A stretch of DNA of 64,000 nt from positions 124,001-188,000 of the forward strand of contig NZ_JAGGKD010000003.1 of assembly GCF_017873415.1 (NCBI RefSeq), read 5' to 3'. The notes below the pieces were generated by a model. The model was not told where the DNA came from and searched no databases. It was given only the letters and a program-made list of their open reading frames with translations. The translations under genes were made by a program, and so were the position numbers. This document shows, in pieces, positions 1-64,000 of this stretch; position 1 is the first letter of the stretch, and each line of letters starts with the position of its first letter. Source of the DNA: Methanolobus bombayensis. Its GTDB lineage: Archaea > Halobacteriota > Methanosarcinia > Methanosarcinales > Methanosarcinaceae.

Positions 1-922
1 TTGGAAGACCTGTTGCCGGACCTGGACGCTGGCAGAGGAATATAACAGCAGGAGTTTCCGTAATTCCTGCAAGTCCGAGAGCTTCGGTCATAAGTGCAAA
101 TCCACCTCCAGAAGTGGTGACCATGGAGCGTACACCTGTAAACGAAGCACCGAGAACCATGTTCAATGCGGCAATTTCATCTTCTGCCTGTTCCACAACA
201 GTATTGAATTTGTCCGCATTTGCTGCAACATATGTCATCACACCTGTTGAAGGTGTCATAGGATAGGCTGCAAGGAACTGAAGACCTCCGGCAAGAGCAC
301 CGAGACCCACAGCCTGATTACCATTTATTAGCATCAGGTTTTCCTTTTTCCCGGGGTCATCCACAGCAAACTTACAACCCCCGGGATAATTCTCTTTCAC
401 ATAATCATATCCTGCCTTCGCAGCCTTGATATTTTTCTGTATGATCTCTTCACCTTTCTTTTTAAAAGATAGTTTCAAGATTTCTTCAAGGTCAGAAATA
501 TCAAGACACAGAAGACCAATGACAGCTCCCATGGAAACTGAGTTCGAATAAATCTTATCTCCGCAAACATCTTTTGCGATCTTTAGCATAGGAACATGAA
601 ATATTGATTCCGATGAATTATTGACCTTTATAGCATCTGCATCAACTAACACAACACCATCATTTATCTCATCAAGGTGCTGATCAATAGTCGCTTCGTC
701 CAGAGCCAGAAGCAGGTCAACATCTTCTGTCATTGCCGACACAGGAATATCGCTTATGCGTATATTGAATGTATTATGTCCGCCACGGACCCTTGAAAGA
801 TAGTACTGTGTTGCAAAAACATGGAATCCACTTTTCTTTAACGTCTTGGCAAGGGCCATGCCGGTGGTCTGAAGACCCTGTCCGGCTGCACCCCCTATTT
901 TGATATTTAGATCTAAATTCAT
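1..922 (-). CDS. 2-oxoacid:ferredoxin oxidoreductase, fused gamma-alpha subunit (partial)
   Basis: The gene reads from an ATG at 922 toward the left window edge, which cuts it after about 307 codons. The N-terminal ~185 residues are the gamma-type domain (start IKIGGAAGQGLQTTG, then SRVRGGHN). The alpha (pyrimidine-binding) domain follows, with the motif AAYPMTPSTGVM and TTSGGGFALMTE. This arrangement is typical of KorA-type 2-oxoacid:acceptor oxidoreductases, which form acyl-CoA and reduced ferredoxin from a 2-oxoacid and CoA with a separate TPP-binding beta subunit. The partner subunit is probably beyond the left edge. 2-Oxoglutarate is the likely substrate, but pyruvate or branched oxoacids cannot be excluded. 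Confidence 0.85.
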   Translation of the reverse strand, partial: MNLDLNIKIGGAAGQGLQTTGMALAKTLKKSGFHVFATQYYLSRVRGGHNTFNIRISDIPVSAMTEDVDLLLALDEATIDQHLDEINDGVVLVDADAIKVNNSSESIFHVPMLKIAKDVCGDKIYSNSVSMGAVIGLLCLDISDLEEILKLSFKKKGEEIIQKNIKAAKAGYDYVKENYPGGCKFAVDDPGKKENLMLINGNQAVGLGALAGGLQFLAAYPMTPSTGVMTYVAANADKFNTVVEQAEDEIAALNMVLGASFTGVRSMVTTSGGGFALMTEALGLAGITETPAVIFLCQRPGPATGLP

Positions 923-1302
923 GATTATCTTATTCCCCTTGTGTAATTCACATCTAATTCGGACTCAATGTCACCAATAATCCCTCTTAAGACAAGGAAG
1001 GTGTTACTTGAAGCCGAAATACATTATAACCACTAATTGGAAAACTGCTGTTAAGAACAGTTTATTATATCCAATCCCACTTTAATTTTTGAGGTTAATA
1101 TATAAAAACATTCGCAAATACTGTATATTGCCATCACAACATAAGACCGGAGATATCAAAGTTACACAAATAATCAGAAGCTTGCGGATTTGTTACTATA
1201 ATAAACATGCAGCACAATTCAAGAATATGTTTATATAATATATTATCCTTAATAATATATAATTCATAGAATTTGATCATTATACATTTGGCGTGATACA
1301 AA
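923..1302. promoter_or_regulatory. Divergent promoter region with inverted repeat
   Basis: This 380-base gap separates the leftward oxidoreductase gene from the rightward KaiC-like gene. On the minus strand a TATA-like element (GGATATAATAAA) lies at about 1062-1073. It abuts the inverted repeat AAACTG/CAGTTT (1042-1047 and 1058-1063, 10-base spacer), which would sit just downstream of the box, near the transcription start. For the rightward gene an AATAATATATAATT element lies at about 1249-1262, some 45 bases before the ATG. No small gene with a credible start was found. Confidence 0.45.
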
Positions 1303-2100
1303 ATGGAAAGAATGCCCACGGGAATAGCAAATCTTGACAAAAAAATTAGTGGCGGTTATCCGGAAGGTAAAGGGATACTTATCACAGGAGTCCCAGGTGC
1401 CGGAAAAACTATATTCGGACTACATTTTCTACACAAATCATGCATGGATGGTAAGAAGTGCATAATGATTGCAACCGAAGAAACTCCCGAAGATGTTATG
1501 GAACAGGCAGCAATGTTGGGCCTTGGCCTTGATTCCTTTATTGAGAACGGTCAACTTCAGATAAAACAGGTTATTGAGTTCAGAACAAGGTCTGTTGCCA
1601 GAGAAGCTTATCTGGTTGATGATTTCAGCGATACTGAAATAGAGATCATAGAAGAGACACATCTTGACAGAAATCTAAGAGCAGACCAGGAAGGTTTCAA
1701 CATCGAGGAGATAGATCTCATCGACCTTGTAAGACTTATACCGGAAGAAAGCGATGTAGCTGTAATTGATAATATTGGCGTTCTGGCATTTGGTCTGAAA
1801 CCAAAAGAATTCAGAGACAAGTTTGACACCATCAATCGCTTGCTTGCAAAACAAAAAACAACGGCTCTCTATATAATGGATGAAGCTGCATATGAGATGA
1901 CACATAAGATCGCAGATTATTCTACTTATGGTTCTGTCAAACTTATGGTAAAAGAGAATCCATATACCGGCAAGAATGAGCGTTTCCTGAGCATACCAAA
2001 GATGCGCAGCACAAAAATATCACTTGACATCACAATATTTGACATAACTTCTGCCGGAATCAGCCTGAAGGGTTCAAAATCCAAACTTGTTGAACTCTGA
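1303..2100 (+). CDS. KaiC/RAD55-like RecA-superfamily ATPase
   Basis: A 265-residue single-domain ATPase of the KaiC/RAD55 (archaeal circadian clock-like) group. It opens with the typical PTGIANLDKKISGGYPEGKG and has a Walker A GVPGAGKT at residues 29-36. A Walker B-type VAVIDNIGVL lies near residue 155. Between them is an acidic stretch (about 105-145) that is family-variable. Such proteins often act as signalling ATPases next to two-component regulators, and a response regulator gene follows 157 bases downstream on the same strand. Its specific target is unknown. It is shorter than cyanobacterial KaiC, which has two such domains. Confidence 0.8.
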   Translation: MERMPTGIANLDKKISGGYPEGKGILITGVPGAGKTIFGLHFLHKSCMDGKKCIMIATEETPEDVMEQAAMLGLGLDSFIENGQLQIKQVIEFRTRSVAREAYLVDDFSDTEIEIIEETHLDRNLRADQEGFNIEEIDLIDLVRLIPEESDVAVIDNIGVLAFGLKPKEFRDKFDTINRLLAKQKTTALYIMDEAAYEMTHKIADYSTYGSVKLMVKENPYTGKNERFLSIPKMRSTKISLDITIFDITSAGISLKGSKSKLVEL

Positions 2101-2257
2101 TGGGATTAACTTTTTGATGAATATACAGGATATGATCCTTAACTTTTTTGCGAACGAGTATATAAGTGCCATTAGGTATTTATAATAAAAACAGAAATAT
2201 ATAATTGAACTGAAACTAGTTCTTACTATCAGATAAAACGAATCAGGAGTCCTTAGC

Positions 2258-3121
2258 ATCACATCTCCAACTGACAATCCGAAAATACTCATCGTTGATG
2301 ATGAGATCATGAATATAGAACTGCTCAGAGCATATCTAGAGGATGATTATTCCATCGCGTCCGCCACAAATGGAAAGGAAGCACTTGAACTTATACCTGT
2401 GGAAAAACCTGATGTAATACTTCTTGATGTAATGATGCCTGATCTTAACGGATATCAGGTCTGTGAAATATTAAAAAAGGACCCTGAAACACAGTTCATA
2501 CCTGTGATAATGGTAACCGCACTTTCCGGTAGAGATGACTGGATATCAGGCATTGAAGCCGGTGCGGATGAGTTCCTGACAAAGCCAGTGAACAAAATGG
2601 AACTCCTGACAAGAATTAATTCATTGTTAAGATTGAAGAAAATGCATTATGATCTACTGGAAGAAAGAGATAAGCTCAATCTCCAGAACAAAATACGATC
2701 CGTGCTTACACAAATTATCCCCACATTACTTAGAACGCTTCCTGCAGAGCAGAAAAGTATTGTAATCCACCAGATGATAGACATGGTGGTGGAGTCTATT
2801 CTTGAGAACACAGACCCTGATTCCAGCGAAGAAGGCCACGAAGGAATCGGAGACATTTGCTGCCAGATCATTAATCAGCTTGGTGCCGACTTCGATTCAG
2901 AAAAAATTGATGATGGCAATACCATAGTCCACATTCATGGAAATGTGTGTCCATGGGGGAAAGAAGAAGCTCAGCTCAACCCCATACTATGTACAATTTC
3001 AAGAGGGATTTTCTCAAGGATCCTTGACATTTACGGACAGGACCTTGAAGTCGATGCTCTCGAAACCATGGGTAACGGGGATGAGCAATGTTTATTCCAG
3101 CTTAATAAAATAGAATATTAG
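2258..3121 (+). CDS. Response regulator with methanogen-type output domain
   Basis: The N-terminal receiver domain contains KILIVDDE, the phospho-acceptor region ILLDVMMPD and the conserved lysine in FLTKPVNK. The C-terminal ~140 residues, with NVCPWG and NPILC, resemble a methanogen output domain (MetOD1-like) rather than a DNA-binding helix-turn-helix. The first ATG (2309) lies inside the receiver, after the essential DDE, so it cannot be the true start. Reading upstream there is no in-frame ATG, GTG or TTG before the stop at 2234. A GGAG at 2246-2249 sits 8 bases before an ATC codon at 2258, which I take as the start. The gene overlaps the end of convergent purE by a few bases. Confidence 0.75.
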
Positions 3122-3504
3122 ATAAGATCCAATATTCTTATTGCGAGATAGGCTGCATTAGCACCATTGTCCACTCCGACACTTGCCACCGGTACACCCG
3201 GAGGCATCTGTGCTGTGGAAAGTAAAGCATCAAGACCCATCATTTTTGCACTTACAGGAACACCGATAACCGGTTTTTTTGTTTTTGATGCTATAACACC
3301 CGGAAGTGCAGCAGACAATCCTGCAATGGCAATGTATACTTTTGAATCGCTTTGAGAAATGTACTCTTCAAGTTTGTCGGGATTTCGATGTGCCGAAATG
3401 ACCTGGACATCGTATGAATAATCTGTGCCATCCAGCACTCCTGTCACCCTGTTCGCTATAGAACGGTCTGATTCTGAACCCATTATTACTGCAATATCAA
3501 CCAT
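3118..3504 (-). CDS. purE: PurE-type 5-(carboxyamino)imidazole ribonucleotide mutase
   Basis: This is a 128-residue PurE family protein of purine biosynthesis, which rearranges or carboxylates aminoimidazole ribonucleotide. The family motifs are present: GSESD (9-13), SAHR (37-40), [10 protein letters not shown] (61-70) and the IGVP loop. It is somewhat shorter than the usual ~160 residues because the C-terminal helix is brief. I start it at the ATG at 3504, preceded by AGGTGA five bases upstream. A GTG at 3513 is in frame but would leave no room for that site. It directly follows the chorismate mutase gene and is probably in one transcript with it and shikimate kinase. Confidence 0.85.
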
Positions 3505-3513
3505 GTTAGTCAC

Positions 3514-3801
3514 CTAAGGAAGATTTCCTTCACCACTCAGCTCATGCTGACGTTCTATGTTCATCTTAATCAATATATTGAATATTTCTTTTACCGCAGA
3601 AACATCAAGATTCATCTCAATTGCAGCGTCGGCTGCACGATCCAGAACTACCGAGTTCTGTGCCGAATCATTGATACTGATATGTTCCTGTTTCTTAGCC
3701 TCAAGTACCTTAGCAGCCATACCTACACGCTTATGGATAAGCTGCATGATCTCGCTATCAATCTGTTCTATTTCGGTACGTACTTCTTTGATAGTGGACA
3801 T
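3514..3801 (-). CDS. Chorismate mutase, AroQ type
   Basis: A 95-residue all-helical chorismate mutase (chorismate to prephenate, on the path to phenylalanine and tyrosine). The AroQ pattern is visible: an N-terminal VRTEIEQIDSEIMQLIHKRVGMAAKVLEAKK helix series with the catalytic Arg/Lys positions, and a C-terminal IFNILIKMNIERQHEL helix. The size matches the monofunctional archaeal enzyme. It lies between shikimate kinase upstream and purE downstream, and its stop codon abuts the purE ribosome-binding site. This suggests coupled translation and links it to aromatic amino acid synthesis. Confidence 0.85.
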   Translation of the reverse strand: MSTIKEVRTEIEQIDSEIMQLIHKRVGMAAKVLEAKKQEHISINDSAQNSVVLDRAADAAIEMNLDVSAVKEIFNILIKMNIERQHELSGEGNLP

Positions 3802-3890
3802 GTATACCCCGCATTTTAAAATATCTGGTTATCATTTTAGATAATTGAATGTAATTATAATTCAACACTGGTTGAGTTTCAGGCACTTTC

Positions 3891-4757
3891 TTATGTACCC
3901 TTGTGAGCACCTTTATTGTTTACTTTGGTCCTTATCACGTTTCCGCTGACATCATAGTCTTTCCAGGCATCTTCAAGCAGACCTGCCTGTTCATCATTTA
4001 CAAGTGCAACATATGAAGGACCTGTTCCCGAAAGTGTTACACCCTCTACTCCAATCTCAAGAGCGCGCATCAGGAATTCAGGGTCAAAACCAAGGGCACC
4101 GCAATAAAGAAAGCCGTTAAGTGTCATTGCTTTTTCAAAATTATCTTCCATTGAAAGGTCAAATGCCATATCAACCCACGGTGATATCATTCTTGAACGG
4201 TCAACATTGGTACCTGAACTGAAAGATCTTTTTTCAGGTGCGAAGATCATTACTTCATATTCATGCTCCGTCCTTTTCAAAAGTTCCATTGTTTTGTTGT
4301 CAGTTACTACGAATCCTCCATAAAAAGAGGCACATGCATCATCAAGTGCTCCGGTAATGGTTACCTTTGAGTCCAGAGCTGCCCGTACACCCATCTTAAC
4401 AGTATCAAATGGGTCAAGTTCCTCACCAATGGCATCCAGCGTTGCAAGAATAGATGCATTTGCTGCCGCACTGCTGCTTTTCAGCCCACTTGCAAGAGGA
4501 ACTTCAGATCTTGTAATTACAGTTCCTCCCATTTCAAGGCCAAAATATTCGAGCACATATGATACTGATCTCTCGATAAGTTGTGTGTCAGCATCCGGCA
4601 TCCCCTGAATGGTTCCACTTACTGACGATGTATCGTCTGTCAGCTCCACATCAGCAAATGTTTTCAGATCGATACCAAAAGCCGCACCTTTCCATGTAGC
4701 TATTGCATTGATTACCGTACCTGCACCAAGTGCATAAGCACTTCCTTTTACTGCCAT
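3891..4757 (-). CDS. aroK: Archaeal shikimate kinase (GHMP family)
   Basis: A 288-residue GHMP-superfamily kinase matching the archaeal shikimate kinase, which is unrelated to bacterial AroK. The phosphate-binding motif PLASGLKSSSA is at residues 87-97, and the early AYALGAGTVINAIATWKG block and C-terminal GVTLSGTGPSYVAL are typical. It makes shikimate 3-phosphate in the chorismate pathway. It is the first gene of a likely aroK-chorismate mutase-purE unit and has an 89-base gap to the next gene. Two hairpin-forming repeats lie immediately upstream (4772-4811). Confidence 0.9.
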   Translation of the reverse strand: MAVKGSAYALGAGTVINAIATWKGAAFGIDLKTFADVELTDDTSSVSGTIQGMPDADTQLIERSVSYVLEYFGLEMGGTVITRSEVPLASGLKSSSAAANASILATLDAIGEELDPFDTVKMGVRAALDSKVTITGALDDACASFYGGFVVTDNKTMELLKRTEHEYEVMIFAPEKRSFSSGTNVDRSRMISPWVDMAFDLSMEDNFEKAMTLNGFLYCGALGFDPEFLMRALEIGVEGVTLSGTGPSYVALVNDEQAGLLEDAWKDYDVSGNVIRTKVNNKGAHKGT

Positions 4758-4771
4758 TGTGAAATTCCTGT

Positions 4772-4811
4772 TATGTTATTACATAGCAAAGATGCAACAG
4801 TAATGTTGCAT
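4772..4811. promoter_or_regulatory. Two adjacent inverted repeats upstream of shikimate kinase
   Basis: Two perfect inverted repeats lie next to each other 15-54 bases before the shikimate kinase start: TATGT/ACATA (4772-4776 and 4781-4785) and ATGCAACA/TGTTGCAT (4792-4799 and 4804-4811, 4-base loop). They could form leader RNA hairpins or be operators. A TATA-like GTAAAATTAATT lies just upstream on the minus strand, which puts the repeats near or after the transcription start. Confidence 0.4.
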
Positions 4812-4904
4812 GACTTCGCTTAATTAATTTTACAATACCAGTACTGTAAACTATTAAAGAATAATGTTTAAAAGAATGGAAAATGAAATATTATGCAGAC
4901 ATCA

Positions 4905-5474
4905 TCAATTTGCCTTTGGGGTCAGGATCATTTCCTTAAGTCTGTTATAACAACCCCTGTACGAATCCTCCATTTCAGTAGACCGGACATCTTTATGAGG
5001 AACTTTTTTCTTGTCAGAACCTGACAGACATTCATCAATCTTTTCTTTAAGATACTTTGTACCGTTCTCCGCAGGCAATAATTCAAAAAGGAACTTGCTA
5101 TCATGAAAATCAATTCCTTCATTCTTGAAAACTTCGCGACAGGAAGCCGAAAACATCAGAACACCATTTGATACGGGACCATAGAACTTAATTTTTTCAC
5201 ATGTCTCATTCTTTAGATGTTGCGCAGACCTGTATACATTGTCGTCCTGAAGTGTAACAAGCACATTGAAACTTTTACTTTTTTTCAGTCCCGGAGGTAA
5301 CGTGTCCGGAAACAATACTTTAGGTTTCACACCCATTTGCTCAAGATCAGTGACCAGTTCCTCAGACCTGGAATCACTCACAACGATGATAGCATCTATT
5401 GTCTTATCTTCTGCCAGTATTCCTGCGATCTCTTTTTCATATTCCATACATCCTATTATACTCATCAAAGGCAC
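4905..5474 (-). CDS. DUF1638-like protein
   Basis: A 189-residue soluble protein. Its opening (LMSIIGCMEYEKEIAGIL, then IIVVSDSRSEELV) and the later DTLP segment recall DUF1638 proteins of methylotrophic methanogens, which cluster with methyltransferase genes and may handle corrinoid or metal sites. Several later DUF1638 features are weak, so this may be a diverged or shortened member. The start is a GTG at 5474, supported by a GAGGAG eight bases upstream. No close gene partner is on the same strand. The function is unknown and the family assignment is moderate. Confidence 0.55.
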   Translation of the reverse strand: MPLMSIIGCMEYEKEIAGILAEDKTIDAIIVVSDSRSEELVTDLEQMGVKPKVLFPDTLPPGLKKSKSFNVLVTLQDDNVYRSAQHLKNETCEKIKFYGPVSNGVLMFSASCREVFKNEGIDFHDSKFLFELLPAENGTKYLKEKIDECLSGSDKKKVPHKDVRSTEMEDSYRGCYNRLKEMILTPKAN

Positions 5475-6023
5475 ATTCCCATCTCCTCAAAACTCAGGCC
5501 ATGTAAAAACCGATCAATGATCGACAATATAGATTAAAAATAAAATAATTCCTACAGACCAAAAATATATACCCAATACAATATGGGTAAAGTAGTAGTA
5601 TATAAATCCTCCGAAAAATATGTCAATTATTAAAATATTTATATTGTCTGCGAGAGGAGAGTCCATACATTCAAAAAATACAAAAAACAACAACAGGTAC
5701 AAACGATACTTTTATAACAAATACGTGTCACTATATTTTACAATTCTTCGTCCCTTACGGGTCGGGGACAGCTTAAGTATAGTGACACGATCATTGAGTA
5801 TCAAGATTGTAAGCAAGCTATCCCGAACGGCTTTTCCCTGAAAGGTGGCTTGTTGAAAAAGGCGTATTCATGCCCGCAAACACAAAAAGTGCTTGATTGA
5901 GAAATGTTCTTTAGTGGCCTCAGTAATACTGATATCTGCATATTCTGCAGAACTGCTGCAATCTTTCACAAGACATGACCTGGAAGCATTTGTATTCATA
6001 GGCAGGATTACGGAGAAGATCAA
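5475..6023 (+). promoter_or_regulatory. Long structured leader/promoter region of the fwd operon
   Basis: This 549-base non-coding stretch precedes fwdF. The strongest element is a perfect 12-base inverted repeat, CGTGTCACTATA/TATAGTGACACG (5724-5735 and 5778-5789). Nested inside it is a second stem, GTCCC/GGGAC (5750-5754 and 5765-5769). A TATA-like TTTATAAC is at 5711-5718, and another, CTATATTTTA, overlaps the left arm. Further down are CAAGC...GCTTG pairings (about 5815-5852), the palindrome CAGTAATACTG (5921-5931) and CTGCA/TGCAG (5936-5950). The repeat could be an operator over the promoter or an RNA aptamer-like element. fwdF has a GGAG site (6011-6014) just before its ATG. Confidence 0.5.
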
Positions 6024-7043
6024 ATGAACGAAGTAGTGTTTGGAGTAAAAGACGACAAGCAACTTGAATACACTCCTGAGAAGTGTATCGGTTGCGGAAC
6101 GTGCGTAATGGCATGTCCTAAAGGTTCATTAGTTCTCGGTTCAGTGGGAGCCGTAGCCAGAGGACTTATTGACAAAGATTTCCTTGAGAACCAGACAGAA
6201 CTCTGCATTGTATGTGGAATCTGTGCAAAGACATGCCCAACAGGTGCACTCGAACTGAAACAGGCCGGAGAGTCTGTAAACGATAATGCTTACATAAGCG
6301 TTGCACTTAAAGAAACAACAGTCAATGACAACTGTGTACACTGCGGACTCTGTGAACAGATCTGTCCCCAGGGTTGCATTGAGGTCAAGCAATGGCTTTC
6401 AAACGATGGAAGTGCAAGTGTTGACGGTGAGACCATAATTGACACCGAATGTTGTATACACTGTGGATGGTGTGCAGAAGTCTGTCCGGCTGAAGCTATC
6501 AGCGTTGAAAAGCCATTTGAAGGTACATGGGTTCAGGATGAAGACAAATGTACTGCATGCCGCAGCTGTGTAGATGTCTGTCCATGCAATGCACTGTTCA
6601 ACCCTGACTGGGAATCCGGAGAGAGGGTCAACAAGGTTGCACAGCGTGCTGATGCATGTATATACTGTGGTGCATGTGACATGGCATGTCCAGTAGAAGC
6701 TATTGCAGTTACAAAGACAGCAATCATTCCGGAAGCTGACAAGAAGACACTTCTTGAGAAGAAACTGCTTAACAAAGAAATGAAGAGACCGACACTTACA
6801 TCAACACTTGTCATCGACGAAGATGCATGTCTTGGATGTGGCAACTGTGTCATTGTCTGTCCTGTGAATGCAACCGATGATGAGGTTGGAGCAGGATACC
6901 TGAACGAAGTAGATGCCAAGAAAGTCCTGGAAGTCAGGAACGGTGTGGCAAAGGTCGTTAACCAGGACCTCTGTGGTTCAGACGGTGCATGTGCTATGAT
7001 CTGTCCTGTAAGTGCCATTACGCTTGAGAAAAGGGAGGAATAA
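6024..7043 (+). CDS. fwdF: Formylmethanofuran dehydrogenase polyferredoxin subunit F
   Basis: A 339-residue iron-sulfur protein with eight [4Fe-4S] motifs of the CxxCxxCxxxCP type. It passes low-potential electrons to the tungsten/molybdenum subunit of formylmethanofuran dehydrogenase during CO2 reduction, or away from it in methyl oxidation. The last motif is atypical: C317, D320, C323 and C327, with aspartate replacing the second cysteine as in Asp-ligated clusters such as Pyrococcus ferredoxin. It is the first gene of fwdFACDB and its stop lies two bases before fwdA. The spacing favours one transcript from the long leader upstream. Confidence 0.92.
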   Translation: MNEVVFGVKDDKQLEYTPEKCIGCGTCVMACPKGSLVLGSVGAVARGLIDKDFLENQTELCIVCGICAKTCPTGALELKQAGESVNDNAYISVALKETTVNDNCVHCGLCEQICPQGCIEVKQWLSNDGSASVDGETIIDTECCIHCGWCAEVCPAEAISVEKPFEGTWVQDEDKCTACRSCVDVCPCNALFNPDWESGERVNKVAQRADACIYCGACDMACPVEAIAVTKTAIIPEADKKTLLEKKLLNKEMKRPTLTSTLVIDEDACLGCGNCVIVCPVNATDDEVGAGYLNEVDAKKVLEVRNGVAKVVNQDLCGSDGACAMICPVSAITLEKREE

Positions 7044-7045
7044 TA

Positions 7046-8800
7046 ATGGCAGGAACTATCGCAATCAAGAACGGATATGTTTACGATCCCCTCAATGATA
7101 TAAACGGGGAAATGATGGACATCTTCATCAAGGACGGAAAGGTCGTAACAGAACTTTCCGGTGCAGATATGAAAGATGTCAAGGAAATTGATGCAAAGGG
7201 CAAGACCGTTATGCCCGGTGGTGTTGACTCACACTCCCACGTAGCCGGAGCAAAGGTCAACGTAGGTAGGATGATGAGACCTGAGGATCACTACAGGCAC
7301 TACCAGAAGAAGACACCTCTTGCACACTCAGGCTGTGGATACAGTGTTCCTTCAGTATACCTTGGAGGATATGAGTACTCCAAGATGGGGTATACAACTG
7401 TTTTCGAGGCTGCGGTCCCACCAATGGAAGCACGTCACACACACGAGGAAATGCGCTCAACCCCTATGCTTGACATGGGTGGATATCTTGTACTGGGTAA
7501 CAACTGGTTCCTTATGAGATACTTCAAGGAAGGAGACCTCGATAAGGCGGCAGCATACATATCGTGGATGATGAGAACCCACAAGACATACGGTATAAAG
7601 TGTGTCAACCCTGCAGGAGTAGAGAATTGGGGATGGGGAGAGAATGTAGGAGCTCTTGACCAGGCAAACATCCACTTTGAAATAACACCTGAAGAGATAA
7701 TCAAGAGCCTCACAGAGCTTAACGAGAAGCTCGGTATCCCAATGCCAGTGCACCTTCACGCAAACAACCTTGGTCACCCCGGATGCTGGGAGATCACAAG
7801 GGATTCACTAAAGATCCCAAAGAACGTCAAGGCAAAGCCAAACACAGACGTCGAGTGGGCAGAAACAAAGAAGAACGCAAAGAGGCACGAATCAGTATAC
7901 CTTACACACTGCCAGTTCAACGCTTTTGGCGGTACATCCTGGAGAGACTTTGAGTCTGGTGTAAAGGGAATCACTGATTATGTCAACAATGCTGATCACG
8001 TTGTAATGGACAGTGGATGTATACCATTCGGTGACGCAACAGTCATGACCGGTGACGGTCCTGCGATCCACGATCTCTACGTACTCACAGGCCACAAGTG
8101 GTCCAACACAGATGTAGAGTGTGAGTGCGGATCCGGTGTACTTCCATTCGAATACCTGAAAGGCAACCCTGTACACAGTGTACAGTGGGCAATGGGTCTT
8201 GAGGTCCTTCTCTACGTCAAGGACGCATGGAAGAGCATCATGACAACAGACAGTCCTAACGGCGGACCATTCACAAAATATCCACAGATCATTGCATGGC
8301 TTATGTCCAACAAGGCAAGACAGGATACATTTGCAGAATGCCACAAGTGGGCACAGGACAGAACTGACCTTGGTGCAGAGACAAGGGAAATGGATCTCTT
8401 TGAGATCGCAACAATTACCCGTGCAAACCCTGCAAGGACAATCGGTATGTCATACAGGAAGGGTACGCTTGGTCTCGGTGCAGACGGTGACGTAGCAATC
8501 TATGACATCGATCCAAAGAGCCTCGAGGTCAACGACTACGAGAGCATCATAAGAGGATTCGAGAACGCAGCATACACCATCAAGGCCGGTGAAGTTGTCT
8601 CCCAGATGGGTGAGATCGTTGCAATTCCTGAGAAGAACACTTTCTACTCTGACATCGCAACAGATGAGGACGCAGAGAAGAGCATGCTTCAGGATGTCAA
8701 GAAGTGGTTCAAGTACTACACACTTGGTTTCGAAAGATACCCAACACCTGACAAGTACCTTGCAAACCCAACACCAATCCAGGTCAATGCGGAGAAGTGA
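7046..8800 (+). CDS. fwdA: Formylmethanofuran dehydrogenase subunit A
   Basis: A 584-residue amidohydrolase-fold subunit that condenses formate with methanofuran (or hydrolyses formylmethanofuran) at a binuclear metal site. Visible metal-ligand regions are the HxH of VDSHSHVAG (H63, H65), the KCVNPAG lysine region, the histidines of PVHLHANNLGH, THCQ and the aspartate of TTDSPNGG. Length and motifs match the family closely. It follows fwdF by two bases, and fwdC starts a few bases after its stop. In solved complexes a long tunnel carries formate from the FwdBD site to this subunit. Confidence 0.95.
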   Translation: MAGTIAIKNGYVYDPLNDINGEMMDIFIKDGKVVTELSGADMKDVKEIDAKGKTVMPGGVDSHSHVAGAKVNVGRMMRPEDHYRHYQKKTPLAHSGCGYSVPSVYLGGYEYSKMGYTTVFEAAVPPMEARHTHEEMRSTPMLDMGGYLVLGNNWFLMRYFKEGDLDKAAAYISWMMRTHKTYGIKCVNPAGVENWGWGENVGALDQANIHFEITPEEIIKSLTELNEKLGIPMPVHLHANNLGHPGCWEITRDSLKIPKNVKAKPNTDVEWAETKKNAKRHESVYLTHCQFNAFGGTSWRDFESGVKGITDYVNNADHVVMDSGCIPFGDATVMTGDGPAIHDLYVLTGHKWSNTDVECECGSGVLPFEYLKGNPVHSVQWAMGLEVLLYVKDAWKSIMTTDSPNGGPFTKYPQIIAWLMSNKARQDTFAECHKWAQDRTDLGAETREMDLFEIATITRANPARTIGMSYRKGTLGLGADGDVAIYDIDPKSLEVNDYESIIRGFENAAYTIKAGEVVSQMGEIVAIPEKNTFYSDIATDEDAEKSMLQDVKKWFKYYTLGFERYPTPDKYLANPTPIQVNAEK

Positions 8801-8805
8801 TTTTA

Positions 8806-9615
8806 ATGGCAGACGTAATTCTCAAACCAACAGGAAATTTCGACCTTACCGTAGAGGCAGAGGTTGTCACACCTGACAACTTTGCCGGAAAAAGTGCCGA
8901 TGAGATCGGAAAGTTACTCGTCTGGCAAGGTCCTGCAGAATACCCGCTTTCAGATTACTTCTCAGTAGAAGGAAACGGCGGAAGCTCAGCAGAAGACACA
9001 ACCATCATTATCGATGGGGACATCCCAAGGGTCAAGCGCATAGGACAGGAAATGACTGCCGGAAAGATTCTGGTTAAAGGTTGTGCAGGCATGCACACCG
9101 GCAACACAATGAGCGGTGGAGATATCATTGTTGAAGGCGACTGCGAGTCTTGGGCAGGTATGGACATGACAGGTGGTTCAATCCACATCAAAGGTAATGC
9201 AAAGGACCACATCGGCTGTGCATACCGTGGTAGCTGGAAAGGAATGACAGGCGGACGTATCACTGTAGACGGAGACGCAGTAAGCCAGGTAGGTGGCGGT
9301 CTTGCCGGCGGAGAGATCATTATCGGCGGCAGTGTTAAGCACTTCTGCGGAATCCGCATTAACGGTGGTCTCATCGTTGTAAAAGGAAATGCATTCAGGA
9401 CTGTCGGAGCAGAGATGACCGGTGGTACTATCGTTGTCGGTGGTTGCATTGAGAGATTCACACCAGGATTTGCAATGGAGGGTGTTGAGTCAGACCTCAA
9501 GTTCAACGATATTGAATGTCCCGGAGAATACAAGAAGTTCACAGGCGACTATGCCATTCCACAGAAAGGAAAGGGCACACTTTACGTATCCTGTGACAAT
9601 AACGAGTGTCTGTGA
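8806..9615 (+). CDS. fwdC: Formylmethanofuran dehydrogenase subunit C
   Basis: A ~269-residue beta-helical scaffold subunit related to the C-terminal domain of glutamate synthase. Residues from about 85 to 225 are a run of glycine-rich repeats (GGDIIVEG, GGSIHIKG, GGRITVDG, GGEIIIGG, GGLIVVKG, GGTIVVGG), each one turn of a right-handed beta-helix. I start it at the ATG at 8806 rather than the GTG at 8797, because the former is better spaced from the GGAG at the end of fwdA and begins with MADVILKPTG. In the complex it joins the FwdA and FwdBD parts. Confidence 0.92.
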   Translation: MADVILKPTGNFDLTVEAEVVTPDNFAGKSADEIGKLLVWQGPAEYPLSDYFSVEGNGGSSAEDTTIIIDGDIPRVKRIGQEMTAGKILVKGCAGMHTGNTMSGGDIIVEGDCESWAGMDMTGGSIHIKGNAKDHIGCAYRGSWKGMTGGRITVDGDAVSQVGGGLAGGEIIIGGSVKHFCGIRINGGLIVVKGNAFRTVGAEMTGGTIVVGGCIERFTPGFAMEGVESDLKFNDIECPGEYKKFTGDYAIPQKGKGTLYVSCDNNECL

Positions 9616-9625
9616 GGTGTAAATT

Positions 9626-10015
9626 ATGGAAGCATTACTCAACACAGGAAGTACAATTGATGAAGGAAGGCTTGCCAAAGGTGGCAACAAGTATTCCGAC
9701 GATTACACAAAAGAATGTGCGGTCTGCTGGATGTGCGCAGAAGACTACACTGCTCTCGGGTGCCCTGGAAAGGTATCAGTAACATCCAGAGACGGAAAGC
9801 ACACAGTTGCAGTTTATCCAAAAGTAACCGAAGCAATGAGATCAGGACAGGTTTTCATTCCGAGGTCCATCTGGGCAAATGTAGTTGTTGAGCCTGACAC
9901 ATTCTCTACAGGTTCACCACGTTACAAGGGAAGCCCTGTTACCGTTGAACCTACCAATGAAGAGGTTCTCAGCGCCGAGGATATTGTCCTGAAGCTGTAC
10001 ATGGGAGGCGAATAA
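9626..10015 (+). CDS. fwdD: Formylmethanofuran dehydrogenase subunit D
   Basis: A 129-residue subunit corresponding to the molybdopterin-dinucleotide-binding C-terminal domain of formate dehydrogenase-type enzymes, here a separate protein. It has an N-terminal extension with CAVCWMC, then the beta-barrel region VFIPRSIWANVVVEPDTFSTGSPRYKG. It works with FwdB to hold the pterin cofactor. It starts 10 bases after fwdC with a GAGGTG site and is followed one base later by fwdB. The gene order F-A-C-D-B is that of methanogen fmd/fwd operons. Confidence 0.92.
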   Translation: MEALLNTGSTIDEGRLAKGGNKYSDDYTKECAVCWMCAEDYTALGCPGKVSVTSRDGKHTVAVYPKVTEAMRSGQVFIPRSIWANVVVEPDTFSTGSPRYKGSPVTVEPTNEEVLSAEDIVLKLYMGGE

Positions 10016-10016
10016 A

Positions 10017-11330
10017 ATGGTCTTTAAGAACATTATCTGCCCTGTTTGCGGAGGTTCATGTGATGATGTCCAGGTAGATCTGGATACTAAGAACCGTACA
10101 ATTGATGTCCAGAACGCATGTAAGATGGGTAACGCAAAGTTCCAGGAAGTTGTAAGTTCACACAGAATCCTGAAACCAACCATCAGAGAGAACGGAAAGG
10201 TAAAGGATGTTAGTTGGGAAGAAGCACTTGAGATGTCAGCAGATATCCTTGTAAATGCAAAACGCCCAATGTTCTTCCTTGGAAGTGAAACATCCTGTGA
10301 AGCACAGGAAGTAGGTCTTCACATTGCTGAATACCTTGGTGCACCTGCAGACTCCAACGCAACGATCTGCCACGGACCAACTGTCATGGGTATCCAGGAA
10401 TCCGGTATGGTAGGAGCTACCGCCGGTCAGGCAAAGAACAGAGCCGACATGATCGTCTACTGGGGTGTCAATGCACTGGAATCCATGCCAAGACACATGT
10501 CCAAATACGGTGTTTTCCCAAGAGGGTACTGGACAAAGAGAGGAAGATTCGACAGGACCATGGTCACAGCAGACCCAAGAGTAACCCCAACTGCTGTAGC
10601 ATCAGACCTGCACCTTCAACTTAACCCAAGCACTGACTACGAGCTTCTCAGTGCAATGTTCACCATCCTTAACGGCAAGGAACCACACCCATCTGTCGAA
10701 GAGATCACAGGAATCCCAATTTCAGTGATGAAGCAGACAGTTGAGATGATGAAGGAAGCAAACTTCGTAGCTATCTACGTAGGTCTTGGGGTATCATCCT
10801 CATACGGTAAGCACAGGAACATCGAGATAGCTCTAAACTTTGTGAAGGAAATGAACAACTACACAAAGTGTAACATCGGTGCTCTCAGAGGTCACTGTAA
10901 CGTAGCAGGATTCAACCAGCTTGCATCCTACCTTTATGGTTACCCATTCGGTCTTGACTTCATGAAGGGATACCCAAGGTACAACCCTGGAGAGACAACC
11001 TGTGTGGACCTTCTCAGGGAGAAGGATGTTGACGCAGCATTCATCATGTCCGCTGACCTTGTGAACCATATTCCTGCAGACTGTGCAAAGTACCTTGCAG
11101 ACATACCAATGATCTGCCTTGACATTGCACCATGTCCATCAACCACAGCAGCAGATGTAGTTCTGCCTGGTGTGATCGATGCAATGGAATGTGATGGTAC
11201 ATTCTACAGACTTGACAATGTGCCTGTATACTTTGAACCATTCACAGATTCCCCATTCCCTGAAACAAAGAGCAATGAGGATACCCTTAAGCAGCTCTTT
11301 GCAAAGGTAAAGGCTAAAAAGGAAGCATGA
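10017..11330 (+). CDS. fwdB: Formylmethanofuran dehydrogenase catalytic subunit B
   Basis: The 437-residue catalytic subunit that reduces CO2 to formate at a tungsten- or molybdenum-bispterin site. A [4Fe-4S] motif is formed by C8, C11, C15 and C35. The metal ligand is C118 in ATICHGPT, so this is a cysteine and not a selenocysteine form. The rest matches the formate dehydrogenase alpha fold, with the last domain supplied by FwdD. Sequence alone does not settle whether it uses tungsten or molybdenum. Its last codons overlap the fdhD start (ATGA), implying coupled translation. Confidence 0.94.
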   Translation: MVFKNIICPVCGGSCDDVQVDLDTKNRTIDVQNACKMGNAKFQEVVSSHRILKPTIRENGKVKDVSWEEALEMSADILVNAKRPMFFLGSETSCEAQEVGLHIAEYLGAPADSNATICHGPTVMGIQESGMVGATAGQAKNRADMIVYWGVNALESMPRHMSKYGVFPRGYWTKRGRFDRTMVTADPRVTPTAVASDLHLQLNPSTDYELLSAMFTILNGKEPHPSVEEITGIPISVMKQTVEMMKEANFVAIYVGLGVSSSYGKHRNIEIALNFVKEMNNYTKCNIGALRGHCNVAGFNQLASYLYGYPFGLDFMKGYPRYNPGETTCVDLLREKDVDAAFIMSADLVNHIPADCAKYLADIPMICLDIAPCPSTTAADVVLPGVIDAMECDGTFYRLDNVPVYFEPFTDSPFPETKSNEDTLKQLFAKVKAKKEA

Positions 11331-12154
11331 GTGAGCACTGGTACTCAGAAAGGAAAGGGAAGGATGAAACCTTCCGGAAGGACGGGGAAAGTATTTCCTC
11401 TCCTTTTTACGTTCCCATAGAGTGCCTTGAAATCACTGAGAACAGTAAACAACACATTACTGTGGACGTTATTGTCGAGGAAAAGTTCGAACTTTTCGTG
11501 AATAACGTTCACGTAACCACTTTTTTTGCAAGTCCCTATGAACTTGAAGAACTTGCACTGGGATTTCTCGTCTGCGAGGGATTCATTGAACCTGATACAC
11601 AGGTTGATTCCATAAAAATCGAAGAGAAATCTATTTTCTGTAAAATTGAAATTAACATTCCTGAACTGGAAGAACTAACGCATCTTGAGAGATGCGGAAC
11701 AACATCATACCGCAAAGATGTTATTAAACAGATTAATTCTGATACTAAATTCAGCACCGAGGCTATCATACACGGAGTTAGCCAGTTAAAAGAACTTGGC
11801 AGGGCATGGCACAGCACCGGAGGTGCACATACTTCTATTATCTACAATAACCAGGGAGAAATACTATTCTTCTGCGAAGATGTTGGCAGAGCATGCTCCA
11901 TGGACAAGGTTGTTGGAAAAGCCTTGATGAATGGCATCAATCTTTCTGAATGCGCTCTGGCTACTACCGGCAGACTGGCATCAACCATGGTTTCTAAAGC
12001 CATGAATGCAGGTATTCCTCTTATCTCAAGTAAAGGTGCAACCGTACGTGAGTCAGTAGAACTGGCTGAGAAAGCTGGAATGACACTTGTGGCTTTTGTG
12101 AGGGGAAAGAATCTATATGTTTATGCCGGGGAAAAGAGAGTGATTATTGATTAA
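11327..12154 (+). CDS. fdhD: FdhD family sulfurtransferase-like protein
   Basis: A 275-residue FdhD family protein. In bacteria FdhD delivers sulfur to the molybdenum site of formate dehydrogenase. Family blocks seen are PYELEELALGFLVCEGFI, TGGAHTSII, EDVGRACSMDKVVGKAL and TTGRLASTMVSKAM. The CxxC loop that carries sulfur in E. coli is reduced here to a single cysteine (C123-G-T-T). The start overlaps fwdB by four bases, so it is the last gene of the fwd operon and probably matures FwdB. Its stop overlaps the end of the convergent tubulin-operon gene by four bases. Confidence 0.85.
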   Translation: MSEHWYSERKGKDETFRKDGESISSPFYVPIECLEITENSKQHITVDVIVEEKFELFVNNVHVTTFFASPYELEELALGFLVCEGFIEPDTQVDSIKIEEKSIFCKIEINIPELEELTHLERCGTTSYRKDVIKQINSDTKFSTEAIIHGVSQLKELGRAWHSTGGAHTSIIYNNQGEILFFCEDVGRACSMDKVVGKALMNGINLSECALATTGRLASTMVSKAMNAGIPLISSKGATVRESVELAEKAGMTLVAFVRGKNLYVYAGEKRVIID

Positions 12155-13956
12155 TCACTTGTCTCAATATAGCCAACTGTTTGATTTGTGTCATTTTCAG
12201 CAGATGAATTGGTGCTTTCATTACCCATTAAGGACACCGTACTATTCGAAGCCAGACTTTGATTATCACTGCCCAACGATTCATTTTCCATTACATCATC
12301 AGAGACAACTGTTTCCGTTTGGTTCATGGAATCGTCCGTATTGCTAAAATTGTCTGAAATATTAACATTCCCATCAACCAAAGAATTATTTTCTCCAGTA
12401 AGATTAGCTAAAACAGCCATTGGACCGCCATGGGTGAACACATATGCAATACCGGCAATCAATATCATCGCCACAAGGGCATATGAAGCCATTGTCATCA
12501 TGTTCTGCTTCTTTTTCTTTTGAGCTTTTTGTTTAGCTACAACGTAATTTGTATTGAAATATCTGTCAAGGTTCTCTGCTTCATTAGTTGTCAACCTTGA
12601 AGACAGATCATGAGCTCTCAATTGCTCACTTATATAATTAACAAATATTATACCGCCAGTAGCAGGAGAACTTTTCACATTATTGCCAACAAATTTTAGC
12701 AATTCTACCAATTTATCATTGTCATAAGATGAGAGGACAGATGCTATATTTTTCCTGAATCTTTCCCCACTCTTGCCACCATATGGAAAACTCACATTAC
12801 ACAAAGCTGCCAATAATTCTTTATCTTCATTTCCATATATTCTACGAATGACATCCTTTATTACATAACTCCACAAACCTCTGTTTCTGAGAAGAACAAT
12901 ATCCAGCTTCTTTTTAACACCTGCATTTCTAATTCGCTCGAACAGACTTCTTAAAGCTTCATCCTCACCCATATAGGAAAACATGGAACTTTGGGAGGAA
13001 AGTTGTTTACTGTATAGAGCAATTATGTTAGCAACTATGGCTTCATTCGTAATTGGCATTTGTCGTATCTGAGTTGACCTTTCTTTAAATATCTGTGTCA
13101 GTATGGAAATATCATTTTTGTAAAGTTCAAACAACTTGTAAAGGGATTCACTGGTTGCAAAAATATCAAGAACATCCCATGTATAAGCTCTGAAAGCAAA
13201 GTTTTTAGTGTAAAATGAAAGACGATTTCGATCACTTACTTCCACATAGCTCTTTATATCACCTGTCTTTTCTCTGAAGACCCTTGGAAGTAACATGTAG
13301 TATTCACTGTACAGAGGAGATTGTTTCCATTTAAGAACATGCTCATCCAGTTCAAAATCCGGATTAGGTTCAATTGGACAGATGGAAATATCACTTTCAT
13401 AAGGATACTGGGAAGCCATAAATTTCAGATCGGATTCCAGAGAATTACCTACCGTTGAAAAGATACTGTTTATTAGATAAACAGAGGTAGCTGCACTGGC
13501 AGACTTTACAGAGACTTTCTCATTAGCAAGTAATTTACCATATACATAGTCAACCATGGTTGTATCAGCGGTGAGTTCATTGAACCTTGAAAAATCATTT
13601 GCGTCATATTCTTCCCAGAGACCTACAAGCCTATACTCTAATTTCTGTAAATGGGCTATCTCTGTGGAAACAGTATCGTAGAATTGCATGATAAGTGTTG
13701 ATTCATGTCCTGAGAATTCGGAATATTTTCCCACACATACAATCCTCTCTTCCCTACCACCTACTTCTTCAACCATGACACTGCATCCCAATATCAAAGT
13801 ATTGCTGTTATGCAGTAGCTCAAAATACAGAGCATTCCTCTTGGAATCTATCTGCTTTGCCAGATTACTATATTCATTAGAATATACATCCCCATCTCCA
13901 CTCAGGAGTTTACCGGTGGAATTGTAAACGTAAAATTCAGAAACCAAACTTGGCAA
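12151..13956 (-). CDS. Unknown tail-anchored protein of the tubulin-like operon
   Basis: A 601-residue protein I cannot assign to a family. Residues 1 to about 480 look cytoplasmic, with mixed helix and strand. A basic stretch (QKKKKQ) precedes one membrane segment at about 489-508. The last 84 residues are outside, rich in Asn, Ser, Thr and Asp, and hold 12 N-x-S/T sequons. The start is a TTG with a strong GGAGGG site six to twelve bases upstream, and it overlaps the preceding GTPase gene by 20 bases. It is the last gene of the four-gene operon. It may be an adaptor linking the tubulin-like protein or GTPase to the envelope; this is inference. Confidence 0.8.
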   Translation of the reverse strand: MPSLVSEFYVYNSTGKLLSGDGDVYSNEYSNLAKQIDSKRNALYFELLHNSNTLILGCSVMVEEVGGREERIVCVGKYSEFSGHESTLIMQFYDTVSTEIAHLQKLEYRLVGLWEEYDANDFSRFNELTADTTMVDYVYGKLLANEKVSVKSASAATSVYLINSIFSTVGNSLESDLKFMASQYPYESDISICPIEPNPDFELDEHVLKWKQSPLYSEYYMLLPRVFREKTGDIKSYVEVSDRNRLSFYTKNFAFRAYTWDVLDIFATSESLYKLFELYKNDISILTQIFKERSTQIRQMPITNEAIVANIIALYSKQLSSQSSMFSYMGEDEALRSLFERIRNAGVKKKLDIVLLRNRGLWSYVIKDVIRRIYGNEDKELLAALCNVSFPYGGKSGERFRKNIASVLSSYDNDKLVELLKFVGNNVKSSPATGGIIFVNYISEQLRAHDLSSRLTTNEAENLDRYFNTNYVVAKQKAQKKKKQNMMTMASYALVAMILIAGIAYVFTHGGPMAVLANLTGENNSLVDGNVNISDNFSNTDDSMNQTETVVSDDVMENESLGSDNQSLASNSTVSLMGNESTNSSAENDTNQTVGYIETSD

Positions 13957-15388
13957 TTTGTTCCACCCTCCATGGATAAATGTTCTTTATAGCTTCTTCC
14001 TGCTGGTCAACACTCTTCAGTGCATTTGCACTTACAGCATAGAAATGAATAGGTCCTTTTGTAGCCCTGTGTTTTATCTCTTTGAAAGTATCGATCTCAG
14101 TCAGCATTTCAAAAATTTCTTTTTCAATGTTAAGAGCATCCTTTGAAGTATCAATCACATCGTTAATGTTCTTTATCTTATCAGCTTTTGTGACTACAAT
14201 AGCATAGGACTTACCATCCCCAAGCATTTCCATTATCCTTGAGTACTGACCAAACAAGCGCATCAGATGGCTTGCCCCATCCTCATGATATGAAACAATA
14301 TGTTCACCATCTACAAGGAAAACAACTTTTCCCGCATTTTCAAGTTTCTTATATACATGTGCCAGAACCAATTGATCCAGAATATAAACGATCTCATCAG
14401 GATATTTTTCTTTCAATTCTTTAATGAACTCATGGTCACCGACCTTCTCACTAAAAGTCTCTTTATCAATCTCAGGAATCTGATTTTCTATTTCAAGAAT
14501 AGCCTTGAAATAACCATCTTTTGTAAGGTTTTCAGTAAACTCACCACCATAATCTACAAAAGAGAATTCTATTGGTTTGATAGACTTTTTTCCCGTCAGA
14601 GTGTACATGGTGAGATCAGTTTTCTGATTACTTTTTGGCTGCCTTCCATTCTTTAGTTCAGCCAGCATGTTCTCTATTCTGTAATAATCCTCCTCCCTTG
14701 ATGAAGAGAGGATAGTTTCACTCCTGCGACCATTGTAGTAGTGTACGAACTGATTGTACAGAGCAAGCAACAACAATGTTTTACCGGATTTTGAAGGACC
14801 ATAGACAAAAACATCCGACGCCTTGATCCCATGTACGTATTTCATTAACAATGTATGAAGTATCATCAGAGCAAAGAAACTCAGCATTATCATGAAAAGA
14901 TCGTTTGAGCCTGTAAGAGCATATTGAGGAATGTCCCTCATATCCTCTTCAGAAACCAGTTGAATGAATATTGCAAACAGGTAAACCATCATTCCCACAA
15001 AGAAGAGCTTTAAAAAGAAGCGTGTTCTTTTTGCAACAACGTCAAAGCGATTGTTCATGAATGCATGCAATATGAAACCTACCCCGGCAATTAAACCCGG
15101 AACCAGGCCATCAAGTCGCAAAATATTATCCTGTACCCAGAAAAAGTAAAGATAAGGTAAAAAGGCTGCAAGTAATAGTTCCCCTCCAAATCTGGATCTT
15201 TCCTCGAACAACATTCCCATTCCACTTGAAATGAACAAAGCTATGAAAAAACTCAATAATATAGCTATATACCACACCAGAGATGAGACTATCTGCTCAC
15301 TTGTTGCAAGCAGAAATCCTGTTGATAAGGCTAAACACAACAAAAAAATAACCGGGTTGAATAGGTTTAGTTTCCCTCTTACCCTCAT
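13937..15388 (-). CDS. Polytopic membrane protein with C-terminal P-loop GTPase domain
   Basis: About 483 residues. The first ~185 hold five or six hydrophobic helices, with charged residues between them. A GTPase domain follows at once, with G1 YGPSKSGKTLLL, G3-like FVDYGGEF, G4 VTKADK and a G5-like VSANAL. It is not an SRP, Era or dynamin type that I recognise. It best fits the 'distinct GTPase' found beside FtsZ-like proteins in other prokaryotes. I choose the ATG at 15388, preceded by AAGGTGG, over the GTG at 15430, which has no ribosome-binding site. The gene lies between the tubulin-like gene and the tail-anchored gene and overlaps the latter. Confidence 0.82.
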   Translation of the reverse strand: MRVRGKLNLFNPVIFLLCLALSTGFLLATSEQIVSSLVWYIAILLSFFIALFISSGMGMLFEERSRFGGELLLAAFLPYLYFFWVQDNILRLDGLVPGLIAGVGFILHAFMNNRFDVVAKRTRFFLKLFFVGMMVYLFAIFIQLVSEEDMRDIPQYALTGSNDLFMIMLSFFALMILHTLLMKYVHGIKASDVFVYGPSKSGKTLLLLALYNQFVHYYNGRRSETILSSSREEDYYRIENMLAELKNGRQPKSNQKTDLTMYTLTGKKSIKPIEFSFVDYGGEFTENLTKDGYFKAILEIENQIPEIDKETFSEKVGDHEFIKELKEKYPDEIVYILDQLVLAHVYKKLENAGKVVFLVDGEHIVSYHEDGASHLMRLFGQYSRIMEMLGDGKSYAIVVTKADKIKNINDVIDTSKDALNIEKEIFEMLTEIDTFKEIKHRATKGPIHFYAVSANALKSVDQQEEAIKNIYPWRVEQIAKFGF

Positions 15389-15426
15389 AGTTCCACCTTT
15401 TTTATTTAAGTTTGCCAGCCGAATAT

Positions 15427-18400
15427 TCACTCAAGTGCTTCACGAAGGGTTTTGGTCTCGTAAAGGTCCTTTATTACAGGAACAACATCTTCTCCGGCTC
15501 TTTCAGAGTTCGCCAGCTCACCGGCATACTTCACATCAAGCAACTTCTTTCTGGTAATATACTCACCATCCTGCATTTTCAGTACATGGTGCAGGATATT
15601 GTTACTACTTTGTTCGTATATCTTCCAGTAACCTCCGCCCGAGGTCAGTGGAGAGATGTTGTCAAGGAAACTTGTAGCTGCAAGGAGAGTAAGAGTTACC
15701 TCCCATGGTTTGGCATGTGAATGAGTTATTACACGGGCATCCTGTGAACTCTTCAGTGACATTATAGCATTGATATCTGTGGATATCGTACTGTTCACAA
15801 CAGACGATGAAATATATGAGGAACGTGAACCAATCACAAGACCCACTTTTCCGAAAGTCCACTTTTCAGTGGTGCTTATAGGAATCATCTGATTGTGTAT
15901 TCCCAGTTTATAATTCTCAAGCAACGAAGGATATGTAGCCTTCACTTCGGAAAGCAGGTTGTTAAGCTCATTCATTCCGTTGTCATCGTTGTCAAGGTTT
16001 GTAAGGTCAGACATCTCGCCAATAAGGGACAGTATCTTCGGATTGATCTCTCCAACCTTTGTCCTGTAAAGACTCTTATCAGTCTTATTCTTGGATTTTG
16101 TCTTTTCATTGATAGAAGACATGTGATGATAGAACGACTCATAGTGTTTGTTGAGGTCTCTTCTGGAGCTGAATGTCTTTTCATGGAGATCTTCAGCATG
16201 GTCCATCATATCTGCAAGAGAGCGTTTTTCACCAATCTCTTCTTTGACTGCTTCAATATCCTCATTAATGGATTTTGATTTCAGGAAATATCCTTCCTTT
16301 TTAAGATATATTTCTGTCAGGAATTCTCTTAAAGAGCCTATCAGCTCACTTCTCTCTGTCTGGTCAAAAATGGAATCTATCCTGTCATAATTAAGTGAAT
16401 CTTTACCTGCATCGCCTAACAATGAATTAATAGTCTGGTTTTTGATATCTGAAGCTTTTTTGTGCAGGCCTTTATTCAGGAAATCATCAGGTACATAGAA
16501 TTCAAAAGGACTGTTGATCTGTATGTTCCAGTATTTGGCATTGGATTTGATATAATCCTCTTTTTCCTTTTTCATTGCCTCATACTTTCTAATCTTTTTC
16601 TTTTTGTCACCCTTGATGAATCCAATAATTCCTCCACCTTTTTCCTGCTTCTTCTTTTCAGATTCATAGAAATAATACAGTGCTATGGATTCTATCAGAT
16701 TGATCAGGCCATCAAAACTGTCTCCTATTTCGTAGGAAATATCTTTGATCTCCTGCTGCATTGCAGAAACATTGGAAGCCCTGAGCCAGCTACTTTTATC
16801 TCTGGCCTTTATATCACCACTCTTAACCTGGGAAATGAATTCCTCAATTTTCATTTTCAGGTCTCTCTCCTTTTCATCCAGTGACTGGACTTTAAGATTA
16901 ATAGTGAGATACTGATCTATCTCTTTCTCATTGTCATAGAGCCGTTGCTCCGCTTTTTTGACAACCTGGTCTCTAAGCAGTTCTGCCCCGGCACTTTCCT
17001 CTTCTTTTTCAAGGATCTGATTTTCAAGCTCCTTTATCTCATCTTTCAGCTTTTTGGCCTTGACATTCATGTTGCTGATGGTAGAGGACATATTCTGATT
17101 GCCTTTTAACATATCAATAAGAGTTGACCTTGCGGATTCCTCAGTTACACCGGACACTTTCCTGAAAAGATGAGCAGTTTCTTCCAGAACCTGAATACTT
17201 TCAGGTATAAGATTGGCCAGTTTCTTATCATTTTCATCGGTAAGTTCGCTTGGCTCAACACTCTGTGAACCGGCCTTAACCTTGGACAGATACTCGACCA
17301 TATCATCAAAAGTAGTTATTTTATCGATCTGCATTTCATCCGGAATCTGATTTGCGATGAAATATTCGATGGTATCCACACTCTTATAATTGAGCAGGCT
17401 ACCAATCTCATGCTTGAGAACATTTTCGATATTCCTGTATTCTTTCTTGATATATTCAAAATTTTCTTTTGTAGGTGCAGTTTCCTTAAAAGAATACTGG
17501 TTTTCCAAAAATGAAGATACTTGCTGATTTAGTTCTTTCCTTGAAATTGTTATCATTTCAAGGGAGTTGATAATTTCTTCATACTGATTTTTAAGTCCAC
17601 GGAGATCCTCTATCGGGTATTCGATAACATGAGAATTGGCAAAAATGAATGATGAGAATGAACCTTTAACATCACTAATATTAATGTCACCGGTTTCCAC
17701 GTGGAAGAAATTAGTAAACACATTGGGGAACATTGCATCAAACTCATGAACCTCTGCACGAGCCTCTTCACCCTTCTTGTATCCTGTGGGACCCAGAGAT
17801 GTGACGATAACATTGTTGAACAGCCTCTCGGTCATATTGAGATACTCAAGCTCTGTGAGAGCAATAGACGCATTAAGCTGTTCTTTTTCTCCTTCCTGCG
17901 TTGTCGGGAGAACAACAAAAAGACATAGTTGTGTGGAATCTCCTTTAAATGAGCGTATATAGCGTGCAAGGTCAATGAACATACCAGAACCTGTGCCACC
18001 CCCTAGACCTACAACGATTGCCACACTTCCCCTGCTTGAAAAAGTTGGGAATCCACTTGATTCGCCCTCCGTTATGACTTTGTAGAATATAGCTTTGGAA
18101 ATGGCTCTTCTGCGGTGCACTCCACCACCGAAATCATCCATTGCAAGATGATCGATCTTCAGAAGATCCTCAAAAAGAATACCATCTTCCGTGTCATCGT
18201 TGAGCCACCAGGTTTTCACTTTAGGTTCAGACCTTTTGTTCTTTACCTTCTCAGCAATTTCCATGCTTGCAAGATCAGGCACCTGGCTTATGTTTGCAAG
18301 AGATGGCAAATAATAGAACTTACTTTCAATGCTGCCCTGTGCTCCACATTCGACTATTTTATCTTTGAGCTGTGAGATGCGTTTCTCATCGCCTTCTTTC

Positions 18401-18579
18401 TCATTTGCATCGGCGTCCATAGTATATACTTTCAGACGTCTTCCATCAGCAGAATAGTGTTTCAGGAACCAGTCATTATCGCATATTTCCATTGTCAGTC
18501 TTTTTCCACAACCGCCAACACCAACTATTGTCATATCAGTAGGTAATTGAAGTGGTGGTATGATCTTTTCGTTACTCAT
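15427..18579 (-). CDS. Large tubulin/FtsZ-superfamily protein
   Basis: A 1050-residue cytoplasmic protein with a tubulin/FtsZ-type GTPase domain. The N-terminal loop IVGVGGCGKR (18-27), DADANE (55-60) and the signature GGGTGSG (193-199) are all in the expected order. It is over twice the length of FtsZ. Residues from about 490 to 620 are predicted coiled coil (heptad-like KLKDEIKELENQILEKEEE), and a second charged helical stretch follows. A conserved-looking C-terminal domain resumes near 930. This fits the Tubulin_2-like or FtsZl-1 group. It is probably not the cell-division FtsZ. It overlaps the upstream gene by ATGA. Polymerisation and GTP hydrolysis are inferred only. Confidence 0.88.
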   Translation of the reverse strand: MSNEKIIPPLQLPTDMTIVGVGGCGKRLTMEICDNDWFLKHYSADGRRLKVYTMDADANEKEGDEKRISQLKDKIVECGAQGSIESKFYYLPSLANISQVPDLASMEIAEKVKNKRSEPKVKTWWLNDDTEDGILFEDLLKIDHLAMDDFGGGVHRRRAISKAIFYKVITEGESSGFPTFSSRGSVAIVVGLGGGTGSGMFIDLARYIRSFKGDSTQLCLFVVLPTTQEGEKEQLNASIALTELEYLNMTERLFNNVIVTSLGPTGYKKGEEARAEVHEFDAMFPNVFTNFFHVETGDINISDVKGSFSSFIFANSHVIEYPIEDLRGLKNQYEEIINSLEMITISRKELNQQVSSFLENQYSFKETAPTKENFEYIKKEYRNIENVLKHEIGSLLNYKSVDTIEYFIANQIPDEMQIDKITTFDDMVEYLSKVKAGSQSVEPSELTDENDKKLANLIPESIQVLEETAHLFRKVSGVTEESARSTLIDMLKGNQNMSSTISNMNVKAKKLKDEIKELENQILEKEEESAGAELLRDQVVKKAEQRLYDNEKEIDQYLTINLKVQSLDEKERDLKMKIEEFISQVKSGDIKARDKSSWLRASNVSAMQQEIKDISYEIGDSFDGLINLIESIALYYFYESEKKKQEKGGGIIGFIKGDKKKKIRKYEAMKKEKEDYIKSNAKYWNIQINSPFEFYVPDDFLNKGLHKKASDIKNQTINSLLGDAGKDSLNYDRIDSIFDQTERSELIGSLREFLTEIYLKKEGYFLKSKSINEDIEAVKEEIGEKRSLADMMDHAEDLHEKTFSSRRDLNKHYESFYHHMSSINEKTKSKNKTDKSLYRTKVGEINPKILSLIGEMSDLTNLDNDDNGMNELNNLLSEVKATYPSLLENYKLGIHNQMIPISTTEKWTFGKVGLVIGSRSSYISSSVVNSTISTDINAIMSLKSSQDARVITHSHAKPWEVTLTLLAATSFLDNISPLTSGGGYWKIYEQSSNNILHHVLKMQDGEYITRKKLLDVKYAGELANSERAGEDVVPVIKDLYETKTLREALE

Positions 18580-19313
18580 ATGTCATCATCCTCGTAGTCA
18601 TCATCACGATTACCTAACCGGATACCGATTATCGTACCAATGATAAGAGCAAATATAATTCCACCTGCTGCCAGGTACAAAGAGATCTCTGGCCCCTCTT
18701 CCTGAGAGTTCAGATGATCTGCAAGTTCATTGGCTTCATGAACAAGTCCTTTGTCAAAAAGATCTGTGAGATAGTTCCTGAAGAAAGGATCGTCAATTGA
18801 GTCCATTTTACCTGTAAAAGATTCAATCTCAGGTACGTTTATTGTAAAGACCCTGGTGTCACTGTCCTTCAGACTGTTCTTCTCATCATCGAGAAGATTA
18901 AAACGATAGTAAGCGTAACCTGTTCTCTTTTCATCGAGTTTTATGAGAGTTACTTTATCAGTCTGGACAACTTCCCTGACAATAGGAACTTTACCCTGTA
19001 TGTGAACGAGGACTTCTTCATCACTGTCATTCAGGTTCAGGACATAGTTGTTGGAATTGCTGGTAATATTGAATTCCGTAAAGTTGTAAAGAGGATTATT
19101 TCCATATGCTTCAAGATCGGTCTCGAACGAAATATAATCTGCAGACTGAGGAATACTGGAGATTGTCAGATAATATTCAACGATATCTCCTTCCCTGGCC
19201 TCATCAGGCAGATCACCTTCGATGTTTACATCTACTGCAGAAACGTTCGAAATAAGAGAAATAAGAATAAAGAAACAAAGTATAGTTTCGACTAATATAT
19301 CGCGTGTTTTCAT
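18576..19313 (-). CDS. Secreted-domain single-pass membrane protein of the tubulin-like operon
   Basis: A 245-residue protein with a signal peptide (hydrophobic core ILCFFILISLISNVSA). A beta-rich external region of ~185 residues (LPDEAREGDIVEYYLTI recalls CARDB or other Ig-like surface domains) is followed by one membrane segment at about 214-234. The cytoplasmic tail is short and very acidic (DDDYEDDDI). It is the first gene of the operon and its stop overlaps the tubulin-like start. The topology suggests an external sensor or anchor whose tail could contact the cytoplasmic tubulin-like protein. No specific family was recognised. Confidence 0.8.
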   Translation of the reverse strand: MKTRDILVETILCFFILISLISNVSAVDVNIEGDLPDEAREGDIVEYYLTISSIPQSADYISFETDLEAYGNNPLYNFTEFNITSNSNNYVLNLNDSDEEVLVHIQGKVPIVREVVQTDKVTLIKLDEKRTGYAYYRFNLLDDEKNSLKDSDTRVFTINVPEIESFTGKMDSIDDPFFRNYLTDLFDKGLVHEANELADHLNSQEEGPEISLYLAAGGIIFALIIGTIIGIRLGNRDDDYEDDDI

Positions 19314-19710
19314 GATTCAACCCCAAAATAATGGCTTATTGCAACAATTCCAATTCACACCAACCTCTAATTGAAATTATTGTCCCACAAGTCAATAATT
19401 TTGTACATAAACTCAATCATTTAACTATATAATCTTTTTGATTTTATTGTGATTTTTAAATGATATTAATAAAATATTACAGACTAATAAAAAAGAAAAC
19501 AGGATTTAATACTTTATTCATGCCAAATAAATTGATAAAAGCACATAAATATGAAATAATTTTGTTGTACCGATTATAACATATCTTTATAGCATATTTT
19601 CAGCATCAAAATATCAAAACCATTATATCCCATAACCACACTACTACCCCTGCAACGTAACACAAATACAGTTGAGAATAATACTTCATACAAAAAAGAA
19701 GGTTTATATC
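19314..19710. promoter_or_regulatory. Divergent intergenic region: tubulin-like operon and cfbA promoters
   Basis: This 397-base AT-rich gap separates the leftward tubulin-like operon from the rightward cfbA. On the minus strand a clear TATA element (GATTATATAG) lies at 19425-19434. This predicts a transcript start near 19400 and an ~85-base leader ending in a GGGG site before the ATG at 19313. For cfbA a TATA-like CTTTATAG lies near 19584. No coding region or strong repeat was seen. Confidence 0.5.
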
Positions 19711-20106
19711 ATGAGTGAAAAAATCGGAATTTTAGCTATTGGACACGGCAGCAGATTACCATACAACAACCAGGTTGTTACTGAAATCGCAAACATGATC
19801 GCAGAGAACAATCCTGAATATGTGGTAAAGGCAGGATTCATGGAGAACAGTGAGCCTACAGTAGAAGAGGCACTCATGTCATTTGAAGGTACAGGTGTAA
19901 CAACAATCGCTGCAGCACCAGTATTCCTTGCATCAGGCATCCACATCACAAAAGACATTCCTGCAATCCTCAAACTTGACTCTGAGACAAACGAAGGCGA
20001 GATCCAACTTGATGGAAACAAGGTCAGGATCGTATACGCAAAACCTCTTGGAAGCGACAAGCTCATTGCAGACCTCATCTTCAAGAGAGCACAGGAAGTC
20101 CTTTAA
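19711..20106 (+). CDS. cfbA: Sirohydrochlorin nickelochelatase CfbA, copy 1
   Basis: A 131-residue small CbiX-type chelatase. In methanogens this enzyme inserts nickel into sirohydrochlorin, the first committed step to coenzyme F430 of methyl-CoM reductase; it can also use cobalt. The metal-binding histidines are in GHGSR (H10) and [11 protein letters not shown]. The archaeal short form works as a dimer. I start at the ATG at 19711, which gives the standard N-terminus [15 protein letters not shown]. An upstream ATG at 19672 adds an unlikely 13-residue extension. A close paralogue lies 292 bases downstream on the same strand. Confidence 0.9.
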
Positions 20107-20398
20107 GCTGTGTCACTGGCACAGTCATCTTTTTTAATATATTCTTTTTTTGCAATATCTCCATTTAATCTTATAATGGAAATTGTTTTTGTGATTTTGG
20201 TGGATATTTCATCAAAATCAAGACCCTGAAACTTATAAGAACCAGAAATTTTGAACCGGGTCCAATAATCATATTATAGTACTACTGAAAACTACAATGT
20301 TTTGCATTATGTCTGGATAAATTTTGATTCACACGTGTTTATTTTGCAAATACATATATACCTTATTGATAATGGTATTTTACACAGAAGGTTACATC

Positions 20399-20794
20399 AT
20401 GAATGAAAAAATAGGACTTTTGATTATCGGACACGGCAGCAGATTACCATACAACAACCAAGTTGTTACTGAAATCTCAAACATAATCGCAGAAAGTAAT
20501 CCGGAATACGTTATAAAAACAGGCTTCGTAGAACACAGTGAACCAAAAGTAAGAGAAGCACTAATGTCATTTGAAGGTACAGGTGTGACAAAAATCGCTG
20601 CAACACCCGTATTCATGGCATCCGGAGTTCACCTCACTGAAGATATTCCTGAATTCCTTGAACTTGATCCGGAGACTAATGAAGGAGAGGTTGAATTCGA
20701 CGGGCACAAAGTAAAGATAGTTTACGCAAAACCTCTTGGCAGTGACAGGCTTATTGCAGACCTTATTTTCAAGAGAGTACAGGAAGCGCTTTAA
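20399..20794 (+). CDS. cfbA: Sirohydrochlorin nickelochelatase CfbA, copy 2
   Basis: A second 131-residue CfbA, alignable with copy 1 without gaps and roughly three-quarters identical. Both catalytic histidines are kept ([16 protein letters not shown]), so it is probably active. It has its own TATA-like element (ACATATATACC, about 20352-20362) and is not simply read from the copy 1 promoter. The ATG at 20399 follows GAAGGTT. The first ~48 bases of the shared coding block differ by only one base between copies, far less than the rest, as expected from gene conversion or strong constraint. Different metal preference or expression is possible. Confidence 0.88.
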
Positions 20795-20860
20795 ATAAAT
20801 AAAGCGACTTCACACCTCTTTTTTAGGGAAGATTAGACACAACATTAGTATTACCTGTTT

Positions 20861-21898
20861 TCACACAGAAATACTGAATTGTCCGTATTTAGAAATAACG
20901 ACATTCTCAATAACATCCGCAAGATTATCCCTTGCAACATCCGTGACCGCTGCAAAGACGGTGAAATTACTTCCGTGATCCTCATTTTGTGAAACTACAA
21001 ACTCCAGCTTTGGCTGATCCTTATAAGATGTCACACTGGCCCTCAGACCCACAGAACCCGTGTGGAGAAACATTTTCAAATGTCCAAGGAACCGTGGATT
21101 GATATCGATAATACCGTTTCTGACAGAATGCATAACATCAAGAACCAGCTTGGATGCTGCTTCACCATCCAGAAGACTATTTACCTCATAAGAACCTGCA
21201 TAACTGCCAACATTGAAATGATCGAACTCATCATCACATACAGTATTACATGAATCAGAAATACCATGCATAGGAGCATGCTCACCTTTTGTGACAACAG
21301 AAGATTCGATCTCGTCCATAAACGAATTAAAACTTCCATCATCAGCTTCCATTGACAGAGTAAAAAGAATGGAATCCGGATTAAAACCTTTTATCGCATA
21401 TTTAATTTCAGCAAGTTGATCACGTTCCAGCAGATCCTGTTTATTAAGCACAACAATATCAGCATTTTGGACCTGCTTTATAATCGCATCACCGGAATGT
21501 TCCATTAGCTCTCCAAATTTACTGCCATCTATCAACGAAATAATCGGACCCATACTTACTTCAGGGCCAAACTCCATCTTTTCGATCTGCTCTTTGACCC
21601 TCAGAGGGAAAGCAACTCCTGTAGGTTCTATCAGGAGAATGTCAGGGTCAAATTGTGCCTGAACAAGAGAAATATTAGCTTCAAGGGCATATTTTAATGT
21701 ACAGCAAATACAGCCTCTTGGAATCTCTTTTGACTTCAGTCCATTATTACTAATGACCTGACCATCCACACCCACATCACCGATATCATTTACAAGCACT
21801 GCCACGCTGTAACCTTTATTTTTAAAATGATTTCCCATTCGGATTATAGAAGTTGTTTTACCACTTCCCAAAAAACCACTTACAATTATTATTTTCAT
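20861..21898 (-). CDS. G3E-family (CobW-type) GTPase, metal chaperone-like
   Basis: A 345-residue G3E P-loop GTPase. The Walker A GFLGSGKTT is at 8-16, the metal-binding CxCC loop (GCICC) at 62-66, and the G4 motif VLNKQDLL near 150. G3E proteins deliver nickel, cobalt or zinc to enzymes. The C-terminal half follows the CobW_C pattern but lacks a long histidine tract. It converges on cfbA copy 2 and lies just downstream of a larger G3E paralogue on the same strand, 74 bases away. Nickel or cobalt supply for F430 or corrinoids is plausible but not shown. Confidence 0.85.
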   Translation of the reverse strand: MKIIIVSGFLGSGKTTSIIRMGNHFKNKGYSVAVLVNDIGDVGVDGQVISNNGLKSKEIPRGCICCTLKYALEANISLVQAQFDPDILLIEPTGVAFPLRVKEQIEKMEFGPEVSMGPIISLIDGSKFGELMEHSGDAIIKQVQNADIVVLNKQDLLERDQLAEIKYAIKGFNPDSILFTLSMEADDGSFNSFMDEIESSVVTKGEHAPMHGISDSCNTVCDDEFDHFNVGSYAGSYEVNSLLDGEAASKLVLDVMHSVRNGIIDINPRFLGHLKMFLHTGSVGLRASVTSYKDQPKLEFVVSQNEDHGSNFTVFAAVTDVARDNLADVIENVVISKYGQFSISV

Positions 21899-21972
21899 TC
21901 AGACCCTCATAAGTTCAGTTGAATAATTTAGTGAAATACCATTTCCGAAATAGATACAATCTTTAAAAAGAA

Positions 21973-23277
21973 TCATAGGATACAATCGCTCCCCTCTGCA
22001 CCGCATCCTGTCAGATCGTGATCGTAGATATCATCCATATCCTCTTCCAGCTCACTGTGATGATATTTATGTTCATGACTGTGATGGTGATCATGGTGGC
22101 CTTCATGGTCGTCATCGTGATGATGGTGATCGTGGTCATGAGAATCGTGCAAACGTTGGGAAGTCATATTCCTTTTACTGAAAGCGGCTTCAACATTCTC
22201 ATCCACCAGATTTACAAGTTCATTTTCATTCAAACCTGAAACCGCTGTGAGTATCTTAAACCTCGGACCGGAATGTGCAGTTGTTTCTATTATATTCATA
22301 GAAGGGCTTTCGGCATGTGAAGTGATGCTGATCTTTACAGTTTCATCCGGAACTTCCAAGAACATTTTAATATGACCTACAAACTCCGGACTCAAGTTCA
22401 TAATTGAACCCTTAACACTTTCAGCAATTTCCAGTGTGATCTGTCTGGCAAGTTCGCGATCAATGTCATCCTCAAGTATCCTGTAATCATTTGCATAAGA
22501 AGCAAGTCCGGAACTTTCACTGTCATAATGGGTATGATGGCCGTAATGATGGTGCTCATGATGGTCTTCATGAGAACGTTCATGATGGCCTGTACCTTCT
22601 GTTACATCCATATTTTCCCAGAGAGGAACAGTCTGTTCATTTCCATGATCTGCAGGAACATCAATTCCTTCAGTTTCGTATGGCACTATCATTTCCATAA
22701 GTTCACTGAAGCCTGCGTCTCCTGAGCGGGATGACATATTAATGACCTTTGCGCTGGAATTGAGCTGTTGTACTGAATCCACAAGTACAGACATTTTGAT
22801 GGGTTTCACAAGGTCTGCTTTGTTAATTACCAGAATCTCAGCATCTTCTATTTGTCTCAATGCATAAACTTTGACTGATTTCATAATTTCCTTGAACCGA
22901 CTTCCATCTATCAGGGTCACAAGAGGTGCCACCCTGATATTATCCCCGAAGTTCATTAGTTCGAGTTCTTTTTTGATCAGGTTCGGGAAAGCAATACCTG
23001 AAGGCTCTACCAGAATATAATCAGGATTGTATGAGTGATAAAGTTCAGTAAGTGTCGTTTTCATATTTAGCTTCAATGTGCAGCAGATACATCCATTTGT
23101 TATTTCCTTGGTGTCAAGTCCGTATTTAGAGATCAAATCCCCATCTATACCTACTTCTCCTACCTCATTCACAATTATAGCTACTGTGTGGCCTCTTTCA
23201 GCCAGTTCTTTACCTATATTTATTACCGTTGTAGTCTTTCCACTTCCTAAAAAACCGCCGATGATTATTGCATCCAT
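21973..23277 (-). CDS. G3E-family GTPase with histidine-rich metal-binding segments
   Basis: A 434-residue G3E GTPase, paralogous to the next gene. Walker A GFLGSGKTT and GCICC are at the same positions (8-16 and 62-66), with G4 VINKADL. It has two histidine-rich stretches. One is internal near residues 235-255 (EDHHEHHHYGHH) and one is near the C-terminus (about 375-410, with many DHDHHHH-type runs), followed by a final CGAEGSDC. These suggest storage or transfer of nickel, cobalt or zinc. The start has a strong AAGGAGGT site. A TATA element lies at about 23325-23333. It probably heads a two-gene unit. Confidence 0.86.
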   Translation of the reverse strand: MDAIIIGGFLGSGKTTTVINIGKELAERGHTVAIIVNEVGEVGIDGDLISKYGLDTKEITNGCICCTLKLNMKTTLTELYHSYNPDYILVEPSGIAFPNLIKKELELMNFGDNIRVAPLVTLIDGSRFKEIMKSVKVYALRQIEDAEILVINKADLVKPIKMSVLVDSVQQLNSSAKVINMSSRSGDAGFSELMEMIVPYETEGIDVPADHGNEQTVPLWENMDVTEGTGHHERSHEDHHEHHHYGHHTHYDSESSGLASYANDYRILEDDIDRELARQITLEIAESVKGSIMNLSPEFVGHIKMFLEVPDETVKISITSHAESPSMNIIETTAHSGPRFKILTAVSGLNENELVNLVDENVEAAFSKRNMTSQRLHDSHDHDHHHHDDDHEGHHDHHHSHEHKYHHSELEEDMDDIYDHDLTGCGAEGSDCIL

Positions 23278-23673
23278 TTGTTCTACCTCCTTAATGGAAC
23301 CTGAAAAATACTACCACGTGATAATATATAAACTTACGTATAAAGTTGGCACTTATCCAAAAATTAACCCACAATAATTTTTAACATAAAACACTATGAA
23401 TAGAACTAATAATAAAAATTAATGTTATTTGAATAATAAATAGAAAAAAGAAAGCATATTATAAACTATATATTATTACATATTATTGTAGAAAAAAAAG
23501 CATCATAAAGCATACTTATAATATACAGAAAAATAAACTCATAGTGACTATTTTGTCATATACTGCAAAAATAATCAAGTAATAGATGAATCATTAAGCA
23601 CGAACTCATCGAAACCAGTAAATAAGCAGTGTACCAAACTACTATTAACAAAGGTTTATGAGGAGTTGGAAAC
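23278..23673. promoter_or_regulatory. AT-rich divergent promoter region
   Basis: This 396-base gap separates the leftward G3E GTPase from the rightward DUF169 gene. The leftward TATA is TTTATATATTA at about 23323-23333. For the rightward gene ACTTATAATATAC at 23513-23525 is the best candidate, giving a long leader, and the gene has a GAGGAG site before its ATG. The middle is almost pure A/T, with no coding potential seen on either strand. Confidence 0.4.
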
Positions 23674-24372
23674 ATGGATAATGCCGAGATATCAGACAAA
23701 CTCGTAAAGCTGCTTGACCTCAGACATGAGCCGGTTGCTGTAAAGGTAATAAAGAAAGGCGAAAAGAACCCGGAAGGGTTCAATGAACCTGAAAAAAACA
23801 TCCGACACTGCCAGTCAATAATGAGAGCAAGGAAAGGAGACTCTTTTGTAATTCCTGCAGACAAACATGCATGCATGGTTGGTGCATCAAGTCTTGGACT
23901 TGTACCGCTGCCTGCTAAAGTCAAGGAAGGAGATTTTCATTCGAACCTTGGAATGTTTGATTGCTCCGATGCTGCGGCAAATATGATATGCCAGCGGTCA
24001 GAATTCGAAGAAGAAAGCACAATTGCCACAGTTGTTGGTCCTTTGAAAGACTTCGAAAATGAACCAGATATTGTTATTCTTGTTGATCTACCTGAAACAC
24101 TATACTGGCTTATTCCTGCAGCTACATTTTTTGAGGGCGGAAGGCAGGCGTTCAGTACTGCAGCATTCCAGGCAACATGCGTGGATTCCACCATAATACC
24201 AATAACCAGTGGTAAAATGAACATGAGTCTTGGTTGCTATGGCTGTCGTCGTGCAACAGACATTGAAAATGATGAAATGATAGCCGGAATACCCTATCAG
24301 AATCTGGAAAGGATGATCGATTCACTTGAAAAGATAAACGACGGACCAATGGAAAAAGCAAGAAAGAAGTGA
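23674..24372 (+). CDS. DUF169 family protein
   Basis: A 232-residue DUF169 protein, recognised from LLDLRHEPVAVKVIKKGE, the RHCQSIMRARKGD block, GLGLVPLP-like SSLGLVPLP and the C-terminal MSLGCYGCRRATD. Several cysteines (in HCQ, DKHACMVG, DCSD, CYGC) could bind metal or haem, but no cofactor is established. A paralogue lies at 26810-27505 on the other strand, so the two bracket a three-gene segment. The start is supported by a GAGGAG site. Function unknown; methanogens often carry several copies. Confidence 0.8.
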   Translation: MDNAEISDKLVKLLDLRHEPVAVKVIKKGEKNPEGFNEPEKNIRHCQSIMRARKGDSFVIPADKHACMVGASSLGLVPLPAKVKEGDFHSNLGMFDCSDAAANMICQRSEFEEESTIATVVGPLKDFENEPDIVILVDLPETLYWLIPAATFFEGGRQAFSTAAFQATCVDSTIIPITSGKMNMSLGCYGCRRATDIENDEMIAGIPYQNLERMIDSLEKINDGPMEKARKK

Positions 24373-24476
24373 CATCATAAATCTTTCACTGAAGGTTAAG
24401 CCACCATACATTTTATCTCATATGAGAGAATATCACATCCCATAGGATCTGGCTTCAGGTCACTGGTGGTTTCTGA

Positions 24477-25049
24477 ATGAAATGTGCACACTGCGATGAT
24501 AAAATGTGCCGTGAAGGCAAGGATTGTGCAGGCATAACCGATGATATCTGTTATGAAGGAAACGAACTTAAGTCGATGAAGACGTCTGCTGCCATCGAAG
24601 CACAGTATTACATGCAGAAAACAAGGCTTGAAGAAATAATCCTTTATGCACAGAAAATGGCCTACAAAAAGCTCGGACTTGCTTTCTGTGTAGGTATGGA
24701 AAAAGAAGCAGAAATAATAGAAAAAATCCTGGAAAAGCATTTTGAAGTATACTCCGTATGCTGCAAGGTTTCCGCAATCAACAAAGAAGAATACGGCCTT
24801 GAAAAATTACACCCGGAATCATTTGATCCAACTTGCAACCCCATAGGCCAGGCAATGATGCTTGAAAAGAAAGGAACAGAGCTCAATATCATCATAGGTC
24901 TGTGCATAGGACATGACATACTTTTCACACAACATTCAGCAGCCCCGGTTACCACTTTCATCGTCAAGGACCGTGTCCTTGCACACAATCCGGCAGGAGC
25001 CATCTACTCAGGATATTACCTGAAGAAAGTTTTCGGAATAACAGACTGA
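24477..25049 (+). CDS. DUF1847 putative metal-binding protein
   Basis: A 190-residue protein matching DUF1847, a cysteine-rich family predicted to bind metal. The N-terminus holds C3, C6, C11, C18 and C25. Later features are AFCVGMEKEA, CCKV and NPIGQA, then IGLCIGHDILFTQHSAAPVTTFIVKDRVLAHNPAGA, which is the conserved core. It is read with the next gene (9-base gap) and probably the DUF169 gene upstream. Its reaction is unknown. The cysteine set suggests an iron-sulfur or zinc site, but this is inference. Confidence 0.8.
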   Translation: MKCAHCDDKMCREGKDCAGITDDICYEGNELKSMKTSAAIEAQYYMQKTRLEEIILYAQKMAYKKLGLAFCVGMEKEAEIIEKILEKHFEVYSVCCKVSAINKEEYGLEKLHPESFDPTCNPIGQAMMLEKKGTELNIIIGLCIGHDILFTQHSAAPVTTFIVKDRVLAHNPAGAIYSGYYLKKVFGITD

Positions 25050-25058
25050 GGGACCAGT

Positions 25059-25730
25059 ATGAAAATCACAATTATTTATGATAATGAAGCAGGAGAAGGT
25101 TTGAAGTGTGGGTGGGGATTTGCCTGCCTTATCGAAACAGGAAGTAATAATATACTGTTTGATACCGGCTGGGACGGACACTTGCTTCTTGAAAATATGG
25201 AAAAACTAGCAATTGATCCGCAGATAATCGATACACTGGTGCTCTCACACCAGCACTGGGATCATGTGGGTGGAGTTACAACTTTCCTCAACGTAAATCC
25301 AAATGTCGATGTATATGTCCCGTCAGCATTCTCTCCCCGTCTTAAAAAAGAGATCACCTCACGAATTAAAAGGAAATTGTATGGAGTAACTTCACCGCAG
25401 GAAATCTGCGATAAAATACACACAACAGGCGAATTAGAAAAACCCGGAACCGGCATAAAAGAGCAATCACTGGTGCTTGAGTGTGAGTCCGGAAATTATG
25501 TCCTTACAGGGTGTGCCCATCCTGGACTGCTCTTAATATTAGAAGCTGCATCTTCTTTTGGCAAAATAAAGGGAATAATCGGAGGGTTGCATGACAGCCA
25601 GGAATACGGCTCGTTCAAAGACATGCAACTCATAGGAGCAGGACATTGCACATCACACAAAGATGTTATCAGAAAAATGTATCCTGATAAATTTCAGAAG
25701 ATATTTGCCGGATATTGGATTGAGTTATGA
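25059..25730 (+). CDS. Metallo-beta-lactamase-fold hydrolase
   Basis: A 223-residue metallo-beta-lactamase superfamily protein. The metal-binding motif HxHxDH is at H64, H66, D68 and H69 (LSHQHWDHVGG), and further ligand regions are TGCAHPG and GAGHCT. The group is often annotated as related to dihydropterin-ribofuranosyl-aminobenzene phosphate synthase of methanopterin synthesis. The similarity is general, so I do not assign that activity. It follows DUF1847 by nine bases with a GAGGGA site and is followed by a radical SAM gene after 35 bases. Confidence 0.8.
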   Translation: MKITIIYDNEAGEGLKCGWGFACLIETGSNNILFDTGWDGHLLLENMEKLAIDPQIIDTLVLSHQHWDHVGGVTTFLNVNPNVDVYVPSAFSPRLKKEITSRIKRKLYGVTSPQEICDKIHTTGELEKPGTGIKEQSLVLECESGNYVLTGCAHPGLLLILEAASSFGKIKGIIGGLHDSQEYGSFKDMQLIGAGHCTSHKDVIRKMYPDKFQKIFAGYWIEL

Positions 25731-25765
25731 ACCAGCAGTAAAATATGAACCTGGAATGACCTGCC

Positions 25766-26749
25766 ATGACAAAAAGAATCATTTATGGTCCAATTCTTTC
25801 CAGAAGGCTTGGAAGGTCCCTTGGTATTGACATAATCAAAACACCTGATACTAAGAAAAACTGTAACTTTGATTGTGTTTACTGCCAGCTCGGACACGTT
25901 CCCAAAAAGATAACAGGAAATACTGATGTAAAAGGTCTGGTAGCATCTGAAGAAGTAATTGAAAGCTTGCGTTCCTATCACAAAAACATTGAAGACCTTG
26001 ATTACGTCACTTTTTCCGGTACTTGCGAACCTACATTAAACCCGGCACTTGGAGAGATGATCAGAGGAATTAAGGAAATAAATCCTCATCCGATTTGTGT
26101 AATTACCAATTCATCACTTGTTGACAAAGAAACTGTACGCGAGAATTTATCAGAAACTGATCTTGTAGTAGCAACTCTTGTTTCCGGTTACGAAGAAACA
26201 TTCAGGGCTATTAACAGACCTGCCAAAGGCATTGAACTTGAGAACATAATCAACGGACTTAAAGAGATCAGAAAAATGGACAAACGTCCGATTCTCGGTA
26301 TTGAAGTGATGCTTGTTAATGCTAACATGGATTTTCCTGTCAACCATACAGAAAAAGAGATTGATAGATTAAAAGAAGTCCTGTTAGAAATTGATCCGGA
26401 TGAAATAGAGATCCTTACAGTCAGCAGACCTCCCGCAGAAGACTATATTGTTCCGGTTCCTGAAAACAGGTTAAAACAAATTGCCATGGAGTTTGAAAAT
26501 GTATTTGGAAAAGAGCGTGTAAAACTGGTGCTTAAAGGAGTTAAAAAATCCCGCTCAAAAATGAAACATGGTAACATCGAAGAAGAGGTTTATGATCTTA
26601 TTATGCGAAGACCCTGTACATTCAAACAGATATCTGCATCCCTTGGAATCAATGACAAAGAACTTAAACCCATCATCGACAGGATGCTCTCATCTCAAAG
26701 CATAAAGGAAAATGCTGTTGAGGAAAAGAAATACTACAAAATAAACTGA
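25766..26749 (+). CDS. Radical SAM protein with C-terminal winged helix
   Basis: A 327-residue radical SAM enzyme. The cluster-binding cysteines are C33, C37 and C40 (CNFDCVYC). The N-terminal IYGPILSRRLGRSLGIDI is typical of the COG0731-like Fe-S oxidoreductase group. Residues from about 265 onward form a small winged-helix domain (VYDLIMRRPCTFKQISASLGI), unusual for tRNA-modifying relatives. The substrate is unknown. Its neighbours (DUF169, DUF1847, MBL-fold) suggest a shared redox or metal-related task. Confidence 0.82.
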   Translation: MTKRIIYGPILSRRLGRSLGIDIIKTPDTKKNCNFDCVYCQLGHVPKKITGNTDVKGLVASEEVIESLRSYHKNIEDLDYVTFSGTCEPTLNPALGEMIRGIKEINPHPICVITNSSLVDKETVRENLSETDLVVATLVSGYEETFRAINRPAKGIELENIINGLKEIRKMDKRPILGIEVMLVNANMDFPVNHTEKEIDRLKEVLLEIDPDEIEILTVSRPPAEDYIVPVPENRLKQIAMEFENVFGKERVKLVLKGVKKSRSKMKHGNIEEEVYDLIMRRPCTFKQISASLGINDKELKPIIDRMLSSQSIKENAVEEKKYYKIN

Positions 26750-26809
26750 TAGATGAAAAAATGAGAATTCAGTACATTGATTGTACTGAACAAAAATATT
26801 TAACTGGTT

Positions 26810-27505
26810 TTAACAGGCGTAAGTGCCAAACATTGATTTTGCAGATTCCACAAGGTGTGGAAGCATATCTACAGGCACACTCATTATCATTTCTTCGTCC
26901 TGTATCTCTGTGTATTTCCTGCTTCCACTGCAACCGATAGTTACTCCTGCCTCACCTGTAAGATATGGATATGCAACACCGTCTGCACATACACTCTGCT
27001 TACCTGCAAATCCTGCATTTACACGTCCTCCTTCTCTGTGCAGTAAAGCCTGTGAAAGCTCCATGACCTGTTTTGGTTTTGCAATAATAAGAACAACATC
27101 GGGCTTGAATGTGGCTTTTTCAAGAGGAGCATAGACAACAGCCTTTACAGAATTTGCTTCTACCATTGGGACTTTTTCCATAGTTGATTTTGCAGAGTCA
27201 ATTGATGCAAAATGGTTCAGGTTGTAGTAAACCTCGCCGGATCTGAGTTTAGGACTCATTTCAGCCAGACCCATTACAGATGCACCACCCTTGCACATCT
27301 GATCATCGATTGTAGAATAGAACTGTGTACCAAGTCTTCTTACGTTGTCTACCATCTGGCAGTGCCTGGTTGTTTCACCGATATGTGGAATGTCTTCCGG
27401 GATTTCTTCTTCAGCTCTGACAAGGTGAACAGCAACCGGAGATGTAGTCATTTGAAGTATTTCTTTGAGTTCGTTACCATATTTCTGGATATCTTCGTTG
27501 TTCAT
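26810..27505 (-). CDS. DUF169 family protein, second copy
   Basis: A 231-residue DUF169 protein, paralogous to 23674-24372. It shares LKEILQMTTSPVAVHLVRAEEEIPEDIP, TRHCQMVDNVRRLG, DQMCKGGASVMGLAEM and the terminal VTIGCSGSRKYTEIQDEEM. It is transcribed toward the radical SAM gene from the right. It stands alone, with 181 bases to the AI-2E family gene end on its promoter side. Conserved cysteines hint at cofactor binding. Function unknown. Confidence 0.8.
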   Translation of the reverse strand: MNNEDIQKYGNELKEILQMTTSPVAVHLVRAEEEIPEDIPHIGETTRHCQMVDNVRRLGTQFYSTIDDQMCKGGASVMGLAEMSPKLRSGEVYYNLNHFASIDSAKSTMEKVPMVEANSVKAVVYAPLEKATFKPDVVLIIAKPKQVMELSQALLHREGGRVNAGFAGKQSVCADGVAYPYLTGEAGVTIGCSGSRKYTEIQDEEMIMSVPVDMLPHLVESAKSMFGTYAC

Positions 27506-27686
27506 TATGGAATCTCCTGTAAAAGAAAAAAATATTAGTTTTTAGGATGTGCACTTATTACACACAACTGCTATATCAAGCTTGCCGTTTAACAGTAAAA
27601 ACGCATGACAGAGCCATTAAATCTTCACACCCGTTAACATTGTCAAAAAGAAAGTGGTGTGCTTGGGTTTTTAAAAAAAAACATGA

Positions 27687-28835
27687 TCAAGAATCATATT
27701 CATCGGGATATATCTTTCTAAGTTCATTATAGAACTCAGTTAGCACTACCTTATAAATAATATATACAGGTATGGCGAGTATCATACCCAGTGCACCAAG
27801 CATGTCAGCGAATATAAGTGTGAGTAAAACACTTAACAACGGATTTACATCAACCTTTCCTGCGATCATATAAGGTATCAGGTACAGGTTGTCAACAGCC
27901 TGAGCGATCAAGACTGTTATTATCGCATAAAGTGCGGTTGTCGGACTCACAATAAAAGCTATTATTACGGCAGGAATTGCACCCACCACCGGACCAATAT
28001 AAGGCACTATGTTCAGTAAACCTGCAAGCGCACCAAGGAAAAACCATCCGTTGATACCTGCCAGATAAAATCCAATGCAACAGATAAGTCCTACTATCAC
28101 ACTTTCAAGTATCTTGGCAGAGAAATAATCCCTAAGACGCATACCTATATCCATTATTGAAGATGAAACACAGTCCTGATACTTTAATGGGAAGAAATCA
28201 ACAATTTCAGCAACTATCACATTTTTCTTTGCAAAATAAAGGCGGAACATCATTGGTATGATCAACAGACCGGTGAATACAAAATATGATAATTTTGAAA
28301 TAAGCGATGAGAAGAAATTGAAGATATAATCTCCAATTGACTGTATATCCTCGCTGGATATCAATGGACCTGCAGCCATATCGCTATTCAAACCAGCACT
28401 CATATTTTCACTCATGTTACCAGAAGGAGTTCCTGCAGGACCTTCACCCATCATTGGCCCCATATTTCCATTATCCGGTGAAGAAAGAAGATAACCATAG
28501 GTTGAAAAGAGACTGGTAATACCTGATTCGTACTCTTCCTGTGAGCTTACAAGGGAATTCATGTCTGACAATTGCCCCACTAGTAATAATCCAACTAGCA
28601 ATATACCCGCAAAAACAAGAGATATGGCATAAATTCTTCTGGCCCAGAGAGACTTATGACCAAAATACCGGTTAAACTCTATAAGAATACTATCTGTAAG
28701 GAGTACGAGTATGCTTCCAATTATTAAGACGATGAAGATATCCTCAAAGTAGAATAACACTGCAAAGAAAATAGTCAGGAACACAGATACAATGAGCATT
28801 ATGCTCCAAACCTTAGAATTAGTTGTCAGTGCCAT
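27687..28835 (-). CDS. AI-2E family transporter (PF01594 type)
   Basis: A 382-residue polytopic membrane protein of the AI-2 exporter/PerM family. The conserved C-terminal block is clear (GLLNIVPYIGPVVGAIPAVIIAFIVSP, then QAVDNLYLIPYMIAGKVDVNPLL). About seven or eight membrane helices are seen. An external loop of ~90 residues near 90-160 is rich in Met, Gly and Asn (GNMGPMMGEGPAGTPSGN). Some relatives export signals or act as Na+/H+ antiporters, so the substrate is open. It is the last gene of a six-gene envelope operon, 19 bases after the PGF-pre-PGF gene. Confidence 0.85.
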   Translation of the reverse strand: MALTTNSKVWSIMLIVSVFLTIFFAVLFYFEDIFIVLIIGSILVLLTDSILIEFNRYFGHKSLWARRIYAISLVFAGILLVGLLLVGQLSDMNSLVSSQEEYESGITSLFSTYGYLLSSPDNGNMGPMMGEGPAGTPSGNMSENMSAGLNSDMAAGPLISSEDIQSIGDYIFNFFSSLISKLSYFVFTGLLIIPMMFRLYFAKKNVIVAEIVDFFPLKYQDCVSSSIMDIGMRLRDYFSAKILESVIVGLICCIGFYLAGINGWFFLGALAGLLNIVPYIGPVVGAIPAVIIAFIVSPTTALYAIITVLIAQAVDNLYLIPYMIAGKVDVNPLLSVLLTLIFADMLGALGMILAIPVYIIYKVVLTEFYNELRKIYPDEYDS

Positions 28836-28854
28836 TTATTCTCCCTGCAGAAAT

Positions 28855-30177
28855 TTAAGTGTTTACAGGATTTCTTTTTATAAATAAGTCTTTCATGGAT
28901 TTAAGTACAGAATCAAGGATGTCTTTTGAACCTGAGGTGTTTTTGTCTTCATCGGAACTGGAATCTTCAATATAAGAAGTCGTAGAATCACCACCCATAT
29001 CAATGACAACCATGTCATCCTCAGAACTTGTATTTACCTTTCCGGTTATTGCAAAATTACCAAAAGCATTGGTTGTTGAAACAAAAGTGATGTTGGAGTG
29101 TGAATTTTCTGACGCATTTGATCCTGCAATAGTCCTGGCAGGGAATATTTTCCATCCATGTCCACTGAACAGGTTCAAACGTATGGAATCAATATCAATA
29201 TTGCTATCATCTATCCATTTCTGACTGACATTGAAGAAAATACGGGTATCACTTATCTTGTTATCAAGACCTGTTCTATCAGGATTGATATTTATATAAT
29301 AGTAGACCTCAGCATCCGGTTCTTCAGATACAAAAGATGAACGGTCATTCAATACTTCAAGTGACATGCGTACATAGCCTGCATTGACAGATGATGTAAA
29401 TTCCAGAGAACTTATAGGATTACTCTTTTCCGTAAATGAAAATGCAGTGAGCACGTTTTTGTTGACCACCTGCATGTTCACTTCCTTTACAAGAATATTT
29501 TTGTAATCCTCACCGGAAGAAACAGAACCTGAAGAACTGCCACCTCCGCTTCCACCTGAAATTATCTGGGAAGGAGTTGGTGTGGCAACCCAGTACCACT
29601 GATTCGATATACTTCCATTAGGATTTGAAACATGGACCTCAACACTGTAATTCCCCGTTTCAGAAAGATCAGGTACATAACTGGCATTACAAACATCAGA
29701 ATAGCTGCTTATCAGATAATCATCAAGATACCAGAGCACATCAGACTTCTCACTTACATTTAACCGGAAAACAGGCTCACGGTCAAGTCTTGAACTAATA
29801 ACAGTATCATCAGGTGAAAAACTGACATTGAAAGCCTGCAGTACATTTACAGTCCAGGTTTTACGCCGGGTCTCTGTTGACCCGGACACAACTGCTGTTA
29901 AATTATAAGTTGCAGCTTCATCCTCAGATAAAGAATATGATGAAAAGGTCGATGAGAGACTCTGTTTTACTACTACATCATTAAGCAACCACACAATATC
30001 CGAAGCCTCTGTTGTAGAAACTGAAAATCCCAGTGAACCTGTAGTATAAACCGACCGATACTGTGTAACCGGATCGAATGTCACCGTATCAACTGCAGAA
30101 GCAGGAACTACCAGGAATGAAATGAAAAGAAAAGATACAAAGAACAGAGTTTTAATATTGAGTTTGTTAACACCCAA
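28855..30177 (-). CDS. Secreted PGF-pre-PGF domain surface protein
   Basis: About 440 residues with a signal peptide (LFFVSFLFISFLVVPASA) and two Ig/PKD-like beta domains (about 30-200). A glycine/serine linker (GGSGGGSSSG) follows, then a ~165-residue PGF-pre-PGF domain (NVLTAFSFTEKSNPISSLEFTS to FGNFAITG). That domain usually precedes an archaeosortase signal, but no PGF-CTERM or membrane segment follows here. Many N-x-S/T sequons suggest glycosylation. I choose the TTG at 30177, eight bases after a GAGG, because the upstream ATG at 30225 lies inside the TrmB gene and would add a non-signal extension. Confidence 0.78.
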   Translation of the reverse strand: MGVNKLNIKTLFFVSFLFISFLVVPASAVDTVTFDPVTQYRSVYTTGSLGFSVSTTEASDIVWLLNDVVVKQSLSSTFSSYSLSEDEAATYNLTAVVSGSTETRRKTWTVNVLQAFNVSFSPDDTVISSRLDREPVFRLNVSEKSDVLWYLDDYLISSYSDVCNASYVPDLSETGNYSVEVHVSNPNGSISNQWYWVATPTPSQIISGGSGGGSSSGSVSSGEDYKNILVKEVNMQVVNKNVLTAFSFTEKSNPISSLEFTSSVNAGYVRMSLEVLNDRSSFVSEEPDAEVYYYININPDRTGLDNKISDTRIFFNVSQKWIDDSNIDIDSIRLNLFSGHGWKIFPARTIAGSNASENSHSNITFVSTTNAFGNFAITGKVNTSSEDDMVVIDMGGDSTTSYIEDSSSDEDKNTSGSKDILDSVLKSMKDLFIKRNPVNT

Positions 30178-30187
30178 GATCTGAGCC

Positions 30188-30985
30188 TCACAGCATATAT
30201 TTTTCAGATAGTTCCCATTTAGCACTTAACAGATGGGAAATTGTGGCAGAGAACTCTGCACCATTTGTCCATACTGCAGAGAGATCGGCATCTCCTTCTC
30301 CATCTTTCAGTATGTCAACAAGCATTTCCGAATTATCAACAACAATTACAAAACTCTTGAATCCAGGTTGGGCATTCTCAAGGGAATTTACACGTACAGT
30401 AGCCAGAGGAATCAAATTATTCATTTTCTTTGCTTCATCCTCACAGGAACTGATAATTCTGACAGAAACACCTTCATCACCTGATTTTTTGTTCAGAATG
30501 CCTATTATAGTAGTATAATCTTTTTTGAGGGATGCATGCTTCTCTGCAATTGTCCTGAAAGGAGTTGAAGAGGCCAGTATCAGGATATCTTTTTTGGCAC
30601 CTTCAAGCATCTGGATGACTTTACAGGTAACATTCCTGACACCACTAATACTCCAGATCAGTTCCTCTGTTCTTTCACTTGCAGATTCACCATATATTTC
30701 ATTCAGTTTTTCAAAGGCAATATCACATTCCTCTGCATAATCATTCTTCAGCTTGGAAAGAGCATCTTCCGGCGGAATACATCGATAACGCATTGGTTTT
30801 GTGTTCTGGAACTCAATGATTCCTCTTTTCTCCAGCTTTTTCAAAGCACCATAAATTGCAGAATTAGGTACGCCGGAATCATCATGTAATTTTGAAACCG
30901 TAGCGTTCCCATTTCTGACTAGAGCCACGTAAACCTTTGCTTCATAAGAAGTGAAACCGAGATTCTGAAGAGATGTGATAATCAT
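30188..30985 (-). CDS. TrmB-family transcriptional regulator
   Basis: A 265-residue TrmB-type regulator. The N-terminal winged helix is at residues 1-75 (LQNLGFTSYEAKVYVALVRNGNATVSKLHDDSGVPNSAIYGALKKLEKRGIIEF). The C-terminal effector region (about 105-255) has the phospholipase D-like TrmB_C pattern (ILILASSTPFRTIAEKH). It lies inside the envelope operon between two surface-protein genes, so it may control that operon. The ligand is unknown; not all TrmB proteins bind sugars. Confidence 0.85.
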   Translation of the reverse strand: MIITSLQNLGFTSYEAKVYVALVRNGNATVSKLHDDSGVPNSAIYGALKKLEKRGIIEFQNTKPMRYRCIPPEDALSKLKNDYAEECDIAFEKLNEIYGESASERTEELIWSISGVRNVTCKVIQMLEGAKKDILILASSTPFRTIAEKHASLKKDYTTIIGILNKKSGDEGVSVRIISSCEDEAKKMNNLIPLATVRVNSLENAQPGFKSFVIVVDNSEMLVDILKDGEGDADLSAVWTNGAEFSATISHLLSAKWELSEKYML

Positions 30986-31023
30986 GAATATTGCCCCTGA
31001 AAATTATAAAAAATAGAAGAAGA

Positions 31024-32130
31024 TCATTTATCTTCTTCTTTTTTCGCAAGGAATTTCTTAGCACCCATTGCAGCAACAACTACAACAATGAGAACTACAA
31101 AAACACCCATATATACTCCTGAACCAGAGTCAGATGAACCTGTCGGAAGAACTTCAGTTGTTATCTTCACAGTATCGGAAGTCTGGCTATGACCATCCAT
31201 ATCTTCATATTTTATCTCACTGTTAATGGCATATGTCTTTGCGACACCGGTCTCGTCAACCCTTATCTTGAAAACAGCTTCTGCCGACTCCCCGGGTTCA
31301 AGAGAGCCAATGAAGGACTGGTCATCTGTTGTACTGAAAGGATCATCAGCACTTATCCTCACAGTTGCATCTTTTACAGCTTCCTCTCCAACGTTCTTGT
31401 AGACAACACGGATAATTCCCTCTTCTCCAAGAACAAGTTCTCCGGTGGCATTTGTGACTTCAAAATCAGCTTCTTCATCAACAATGACACTTACCTGGTC
31501 CATTTGCTGGCCCACTGCATACCAGAGACCTACTTCCATATTAGTGATACCAAGATCAGTTTCGTTGTCACCATTTATCTGCACGTTTTCCTGATAACCA
31601 TAGTAAAGTGTCAGGTTTAGTGGATACTCACCGGCAGGTGCGTTCTTTGATAACTCAATATTGAATTCAAGTGGATCAGATGTCTGTTCACCTGATGCAA
31701 GGGTTCCTGCTTCCTGAGCACCTGACTTTACTCTGATATTCGGATCATCGGAAGTCAGGATAGCAACAATACCAATAGCTGTTGTTCTCTGAGCCTCATA
31801 GCCCATTTCAGTTTGCTGTATTTTCTGGTCAAGCTCTGATACAGGATCATCGTCCTCTTCAGACTTGAAACCGGTAATAACACCTTTATTCATGAGGTTG
31901 ATCTTAAGGGTAACCTCATCACCCCTTGAATATTCGTTGTCCCCTACAAGGGTGGCAGATACATCCGGGCCACCGTAAACTGTGTAATAGTTCTCATCAA
32001 AATTGAAGAAATCAGGTAATTCCAGATCCATTGTGGACATAGTATCATCAGCGCCCACCGGTAATACAAAGAGTAAGCCGAGGATCAATGATACTGAAAC
32101 CACCGTTTTAAAGTTAATATTCCTAATCAT
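31024..32130 (-). CDS. CARDB-like (COG1361) surface protein with C-terminal anchor
   Basis: About 368 residues with a signal peptide (VVSVSLILGLLFVLPVGA). An external region contains two beta-sandwich CARDB/S-layer-like domains (NEYSRGDEVTLKINLMNKGVI and GELVLGEEGIIRVVYKNVGEEAVKDATVRI). One membrane segment near 340-360 and a lysine-rich cytoplasmic end (KKFLAKKEEDK) follow. I prefer the ATG at 32130, six bases after GAGGG, over 32136, which would overlap that site. It is paralogous to the gene just upstream, and the pair follows an MMPL transporter, as is common in methanogens. Confidence 0.82.
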   Translation of the reverse strand: MIRNINFKTVVSVSLILGLLFVLPVGADDTMSTMDLELPDFFNFDENYYTVYGGPDVSATLVGDNEYSRGDEVTLKINLMNKGVITGFKSEEDDDPVSELDQKIQQTEMGYEAQRTTAIGIVAILTSDDPNIRVKSGAQEAGTLASGEQTSDPLEFNIELSKNAPAGEYPLNLTLYYGYQENVQINGDNETDLGITNMEVGLWYAVGQQMDQVSVIVDEEADFEVTNATGELVLGEEGIIRVVYKNVGEEAVKDATVRISADDPFSTTDDQSFIGSLEPGESAEAVFKIRVDETGVAKTYAINSEIKYEDMDGHSQTSDTVKITTEVLPTGSSDSGSGVYMGVFVVLIVVVVAAMGAKKFLAKKEEDK

Positions 32131-32141
32131 AAGCATCCCTC

Positions 32142-33248
32142 TTAATTGTCATCAGACTCGTTTTTCCTTTTACTTTTAACAATCAATACTACTATTATTA
32201 CGAAAATTCCGGCAAGAGCAAGACCTGTTACATTTATCTGTCTTTCAGGTTCCTCCAGTGGCAGGTTTATTATCGTGCCTGAAGAGAAAGTATCTTCACC
32301 GTCTTCATCGATATATTTGATCTCACTATCGATACCATAACTCTTTGCCAGTGTGCCTGTGTCAGAACTTATTATGAAAGTAGCAGTTCTGCTTTCACCG
32401 GGTTCCATTGTTCCAAGACTCTTGGTTGAGCGTGTGGTGCTAAGAGGCTTCATTGCAATAATTCTGGCAATAGCATCTTCTGCAGTAAGCTCACCGGTAT
32501 TTGTGTATGTAACATTCACAACACTTGTACCACCTGAAACAAGAGATCCGTTAACATTTGTTATCTCGAATTTTGCTTCGGGTTTAACTATAATTGGTAT
32601 CTTAAGAGTTGTTTCCACATTGGTGTAAAAACTTGCATGATCAAGATCAGGCTTACCAAGTCTTATGGCTTCACCTGACGTCATTCTGACATCGCTCTGA
32701 TACTCATAACTCAGAGGCAACTCCAGAACATAAACACCTGCAGGAATATCCTCTGATAGGGTTATGGTGAACTCCATTGGATGTTCCGGCAAAACTCCCG
32801 GATATAGTGCTTCCAGAGTATGACTGCTTGTTTCAGGATCAACATCTACCATATCAATTGACGATACAAGGCTCGCCTTTAAACCATATGCGATTGTCCT
32901 CTGAGTCTCATACTCCAGTTCTGTCAGGGAGAGCTCATGATCGTATTCTGATGTGCCGACGCCCTGGTCAGCCTTGATACCATATATAACACCACGGTTT
33001 GCAAGGACAACCTTAAGAGTTGCAGTTTCTCCTCGTTCAAGTTCTGTGTCGCCCAGCACTGAGGCGGATATATCCGGCTCACCGTAGGACTTGTAGAAAT
33101 TATTCGTGTATTCATATGTAGGAGGCAGGTATTCTTTCGCAGCTACAGAGGGTACTGAAGCTACAAAAGCAATAGAAAGCAGAATACATACCACCATAAG
33201 AATAGTACATTTTTTAAAACCACTTATATTACCATATCTCACATTCAT
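32142..33248 (-). CDS. CARDB-like (COG1361) surface protein, paralogue
   Basis: A 368-residue paralogue of the downstream gene, with a signal peptide (ILMVVCILLSIAFVASVPSVAA) and the shared pattern YEYTNNFYKSYGEPDISASVLGDTELERGETATLKV. A second beta domain (GSLVSGGTSVVNVTYTNTGELTAEDA) precedes the membrane anchor near 340-358 and a basic end (KSKRKNESDDN). Its ATG overlaps the MMPL stop codon (ATGA). The pair may form external subunits of the MMPL transporter, an inference from fixed gene order and coupled translation. Confidence 0.82.
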   Translation of the reverse strand: MNVRYGNISGFKKCTILMVVCILLSIAFVASVPSVAAKEYLPPTYEYTNNFYKSYGEPDISASVLGDTELERGETATLKVVLANRGVIYGIKADQGVGTSEYDHELSLTELEYETQRTIAYGLKASLVSSIDMVDVDPETSSHTLEALYPGVLPEHPMEFTITLSEDIPAGVYVLELPLSYEYQSDVRMTSGEAIRLGKPDLDHASFYTNVETTLKIPIIVKPEAKFEITNVNGSLVSGGTSVVNVTYTNTGELTAEDAIARIIAMKPLSTTRSTKSLGTMEPGESRTATFIISSDTGTLAKSYGIDSEIKYIDEDGEDTFSSGTIINLPLEEPERQINVTGLALAGIFVIIVVLIVKSKRKNESDDN

Positions 33249-35629
33249 TGGGTAATTGCCTCCTGAATGCTTTTTAAAATACTATTTGCACCTGAACCGG
33301 AAGTGTTGTGCGATTCAATAAAGTGCCTCCTCTTTTCCCTGTATTTATCCAGAGTAACTATAACCGGAGGGAAAATCACAAAAGTTGCAAGCAATGCAAG
33401 TATAACATCCATTACTGTGATAACTCCGAAATTGCTGGTTATTGAGAATGGGGAAGCTATGAGTGCAGAGAAACCAAACACAGTTGTAAGACCTGATGTA
33501 ACAATTGCCTTTCCTATCTTAACACTTGCTTCCTGCATGGCTTCTTCAGGACCGGCACCTTTGTCCCTTTCCTCAAAATAACGTTCCATCATAAGAATGG
33601 CATATTCCGAACCAACACCAAGGATCAATGCGCCAAGTGTTGCAGTCATCGGTGTGTACTCCATTCCTGTATAATACATGATCCCACCGGACCATCCCAC
33701 AACTACAGCCATGGTCAGAACAGGCGTAAGAGCCTTGAGAAGATCTCTGTAAATTACAAGGAGACCGGCAAATACCAGAACAATACCAAGCGTTGTCATA
33801 AAGACTCTGCCTGAAGTCAGAGCAGATATTACCCCTACAAAAACCATGGAGTTACCGGTTATAGTGATATGCACACCCGGAGGGGGAGCCATCCAGAGAA
33901 GATCCTCTTTCACAATGTCAGAAAGAGCTTCTATACCTTCAAGACCAAGTTCACTCATTGCATTACCGATGTTTAAGTTCAGAAGGGTTATTGTAGTTCC
34001 TTCAAGGTATGCCTCTCTTTCTCTTTCAGAAAGCTGATCATATATCTCCTGTATTTTCTCAGAGCTATCAGGAATCTCACCGGAGTTTGCTTCTTTGACT
34101 ACATCGACTATACTTGACGAGCCCTGTATATGGCTTCTGTCAGCAACTTCATGTTCAGAGAACTCATCGATCCATTCCAGAAGCTCAGGATCAGCATTAT
34201 TATCTGTCTTAATGATCAGATTTAACTGGTCATCCCCTCCGAGAATCTCCCCCATATGATTCAGATCAAGAAGCGCAGGCATATCCTGCGGAACAAAGGT
34301 TTCAGTATCAGTCTGGATACCTACAAGATTATCTACATAAAGACCACCAACACAGAGAAGACCTGCGATGGATAGAACAAGAACAGGGTTTTTCATTGAA
34401 AACGTAGAAATTGCCTTAAGGCTCTTTTCAAGAAAATCAGGTTCTTGTTCTTCTACAATAGTTACTGCAGCATGAGTTTCATGATGTGAAGATTTCTTTT
34501 TAAAACCAAGTCTTCCGAGTATGTTCTTTTTAGAGAGTATATCAAATCCGTAAATTACAGTGACTCCCAGGAAAAGAGAGGAAATGAAACACATCACTAT
34601 TCCTATCATCAGAAGCTTTCCAAAGTCCTGGATCATTGGAACTGTGGACGTGAACAATGAGAAAAAGCCAAGAGCTGTGATGATAAGAGCTATTAACACT
34701 GCAGGTCCGGTATGTTTGATAGTGTCAATTACAGCTTCTTCTTCGGTTTCACCACGTGCAAGTTCTTCTTCTATCCTGTTATGGAACTGAATGGCATAAT
34801 CAATACCAAGTCCTATTAGAACCGGAAATGCGGACATTGATACCATTGACATCGGTATATCAAGAAAACCCATTGCACCAAAAGTGAAGATAATACCTAC
34901 CAGCACTACTGGCAGAGGAAGTAATCTCCACCTGACATGCCTGAACACCAGATATAGTACTATGACCATCAGAACAACAGACAATGAAAGAAGTATACCC
35001 ATACTTGTATTCATCTCATCATTCATTGCTATCATGAATGCAGGTTCTCCGGTGACGATTACGTTATAATCAGCAGGAAAATTTGCAAGCTCTATTGAAG
35101 TTTCTGTTTCCCTGAGAATCTCTTCCTTTGTGGAATCTGATGCAGTACCTTCCATGATAACAGACATTACAGCATGTGTGTCATCAGGCATCAGGACATC
35201 AGGCATTGTTGAAGCAATTATCTCATCGATGGTTGCTGAATCATCCGGGATGGCACTTCTGCCAGTCATCTGATAATTAACTTCTTTAATAACAGTCGAT
35301 GGAGAAGTCACTTCCACCACACCTGGTATGTTCTGGACAGAAAGATAAGCTCTGTCAAGAGCTTTCAAAAGCTCTGGTTCCGTGACATCACTACCTTCAA
35401 CCATTACTACAATGGACTCGGTACCAAAAAGGTTCAGATACAGGTGGCCAAAATTCTGATACAATTTTGAATTTTTATCGACAAAGGTATCCGTACCTGA
35501 AGCCATTCCGATTAACTGAGCACCCTGAAAAGAGATAATTATCAGAAGCAGTGCGATCATAATTATTGGAATTGTATTGTTTTCTATGAAAACACCCAGC
35601 TTTTGAAAGATGCTTTTTATGATTAACAC
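33245..35629 (-). CDS. MMPL/RND-superfamily transporter (HAE3-like)
   Basis: About 794 residues with the two-fold RND/MMPL layout: one N-terminal helix, a large external loop, five helices, then the same again. Markers are FGAMGFLDIPMSMVSMSAFPVLIGLGIDYAIQFHNRIEEE in the first half and TATLGALILGVGSEYAILMMERYFEE in the second. Such proteins move lipids or hydrophobic compounds using ion gradients. The start is uncertain. The TTG at 35683 is upstream of the predicted transcript start. The clear AAGGAG (35634-35629) points to GTG 35629, ATC 35623 or ATA 35620. It is the first gene of the six-gene envelope operon. Confidence 0.85.
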   Translation of the reverse strand: MLIIKSIFQKLGVFIENNTIPIIMIALLLIIISFQGAQLIGMASGTDTFVDKNSKLYQNFGHLYLNLFGTESIVVMVEGSDVTEPELLKALDRAYLSVQNIPGVVEVTSPSTVIKEVNYQMTGRSAIPDDSATIDEIIASTMPDVLMPDDTHAVMSVIMEGTASDSTKEEILRETETSIELANFPADYNVIVTGEPAFMIAMNDEMNTSMGILLSLSVVLMVIVLYLVFRHVRWRLLPLPVVLVGIIFTFGAMGFLDIPMSMVSMSAFPVLIGLGIDYAIQFHNRIEEELARGETEEEAVIDTIKHTGPAVLIALIITALGFFSLFTSTVPMIQDFGKLLMIGIVMCFISSLFLGVTVIYGFDILSKKNILGRLGFKKKSSHHETHAAVTIVEEQEPDFLEKSLKAISTFSMKNPVLVLSIAGLLCVGGLYVDNLVGIQTDTETFVPQDMPALLDLNHMGEILGGDDQLNLIIKTDNNADPELLEWIDEFSEHEVADRSHIQGSSSIVDVVKEANSGEIPDSSEKIQEIYDQLSEREREAYLEGTTITLLNLNIGNAMSELGLEGIEALSDIVKEDLLWMAPPPGVHITITGNSMVFVGVISALTSGRVFMTTLGIVLVFAGLLVIYRDLLKALTPVLTMAVVVGWSGGIMYYTGMEYTPMTATLGALILGVGSEYAILMMERYFEERDKGAGPEEAMQEASVKIGKAIVTSGLTTVFGFSALIASPFSITSNFGVITVMDVILALLATFVIFPPVIVTLDKYREKRRHFIESHNTSGSGANSILKSIQEAITQ

Positions 35630-35683
35630 TCCTTGTGATTTATTATTATTACAAAAAAACTCTGCATGAGTTGTTTTTAACAA

Positions 35684-36169
35684 ATCATTAATAGCCGATT
35701 TTCTATATAAGGATTTTACCCTTTAATAAACTGCTGAATAGTGTATTTAGTAACAGTTTTCCTTACCAGTACATTAACAGTACAATTAGTCCATCTTTTG
35801 TAAAGATGTAAAACAGGGTTGAGACATCCTTAAAAGGATGCCTCGTTGGGGGTTGGATAGGGTGGTACTAACACACACGCATTGCGTGTTGTTGATGGTA
35901 CACAAATTTATGTACAGCACTATTAGTAAATAAACCTTGCGATAAATAGACGGATTAGAGTTTTTATTTTTACATTAGAACATCAAAATATAGATTTGCG
36001 TAATAATAAATTGACTTCAATCTATAAAGCAAGAAGGTGAAAAGAGATATGAACTTGCCACAGAAAGAATAATGAGAAAATCCCATTTATTACACTTTTG
36101 TATATACAGGTACATATATAAGAGTTTCACTCTTAAAAAAACACATAATAAGTTACATTACAATGATAT
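35684..36169. promoter_or_regulatory. Envelope operon promoter and hairpin-rich intergenic stretch
   Basis: This 486-base region is without a credible gene. The minus-strand TATA (TTATATAG) at 35703-35710 predicts a start near 35680 for the envelope operon. Three inverted repeats lie close together further right: CATCCTT/AAGGATG (35825-35840), ACACGC/GCGTGT (35875-35889, 3-base loop) and the imperfect palindrome 35898-35915. The segment between the first two is locally G-rich (GTTGGGGGTTGGATAGGG), unlike its AT-rich surroundings. It could encode a small structured RNA or be a remnant of a mobile element. Confidence 0.45.
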
Positions 36170-36373
36170 TTATTCATTATTATTCCAAAATGACCTGGAA
36201 GATTTGTTAAAATCGCCACTATAATGCCTATCTTCCATTAATGAATCCAGATCTATCTTATTTTGCTTAACCCAGGTATTATCAAGGTTTTTAATAGAAA
36301 TACATTTAATATGAGACTTTAAAGCATCTACTGAAGATTTTTTCTTATGAAAGTCACCTGTTTTCTGTCTCAT
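36170..36373 (-). CDS. Small hypothetical protein
   Basis: A 67-residue charged, Lys/Ser/Asn-rich protein with no recognised domain and no membrane segment. Support for it being real is local. A GAGGTG site lies seven bases before the ATG, and a TATA-like GTAAATATTT lies about 20-30 bases further up (near 36392-36403). It has no same-strand partner. It faces away from the TrmB gene at 36549 and could share control with it. It may still be a chance ORF. Confidence 0.4.
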   Translation of the reverse strand: MRQKTGDFHKKKSSVDALKSHIKCISIKNLDNTWVKQNKIDLDSLMEDRHYSGDFNKSSRSFWNNNE

Positions 36374-36440
36374 TTTGAAACACCTCTTGCAAAATATTTA
36401 CAATTTACAAATACCCGACTATGTATCGTCGAGCAAGACT

Positions 36441-36510
36441 ATGATATAAAATGATATAAAATTTGCCATTAAAACATCCGTTTAGTTGTTTTAACTCACA
36501 AATTATAAAT
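36441..36510 (+). promoter_or_regulatory. Promoter and candidate operator of TrmB-type regulator
   Basis: A tandem ten-base repeat (ATGATATAAA twice, 36441-36460) is followed by the perfect inverted repeat TTAAAAC/GTTTTAA (36469-36475 and 36488-36494). A TATA box TTATAAAT then lies at 36503-36510, placing the start about 15 bases before the ATG at 36549. The repeat sits where an activator or repressor would act, so the regulator may control itself. Confidence 0.45.
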
Positions 36511-36548
36511 ACACAGGGATTCAAACTGCAATAATAAAACGTGATATT

Positions 36549-37403
36549 ATGGACCATGAAGGATCATTAAGAGACCTGGGGCTTACTAAATACGAAGCTT
36601 CTGCATACTCAACATTGTTAAAAGAAGGAGTGACAGGGGCACAGGAATTGTCCCGCAAATCAGACATACCTGTAGGGAAGATCTACGAAGTTCTTTCAAA
36701 CCTGAACAACATGGGACTTGTTGAATTTCAAAGATCAAGACCCCGGAAATACAGGGCCGTTAAACCTTCTATTGCCCTGAACAACCTTTACACCAAAAAA
36801 GAAGAAGAAACAAAGAACGAGCTGGAAAACTTCAAACTGAAAGTATCAGAACTTGAATCCAAGTTCTCCGATATTGCGCAGCCGGATCATACAGAGTTAC
36901 AGTTCTGGTCAACCCTTATTGGGGAAGAAGATATCGTCAAAAACATCAAGAGTATGCTGGATGAGACCGAAAATGAGATTGTTCATGTAAAACTTGGAAA
37001 AATCACACATATACTACGTGATGGTAAAAAGTGCATTGATCCAAAGACACTTATCCCAATGATTGTTGATGAATTCATCAAGGCTGCAGAAAAAGGCATC
37101 AAAATAAAGACCATCGTCCCCGAAGAAATATTCGTAGTCGGGCTGAAAGAAAGGTTTGAACAAATAGATGATCCAATGCGAAAATTCATGATCGAAAAGA
37201 ACATGGAGATTAGAGTCCTTGATAGTGAATATGACTTTATCCTGATTGATGAACACATTACCTATATACCCATTCCGGACCCTGTAAACATTAAAGAAGT
37301 CTTCGGAGAACTTAAAGTATATGATAAGGAATATGCAATTAAACTGAAAAATAAGTTTGATGAACTGTGGTTCAAAGGGAAAAAAATGAATCTGAGTATT
37401 TAA
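36549..37403 (+). CDS. TrmB-family transcriptional regulator
   Basis: A 284-residue regulator with an N-terminal winged helix (LRDLGLTKYEASAYSTLLKEGVTGAQELSRKSDIPVGKIYEVLSNLNNMGLVEF, residues 5-60). A coiled-coil linker follows (about 82-112), then a C-terminal sensor domain. It is only distantly like the TrmB gene at 30188. It is transcribed toward clpB from the opposite side, so it does not belong to the stress cluster operon. Its targets are unknown. The inverted repeat just upstream of its TATA box is a candidate autoregulatory site. Confidence 0.83.
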   Translation: MDHEGSLRDLGLTKYEASAYSTLLKEGVTGAQELSRKSDIPVGKIYEVLSNLNNMGLVEFQRSRPRKYRAVKPSIALNNLYTKKEEETKNELENFKLKVSELESKFSDIAQPDHTELQFWSTLIGEEDIVKNIKSMLDETENEIVHVKLGKITHILRDGKKCIDPKTLIPMIVDEFIKAAEKGIKIKTIVPEEIFVVGLKERFEQIDDPMRKFMIEKNMEIRVLDSEYDFILIDEHITYIPIPDPVNIKEVFGELKVYDKEYAIKLKNKFDELWFKGKKMNLSI

Positions 37404-37499
37404 TATATCTGTTCTTCCAATATTATGAAAATGAGAAAAGAATTTTCCGATTGCTTAATTGCTATCGGAAATTCATCACTAAGAGTGTAAAACTCTTTT

Positions 37500-40115
37500 T
37501 TACTCTGCTGAACTTACTTCAACAATTAGCTCTGCACCGTTGCTGTCAACACGGACAATAGAACCTTCCGGCACCTCTCCTGCAACAATGAGCTTGGCAA
37601 TCCTTGTCTCGACCTCGTTCTGGATGACCCTCTTAAGTGGCCTCGCACCGAATGTTGCACTATATCCTGCTTCAGCAAGATATGCCTTTGCAGCATCTGT
37701 AAGGTCAAGGCTGATACGCTTATCCTTAAGTCTTTCAACGAGGTCAGCAACCTTGATGTCAACTATACTTACAAGCTGTTCAGGCTTAAGCGCATGGAAG
37801 AGAGCGATCTCATCGATACGATTGAGGAACTCCGGTCTGAAATACTTTCCAAGTTCAGTCATTGCACGCATCTGCAGTATGTTATAATCCACATTCTGCT
37901 CATCCTCTCCAGTCTTAAGGAGTTCGGAAAGATCACCTGCAAAGATGTTGGACGTCATGATAATCAGCGTGTTCTTGAAATCCACGGTCCTGCCCTTTGA
38001 ATCGGTCAGACGTCCATCGTCAAGTATCTGCAGCATGACGTTGAACACATCCGGATGTGCCTTTTCGATCTCATCGAAGAGTACAACGGAATATGGTCTT
38101 CTGCGTACAGCCTCTGTAAGCTGGCCACCTTCATCATGACCTACATAACCTGGTGGTGCACCGATCATCCTTGCAACTGTGTGCTTTTCCATGTACTCGG
38201 ACATGTCAATGCGCACCATGTTATTCTCATCATCGAACAGTTCTGCTGCAAGCGCTTTTACAAGCTCGGTCTTACCGACTCCTGTCGGACCAAGGAATAT
38301 GAAACTTCCAATAGGACGTCTTGGATCCTTGATGCCTGCATAGTTTCGTATGACCGCATCAGCTACGGCCTTTACAGCTTCTTCCTGACCAATGATACGC
38401 TGGTGAAGGTTATCCTCGAAATGGACAAGTTTCTCACGTTCGCCTTCCATGAGCTTTGTCACAGGTATATGCGTCCACTGACTGACTACCTCGGCAATGT
38501 CCTCTTCTCCAACTTCCTCATTCAGAAGCATTTCACCCTGCATTTCCTGAAGGAGTTTTTCCTCTTCAGCATACTGGTGTTGCAGTGGAATGAGTGTCCC
38601 GTACTTCAGCCTGGATGCGAGTTCAAGGTTGTTATCGTTCTCAGCAAGATCAAGCTGGACCTTTGTGTCCTCTATCTCCTGCTTCAGGGAACCAAGCTTT
38701 GAAATGGCTTCCTTTTCACGATCCCATCTTGCTCTCATTGCATCGGATTCTGCCCTGATATCTGCAACTTCTTTCTCAAGGGTTTCCAGACGCTCCTTTG
38801 AAGCTGCATCCTTTTCCTTCTTAAGTGCCTCGCGCTCGATCTCAAGCTGCATGATCTTACGGTCAGCCTCATCGAGTTCTGCAGGTTTGCTGTCAATTGC
38901 AGTTCTCTTCTTTGCAGCAGCCTCGTCCACGAGGTCGATTGCCTTATCAGGGAGGAACCTGTCTGCAATATAACGGTTACTCATGATTGCAGCAGCGACA
39001 AGTGAAGAGTCCTTAAGACGTACACCGTGGTGTACCTCGTATTTCTCCTTCAGTCCACGAAGGATTGAAATTGTATCCTCTACAGTTGGCTGCTCGACAA
39101 ATACCGGCAGGAACCTGCGTTCAAGTGCAGCGTCTTTTTCAATGTACTTACGGTACTCGTCAACGGTTGTTGCACCGATACAGTGAAGCTCCCCACGGGC
39201 AAGCATAGGTTTAAGGAGATTTCCTGCATCCATAGCACCTTCTGTGGCACCTGCTCCTACGATGGTGTGAATCTCATCAATGAAGAGGATTATCTGACCT
39301 TCGGATTCTGCGACTTCCTTAAGCACAGCCTTAAGTCTTTCCTCGAACTCACCACGGAACTTCGCACCGGCTACCAGTGCACCCATATCAAGAGCAATGA
39401 TACGCTTCTCTTTCATTGCATCAGGAACATCCCTTTTGGCAATACGCTGAGCAAGTGCTTCCACAATTGCAGTCTTACCGACACCGGCCTCACCGATGAG
39501 TACAGGATTGTTCTTCCTTCGGCGTGAAAGGATCTCAACTGTGTGCCTGATCTCCTGATCCCTTCCGATGACAGGATCAAGCTTACCCTGAGCTGCAAGT
39601 TCTGTGAAATCAATTCCGTACTTCTTCAGTGGTTCCATAGTCTCTTCCGGATTTTCTGAGGTGATTCTTCTATTCCCCCTTACCTGCTTTATTGCTTCAA
39701 GGATCCTGGCACGTGTAACTCCTTCACTTGCAAGAATCTTACCACACTGACTGTCCTTTTCCTCAACCATTGCAAGCAGGAGATGTTCAACACTGACATA
39801 TTCATCCTTCATCTTCCCAGCTTCCCGGGAAGCAGCATCAAGGATACGCCTCATGGTCTGGGTCATGTAGACCTGATCCCCGCCCGGACCTGAGACCTGT
39901 GGCAGGTTTGCAAGCTGGGCTTCAACTTTTTCCTTTATGCGGTCCAACGGAACTTCCATATTCTGAAGTAAGGTTGTTACCAGTCCTCCGCTCTGCTCCA
40001 GCAGTGCAAGCAGCATGTGTTCGCAGTCTATCTGCTGATTTCTGTATCTTGCAGCAATTGTACTTGAGCCCTGAATAGCTTCCTGGGCTTTTTGTGTGAA
40101 ACGATTAAGATCCAT
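37500..40115 (-). CDS. clpB: ClpB disaggregase chaperone
   Basis: An 871-residue Hsp100 with the full ClpB layout. It has a Clp N-domain (1-145), a first AAA+ domain with Walker A GEAGVGKT (208-215), a coiled-coil middle domain (about 410-525), and a second AAA+ domain with GPTGVGKTE and the ClpB C-terminal region. It rescues aggregated proteins with Hsp70, or here with Hsp20. Few archaea have it, and its bacterial-type sequence indicates lateral acquisition by methanogens. It lies 195 bases downstream of hsp20, with a hairpin between them, in a stress cluster with groEL and groES. Confidence 0.96.
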
Positions 40116-40247
40116 AATTATAAACTCCTAAACTCCCCGGGATTGACATTTCCCATTTTTATTTTTGAATGTTTAACTTAAATCACTTTTGATACCTGAC
40201 ACGTTTTTGTGGGTCATGTCTGAACCCGGATAAGCGACAAAATAAAT

Positions 40248-40286
40248 GCCAGGTAGCAAGATGGCCATGGCCACAGCTACTCAGGC
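40248..40286. promoter_or_regulatory. Nested inverted repeat between hsp20 and clpB
   Basis: A 39-base region forms three nested arms: GCC/GGC (40248-40250 and 40284-40286), GTAGC/GCTAC (40253-40257 and 40276-40280), and the central palindrome TGGCCATGGCCA (40262-40273). It starts 25 bases after the hsp20 stop. It could be a terminator-like or processing hairpin for hsp20, or a regulatory structure of the clpB leader. No U-tract follows on the minus strand. Confidence 0.45.
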
Positions 40287-40310
40287 ATAGTTTTTCACGT
40301 ATGAGCCCAT

Positions 40311-40772
40311 CTATTCGATAAGTATCTTTTTGTTTTCTTCAATCTGCATCTTTGGCAAAGTTACGGAAAGCACACCGTTCTCAAGTTTTGCCTTTGCACC
40401 CTCGACAGAGACTGTACTTGGCAAGGTCACAGTCCTTGAGAATGAACTGTAAGTCCGCTCCCTTCTAAGGTAGCCTTCGTCCTTTTCCTCATTTTCAAAG
40501 TTTCTCTTTGCAGATATTGTCAGCATATTGTCACTGACATCAAGGTCAACATCACCTTTCTCAACTCCCGGGAGATCGGTGGTTACAAGAATTTCAGAAC
40601 CTTCATCCTTTACATCCACAAGTGGTGCAAGTATTCCGGCTTCCGACCATCTCTCCCCGAAATTTCTCTCTTTGAACATGTTGTTCAGCATATCCTGCAT
40701 CTGCACGATCTCTTCCATTGGGTTCCATAATCCTCCCCTTGCAGGTGTCGCTTTTGTCAGACCAAATCTCAT
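40311..40772 (-). CDS. Hsp20 small heat-shock protein
   Basis: A 153-residue alpha-crystallin family holdase. A Met/Phe-rich N-terminal arm (MEEIVQMQDMLNNMFKERNF) leads into the alpha-crystallin domain (about 45-140, PLVDVKDEGSEILVTTDLPGVEKGDV to LENGVLSVTLPK). The C-terminus ends shortly after. It binds unfolding proteins and passes them to ClpB or chaperonin. It lies between groEL and clpB on the same strand. A half-site resembling the groES operator (TTCGAAAT) occurs upstream near 40867-40874. Confidence 0.93.
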   Translation of the reverse strand: MRFGLTKATPARGGLWNPMEEIVQMQDMLNNMFKERNFGERWSEAGILAPLVDVKDEGSEILVTTDLPGVEKGDVDLDVSDNMLTISAKRNFENEEKDEGYLRRERTYSSFSRTVTLPSTVSVEGAKAKLENGVLSVTLPKMQIEENKKILIE

Positions 40773-40936
40773 ACTATCACTCCTTTTATCTCATGGATAT
40801 TTTGTTGTTCTTTGTTCATCAGGCGGTACGATTTTACATTAAATTCTCTGTAGATTTTTGCTAAATTCGAAATATCTGTCCTTCACCTCTTGTTTTCTTT
40901 TTTGAATATGTAGGATAAATAAAGATAAGAGAGCGA

Positions 40937-42568
<1,632 letters not shown>

Positions 42569-42577
42569 TTACTTTCC

Positions 42578-42853
42578 TTATTCCTCAACTACCGCTAAGA
42601 CATCCGCAAAATCAATGAACATGTGAACTTCACCGTCAACATCGATCTCGTCACTCTTGTATCCACCGTAGATCACATGGTCCCCGGCCTTTAATGGAAG
42701 TTCCTTGCCATCCTCGTAGGTTCCCACAGCGACTATGATTCCTTCTTTCTTTTCTTCCTGTGCGGAATCAGGGATATAAATTCCACTTTCAGTGACTTCT
42801 GCCTTTTTGACAGATTTGATTAAGACTCTCTCACCAATTGGTCTGATAATCAT
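42578..42853 (-). CDS. groS: Co-chaperonin GroES (Hsp10)
   Basis: A 91-residue GroES that caps the GroEL ring. It has the N-terminal IRPIGERVLIKSVKKAEVTESGIYIPD strand set with the mobile loop, and the C-terminal KAGDHVIYGGYKSDEI. It is first in the groES-groEL operon. The TATA TTTATATATG is at 42923-42932 on the minus strand and a 17-base palindrome lies further up at 42966-42982, shared with a divergent regulator gene. Confidence 0.95.
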   Translation of the reverse strand: MIIRPIGERVLIKSVKKAEVTESGIYIPDSAQEEKKEGIIVAVGTYEDGKELPLKAGDHVIYGGYKSDEIDVDGEVHMFIDFADVLAVVEE

Positions 42854-42922
42854 CGTTTATTTTCCTCCAATTATCATCTGACCGGAAAGTCCCGGTCATC
42901 TGAGCAATTATATTGTATACCC

Positions 42923-43006
42923 CATATATAAACCTTTTGCAAAAAATATGTTTTTTCTCTGTTTTATCGAAATCATTTCGATATTATACAGATAGATATA
43001 TATACA
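42923..43006. promoter_or_regulatory. Divergent groES/regulator promoters with palindromic operator
   Basis: Between two outward-facing promoters lies the perfect palindrome ATCGAAAT-C-ATTTCGAT (42966-42982). The groES TATA (minus strand) is at 42923-42932. For the rightward regulator, candidate TATA boxes are ATATTATAC (42981-42989) and GATATATATAC (42995-43005). The regulator has no ribosome-binding site before its ATG at 43029, so its mRNA is probably leaderless or nearly so. A repressor bound here could block both promoters. Confidence 0.6.
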
Positions 43007-43028
43007 TCCTGCAAGATAGCATAATCCT

Positions 43029-43439
43029 ATGCCACAACAGATAATCCTTATAAATCTGGAAAAGCCCAGGGAAAAGAAACTGGAAGAAGATATTCGCTGG
43101 TTCTGCAACAGTTTCGGATTATCTTCCGGACGGGATACAGAAAATGTTGCTACGCAAATAGTACTTGATCTCCTCCAGCAACTGGCAGAAAACCAGGATA
43201 AGATATCATCAGACATCATAGCTAAGAGTATTGAAGTAAACCAGTCCAGAGTGAACCACCATATCAGAAACCTGATCAACTCCGGCCTGATCTACAGGGA
43301 AAAAAGAGGACTGTACCTCCGTGGAGGAAGTCTTAAGGCTGCAGTACAGGAAATGAGAAAAGATTCCGACCGCATATTCCAGGAACTGGAGGAAATAGCG
43401 GAAGAAATTGATGAACAGATGGGACTGAAGAACAGATAA
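43029..43439 (+). CDS. Winged-helix regulator, candidate heat-shock regulator
   Basis: A 136-residue protein with a winged helix-turn-helix at about 45-100 (KISSDIIAKSIEVNQSRVNHHIRNLINSGLIYREKRGLYLRGG). A C-terminal helix (about 105-135, EMRKDSDRIFQELEEIAEEIDEQ) may dimerise it. It is divergent from groES-groEL and shares a 176-base intergenic region with a perfect palindrome. This suggests it controls the chaperonin operon and itself. It is not the Pyrococcus Phr regulator in sequence. The regulatory role is inferred from position only. Confidence 0.75.
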   Translation: MPQQIILINLEKPREKKLEEDIRWFCNSFGLSSGRDTENVATQIVLDLLQQLAENQDKISSDIIAKSIEVNQSRVNHHIRNLINSGLIYREKRGLYLRGGSLKAAVQEMRKDSDRIFQELEEIAEEIDEQMGLKNR

Positions 43440-43480
43440 GTCCATCTGGCCATTGTTTTTAATATGTAATCTAATATAAC

Positions 43481-44311
43481 TCAGAGTTTATCATGAACCC
43501 AGAAATCACCTTCAATGGTGAACTCTTTTTTCCAGATAGGAACATCTTCTTTTATACGCTCAAGGGATTCTACAAGAATTTCAAATAACTCCTGCCTGTG
43601 AGCGGCAGCCACGACTATGTATACGATGTCCTCACCAGATTTTATTAATCCTGTTTTATGATGAATGAGTACATCAATGATATTTTCCTTTTGTTTCATG
43701 TCAAAACATATCTTTTCAATAGCCCTATCGGCAACACCTTCGTATTTTTCAAAATCGATGGCAGTCGTTTCTACGTTATCATTGATACGACGGACTATCC
43801 CGGTGAATGTTGCAATTCCACCTGAAAGACGGATATCAGGATTGGAACGAACTTTGCGAATAAGTGAATCGAGGGTTACCCATTCGGGCTGATCAAGAAT
43901 AAGCTGTACAAGAGCATCGATGTCCCAATCTCCTTTTTCAGACAACTGCAAAATGATATTTGATACGTCATCAGAGCTTTCCGGCTCGCCAAGGAATATC
44001 TTTGGAAAATCACTGCTTTTTGCGCCTTCAACTATTGCAAAGTCTGCCCCGTTGTCTGCAAGAGAGTTCATGGCATCCTCAAGAGATGGACCCCGCTTTA
44101 TTGTTACAAGCTCAGTATCAGTTATTGCTGCAACCAGATCAGCACCTGCATCGAAATGTTTACCCGTGTCAGTGTCCTGCGGATTGAAACGATGATGCAA
44201 CATCTGTTTTAAAGTACCAACTTTCCCATATTCAGAAAGAGCTTCCACAAGGCGGGTGACCAGAGTTGTTTTGCCTGAATTCTTATATCCTGCAACACAA
44301 ATGACTTTCAT
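43481..44311 (-). CDS. MobB-MoaE fusion, pterin cofactor biosynthesis
   Basis: A 276-residue two-domain protein. Residues 1-135 are MobB-like, with P-loop GYKNSGKTTL at 8-17, a GTP-binding partner in making molybdopterin guanine dinucleotide. Residues about 145-276 are MoaE, the large subunit of molybdopterin synthase. Its typical HHKTGLIKSGEDIVYI, AHRQELFE and the catalytic-lysine region VPIWKKE are present. It supplies the pterin that FwdBD binds. No moaD is adjacent, so sulfur carrier genes must lie elsewhere. Confidence 0.88.
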   Translation of the reverse strand: MKVICVAGYKNSGKTTLVTRLVEALSEYGKVGTLKQMLHHRFNPQDTDTGKHFDAGADLVAAITDTELVTIKRGPSLEDAMNSLADNGADFAIVEGAKSSDFPKIFLGEPESSDDVSNIILQLSEKGDWDIDALVQLILDQPEWVTLDSLIRKVRSNPDIRLSGGIATFTGIVRRINDNVETTAIDFEKYEGVADRAIEKICFDMKQKENIIDVLIHHKTGLIKSGEDIVYIVVAAAHRQELFEILVESLERIKEDVPIWKKEFTIEGDFWVHDKL

Positions 44312-44455
44312 AAAGAAAGGTATGCAGGTTCATTCTATAAGTACGCAGCGCAAACAGTATCAAGTTCATTCATATAAACTATTTTTTAGATTTAGACTAA
44401 ATTATAATAGACTAATTACGATTAATTTATATTCTACTATTTTGTAGCCATTGCA

Positions 44456-45145
44456 ATGAGTGAGTATAAGATCAGCATTCATGATATGCCGATGGACGAA
44501 AGGCCCAGGGAAAGACTACTGAAATACGGACCAGAAGCGCTTTCAAATGCAGAACTTCTGGCGATAATCCTGAGAACAGGTTCACAGAAAGAGAATGTGG
44601 TTAACATGTGCAGCCGCATTTTCTCAGAATACAATATCAAACAGCTAAGCCAGGCGAACATCACAGGCCTCACGAAAATCCATGGAATCGGTACTGCAAA
44701 GGCTGCACAGATAGCGGCTATCTTTGAACTTGCCCGCAAACTTGAAGGATTCAGCGATGAGCCTAAAAGAAAGATAAGGTCACCGGCAGATGTCTATTCC
44801 ATACTTTATCCGGGAATGAGGGAGCACAAACGTGAAAGACTTGTGGCTCTTCTGCTTGACACAAAGAATCAGATAATACGCGAGGAACTTATCTCAATCG
44901 GCAGCCTGAATGCAAATATAGTTCACCCAAGAGAGGTTTTCAAGGCAGCACTCATGGAATCATGTGCTTCGGTAATCCTCTCACACAATCATCCTTCTGG
45001 TGACCCTACACCGAGTAGGGAGGATATTGCAGTTACCGAAAAACTTGTTGAAGGTGGCAAGCTGCTTGGAATTGACGTGTTGGATCATGTGGTTATTGGA
45101 GAGGGCAGGTATGTGAGTTTGAAGGATGAAGGATATGTGCGATAA
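44456..45145 (+). CDS. radC: RadC-type JAB/MPN-domain protein
   Basis: A 229-residue RadC family protein. An N-terminal UPF0758/helix-hairpin-helix region (LLKYGPEALSNAELLAIILRTG, then LTKIHGIGTAKAAQI) precedes a JAB metal site SHNHPSGDPTPS (H177, H179, with D190 near). RadC is common in bacteria, and its DNA-repair label is not well supported. It is less usual in archaea but occurs in Methanosarcinales. It ends 14 bases from the convergent Msr-type regulator gene. Confidence 0.88.
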   Translation: MSEYKISIHDMPMDERPRERLLKYGPEALSNAELLAIILRTGSQKENVVNMCSRIFSEYNIKQLSQANITGLTKIHGIGTAKAAQIAAIFELARKLEGFSDEPKRKIRSPADVYSILYPGMREHKRERLVALLLDTKNQIIREELISIGSLNANIVHPREVFKAALMESCASVILSHNHPSGDPTPSREDIAVTEKLVEGGKLLGIDVLDHVVIGEGRYVSLKDEGYVR

Positions 45146-45159
45146 AAATAAATCGCTTT

Positions 45160-45900
45160 TCAGCATCTTTTAGACATTTCAAAATAATGGAGGAATGCAG
45201 CCCTACACCATTTTATAAATTTCTCATCCGGGCCTATGAGAACATGGTCCCTGTCCACATTACCATCAGGACCCGGCAAAGCCAGTAAACCAAATCTGTC
45301 TGTGACATTGACAATAATTCTCACTTCATCCAGTGTCCTTATCTCAATATCTGAATACATTTGTTCAGGAAGATCCTTTTTCAGATTATCAATAAGAGTC
45401 TGAGGGTAAACAGCGCGGAACTCTACACCTTCTTTCAGTTTCTTTTCGATATGAGGAAGGTAGAAACGAGGAAAATCATCAGAGAGATACCAACCATATA
45501 CATGAATATCATCAAATATTGCCGTCATTTTATTCACCAGCACAAACACACCTTCTATATATTCCGTTCCGGCGAAGGAGTCCAGTTCCCGAAGAAGATG
45601 TGGTGGTATAGGAGAGGTATCATGCTTAAGGAAAAAATCAGACCTGTTTGCAATGGTTTCCAGATTTGACAGGGATGAAACTACCAGTCTGCCAAGGTTA
45701 GTAAGTGAATAGTATCCTTCACCATCTTTTGCAATAAGCTCTTTTCCGGACAGACGGTTCAATTGCCTTGAAGCTTCCGGAGATGTAGCACCAATGATCT
45801 TTGTAATACTGGTGAATTTCAATGATTCCTTCTCCAGTGCCTTTAATATAGCAAGCCTGTTATCGGATGCCAGTTCCGCAAAGAGTTCGTGACTTTTCAT
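45160..45900 (-). CDS. Msr-type (DUF1724) methanogen transcriptional regulator
   Basis: About 246 residues. A winged helix-turn-helix (ASDNRLAILKALEKESLKFTSITKIIGATSPEASRQLNRLSGKELI, residues 8-60) leads into a C-terminal DUF1724 domain (about 120-240, IFDDIHVYGWYLSDDFPRFYLPHIEKKL). This is the layout of Methanosarcina Msr regulators that control methyltransferase genes for methanol and methylamines. I start at the ATG at 45900 with AGGA upstream; the TTG at 45918 is less likely. Two direct repeats flank its TATA box. Confidence 0.82.
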   Translation of the reverse strand: MKSHELFAELASDNRLAILKALEKESLKFTSITKIIGATSPEASRQLNRLSGKELIAKDGEGYYSLTNLGRLVVSSLSNLETIANRSDFFLKHDTSPIPPHLLRELDSFAGTEYIEGVFVLVNKMTAIFDDIHVYGWYLSDDFPRFYLPHIEKKLKEGVEFRAVYPQTLIDNLKKDLPEQMYSDIEIRTLDEVRIIVNVTDRFGLLALPGPDGNVDRDHVLIGPDEKFIKWCRAAFLHYFEMSKRC

Positions 45901-45911
45901 TGATGTATCCT

Positions 45912-45961
45912 GTAACAATTATGTTAGCTGTTTATATCAATGTAACTAAAGTAACAATTAT
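45912..45961. promoter_or_regulatory. Direct repeats between divergent genes
   Basis: The 11-base sequence GTAACAATTAT occurs twice, at 45912-45922 and 45951-45961, with starts 39 bases apart. They flank the minus-strand TATA-like GATATAAA (about 45931-45938) of the Msr-type gene and precede the rightward small gene at 45986. The spacing is near four helical turns, suiting two regulator dimers on one face. Confidence 0.45.
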
Positions 45962-45985
45962 TCCAGATTTTTTTAAAGTACCTGC

Positions 45986-46267
45986 ATGAGGATAGTAATC
46001 ATTGTGAAAGAAATGCTCGAAAATGAATTTGCATTCTTGGCAGCCATAAGGGACCTCAGCTACATCAGAAAACTGAAAATCCGCTGCTATTGCACCAATG
46101 TGATGGAGATAAGTGGAATAATGGATGTTACAGAAATAATCCTTAGCGAACCGGGAGTTCTGCAGATCTCTGGTAAATTCGGAGATATCGACATTTCTGT
46201 CACAAAACTACAAATGAAGAAAATAAAAAAATTGTTGTTCAAAGGTGATCTGGATGAGAACAAATAG
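45986..46267 (+). CDS. Small hypothetical protein
   Basis: A 93-residue protein, mixed alpha/beta by eye (MRIVIIVKEMLENEFAF..., later VLQISGKFGDIDISVTKLQMKKIKKLLF), with no signal peptide or membrane helix. I do not recognise a family. It overlaps the start of the next small membrane protein by 14 bases, indicating coupled translation. That protein in turn is followed by a methyltransferase. It is divergent from the Msr-type regulator and may be under its control. Confidence 0.6.
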   Translation: MRIVIIVKEMLENEFAFLAAIRDLSYIRKLKIRCYCTNVMEISGIMDVTEIILSEPGVLQISGKFGDIDISVTKLQMKKIKKLLFKGDLDENK

Positions 46268-46433
46268 AAAAGGCAATTGGTTTGGATTGTTGGTAATAAT
46301 CGTCGGAATCTTATATCTGTTTGCAGACCTGGCAAAGACATATAATATAGGGATAAGCGGTTGGACATCCTTTTTCCTGCTTTCAGGGTTCTGGTTGATT
46401 TGCAACAGCAGAAAAAAGGAACTCGGAGAGTAA
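46254..46433 (+). CDS. Small two-helix membrane protein
   Basis: About 59 residues from the ATG at 46254 (MRTNRKGNWFG). Two hydrophobic segments, GLLVIIVGILYLFADLA (about 9-25) and TSFFLLSGFWLICN (about 36-49), are joined by a short loop, with a charged end RKKELGE. It resembles small LiaF-like or DUF5668-type membrane modules, but the match is weak. It lies between the hypothetical gene it overlaps and the methyltransferase 29 bases later. Confidence 0.6.
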   Translation: MRTNRKGNWFGLLVIIVGILYLFADLAKTYNIGISGWTSFFLLSGFWLICNSRKKELGE

Positions 46434-46462
46434 ACAGACTTTTGTACAGGAGGTTGTACTTC

Positions 46463-47035
46463 ATGCGTAATCTAAAAGCAGAGATGTTCAATAGAAAAGC
46501 AGCAAAGCCAGGGAATAAAGCTGATGAGATTATAAGAGCCCTTGCTCTGAAAAGAGGGCAGAATGTAGCAGACGTTGGTGTGGGAGGAGGATATTTTTCC
46601 CTTCGTTTTTCCAGGGCAGTTGAAGATGATGGAAAAATATATGCTGTTGATACAAACAGGAATTTTCTTGAATTCCTGAAGATTGAGTCTGAGAAGAAGG
46701 GACAATATAACATCGAAACAAATCTGGCGAAACAGAATAGATTTCCACTAAGGAAGAAGGATATTGATCTGGTGTTCCTCCGTAACGTATATCACCACAT
46801 TCCTGATCGAGTGAATTATTTCAAAGACATGGCAGCATCCCTGAAAGAAGAAGGCAGGGTTGCTATTATCGATTATGACGGAAGAGGAGGATTTAGTTTT
46901 CATCGCCTTTTTGGTCATTACGTTCCAAAAACCACAATCATTGATGAGATGAGCAAAGCTGGTTACGGGTTGTGTAAGGAGTTTTCATTTCTCCCTCAAC
47001 AGAGCTTTTTGATATTTTCTAAAATCCAAGAATAA
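46463..47035 (+). CDS. Class I SAM-dependent methyltransferase
   Basis: A 190-residue methyltransferase. The SAM-binding motif I is VADVGVGGGYFSLRF (near 37-51), followed by motif II YAVDTNR and a later LVFLRNVYHHIPD. The substrate is unknown; it resembles small UbiE/MenG-like enzymes. The true start is the ATG at 46463, nine bases after an AGGAGG. An in-frame ATG at 46361 would read through the membrane protein gene. It completes a three-gene cluster opposite the Msr-type regulator. Confidence 0.82.
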   Translation: MRNLKAEMFNRKAAKPGNKADEIIRALALKRGQNVADVGVGGGYFSLRFSRAVEDDGKIYAVDTNRNFLEFLKIESEKKGQYNIETNLAKQNRFPLRKKDIDLVFLRNVYHHIPDRVNYFKDMAASLKEEGRVAIIDYDGRGGFSFHRLFGHYVPKTTIIDEMSKAGYGLCKEFSFLPQQSFLIFSKIQE

Positions 47036-47133
47036 TGTAAATCACTAAAAATAGGAGAATGACGTGGAAGTAATAATTATCTATACATTTGCAAACAAAA
47101 CATTTAAACAATTGACCGGCATTTAAGTCCCAA

Positions 47134-48045
47134 ATGAAAGAGATTGAACTTAAAGACCCCTACACCACTCCATACAGGGGCATATATGCAATTTGCGACA
47201 GTAAAAATGAATATGCTGAGATCATCGAGCATACGAACTGTTATGGCGGTGCTGCATGGTCAAAGTTCCACTATTCTCACTCCCCGCTTATACTGAAAAC
47301 ACGTTCCATTGGGAACATGATCAGATACACCGTAAAGATCGGTACATCACCTCTTGAGCTGAAACCATCCACTGCAGCAGCAGGAATTGAATCTGTGATC
47401 GTTGAAGGTGAGGAGGTTCACATTACATATGCAGGACTTGGAGGTGGAGGAGTAGGCGCCACAAAATGCAGGGCATTCGCTGAAGGCGTGCTTCGATGTG
47501 ATTATACAGAATCCGGTGGTGGGCGTGCTGCTAAAGGCACGGTTGTAGTTCCCAGAAGGGAAAGAGTGCTCATAGGGATCGATGACACCGACACCAAAGA
47601 AGAAGGTGCAACCTGGACATTGACCCACAACATGGCAAAAGCACTTGACTGCAATGAATACATTTACCTTTCACACTCACTTGTACAGCTTTTCCCGGTT
47701 TCTGCAAGAACCCAGAACTGTGTATCCACAGTACTTGAATTTGGATGTGTGGATGCAAATGCAAAACAGGAACTGCTTGAAAGCGTAAAGGCAGCACTCC
47801 TGAAATACAGTGTATCCAATGAGACGGGAATGGTAGTACTTCCTGATTTTGATGCAAAGAAGATCAATGAATATGCCAGTAAATGCCGCGGTGGAGAACT
47901 TACAAAGCAATATGCTCTGCAATATGCAAAAGACAACGATGTAGATGTCTGGCTTGATGGAAACGGCGTCATTGGTGCACTTGCAGCACTTGCATGGTTT
48001 GCTAAACCTGATAATTCAGTAAAGCTAAGTGCAGAACTTGAATGA
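47134..48045 (+). CDS. Methanogenesis marker protein 11
   Basis: A 303-residue protein matching methanogenesis marker 11, found in essentially all methanogens but of unknown role. Key blocks are YGGAAWSKFHYSHSPLILKTRS, GLGGGGVGATKCRAFAEG and IGIDDTDTKEEGATWTLTHN. The DDTD (150-153) is shared with the tRNA-modifying TiaS family, where it binds a nucleotide. It is followed after seven bases by an IorA-like gene, so the two are probably co-transcribed and may work together. No close functional assignment is possible. Confidence 0.85.
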   Translation: MKEIELKDPYTTPYRGIYAICDSKNEYAEIIEHTNCYGGAAWSKFHYSHSPLILKTRSIGNMIRYTVKIGTSPLELKPSTAAAGIESVIVEGEEVHITYAGLGGGGVGATKCRAFAEGVLRCDYTESGGGRAAKGTVVVPRRERVLIGIDDTDTKEEGATWTLTHNMAKALDCNEYIYLSHSLVQLFPVSARTQNCVSTVLEFGCVDANAKQELLESVKAALLKYSVSNETGMVVLPDFDAKKINEYASKCRGGELTKQYALQYAKDNDVDVWLDGNGVIGALAALAWFAKPDNSVKLSAELE

Positions 48046-48052
48046 TTAAGAT

Positions 48053-49606
48053 ATGACTGATATTGAGGATACAACCGGCCTTAAAGCACTATACCTTGCA
48101 GCACTTGACAGCAATGTAAGGTTCATTACTGCTGTTGCTGGTTATCCTATGACTGCAGTTGCAGACTACTTCTTTGAGAATAAGGATCCCAGTAACTACA
48201 ATGACTACAACATTCACTGGTTCACCAATGAAAAAGCTGCTCTTGAAGCAGCATTGGGTGCATCTGTTACCGGACGGCGCTCAATTGTAATGGTCAAGCA
48301 CGTAGGAATGAATGTCCTTTCAGATCCACTTATGACTGCAATGATGCACACAATCGGTTCAGGGCTTGTGATACTTGCAGGCGATGACCCGGGAGCAAGA
48401 GCATCACAGAACGAGCAGGATTCCAGATTCTACGGAGCTCTTTCCGAAACTGCTGTTTTTGACCCTTCAACACCCCGGGATGTTTATGATTCACTGAAAA
48501 GGGCTTTTGAACTTTCAGAGAAAGCAAAGGTTCCAGTAATAATGAGAATTACTGAAAGAATAGAAAAGGAAAAGCAGGAAGTCTGCATACCGGTATCAAA
48601 ACCAAAGATTAATCCTGAAGAAAAAGTTCTTGACAGGAATATCTGGAAACTGACAATGCATGGAAAGCATCAGAGATTCCACATTGACTCCGAACCAATA
48701 CTCATTCACGAAGCTGAAAGTTCACGTTCCAACCGTATGTCAATTAATGGAGACAGGGTCGGAATTATATCATCCGGATATCCTTCATTTGTTGTGGACA
48801 AGATACTTTCCACACAATTAGTTTACTCTTCTTATTCACATCTGAGTCTTGGAATGGTTTCACCTTTCCCGGAAAAACTTGTAAAACGTTTTATAGAACA
48901 GCATGAACGTATAATTGTTGTGGAAGAGAGTGAACCTTTCATTGAATCACATATCAGCACATGTTCTGAAAAAGTTCTTGGAAAAAAGACCGGACATCTT
49001 CCATTCAGCATAATTGAAAAGGAACATGTCAATCTTGCTTTTGAGAACATCGATAAAGATGAAGTCTCAAAATACACTGATGTACAGACAATCCTCAGCA
49101 GAGGTTCAAAGCCTATTTGTAGCGATTGTCCATTCATGCCACTCTACAATGTCCTTAGTGATATTCAACCAGTTGCAGGAGATATGGGCTGTTCTATTCG
49201 TACAGCACCTGACCCGTTAAATGCAGTTAATACCGGATTTGCACTTGGAGGGGCAATATCAACAGCCTGCGGTTTCCCCGGAAAGGGCATAGCTGTGATT
49301 GGAGATTTCGGGCTTGCCCATTCAGGCATTATTGGACTGATAAATGCTGTTGACAGTGGTTTCGACATCCTTGCCATCGTACTCCAGAATGATGTTGCAG
49401 CTATGACCGGAGGACAGGCTGCACCTGACCTGAAAGAAGTTGTAAAGACACTTGTGCCTGATACTACCTGCATTAACATAGATGAGATGCAAGGTTCAGA
49501 AGGAAGCAAAGCCTGTTCAGACATTATTAAAGACACGATACAGAAAAAACTTGATCAAAAGGGAGTTTCTGTTATCTATATCGAAGGCAGTTGCCCAAAA
49601 TACTGA
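48053..49606 (+). CDS. IorA-like TPP-dependent 2-oxoacid oxidoreductase, short form
   Basis: A 517-residue protein like the alpha subunit of indolepyruvate ferredoxin oxidoreductase. An N-terminal pyrimidine-binding domain (AVAGYPMTAVADYFFENK, MVKHVGMNVLSDPL) and a C-terminal TPP-binding domain (VIGDFGLAHSGIIGLINAVDSGF, LQNDVAAMTGGQ) are present. The C-terminal ferredoxin domain with two [4Fe-4S] motifs of standard IorA is absent; only CSDCPFMPLY remains as a cysteine motif. No IorB gene is adjacent. It follows methanogenesis marker 11 by seven bases. Whether it oxidises indolepyruvate or another oxoacid is unknown. Confidence 0.78.
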   Translation: MTDIEDTTGLKALYLAALDSNVRFITAVAGYPMTAVADYFFENKDPSNYNDYNIHWFTNEKAALEAALGASVTGRRSIVMVKHVGMNVLSDPLMTAMMHTIGSGLVILAGDDPGARASQNEQDSRFYGALSETAVFDPSTPRDVYDSLKRAFELSEKAKVPVIMRITERIEKEKQEVCIPVSKPKINPEEKVLDRNIWKLTMHGKHQRFHIDSEPILIHEAESSRSNRMSINGDRVGIISSGYPSFVVDKILSTQLVYSSYSHLSLGMVSPFPEKLVKRFIEQHERIIVVEESEPFIESHISTCSEKVLGKKTGHLPFSIIEKEHVNLAFENIDKDEVSKYTDVQTILSRGSKPICSDCPFMPLYNVLSDIQPVAGDMGCSIRTAPDPLNAVNTGFALGGAISTACGFPGKGIAVIGDFGLAHSGIIGLINAVDSGFDILAIVLQNDVAAMTGGQAAPDLKEVVKTLVPDTTCINIDEMQGSEGSKACSDIIKDTIQKKLDQKGVSVIYIEGSCPKY

Positions 49607-49708
49607 TAGTTTGATGTTTTTAATTTGTTGTTTAAAACTTGCTGTTTGAAATTTATTGTTTTAAGTTTATAATTTTAAATTTGAAATGTCAAACAGAGAT
49701 GTATCTCA

Positions 49709-50698
49709 TCAATTCTTGAAATTTACTTTCAGACCCAGAATTTCACTTGAACCAGAATTAATATCCCTTGCAATCTCTGCACAACCGATGGCGGCACTCC
49801 ATCTGTCAAGGACATGGGCTTTCACATCAAGATGAGCTTCTATCTTCTTTACAACTTCAGGAACCTCACCAACGGAACCTTCGATGACAACATCACCCAC
49901 AGAGCCATATTCTTTCATCAGAAGCTGCATACCGGTAATTTCCATGGCAGCAAAAAGTGCGATGCTATCTATTGCCAGTATAGCCCGAGAATCCCCATCT
50001 GCTGCAGCTTTAATGAGTTCATGTCTATCTGAGAATGAGGTGTGTTTAAGAACTCCTGAATTAACAAAAGCTTCATTAGCACTCATTTTACCCGCATCCA
50101 CATCCCTCAGACACTGTACATCCAGTGGACCATGCTGCAACCCCGGAGCAAATATGCATGCATCTATTGCACCAATTAGTTTCCCATCTGAAACTGCAAC
50201 AGTAACAGTATTGGAACTGATGTCAGAAAGAACAAAATCGTTGAATCCAATTGCAAATGCATGATAGGCAATTCCTATCTTTTCAGGACTGGTTGAATGT
50301 GAGAAAATATTAAGACGAGGATCTGTATCGCTGTTTTCATGGATACCGGGAATTACAACAGCAGGAATTCCAGAGGATCTTATAGAATCAAAAACAAGGC
50401 CTCCACCGCCAGTTTTCTTACCGGCACCCTCTATGCTTTTAACACCACGGTTTTCAACTGTCCTTATGTCCTCTATATCCTTAATGCCATCACCCATTGA
50501 ATAGGTCACAGCCATAAGGAAAATATCAGAAGAACTTATCCCGAAAGCATTTTCTATTGAAGATATCAGCTGGGACTCTGTCATCCCGGCGGCCTCAGTT
50601 CTTGGAATTTCAAGTTTCAGCACATTTCCGTCAGGAAAAAGTGCAGCAAAGCGCATTGCAGTTGTACCATGGTCTATTCCAATAAACATTAATTTCAC
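49709..50698 (-). CDS. Methanogenesis marker protein 12
   Basis: A 329-residue protein matching methanogenesis marker 12, a sugar kinase/Hsp70-fold (ASKHA) protein. It starts FIGIDHGTTAMRFAALFPDG, the phosphate-1 loop of that fold, and later contains KKTGGGGLVFDSIRSSGIPAVVIPGIHENSDTDPRLN. Its substrate is unknown, though the family tracks strictly with methanogenesis. It overlaps nothing but follows a DUF2103 gene by one base and is likely read with it. Confidence 0.83.
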   Translation of the reverse strand: MKLMFIGIDHGTTAMRFAALFPDGNVLKLEIPRTEAAGMTESQLISSIENAFGISSSDIFLMAVTYSMGDGIKDIEDIRTVENRGVKSIEGAGKKTGGGGLVFDSIRSSGIPAVVIPGIHENSDTDPRLNIFSHSTSPEKIGIAYHAFAIGFNDFVLSDISSNTVTVAVSDGKLIGAIDACIFAPGLQHGPLDVQCLRDVDAGKMSANEAFVNSGVLKHTSFSDRHELIKAAADGDSRAILAIDSIALFAAMEITGMQLLMKEYGSVGDVVIEGSVGEVPEVVKKIEAHLDVKAHVLDRWSAAIGCAEIARDINSGSSEILGLKVNFKN

Positions 50699-50699
50699 C

Positions 50700-51047
50700 T
50701 TAAATATCAGATAATAATGAATTGAGCTCTTTCATAACGTGCTCACCTTCTTCAAAACTACCTACGTTTGTGACAATGCGTAGTTCCTGAAAAGAAGTTC
50801 CACGTGAAAGAAGAAGTCGCATATTGCCCCTGTCATCAGGTCTCTGCACCCTGCCAGTAAGTTTTCCGCCGGAATTTCCTTTTCCTTTTACAGCAATTAC
50901 AGAAGGAATTATCTTTTTGACAGAAGGATGTTGACTAATCAGGGATACAACCTTTTTACCACTGCGTCCACCTATAATAGTAGTATGTGAGCCACCGAGT
51001 TTTAAATCTGGTTTGCGAACTCCGTTCGAATTAGTAGTATCCGTCAT
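50700..51047 (-). CDS. DUF2103 predicted metal-binding protein
   Basis: A 115-residue basic protein. The core LKLGGSHTTIIGGRSGKKVVSLISQHPSVKKIIPSVIAVKG and GGKLTGRVQRPDDRGNMRLLLSRGTSFQELRIVTN fits DUF2103. The single conserved-looking histidine and glycine-rich strands suggest a small nucleic-acid- or metal-binding fold; this is not shown. Its stop is one base before the methanogenesis marker 12 start, so the pair is coupled. The next gene upstream is 168 bases away. Confidence 0.7.
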   Translation of the reverse strand: MTDTTNSNGVRKPDLKLGGSHTTIIGGRSGKKVVSLISQHPSVKKIIPSVIAVKGKGNSGGKLTGRVQRPDDRGNMRLLLSRGTSFQELRIVTNVGSFEEGEHVMKELNSLLSDI

Positions 51048-51215
51048 TTCAATTGGAATGACAACAGGTCATATAAAATATTAGTGGTTCGATTCTGTAT
51101 CGGCTGCAAAACCCGGAAGAGAATATGAAAAATCATAAAACATAAACAAATGAAAGATTTATGGAAATATAACCAATAAACTGTTTTTGAATAAAAGAAA
51201 ATAATATTCAGAAAA

Positions 51216-51653
51216 TCAGATTTCCTGAATATTTACCATATCAATGAGCTTGACACCTGCACCATTAAGAACCTTAATTGCTCCTTCGATATCACTGACC
51301 CTGAGGATGAGAAGTGCTTTCTCGGTCTTTGTAACAAAAGCATAAGCATAGTCTATGTTGATGCTCTGAGCACCAAGCACATCAGCGATCTTACCCAGTC
51401 CACCTGGCACATCTTCCATCTCTATACCCAGAACACTGGTCTCGGAAACCGTGAATCCTGCATCATGGAGAACTTCATGAGCAAGATCAGGCTTATCAAC
51501 TACCATCCTGATGATACCGAAATCACCTGCTTCAGCAATGGTAAAAGCCCTTATGTTAATACCTGCATTCCTGAAATTTGATGCAATATTAGCAAGGCGA
51601 CCCGGCTTGTTCTCAGCGAAAAGTGATATCTGTTTGATTATCTTTTCTTCCAT
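51216..51653 (-). CDS. Tandem ACT-domain protein
   Basis: A 145-residue protein made of two ACT domains, residues 4-70 (IKQISLFAENKPGRLANIASNFRNAGINIRAFTIAE) and 72-145 (VLGIEMEDVPGGLGKIADVLGAQSINIDYAYAF). ACT domains bind amino acids. This type commonly sits beside phenylacetate-CoA ligase in methanogens, as it does here with a 43-base gap, and may sense aromatic amino acids for it. It is the second gene of that pair in transcription order. Confidence 0.85.
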   Translation of the reverse strand: MEEKIIKQISLFAENKPGRLANIASNFRNAGINIRAFTIAEAGDFGIIRMVVDKPDLAHEVLHDAGFTVSETSVLGIEMEDVPGGLGKIADVLGAQSINIDYAYAFVTKTEKALLILRVSDIEGAIKVLNGAGVKLIDMVNIQEI

Positions 51654-51696
51654 ATTAGCACCTGCATTTTTATTAGAAGTTATGTGATGTAAGCGT

Positions 51697-53001
51697 TTAT
51701 AACTTTCTGTTGTCTATCACTTTCTTGGCTTTACCCATTGAGCGCGGGATTGTTCCCTTCTCAACAAGCTCGACCTTAACCGCCAGATTGAGGACATTCT
51801 TAAGTGCTGCTTGAACCTTCTTTTCAAGATCAATGATATCATTGACCTTGTCACTGAATGCTTCATCTGTCATCTCGATCTGGATGGTCATGGTATCAAG
51901 TTCATTCACCCTGTCGACAAGAATCATAAAGTGCTCACCAACCTCAGGAATCGTCATCAATACAGATTCCACCTGTCCCGGAAAAACATTAATTCCACGA
52001 ACAATAAGCATGTCATCTGCACGGCCAAGGACCCTCATGATACGTGGGTGTGTACGACCACACTTGCATGGCTCCTTGTTAATAACAGTGATATCTCCAA
52101 TACGATACCTGATAAGTGGAAGTGCTTCTTTTGCAAGGGTCGTGATAACAAGCTCTCCACGCTCACCATCACCAAGCTGTTCACCTGTTGCCGGATCAAT
52201 TACCTCAATAAGGAACTGGTCTGCCCATATGTGAATACCTTCCTGGAACTGGCATTCTGTACAAAGAGGACCACTAAGTTCGGAAGTACCGTAGATATCA
52301 TAGGCTTTGATACCTGTTGCTTCTTCTATTCTTGCCCTCATTTCTTCGGACCATGGCTCTGCACCGAATACTCCGGCCTTAAGATTTGTATCATTCTGTA
52401 TGCTGATACCATTCTGGTTTGCAACCTCACTCATGAAGAGGAAGTAAGATGGCGTACAGGCAATTACACTGCTGCCCAGATCCTGCATAAGTTCAAGTTG
52501 CTTTTCTGTATTACCTGAACTTGTAGGAAGAACAGTAGAACCTACTTCTTCAGCACCATAGTGAAGTCCGAGACCACCTGTGAAAAGACCGTACCCGTAG
52601 CTTACCTGAATTACATCCCCACGACCAACACCAATTGAGGTGAGAGCCCTTGCAAGGGATGTGTTCCATTCCTGAATATCATTCTTTGTATAACCTACTA
52701 CAGTTGGTTTTCCTGTGGTCCCTGAGGATACATGAAAACGCACAAGCTGCTCGTTAGGCACACAGAACATTCCTGTTGGATAAGTATCTCTGAGATCGGA
52801 TTTATACGTAAAAGGTAATTTTTTAAGGTCATCTAGTGATTGGATGTTTTCAGGTTTAACGCCTGCCTCATCGAATTTCTTTTTATAGAAATCCGAGTGC
52901 TGGTATACGTAGTTCACCAGACTTTTAAGTTTCTTCTCCTGCATTTTCTCCAGTTCATCAACTGGCATCCTTTCCATCAATGGGTTCCAGTATTCTATCA
53001 T
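51697..53001 (-). CDS. Phenylacetate-CoA ligase family enzyme
   Basis: A 434-residue adenylate-forming ligase. The motifs are YKSDLRDTYPTGMF, VSSGTTGKPTVVGYT (the AMP-binding P-loop), YDIYGTSELSGPLCTEC, YRIGDITVI and VRGINVFPGQVE. Length matches PaaK, which forms phenylacetyl-CoA from the acid and ATP. Methanogens use relatives with aryl acids, such as indoleacetate, to reverse into amino acids. It is followed by a tandem ACT protein on the same strand. Confidence 0.88.
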   Translation of the reverse strand: MIEYWNPLMERMPVDELEKMQEKKLKSLVNYVYQHSDFYKKKFDEAGVKPENIQSLDDLKKLPFTYKSDLRDTYPTGMFCVPNEQLVRFHVSSGTTGKPTVVGYTKNDIQEWNTSLARALTSIGVGRGDVIQVSYGYGLFTGGLGLHYGAEEVGSTVLPTSSGNTEKQLELMQDLGSSVIACTPSYFLFMSEVANQNGISIQNDTNLKAGVFGAEPWSEEMRARIEEATGIKAYDIYGTSELSGPLCTECQFQEGIHIWADQFLIEVIDPATGEQLGDGERGELVITTLAKEALPLIRYRIGDITVINKEPCKCGRTHPRIMRVLGRADDMLIVRGINVFPGQVESVLMTIPEVGEHFMILVDRVNELDTMTIQIEMTDEAFSDKVNDIIDLEKKVQAALKNVLNLAVKVELVEKGTIPRSMGKAKKVIDNRKL

Positions 53002-53020
53002 CTAATTGCCCCTTTATCAA

Positions 53021-54019
53021 TTATTCAGATTCGTGACATTCATCATTCAGTGAATCACATATAGAAGGATTGGGTTTGCCCGTGAGGATATCACGTATCC
53101 TGCTTTTGCATTCACCCAGTATTGTATCCATGTCGGCAACCACATCTATTCCAGCAGCTCCCGCATGACCTCCTCCGGTGCCATCATAATTCTGGCTTAT
53201 ATCTTCCATAATCTTTCCCAGATTGACACCTGCAGCAACAGCTTCACGCTTGGCTCTGCCACTTACCCTGATATTTGCATCACGGGAAGTTCCTATGAGA
53301 GCCACATCAGCCCCGATATTAAGGAACATGGATGAAGCTGCACCACCAAAGGAATTTACATGAGAGTCAACAAGTAACCAGTCATCAACCCTTTCAATGG
53401 TTGCACGGGTGGCACATTTTAACATTGCTATACGCATGGATATATCCTGCGGAGTTGCTGCCATCATTTCCAGCACTTCGGCATATTCCACACCACTACA
53501 GGCAATTATTTCAGAAACTGTTCTGAATGTTTCCTGAGTAGCATGTTTAAAATGTCCGGTGTCGGTTATTATACCAGTAAGCAGACCCATTGCAGTGCGT
53601 CGCATTACAGGTGCACCCATGGATCTCAGTATGTCAAATACCATCTCTGCAGTGGATGTTGCATGACGGTGTAGATAGAACTCAGCATTCTCGATAAGAG
53701 CAGTAGTTGCATGATGATCGATCACACAGTATTTACCAAGTTTAATATCATTTAGCTGGGAACTTGTGGAAGTATCAACTACAAGAGTTATGTCATATTC
53801 AGACGGATCAGGTTTTTCAACCACGTCAATATTTAGTTTATCAATAAGAAGAGAAGCAACACGGTTACACCCATCAACAAGGCCAATTGTTCCTCCCACG
53901 GCTTCTGAAAGTGCAAATGCACTACTTACGGCATCCGGATCGGCGTTCCGATGACAAAGATAAAGGATATTAGTATAATCCAGAAGCTTATTGTAAAACT
54001 CCGTTTCTTCAACTTGCAT
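53021..54019 (-). CDS. DHH-family phosphoesterase
   Basis: A 332-residue RecJ/NrnA-like phosphoesterase with a DHH domain (HRNADPDAVSSAFAL, VDTSTSS, CVIDHHATT, TGIITDTGHFKHAT) and a DHHA1 domain (GGGHAGAAG near 290). It may cleave short RNA, cyclic dinucleotides or phosphoadenosine phosphate; the substrate cannot be told from sequence. It ends 19 bases before the phenylacetate-CoA ligase start and lies 60 bases after the prefoldin gene. This places it at the downstream border of the exosome superoperon, where DHH genes are often found. Confidence 0.87.
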   Translation of the reverse strand: MQVEETEFYNKLLDYTNILYLCHRNADPDAVSSAFALSEAVGGTIGLVDGCNRVASLLIDKLNIDVVEKPDPSEYDITLVVDTSTSSQLNDIKLGKYCVIDHHATTALIENAEFYLHRHATSTAEMVFDILRSMGAPVMRRTAMGLLTGIITDTGHFKHATQETFRTVSEIIACSGVEYAEVLEMMAATPQDISMRIAMLKCATRATIERVDDWLLVDSHVNSFGGAASSMFLNIGADVALIGTSRDANIRVSGRAKREAVAAGVNLGKIMEDISQNYDGTGGGHAGAAGIDVVADMDTILGECKSRIRDILTGKPNPSICDSLNDECHESE

Positions 54020-54079
54020 GGAAACCTCTGAACATTGTCGGATCTAATACCGACATGTCATCAGAAATAGAGATCAGGC

Positions 54080-54433
54080 TTACTGTGCCTGGTTCCCCAT
54101 AGATTGTTCAATCTGTTCCTGAAGTTGTGTGAAACGTTTTGATATCCTTTCTTCCTGTCTGGAAATGGATTGTAATCTGAGTGAAAGTGTTTCTACTTTT
54201 TCATTCAGTTTAGATACAGACTCTTCCTTATTGGATTTTATCTGTAATTCACCAACACTGCGATAGATGACAACATCGTCAGGCATTTTTTCCAGTTCTT
54301 CAAGAGCCATTTCAGCTTCTTTCTGCATGGACTCAACCTGAGATTTCTGCATTGCAAGTGACTGCGCTTGCTGCTGAACCTGTTGCAACTGCGCCAGTTG
54401 ATTCTGTATCTGCGGGGGTATTTGTGTACTCAT
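54080..54433 (-). CDS. pfdB: Prefoldin beta subunit
   Basis: A 117-residue prefoldin beta subunit: two long coiled-coil helices (about 8-50 and 70-112) joined by a beta hairpin (MPDDVVIYRSVGELQIK). It forms the jellyfish-like hexamer with alpha that hands unfolded proteins to the thermosome. Its place downstream of the RNA polymerase, Brix and Pcc1 genes matches the conserved archaeal exosome superoperon. The DUF3194 gene often found beside it is not seen here. Confidence 0.93.
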   Translation of the reverse strand: MSTQIPPQIQNQLAQLQQVQQQAQSLAMQKSQVESMQKEAEMALEELEKMPDDVVIYRSVGELQIKSNKEESVSKLNEKVETLSLRLQSISRQEERISKRFTQLQEQIEQSMGNQAQ

Positions 54434-54560
54434 TTGGTTTCACCTGGCATACCAATAAACCTGAAATGATTTTAATGTTTCTATGTACATTAATTCAAAA
54501 ACAAGAATGAAAAGAGATAATAAACCATAAAATACATATTGTTATATGATACAGGAATAA

Positions 54561-54797
54561 TTAAACAATACAGTCCGCTGTTTCGAATGAAACCTGTATC
54601 AAACGAAGCCATGTATTAAGAGTTGAACGCATTGCCACCAGGTCATCAGAACTTACCTCTAGAAAGATATATCCATCCTCAACCCATATTGAAACAGATG
54701 CTCTGTCAGTTATCTGGCTTTCAAGCTCAGGTTTAAGAGAGCGATAAATCAGGTCGGCTTCGCTATTTTCAAATCGTGAAAGAGACTTCAGGAGCAA
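54561..54797 (-). CDS. pcc1: KEOPS complex subunit Pcc1
   Basis: A 78-residue Pcc1-like protein. The pattern LIYRSLKPEL, VSIWVEDGYIFLEVSSDDLVAMRSTLNTWLRLIQVS fits the small dimerising subunit of KEOPS, which makes the universal t6A modification in tRNA. It overlaps the start of the Brix gene end by 10 bases and is read with it. It is followed 127 bases later by the prefoldin gene, a known order. Confidence 0.85.
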   Translation of the reverse strand: MLLKSLSRFENSEADLIYRSLKPELESQITDRASVSIWVEDGYIFLEVSSDDLVAMRSTLNTWLRLIQVSFETADCIV

Positions 54798-55258
54798 CTT
54801 TCATCAACCTCATATACTTTATAGCTTTTCATCCTGAGGCTGAAAAGTTCTTTATCGCCTTCTTTAAAATGTATATGATTGCCTGAGATCACAAGCGACA
54901 ATGAAGATGACAACTTTGAATCTTTCTGAATAAGGAGATTATTAATCAATGGTACAAGTTCATTATCCCCTTCTATCAAAGGGAATGAATCAGACCTTTT
55001 TGGATAAAAAGAAGGATCTTCTATTACAGAAAAATAAATAGAAAGTGTACAGAAACCTTCATTATCATAGAAAGCTAGGCTACCGGCATTACCATGATAT
55101 TCCCCAACTATAATGAGAGGAATATTATGAGAGAGACTCAAGACTTCTCCCATGTTCATCTTACCACGGTTGAAATACTCACAACCAAAAAAAGATGCCA
55201 GATGCTTACATAGAGTACGCGTTCCGGCAGAAGGTTTGCGAGAAGAAGTGATTAACAT
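54788..55258 (-). CDS. Brix-domain (Imp4-like) ribosome biogenesis protein
   Basis: A 156-residue archaeal Brix protein. It begins MLITSSRKPSAGTRTLCKHLASFFGCEYFNRGKM, the typical sigma70-like start, and later has FHFKEGDKELFSLR-like IHFKEGDKELFSLRMKSYKVYE. It likely aids large-subunit or 18S-type rRNA maturation. It lies six bases after rpoP and overlaps pcc1 by 10 bases. Some central regions are diverged, but gene order supports the call. Confidence 0.82.
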   Translation of the reverse strand: MLITSSRKPSAGTRTLCKHLASFFGCEYFNRGKMNMGEVLSLSHNIPLIIVGEYHGNAGSLAFYDNEGFCTLSIYFSVIEDPSFYPKRSDSFPLIEGDNELVPLINNLLIQKDSKLSSSLSLVISGNHIHFKEGDKELFSLRMKSYKVYEVDESCS

Positions 55259-55264
55259 CGCTTC

Positions 55265-55402
55265 TTACTCTGCTTTGATGCGTTTGATAGTTGTTGGACG
55301 CTCTTTCACAAGGATACGGTGTCCACAATAAGGACAGCGAATACCTGTATACTCGTAGTCGATCTCAACATTTCTTTTGCATCTGGTACATTTGTAGGCC
55401 AT
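55265..55402 (-). CDS. rpoP: RNA polymerase subunit P (Rpb12-like)
   Basis: A 45-residue zinc-ribbon subunit of archaeal RNA polymerase, with cysteines in CTRCKR and CPYCGHR. The start is MAYKC at 55402. A longer reading frame upstream runs through the L37ae gene out of frame and should be ignored. It lies seven bases after L37ae and six before the Brix gene, as in other archaea. Confidence 0.92.
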
Positions 55403-55409
55403 ATTCACC

Positions 55410-55712
55410 TTACTCTTCTGCAGCTGCAGCTGCTGCTTCCTTTGCTTTCTTAACAGAACGTGCAACAGTCTTTCCAACATTTGTCTGTGGCAGGAATGTT
55501 CCACCTGCAAAAGTATAGTTGCACTTAGCACATTTCCATATGCCCGTACCTGTTCTTTTTACAGTAGGACGTGCGCAGTTTGGACACTTGTGTGGCATGC
55601 GCATCTTTTGTTCAAGGTCTGCGACCAGTTTACGGTCTTTCCTACCATAGCGAGTACCAAATCTACCGGCTGATCTGGAAACTCGACCTTTTCGCGTATA
55701 TTTTTTTGCCAT
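55410..55712 (-). CDS. rpl37ae: Ribosomal protein L37ae
   Basis: A 100-residue L37Ae (eL43) with a C4 zinc finger (CPNCARP and CAKCNYTF) and the typical N-terminus [23 protein letters not shown]. The C-terminal [13 protein letters not shown] is an alanine-rich end common to archaeal forms. It lies between rrp42 and rpoP in the exosome superoperon. Confidence 0.95.
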
Positions 55713-55763
55713 GAATCTTATCTCCTTGAAATTCTGTGATTTTTATGATATTGAATTTGCGGA

Positions 55764-56546
55764 TCAGATATTCAACAGGTGAGCTTCCCTGAGCTCTGAT
55801 GCTTTCTGGCAGGCAATTGACACAGCTTTTAAAAGTTTTTCCTCGGTAAGTGCGCCATCACCGCTCTTCTGCATTCCTGATATTGAGCCATCCTGATTTG
55901 AAACTATAGTTATGCGAGTGTCACAAACAGTTTCTTCATCAAGGTCAGGGTCAACCATCATTTCACCACCGATGTCTACCAGCGTAACTGAAACAGGCAT
56001 ATCCCTTATTGGCATTGGCATATCCTCACCACGACCTTCGCGTTCACCAGGAACAACGGCAGTCAGAAGGGCAGCTATTGCACCCAGAGAGGATACATCC
56101 TGGATGTTCCCTTCATTGTTGAGAACATGGATATCGATGAATACCATCCAGACTTCTTCTCCCTCCGTAATACACAACTTGTTTAAATCAATTGCGCCTG
56201 ATTCACGGATACCTCTGTCAGTGACACGAGCCATCTCAATAGCATTCTCTCTGGGAGGGCCAGCCTCAAAATCAGGAGAAGCTATCGGATTAAGTTCCAT
56301 ACTTGTAATGATGACACCTTGATCGGCAGAATCAGGGAAAGGTGTACCTACCTGCATTTTTACTCCTACAAGAATCTCAGTACCACCCATCTTGATCCAG
56401 GCGGATCCTTCAGCCTTTTCTATAACATTGGTACTGATCTCAATATCCCTTATCTCATCAAAGTTTCGGCCATCTGCTCGCTTTCCTTTGAGCATAAGGT
56501 TGTAAATATAATCTTTCTTAAGTACTGACATTACTTCATTACCCAT
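55764..56546 (-). CDS. rrp42: Exosome subunit Rrp42
   Basis: A 260-residue RNase PH-fold subunit. It has the fold (KGKRADGRNFDEIRDIEI, GTEILVGVKMQVGTPFPDSADQG, PASSEE-like ASPDFEAGPP) but lacks the catalytic acidic set of Rrp41, as is normal. Rrp42 pairs with Rrp41 to form the hexameric ring that degrades RNA phosphorolytically and adds A-rich tails. The gene follows rrp41 by nine bases. Confidence 0.95.
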   Translation of the reverse strand: MGNEVMSVLKKDYIYNLMLKGKRADGRNFDEIRDIEISTNVIEKAEGSAWIKMGGTEILVGVKMQVGTPFPDSADQGVIITSMELNPIASPDFEAGPPRENAIEMARVTDRGIRESGAIDLNKLCITEGEEVWMVFIDIHVLNNEGNIQDVSSLGAIAALLTAVVPGEREGRGEDMPMPIRDMPVSVTLVDIGGEMMVDPDLDEETVCDTRITIVSNQDGSISGMQKSGDGALTEEKLLKAVSIACQKASELREAHLLNI

Positions 56547-56555
56547 GATCGCACC

Positions 56556-57557
56556 TCAGTCCTTCTCCTCATCATCTTCACCATCAGAGACATCCTCTTC
56601 TTCGTCTACATCAGTGAAAGACTCTTCAAAATCCTCTACAAGCTCAACAGCTTCAAAGTCAGAATGTGATTCATCTACATCAATATCTTCATCTTCTTCT
56701 GATGACTCAGGAGTAGCATCCTCTTCTTCATCTGAATCGGATTCCTTATCCTCGATATCATCATCCTCAGCTGATTCAAGGGTAGATTCCACAAGTGCAG
56801 AAACATCAACATCTTCCTCATCATCAGAGATATCCACTTCATCAAGTTTTGTGAACTTATTTCTGAGTGTTTCTTTCTGTATCTCCATTATCTGGCGACA
56901 TCCTTCCTTGCACATCTCAATTGCCTGTTTGAACTCTTCCTGAGTAACATCACCATCCATCTGAATTAGAGTGATCTCACCATCAGAGGTCATAGCCATC
57001 GGAATATCAGCATCTCCATAATTATCTTCAGGCTTGTTAAGATCAAGTACCAGTTTACCGTCAACCTTTCCCACAGCACAAGCGGATACAAGTCCCTTCA
57101 TAGGAATTCCAGCATCAGCAAGTGCCACAGAAGCTGCATTTATCGCTGCAGTTCTTGTACCTGCATCTGCCTGAAGGACCTCAGCAAAGACATCAATAAC
57201 CGCACCCGGATAAAGGTGGGTCAGCACGACAGGCTCAAATGCCTCACGACTTACTTTTGATATTTCGGTGCTCCTTCTGCTAGGACCTGGCCTTATACGA
57301 TCCTCTACAGAAAAGGCAGCCATATTATAACGATATCTTATTAATACAGAATCAGCTTTCTGCAATCTTCTGGGGTGAAGTTCCCTGGGACCATAAACAG
57401 CCGCAAGTACCTTATTTTTACCCCATTCCAAATAACATGAACCATCAGCCCTGGAGAGTACACCTATCTCCATCTTCATTGGCCTGATTTCATCAATACG
57501 TCTGCCGTCCAGACGTAATCCATTTTCATCAATGAACTTTTCAGGTTTATCACTCAT
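56556..57557 (-). CDS. rrp41: Exosome catalytic subunit Rrp41 with long acidic tail
   Basis: A 333-residue Rrp41. The RNase PH core ends near residue 240, as in normal family members (RLDGRRIDEIRPMKMEIGVLSRADGSCYLEWGKNKVLAAVYGPRE, RIRPGPSRRSTEISK, DLNKPEDNYGDADIPMA). A tail of about 90 residues, almost entirely Asp, Glu and Ser, follows. The phosphate-binding arginine and catalytic aspartate region (GDADIP) is present. The tail is unusual in length and would give the exosome a strongly acidic fringe. The gene is between rrp4 (52 bases) and rrp42. Confidence 0.94.
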   Translation of the reverse strand: MSDKPEKFIDENGLRLDGRRIDEIRPMKMEIGVLSRADGSCYLEWGKNKVLAAVYGPRELHPRRLQKADSVLIRYRYNMAAFSVEDRIRPGPSRRSTEISKVSREAFEPVVLTHLYPGAVIDVFAEVLQADAGTRTAAINAASVALADAGIPMKGLVSACAVGKVDGKLVLDLNKPEDNYGDADIPMAMTSDGEITLIQMDGDVTQEEFKQAIEMCKEGCRQIMEIQKETLRNKFTKLDEVDISDDEEDVDVSALVESTLESAEDDDIEDKESDSDEEEDATPESSEEDEDIDVDESHSDFEAVELVEDFEESFTDVDEEEDVSDGEDDEEKD

Positions 57558-57609
57558 ATTAATTCTCCAATGTTAGCACATTTCCCTGATCAAAAAGTTT
57601 TGCCTCGGA

Positions 57610-58395
57610 TCAATCATCATCTTCCAGAAGAGCATCAACTTTTCGATAGGTATCTTCCTTTATCTCACTTTCATTCTCTGCATCTTTCGTATCTTCAGTG
57701 AGATCTTCATTCAAAACAGCTTCATCCTCCTCTGAAACAAATTCATCTTCACCTTTTAAAAAAAGAGAGATCCTGTCGGTCAATCCTGAGGTGTGGGAAT
57801 GTTTCATAATAAGCTCAATAGCTTCAGTGAGAATGTCCATTTGACTATCTTTTCCTTTTATCCATATTCTTCCGTTCTGGCCCACGAATACCTCACAATT
57901 TGTCTCTTTCTTAAGCATTGATACCATAGAACCACCATGTCCTATGATACGAGGGACCTTCGCAGGAGTTACTTCAATTACACGGCCCTTGTCGAGAAGT
58001 CTCAGACCGCGTTCTCTCATGGTCAATTCGACCTTCATGGATGAACTTACATCTTTTACACGAAGTAAGGCAGACTCACCTATTCCAAGTACTTCTGCCA
58101 TTTTATCCTGATCGATACGTCTTGGATACTCTGATACGTGTAGCAAACCATCATATGGAGAACCTATATCGAATATCCAGTTAGATGGAGTTACGTCTAT
58201 AACCGTAGCAATAACATAATCCCTGAAAGATGGAATGTACTTTCCGGAAAAAGGAATTACAGATATCTTTTTCTTAGCGTTCTTTACTCCGTATAAAAGG
58301 GAATAGACTTTTCCGTCCTTTACATAAGTACCAGGACCGGAATCATCTTTGTTATCAGACAAAAACTGCCCCGGAATTACAATTTCACGTTCCAT
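57610..58395 (-). CDS. rrp4: Exosome RNA-binding cap subunit Rrp4
   Basis: A 261-residue Rrp4 with an N-terminal domain (VIPGQFLSDNKDDSGPGTYVKDGKVYS), an S1 domain (about 60-130) and a KH domain (VPRIIGHGGSMVSMLKKETNCEV). It caps the archaeal exosome ring and selects RNA. The last ~45 residues form an acidic tail, weaker than that of Rrp41. It lies nine bases after the SBDS gene, in a known order. Confidence 0.94.
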   Translation of the reverse strand: MEREIVIPGQFLSDNKDDSGPGTYVKDGKVYSLLYGVKNAKKKISVIPFSGKYIPSFRDYVIATVIDVTPSNWIFDIGSPYDGLLHVSEYPRRIDQDKMAEVLGIGESALLRVKDVSSSMKVELTMRERGLRLLDKGRVIEVTPAKVPRIIGHGGSMVSMLKKETNCEVFVGQNGRIWIKGKDSQMDILTEAIELIMKHSHTSGLTDRISLFLKGEDEFVSEEDEAVLNEDLTEDTKDAENESEIKEDTYRKVDALLEDDD

Positions 58396-58404
58396 TATGT
58401 GGCC

Positions 58405-59097
58405 TCATAATAATTTGGTTTCAGCATCGCCTTTTGTAAGATGGTTCACAAGGCCATAAAAATCATTTTGCAGGCCTGCAGGCATTTTAACAACAGCTAC
58501 CCATGAACCATCATTCTGCCACTCATTCTTTAAAAGGGTTGCAAAGCCGGCAATATCACCATATGACTTTGCTGCATATTCAGCCGGAATCTTTACGGCT
58601 ACTTCTACTTCTTCAAATCTTATAGGAATTATTGGCCGGATAGCTTTCATTACAATATTTACCTGCTCATCGACACCTTTGATAGGATCTATATGGACCT
58701 TTGCCTCTTCCATTGCCATTTCGATCCTTGCAGGAGGATGAGGAGCTCTTGTCTGAGGATTTATCGCATTCTGTGCAATGATGTTTATTACCTGTCTGGT
58801 CTTTTCTTCCAGGATCTGCTTCCTCTGTTCCTTGGTAAGCTGGAGTTCACCATGTAATATGATCTGCCTGGCAATTTCCGTTACATCACTTGTTTCAAAA
58901 GTATTCACAAGGTCAGATTCCGCAGCATGGTCCCCTTGAGCAGCATCGGTAAATACCGATTCCACAGCTATAATTTCCTCTATATTGACCTCTTCCCCTC
59001 TTTTGAGCGAAAAAGCACCTTCCGGTTCTACAAATACCTCAAAATGATTCTTTCCTTTCTTGAGCCTTGCAATAACAGACTCATCAAGAGACACCAT
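58405..59097 (-). CDS. SBDS ribosome maturation protein
   Basis: A 230-residue SBDS protein with the three-domain build: N-terminal FYSH (ARLKKGKNHFEVFV), a central helical domain with TKEQRKQILEEKTRQVI and PHPPARIEMAMEEAKVHIDP, and a C-terminal domain ending in the LTKGDAETKLL motif. It removes aIF6 from the large subunit with an EF-2-like GTPase. It lies between psmA and rrp4 in the exosome superoperon. Confidence 0.95.
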   Translation of the reverse strand: MVSLDESVIARLKKGKNHFEVFVEPEGAFSLKRGEEVNIEEIIAVESVFTDAAQGDHAAESDLVNTFETSDVTEIARQIILHGELQLTKEQRKQILEEKTRQVINIIAQNAINPQTRAPHPPARIEMAMEEAKVHIDPIKGVDEQVNIVMKAIRPIIPIRFEEVEVAVKIPAEYAAKSYGDIAGFATLLKNEWQNDGSWVAVVKMPAGLQNDFYGLVNHLTKGDAETKLL

Positions 59098-59125
59098 GTT
59101 AATTCACCCCATACTCTCTGATAAT

Positions 59126-59914
59126 TTATTCCTCTGAGTCCTGATTTTCAGATTCATCTTTTTCTTCTTTCACATCGTCCTTGAGTTCTTCACGTATCCT
59201 GGAAACAAAACCGCCAACTTCCTCTTCAGAAAGCTTTCTGAACTGACGGCTTTCCAGAGTGATTATACCAAGCTCAAGGGTAGATGCATCAACTTTGCCT
59301 TCTGCAGAAGTGTAAAGAGCTTTCATACCAAGCATAATGGCAGCATCAATATCCATATCATCATTATAATCTGCTTCAAAAATCTCCATGAAAGCATTTC
59401 TGCCGGCACCGATTGCAGTTGCCTTGTATTCAAGCAATGCACCGCTTGGGTCACTTTCAAAGAGACGTGGACGTGAATCGTCCACACCTGCAATAAGAAG
59501 AGCTGTACCGTATGGACGGACACCACCATACTGGGTGTATGTCTGCTTATGATCACATATCTTCTTGGCAATTACTTCGACACCTATTGGTTCATCATAT
59601 GAAACAACGTTGATCTGAGCCTCGACCCTTGCCCTGTCAACAAGAGAACGAGCATCAGCCACCAGTCCTGAAGTAGCAACACCAATGTGGTCATCGATCT
59701 GGAAGATCTTCTCTATCGACTCTGCTTCTATCAACCTGCTTGTGATCCTTTTGTCTACAAGCAATACCACACCATCTTTTGCTTTTACACCGGCTGCGGT
59801 TGTGCCCCTCTTAACTGCTTCTCTTGCATATTCTACCTGGAAGAGACGTCCGTCCGGACTGAAAACTGTGATGGCTCGATCATAACCCATCTGTGGCGTC
59901 ATTTGCATCTTCAC
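59126..59914 (-). CDS. psmA: Proteasome alpha subunit
   Basis: A 262-residue 20S proteasome alpha subunit. The gate-forming N-terminus and signature [27 protein letters not shown] are present. Later [20 protein letters not shown] and [12 protein letters not shown] match the family. The C-terminus carries an acidic, flexible tail ([13 protein letters not shown]). The start is a GTG at 59914 with AGGAG five bases upstream; an ATG two codons later is also possible. Confidence 0.95.
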
Positions 59915-60026
59915 TTCATCTCCTGATTTATTTATAAATAACAGAATATATACTATAATTAACTGAAATACGCTCTCTACTCATTTATATGTGACTGTTC
60001 CTCGGGGGTAAATATATCTACACCCT

Positions 60027-60356
60027 CTAAATACTTTTTGTTGCACCGCGAACCGTACCTGAAACTCCCAGAACATGAAGCAACACTCTTTTTCCTTTCA
60101 CATGGGTAATTGTGGCCATAACAGCCCGCGTTTGTGAAACATGATTCCTTTCACAGCTTATTACACCCTTGTTATCATCAAAAGCAAAAAGCCATATATT
60201 ACACTCACTTGAACCAAGATCACCAAGCAAACTTCCTGAAGCTGAGAATATTTCACGGATAAGATCATCCCTGCTTATTCCAATCATGTTTTCAGCTATT
60301 AGCTCAAAAGCAAGATATCGCTTATTTTCCCGCATGGTCGGTGGCAATACCTTCAT
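60027..60356 (-). CDS. rnp2: RNase P protein component 2 (Pop5-like)
   Basis: A 109-residue Pop5-like subunit of RNase P. The N-terminal PTMRENKRYLAFELI and the later CERNHVSQTRAVMATI with GVSGTVRGATKS fit the family. It forms a heterotetramer with Rnp3 that activates the RNA subunit for 5' processing of tRNA. Its ATG overlaps the rnp3 stop by four bases, coupling translation of the two partners. Confidence 0.93.
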   Translation of the reverse strand: MKVLPPTMRENKRYLAFELIAENMIGISRDDLIREIFSASGSLLGDLGSSECNIWLFAFDDNKGVISCERNHVSQTRAVMATITHVKGKRVLLHVLGVSGTVRGATKSI

Positions 60357-61087
60357 TTCTCATCACCCTTGTCTGAAAACACATCAGTAGAATCTACAAT
60401 TTCCACACCCTCAAAAACATATGATTTAGAGGGACGATTTCTGGAAATAATACATTCAGGAGTAGAAGACAAACCGGATATTGCTTCCTCTTTTGTCATT
60501 CCGAAAAGTCCTGCAAGAGCTATCAATTCCCTGGGAGCGCGCAAATCATAACAAGACCCTGCGTTAGAAGTCAGGATAAAAGGAACGTCATATTTGCGGA
60601 CCAGTGCCAGGTCTTTTCTGAAATTAGACAAAGTCCTTACCCGTCGGCCACCACGCTGGCTGACCACTTCACCAAGATCAAATGCAATTGCAACATCGTT
60701 GTCACTTGCTGATCTTGCAAGTATATGATTCAGACCATTATCTTTCATTGACCCGAAACCGGAGAGGATATCCACATTAGAATTCTCTACAGCTGCACGG
60801 TTGATATTCTCTGTACCGCCACGAATAACTATTACATCTGTCTTTTTACGATACTTTCCAACCATCCCATGTAAACGCGATGGATTATCAACTCTGATTT
60901 CCACACCGCTGAACACTTCAAAGTCATCGAACACCTGTGCCCTTTCCGGCTGGCAACTTTGTGAAGGATTAGTAATGGCGATGCCACTTATTCCTAATCT
61001 CAAGGAAAAAGAAGCCATTTCTTCTATAGTATTTTTGCCTTCGGGCACAGAGTAAACGTGCAGATCATAAAAAGAGGGGTTAACCAA
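60353..61087 (-). CDS. rnp3: RNase P protein component 3 (Rpp30-like)
   Basis: A 244-residue TIM-barrel Rpp30 subunit. FYDLHVYSVPEGKNTIEEMASFSLRLGISGIAI is the start of the PHP-like fold, and NVDILSGFGSMKDNGLNHILARSASDNDVAIAFDLGEVV is the typical core. It pairs with Rnp2 in archaeal RNase P. It overlaps the gene upstream (COG1325-like) by eight bases and rnp2 by four, so this part of the superoperon is tightly coupled. Confidence 0.93.
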   Translation of the reverse strand: MVNPSFYDLHVYSVPEGKNTIEEMASFSLRLGISGIAITNPSQSCQPERAQVFDDFEVFSGVEIRVDNPSRLHGMVGKYRKKTDVIVIRGGTENINRAAVENSNVDILSGFGSMKDNGLNHILARSASDNDVAIAFDLGEVVSQRGGRRVRTLSNFRKDLALVRKYDVPFILTSNAGSCYDLRAPRELIALAGLFGMTKEEAISGLSSTPECIISRNRPSKSYVFEGVEIVDSTDVFSDKGDEK

Positions 61088-61535
61088 ACAATTCCTCCAC
61101 TATCAGCCCCGCCTGAAGACGGTTCTTTGGATAGGTGGCTATCTTTACCTTTACAGTAATAGCATCAGAGGATGAACTCAACACTATCCTTCCCTGGAAA
61201 GCTGCTTGTTTGTCAAACCTCATATGGAATAGCTGTTCATCATCCAGCCTTTCAGGCATTTCATCTCGAAGGTTCTGAACATCATCGGAACTCATACGTT
61301 CCCTGATAAACCTTGCAAGTCGTACAGAATCCGATTTGCGTGATATCTGTGAACTGAGCATCACGGACGGATTGCCATAATGACCTTCAATATCAGTTAC
61401 TTCAATAAGTCCATCGGTAACATCATCGTCGGATATGCCAATTGCATTCCGTAAAAAGAAGTCCAGGGCAGCACGTACCCTGGAAAGATCCTCAGTAGAG
61501 TGCGCAAATACACGCAATATTATATAGTGGATCAC
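61080..61535 (-). CDS. RNA-binding COG1325-like (DUF54) protein
   Basis: A 151-residue archaeal RNA-binding domain protein of the DUF54 group. It has the start [26 protein letters not shown] and [24 protein letters not shown]. Its exact role is unknown, but it always travels with the exosome/RNase P superoperon. Overlaps at both ends (L15e and rnp3) show tight coupling. Confidence 0.85.
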
Positions 61536-62131
61536 TTGCCTCTGTTAAGGTTTGATCTCAGGCTTGGCCTGGTCTTTTCAGTACCCGTACCACGTGACAT
61601 CATACCTCTGCCCTTTCTGCCTGAACTGGTCTTACCACGCTGTGCACGTCCTTTGTGAGTGTTACCACAGATCCAGTTGAGATTTTTGTCACTTTTGATT
61701 ACAGGATGGCTTGGATCTACGAGGATAACCTCATACCACTTGGATTTACCGTCGTCGCCCACCCAGTAGGAGTTAAGAACTTCAAGATTAGGGAATTTCC
61801 TGTCAGCACGCTGTTCAGCAATCCTCTGAATGCTCATTCCACCAGTGATCTTGTTCTTACCCATACGCTGTGTACGTCTTCCACGGATATATCTTGGTTT
61901 TCTGAGACCGCCTCTGCGTACCTTTACACGAGCTACAACGATACCCTGTTTTGCCTTGTATCCAAGGGAGCGGGCACGGTCAATACGAGTTGGACGTCTT
62001 ATCTTTGTAACAGACCCTTCCTTTCTCCATTCCTGGAGTCTTTCCCATCTGAGTTCACGGACATGTGTATTGTCCGGGTCTTTCCATGCGTCCCTTACGT
62101 ATGCATAATATGATTTTGACAAATTGTTCAC
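61532..62131 (-). CDS. rpl15e: Ribosomal protein L15e
   Basis: A 199-residue eL15, very basic, with typical [37 protein letters not shown] and [22 protein letters not shown]-like [28 protein letters not shown]. It is the first gene of the exosome superoperon. Its TATA lies at about 62237-62250, and a 5' terminal hairpin (62183-62210) may control it. The stop overlaps the next gene by four bases. Confidence 0.96.
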
Positions 62132-62182
62132 CTAAGTTTCATTTCTAGTTTCACGGTTCAGCTTTTGTGATTTACAAATGCT

Positions 62183-62250
62183 ACATTCCCACGGGACGAA
62201 TCCCGGCAATGAAACAGGACTACTACTTAACCCAATCAAATTTAAACCTT
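62183..62250 (-). promoter_or_regulatory. L15e promoter and 5' leader hairpin
   Basis: On the minus strand, AAGGTTTAAATTTG (62237-62250) looks like a BRE plus TATA box, predicting a start near 62212. The RNA would then begin with a hairpin: CATT/AATG outer pairing around the perfect stem CGGGA-TTCG-TCCCG (62192-62205). About 55 bases of leader follow before the L15e ATG. Position at the RNA 5' end suggests a role in stability or autogenous control. Confidence 0.45.
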
Positions 62251-62344
62251 TGCACAACTTAAAATAAAAATTTCATCTTGCAAATACAATGTTATTATAC
62301 TGTAGTAGACAATTTTAAAAAAATAAATATAAACGGGTGAAAAG

Positions 62345-62662
62345 ATGAACAAATCAGAAGTAAACTATTATACCGATATCGTATTAACGATATTATTTAT
62401 TGCTGTTGCCATTACAGGCTTTATATTATATCTTGCCATCCCATCAGGAGTACAAAGAGGCAGATATCAGGAATTCATTGGCATAACAAAAGCAACATGG
62501 ACACTGATACATAACAGAACATCAATACTCCTGACATTATTTACAGGCCTGCATTTATTATTACATAAAAAATGGATTTTCTGCATGACAAAGAATATGT
62601 TCAAAAAAAGTGAGCAAAAAGATGCTGAGTGTGAATTACAAACATTTGAAAAGAAAATATAA
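62345..62662 (+). CDS. DUF4405-like small membrane protein
   Basis: A 105-residue protein with two membrane segments, IVLTILFIAVAITGFILYLAI (about 11-31) and a segment around TLIHNRTSILLTLFTGLHLLLH (51-72). Histidines in HNRT and GLHLLLHKKW face the region where DUF4405/cytochrome b-like proteins bind haem. This resembles DUF4405, seen in many methanogens. A GGGTGA precedes the ATG. It ends 22 bases before the convergent response regulator. Confidence 0.7.
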   Translation: MNKSEVNYYTDIVLTILFIAVAITGFILYLAIPSGVQRGRYQEFIGITKATWTLIHNRTSILLTLFTGLHLLLHKKWIFCMTKNMFKKSEQKDAECELQTFEKKI

Positions 62663-62683
62663 AATGAATATCTTTTGTGAAAA

Positions 62684-63445
62684 TCATTCAAATTTACTCA
62701 GATCTTCCCCGGAGCGCAGAATACCTGTTATAGAACCATCATCTTCTTTCAGGACAACATCGTACCAGCGCATTTGAATTTCATTGCCATCTTTTGAAAG
62801 AACAGCATGTTCTTTGAATTCAGGAAGTTCCGATTCACCGGAAATAACTTTCTCAAACTCAGACCGAAGCTCTTTACCTTTCTCTTCCGGTACGAGGAAA
62901 TCAATAAAATCATGGCCAATCAGTTCAAACTCATCGTATCCCAGTATCTCATTACCCTTGCGATTTACAAGATTGATCTTCATGTCATTATCAACGACAA
63001 AAACAACAAAACCGGCAACATCAAGATAGTTCATTGCCTCATTTCTCTCTGCAAGAACCTTATCCTGAAGATGCTTTATACGCAAGAGTGATTTTACCCT
63101 GGTCACAAGTTCAAGGCGATTAACAGGCTTACCAAGGAACTCATCAGCACCAACTTCAATACCTTTTATACGATCATCCTTGCCAGAAAGTGCAGTAACC
63201 ATTACCACTGGAAGGAATTGAGTTTCCACAGATGTTTTTAAAACTCTGCAAACCTCATACCCATTCATATCAGGCATCATCACATCAAGCAGGATTATAT
63301 CCGGCTTTTCGGTTTTTACCTTATCCAGTGCCTCCTGTCCACTATATGCAGGAATAACATCATAATCTGATTTAAGGTAAAGTCCCATTAGCTCCACAAT
63401 TGCCTGCTCGTCATCAACAATGAGTACTTTATCCCTGTAGTGCAT
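62684..63445 (-). CDS. Response regulator with C-terminal PAS domain
   Basis: A 253-residue response regulator. The receiver (1-120) has VLIVDDE, the phospho-site region [13 protein letters not shown] and KPVNR. A short coiled linker leads to a PAS/PAC domain (about 140-253, MNYLDVAGFVVFVVDNDMKINLVNRKGNEILGY). There is no kinase or DNA-binding domain. The receiver is closely similar to that of 2258-3121, so they are probably paralogous receivers with different outputs. TATA-like elements lie near 63490-63510. Confidence 0.88.
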   Translation of the reverse strand: MHYRDKVLIVDDEQAIVELMGLYLKSDYDVIPAYSGQEALDKVKTEKPDIILLDVMMPDMNGYEVCRVLKTSVETQFLPVVMVTALSGKDDRIKGIEVGADEFLGKPVNRLELVTRVKSLLRIKHLQDKVLAERNEAMNYLDVAGFVVFVVDNDMKINLVNRKGNEILGYDEFELIGHDFIDFLVPEEKGKELRSEFEKVISGESELPEFKEHAVLSKDGNEIQMRWYDVVLKEDDGSITGILRSGEDLSKFE

Positions 63446-63652
63446 GAATCATAGGCTCCCTTTTTACACATGAATTAAATAAATACATTATAATATAAAT
63501 TTAATGGTAACCTTCATATTTTGTTACTTAAATTTAAGTAAAATTATTATTTTAACTTTACTATTAATTATATAGTTCTATCTACATATATAGTTTAGGC
63601 ATAGAAAAGGTACTCATCCGGCAGAATTGAGATTTCTGCAAAGATAAGTAGA

Positions 63653-63849
63653 TGGGGCTGGTGAGATTCGAACTCACGATCGACGGGTCTCTCCGAACAG
63701 CTGCACAAAACAGCTATAGTTCTAATGAGCACATATCAGTGCTCCAACGGTTCCTCACAAACCAACCCCGTCGGGTTAGTCTCAGTAGACCCGTTGTTCA
63801 TCATTTATCCGCTGGAGCCCATCGCCATGCCGGACTAGGCCACAGCCCC
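63653..63849 (-). tRNA. trnW: tRNA-Trp (CCA) with a 123-base intron
   Basis: The gene runs from G at 63849 to the discriminator A at 63653. Acceptor arms GGGGCTG/CAGCCCC pair fully (63849-63843 and 63660-63654), and the T arm is GTGAG-TTCGAAT-CTCAC. The anticodon loop is C32 T33 CCA G37 with stem ATGGG/CCCGT. The intron (63811-63689) sits at canonical position 37/38. The bulge-helix-bulge motif is complete: helix CTCC/GGAG with three-base bulges AGC and AGA. The CCA end is not encoded. A TATA box is at about 63888-63898. Confidence 0.95.
63689..63811 (-). ncRNA. Intron-encoded box C/D guide RNA targeting its own tRNA-Trp
   Basis: The tRNA-Trp intron carries box C ATGATGA (63804-63798), D' CTGA (63785-63782), a weak C' (TGTGAGG near 63759-63753) and box D CTGA (63739-63736). 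The guide before D' (ACGGGTCT) pairs with AGACCCGT around exon 2, and the fifth base before D' meets C39. The guide before D (GTTGGAGC) pairs with GCTCCAGC of exon 1, and the fifth base meets C34. Predicted 2'-O-methylations are thus Cm34 and Cm39. The same arrangement is established for Haloferax tRNA-Trp. Confidence 0.88.
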
Positions 63850-63887
63850 ATAAATTCGGGCAGTATCCCCTGAATACATCTTATCTA

Positions 63888-63898
63888 TGATATATTTA
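63888..63898 (-). promoter_or_regulatory. TATA box of tRNA-Trp gene
   Basis: On the minus strand, CTAAATATATC lies 39 to 49 bases before the mature tRNA 5' end, predicting a start near 63865 and a leader of about 15 bases for RNase P. A second ATATATAAG near 63918-63926 lies over the stop codon region of the neighbouring partial gene and is less likely. Confidence 0.5.
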
Positions 63899-63918
63899 GC
63901 GGTACTACACTCCTATGC

Positions 63919-64000
63919 TTATATATTTTCACTGGCAACCCGGTCCAAATCCCCGAATTTGCACAGCTCATCACAAAGTTGTTCTATCTTTAAGCGTAAA
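63919..64000 (-). CDS. C-terminal end of an unidentified gene (partial)
   Basis: The minus-strand frame from the right edge is open for 26 codons and ends in TAA at 63919-63921. The other two minus frames stop within ten codons or sooner. The residues (LRLKIEQLCDELCKFGDLDR...) look like a charged protein helix. The gene would end 70 bases before the tRNA. The fragment is too short to assign and could be a chance frame. Confidence 0.4.
   Translation of the reverse strand, partial: LRLKIEQLCDELCKFGDLDRVASENI

Follow-up and report, generated by a model that had tools for sequence, protein, structure and literature searches.

The four genes and their products

The window analysed here, a stretch of 64,000 nucleotides of Methanolobus bombayensis DNA (NZ_JAGGKD010000003.1), carries at positions 12151–19313 four minus-strand open reading frames that overlap or nearly abut, as an earlier sequence-only reading had described. 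We numbered the genes such that gene 4 (18576–19313) is the first to be transcribed and gene 1 (12151–13956) the last. Gene 4 encodes a 245-residue protein with a signal peptide, a beta-rich ectodomain, a transmembrane (TM) segment at about residue 213, and a short acidic cytoplasmic tail (DDDYEDDDI), in agreement with the surface protein proposed previously. It is followed by the gene for a tubulin/FtsZ-superfamily protein of the FtsZl1 type (15427–18579), the 1050 residues of which comprise an N-terminal GTP-binding domain, a long coiled coil, and conserved C-terminal blocks. The third gene (13937–15388) encodes a membrane-anchored P-loop GTPase of the DO-GTPase2 type, in which about five TM segments precede the motifs GPSKSGKT, DYGGE, and TKAD. 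The 601-residue product of gene 1 consists of an alpha/beta N-terminal domain (residues ~1–210), helical repeats (~217–470), a TM segment (~483–509), and an extracellular, sequon-rich tail.

The overlaps measure 4 nt (ATGA) between gene 4 and the tubulin gene and 20 nt between the GTPase gene and gene 1. The gap between the tubulin gene and the GTPase gene amounts to 38 nt when the GTPase start is set at 15388. Although the GTPase frame is open from a GTG at 15430 (13937–15430, 497 aa), the ATG at 15388 is probably the true start, because it is preceded by GGTGG and the GTPase relatives begin with MRVRG. Upstream of gene 4, on the minus strand, the sequence contains a putative archaeal BRE/TATA promoter element, AAAAAGATTATATAGTT (19423–19439). 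Because four congeners have this block, slightly altered, ahead of the first gene of the operon, a single promoter is likely to serve all four genes. As expected for an archaeal host, scans for sigma-70 promoters and terminators yielded chance-level results only. The neighbours of the operon resemble housekeeping genes. Elsewhere in the window, the minus strand of 28855–35683 encodes several predicted secreted or membrane proteins as well as an ORF resembling a TrmB-type regulator.

The 1050-residue protein matched the Pfam family Tubulin_2 (2.1e-13; 50.7 bits vs. a cut-off of 27), and when a 27-member profile was compared with the PDB, Haloferax CetZ1 (4b46) was the best solved relative (1.1e-4). 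The GGGTGSG motif at residues 193–199, already noticed in the sequence-only reading, corresponds to the T4 loop. In the alignment of 27 homologues, five of the seven positions of this motif never vary and its threonine hardly does. Full or near invariance was also seen for the T1 loop (GG.GK) and for a T5-like EG..E motif, and it covers most of the T4 loop. The AlphaFold2 model of the protein was poor (mean pLDDT 50.5), because the underlying alignment had three rows. With this low-confidence model, Foldseek returned FtsZ as the best match, with gamma-tubulin, Bacillus subtilis FtsZ, and CetZ2 among the next; no E-value was below 0.001. Long helices at residues ~481–587 were modelled with a pLDDT near 80, and region 505–650 of the profile matched coiled-coil proteins in the PDB search; past residue ~794, the pLDDT dropped below 50. 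Both the coiled coil and the C-terminal blocks belong to the conserved parts of the protein. The tubulin fold, the absence of which had been named as a possible refutation, is thus backed by Pfam, by the PDB profile, and by Foldseek with a low-confidence model. On the basis of these matches, we assign the protein to the tubulin/FtsZ superfamily and, within it, to FtsZl1. Because the same genome harbours three further FtsZ/tubulin genes, the tubulin of the four-gene unit is accessory. Viral contigs scanned with the tubulin profile contained no relative.

The GTPase combines its N-terminal TM segments with a C-terminal P-loop domain that matched Pfam DO-GTPase2 (PF19993) with 3.6e-6 and 27.3 bits vs. 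a cut-off of 27. The same family was matched by 15 of 32 homologues. All three nucleotide motifs are intact, including the glutamate of DYGGE in Walker B. The previous description as a membrane protein fused to a P-loop GTPase therefore holds, and by its domain match and motifs the protein is classed as a DO-GTPase. Two haloarchaeal-type loci (L063 and L065) possess two GTPase paralogues next to the tubulin gene, one of them with a degenerate P-loop; these pairs recall the paired copies behind the name DO-GTPase.

The two further transmembrane proteins

The gene 4 product belongs to no Pfam family, and its homologues gave only scattered weak matches. For the ectodomain, these were weak Ig-like matches only, and the PDB profile search produced chance matches. 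The helical segment ahead of the TM segment is strongly conserved. The short tail is acidic in Methanolobus and many relatives, but its acidity is not kept in Methanomicrobiales.

In the gene 1 product, the ~94 residues following the TM segment hold 12 N-x-S/T sequons, compared to 3.9 expected from composition, and an excess of sequons was found in the tails of all seven other homologues tested. Across the family, sequon density rises from 0.5 per 100 residues in the N-terminal region to 6.9 in the tail, and most homologues carry positive charge on the N side of the TM segment. Because the tail is rich in sequons and the N side of the membrane span is positive, the protein is predicted to be oriented N-in/C-out. 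The sequence-only reading had described it as tail-anchored, that is, with a TM segment within ~30 residues of the C-terminus. This topology is ruled out by the ~94 residues that follow the TM segment. One haloarchaeal homologue has carboxypeptidase-regulatory (Ig-like) repeats in its outer part.

Gene 1 likewise matched no Pfam family, with only scattered weak matches among 23 homologues. In its AlphaFold2 model (pLDDT 73.7, three-row alignment), the elements are arranged in a longin-like order, after which come an alpha/beta part and the helical repeats. The four best Foldseek matches of this model were DENN proteins, with non-significant E-values of 0.02–0.04 and low whole-chain TM-scores, and sequence searches did not support a longin/DENN relationship. 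A longin/DENN-like fold is thus a possible reading of the model and the freshest lead on this protein. Two other candidates were rejected: profile–profile comparison did not find homology to Roadblock, and no GAP1 family was detected in the 23 homologues. At one locus, gene 1 is directly followed by a 103-aa ORF (L021:3354–3665) in which a portion of the gene 1 N-terminal domain recurs with 49% identity over 49 aa; this may be a partial duplication.

Distribution among archaea and within Methanolobus

We searched 53 loci from the phylum with profiles of the four families. After removal of two duplicate loci, 41 distinct loci with a long-form tubulin gene were counted, of which 39 carry the GTPase gene and 32 carry gene 4 as the first gene; all four genes were detected by profile at 21 non-redundant loci. 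The divergence distances of the four families at these 21 loci correlate with r = 0.93–0.98, which is expected of any linked genes and is thus not proof of contact. Gene 1 diverges faster than its partners. At loci without a profile-detected gene 1, a related domain may form the beginning of the protein encoded after the GTPase gene, as seen for five such loci (hhalign P 2.8e-5 over 173 columns). Ten loci with shorter Tubulin_2 proteins (~720–910 aa) contain none of the three partners. A chance arrangement is excluded, because the gene order is kept in distant genomes. We conclude from this survey that the four genes constitute one conserved unit; the sequence-only reading had made its proposal dependent on the genes being kept together in related genomes, and they are. 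The operon, its conservation, the GTP-binding motifs, and the membrane topology can be regarded as established at the sequence level.

An identical four-gene order was observed at locus L067, from a genome that we take to be Methanosarcina acetivorans C2A, and a control search found Tubulin_2 in M. acetivorans. At four Methanomicrobial-type loci (L083, L086, L098, and L081), the operon continues with the gene for a secreted PEGA-domain TM protein, to which L083 adds a Ser/Thr protein kinase. A different Tubulin_2 context was seen at L070–L073: the gene for a tubulin of 860–910 aa has that of a two-TM protein of ~350 aa downstream and, at three of these four loci, that of a ~300-aa protein upstream whose N-terminus bears an FtsZ-like glycine motif. 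At L068:6017–11589, an orphan gene for a long-form tubulin, lacking the GTPase gene, lies 534 bp downstream of a caspase (Peptidase_C14)–FGE-sulfatase fusion gene. Caspase and FGE-sulfatase domains are both named among the effectors of conflict systems (Kaur et al., 2020, PMC7159879). The repeat-bearing proteins of Borgs, the giant elements found in methane-oxidising archaea, include PEGA proteins and a Tubulin_2 protein (PMC9879509). Therefore, the Tubulin_2 family also travels on extrachromosomal elements.

In five Methanolobus genomes, including that of M. bombayensis, the operon is located on the cbiX side of fdhD. In its place, six congeners have only ~100 bp between fdhD and cbiX. The operon site of one congener (L130:2870–4540) encodes a secreted protein of 458 aa that contains DGGYIVAG...W-type repeats; because this ORF is unrelated to the operon, the extra DNA is not a decayed copy of it. 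On a tree of the two flanking proteins, the pattern of presence and absence needs at least three changes. Repeated loss would be the simpler reading, because all five carriers share one site. Replacement by recombination is possible, since the operon tree joins (100/100) two carriers that the flank tree separates at 87/94. Its repeated absence within the genus indicates that the unit is dispensable.

A proposed surface-coupled scaffold and its known relatives

The reading we favour, with a probability of roughly one half, is that the operon encodes a GTP-controlled, tubulin-like scaffold beneath the membrane, with a link to the cell surface and with the DO-GTPase as its switch, itself controlled by gene 1. 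The cytosolic tubulin-superfamily protein with its long coiled coil would assemble in a GTP-dependent manner on the inner face of the membrane, where gene 4, with its ectodomain outside and its short tail inside, and the membrane-embedded DO-GTPase would hold it. Gene 1, with a cytosolic regulatory part, one TM segment, and a presumably glycosylated outer stalk, would inform the GTPase about the condition of the cell surface or S-layer; the GTPase would then start or stop scaffold assembly, so that the envelope is reshaped or braced. We infer the assembly, the mutual binding, the direction of signalling, and the membrane-shaping outcome.

The model draws on the fixed gene order in distant genomes together with the correlated family divergence, and on the tubulin and DO-GTPase assignments with their intact nucleotide motifs. 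It is further consistent with the fact that three of the four proteins cross the membrane with domains on both sides, that Ig-like and PEGA surface domains and a Ser/Thr kinase occur in addition at related loci, and that the three other FtsZ/tubulin genes leave the tubulin-like protein free for another job. The loss of tail acidity from gene 4 in Methanomicrobiales and the dispensability of the unit within the genus argue against it. Of the nucleotide-driven membrane machine suggested by the sequence-only reading, the conserved unit of a tubulin, a P-loop GTPase, and two TM partners has stood; the machine itself is plausible.

A further point against the scaffold is that the T7 loop, which serves hydrolysis in FtsZ and tubulin, is not recognisable in the FtsZl1 family, and neither is H7 (Makarova and Koonin, 2010, PMC2875224). 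This would fit a large protein that acts as a non-polymerising, GTP-sensing coiled-coil tether between membrane complexes and has kept the tubulin nucleotide fold, as would the conservation of the coiled coil and the C-terminal blocks. However, the (nearly) invariant T1, T4, and T5-like loops are what is expected if nucleotide-dependent assembly or turnover matters, and we consider such a tether unlikely.

The operon might instead be a conflict (immunity) system like those proposed for bacterial DO-GTPase/GAP1/tubulin operons, in which an invader or damage to the membrane, once sensed, would trigger tubulin assembly, and the invader would be sequestered or the cell arrested. The systems for which Kaur et al. 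(2020, PMC7159879) proposed a conflict role combine a DO-GTPase, a coiled-coil tubulin, and a GAP1 protein encoded downstream, which may end in a TM segment and outer domains. The DO-GTPase, the coiled-coil tubulin, and the membrane-spanning downstream partner match this arrangement, the patchy presence at one site within the genus and the faster divergence of gene 1 fit an arms race, and the orphan tubulin gene of L068 follows a caspase–FGE gene. On the other hand, GAP1-N2 and GAP1-M were found in 0 of 112 family genomes (GAP1-N1 was looked for through Pfam only), in line with the lack of GAP1 in the gene 1 family. No variable effector domain was detected, the same four genes recurring across the loci. 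There was no PADLOC match, the neighbours are of the housekeeping type, and viral relatives were not found, which makes a conflict role improbable.

Returning to the scaffold, a bolder version would be a complete membrane switch module in ordinary, non-Asgard methanogens, in which one operon encodes a TM GTPase, a surface-reading longin/DENN-like TM regulator, and a tubulin-superfamily polymer. We regard this version as quite doubtful. If true, it would represent surface-to-cytoskeleton signalling built from parts otherwise known in eukaryotic membrane traffic, and a genuinely longin/DENN-like gene 1 regulator would bear on the origin of eukaryotic switch–regulator pairs. The strand and helix order of the gene 1 model and its best Foldseek matches resemble longin/DENN regulators of small GTPases such as DENND1A; the partner in the operon is, however, a TM DO-GTPase and not a Rab. 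A compact four-gene unit, dispensable in one methanogen genus, with natural presence and absence at one site and a copy in the genetically tractable M. acetivorans, offers a clean place for testing the role of FtsZl1 proteins. A literature search retrieved no experimental work on any of the four proteins or on FtsZl1 function, and NCBIfam and PADLOC scans of the four proteins gave nothing useful.

Archaeal CetZ and FtsZ belong to the same superfamily as the 1050-residue protein, with CetZ1 (4b46) as its best solved relative by profile, but they have ~360–400 aa and lack both the coiled coil and a dedicated GTPase partner. The DO-GTPase/tubulin systems of the GAP1-N2 type share with the operon the DO-GTPase, the coiled-coil tubulin, a downstream TM protein with an outer part, and a beta-rich membrane protein, and some haloarchaeal relatives also have the two GTPase paralogues. 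In contrast to these systems, the archaeal unit has a fixed content, without zinc ribbons, vWA, an FNIII protein, or a variable effector, and it is not securely assigned to the GAP1 class.

The closest counterpart is the FtsZl1 system, known since 2010; few tubulin relatives are as divergent as its tubulin-like proteins. Makarova and Koonin (2010, PMC2875224) defined FtsZl1 by an N-terminal FtsZ-like domain, a coiled coil, and a mostly helical C-terminal domain, drew partner families A1–A2, and predicted membrane remodelling. The M. bombayensis protein has the same order of a GGGTGSG-containing FtsZ-like domain, coiled coil, and C-terminal region, and the operon shares the adjoining diverged P-loop GTPase, membrane-associated in archaea, and the transmembrane partners. 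The sequence-only reading had recognised the FtsZ-like protein and the distinct GTPase as common to both, which the Tubulin_2 and DO-GTPase2 matches corroborate. In contrast to the FtsZl1 system, no vWA or OmpA protein was detected in the operon, and no vWA domain appeared when the four proteins, along with selected neighbours from relatives, were scanned against Pfam; in the 2010 study, vWA proteins occur in the operons of the majority, but not all, of the FtsZl1 members. The TM partners are set out here by topology and conservation and are not matched to A1–A2. The suggestion that the operon might be an undescribed archaeal form is not upheld, as the 2010 alignment already included M. acetivorans and Methanospirillum hungatei, and its archaeal GTPases were implied to be membrane-associated, in contrast to the bacterial ones. 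To this system, the present analysis adds a corrected gene 1 topology, the context boundary between long and short forms, presence and absence at one site, and a weak but testable longin/DENN lead. We conclude that the operon is an archaeal form of the FtsZl1 system first described in 2010, and thus a further instance of a known, still uncharacterised system rather than an undescribed machine.
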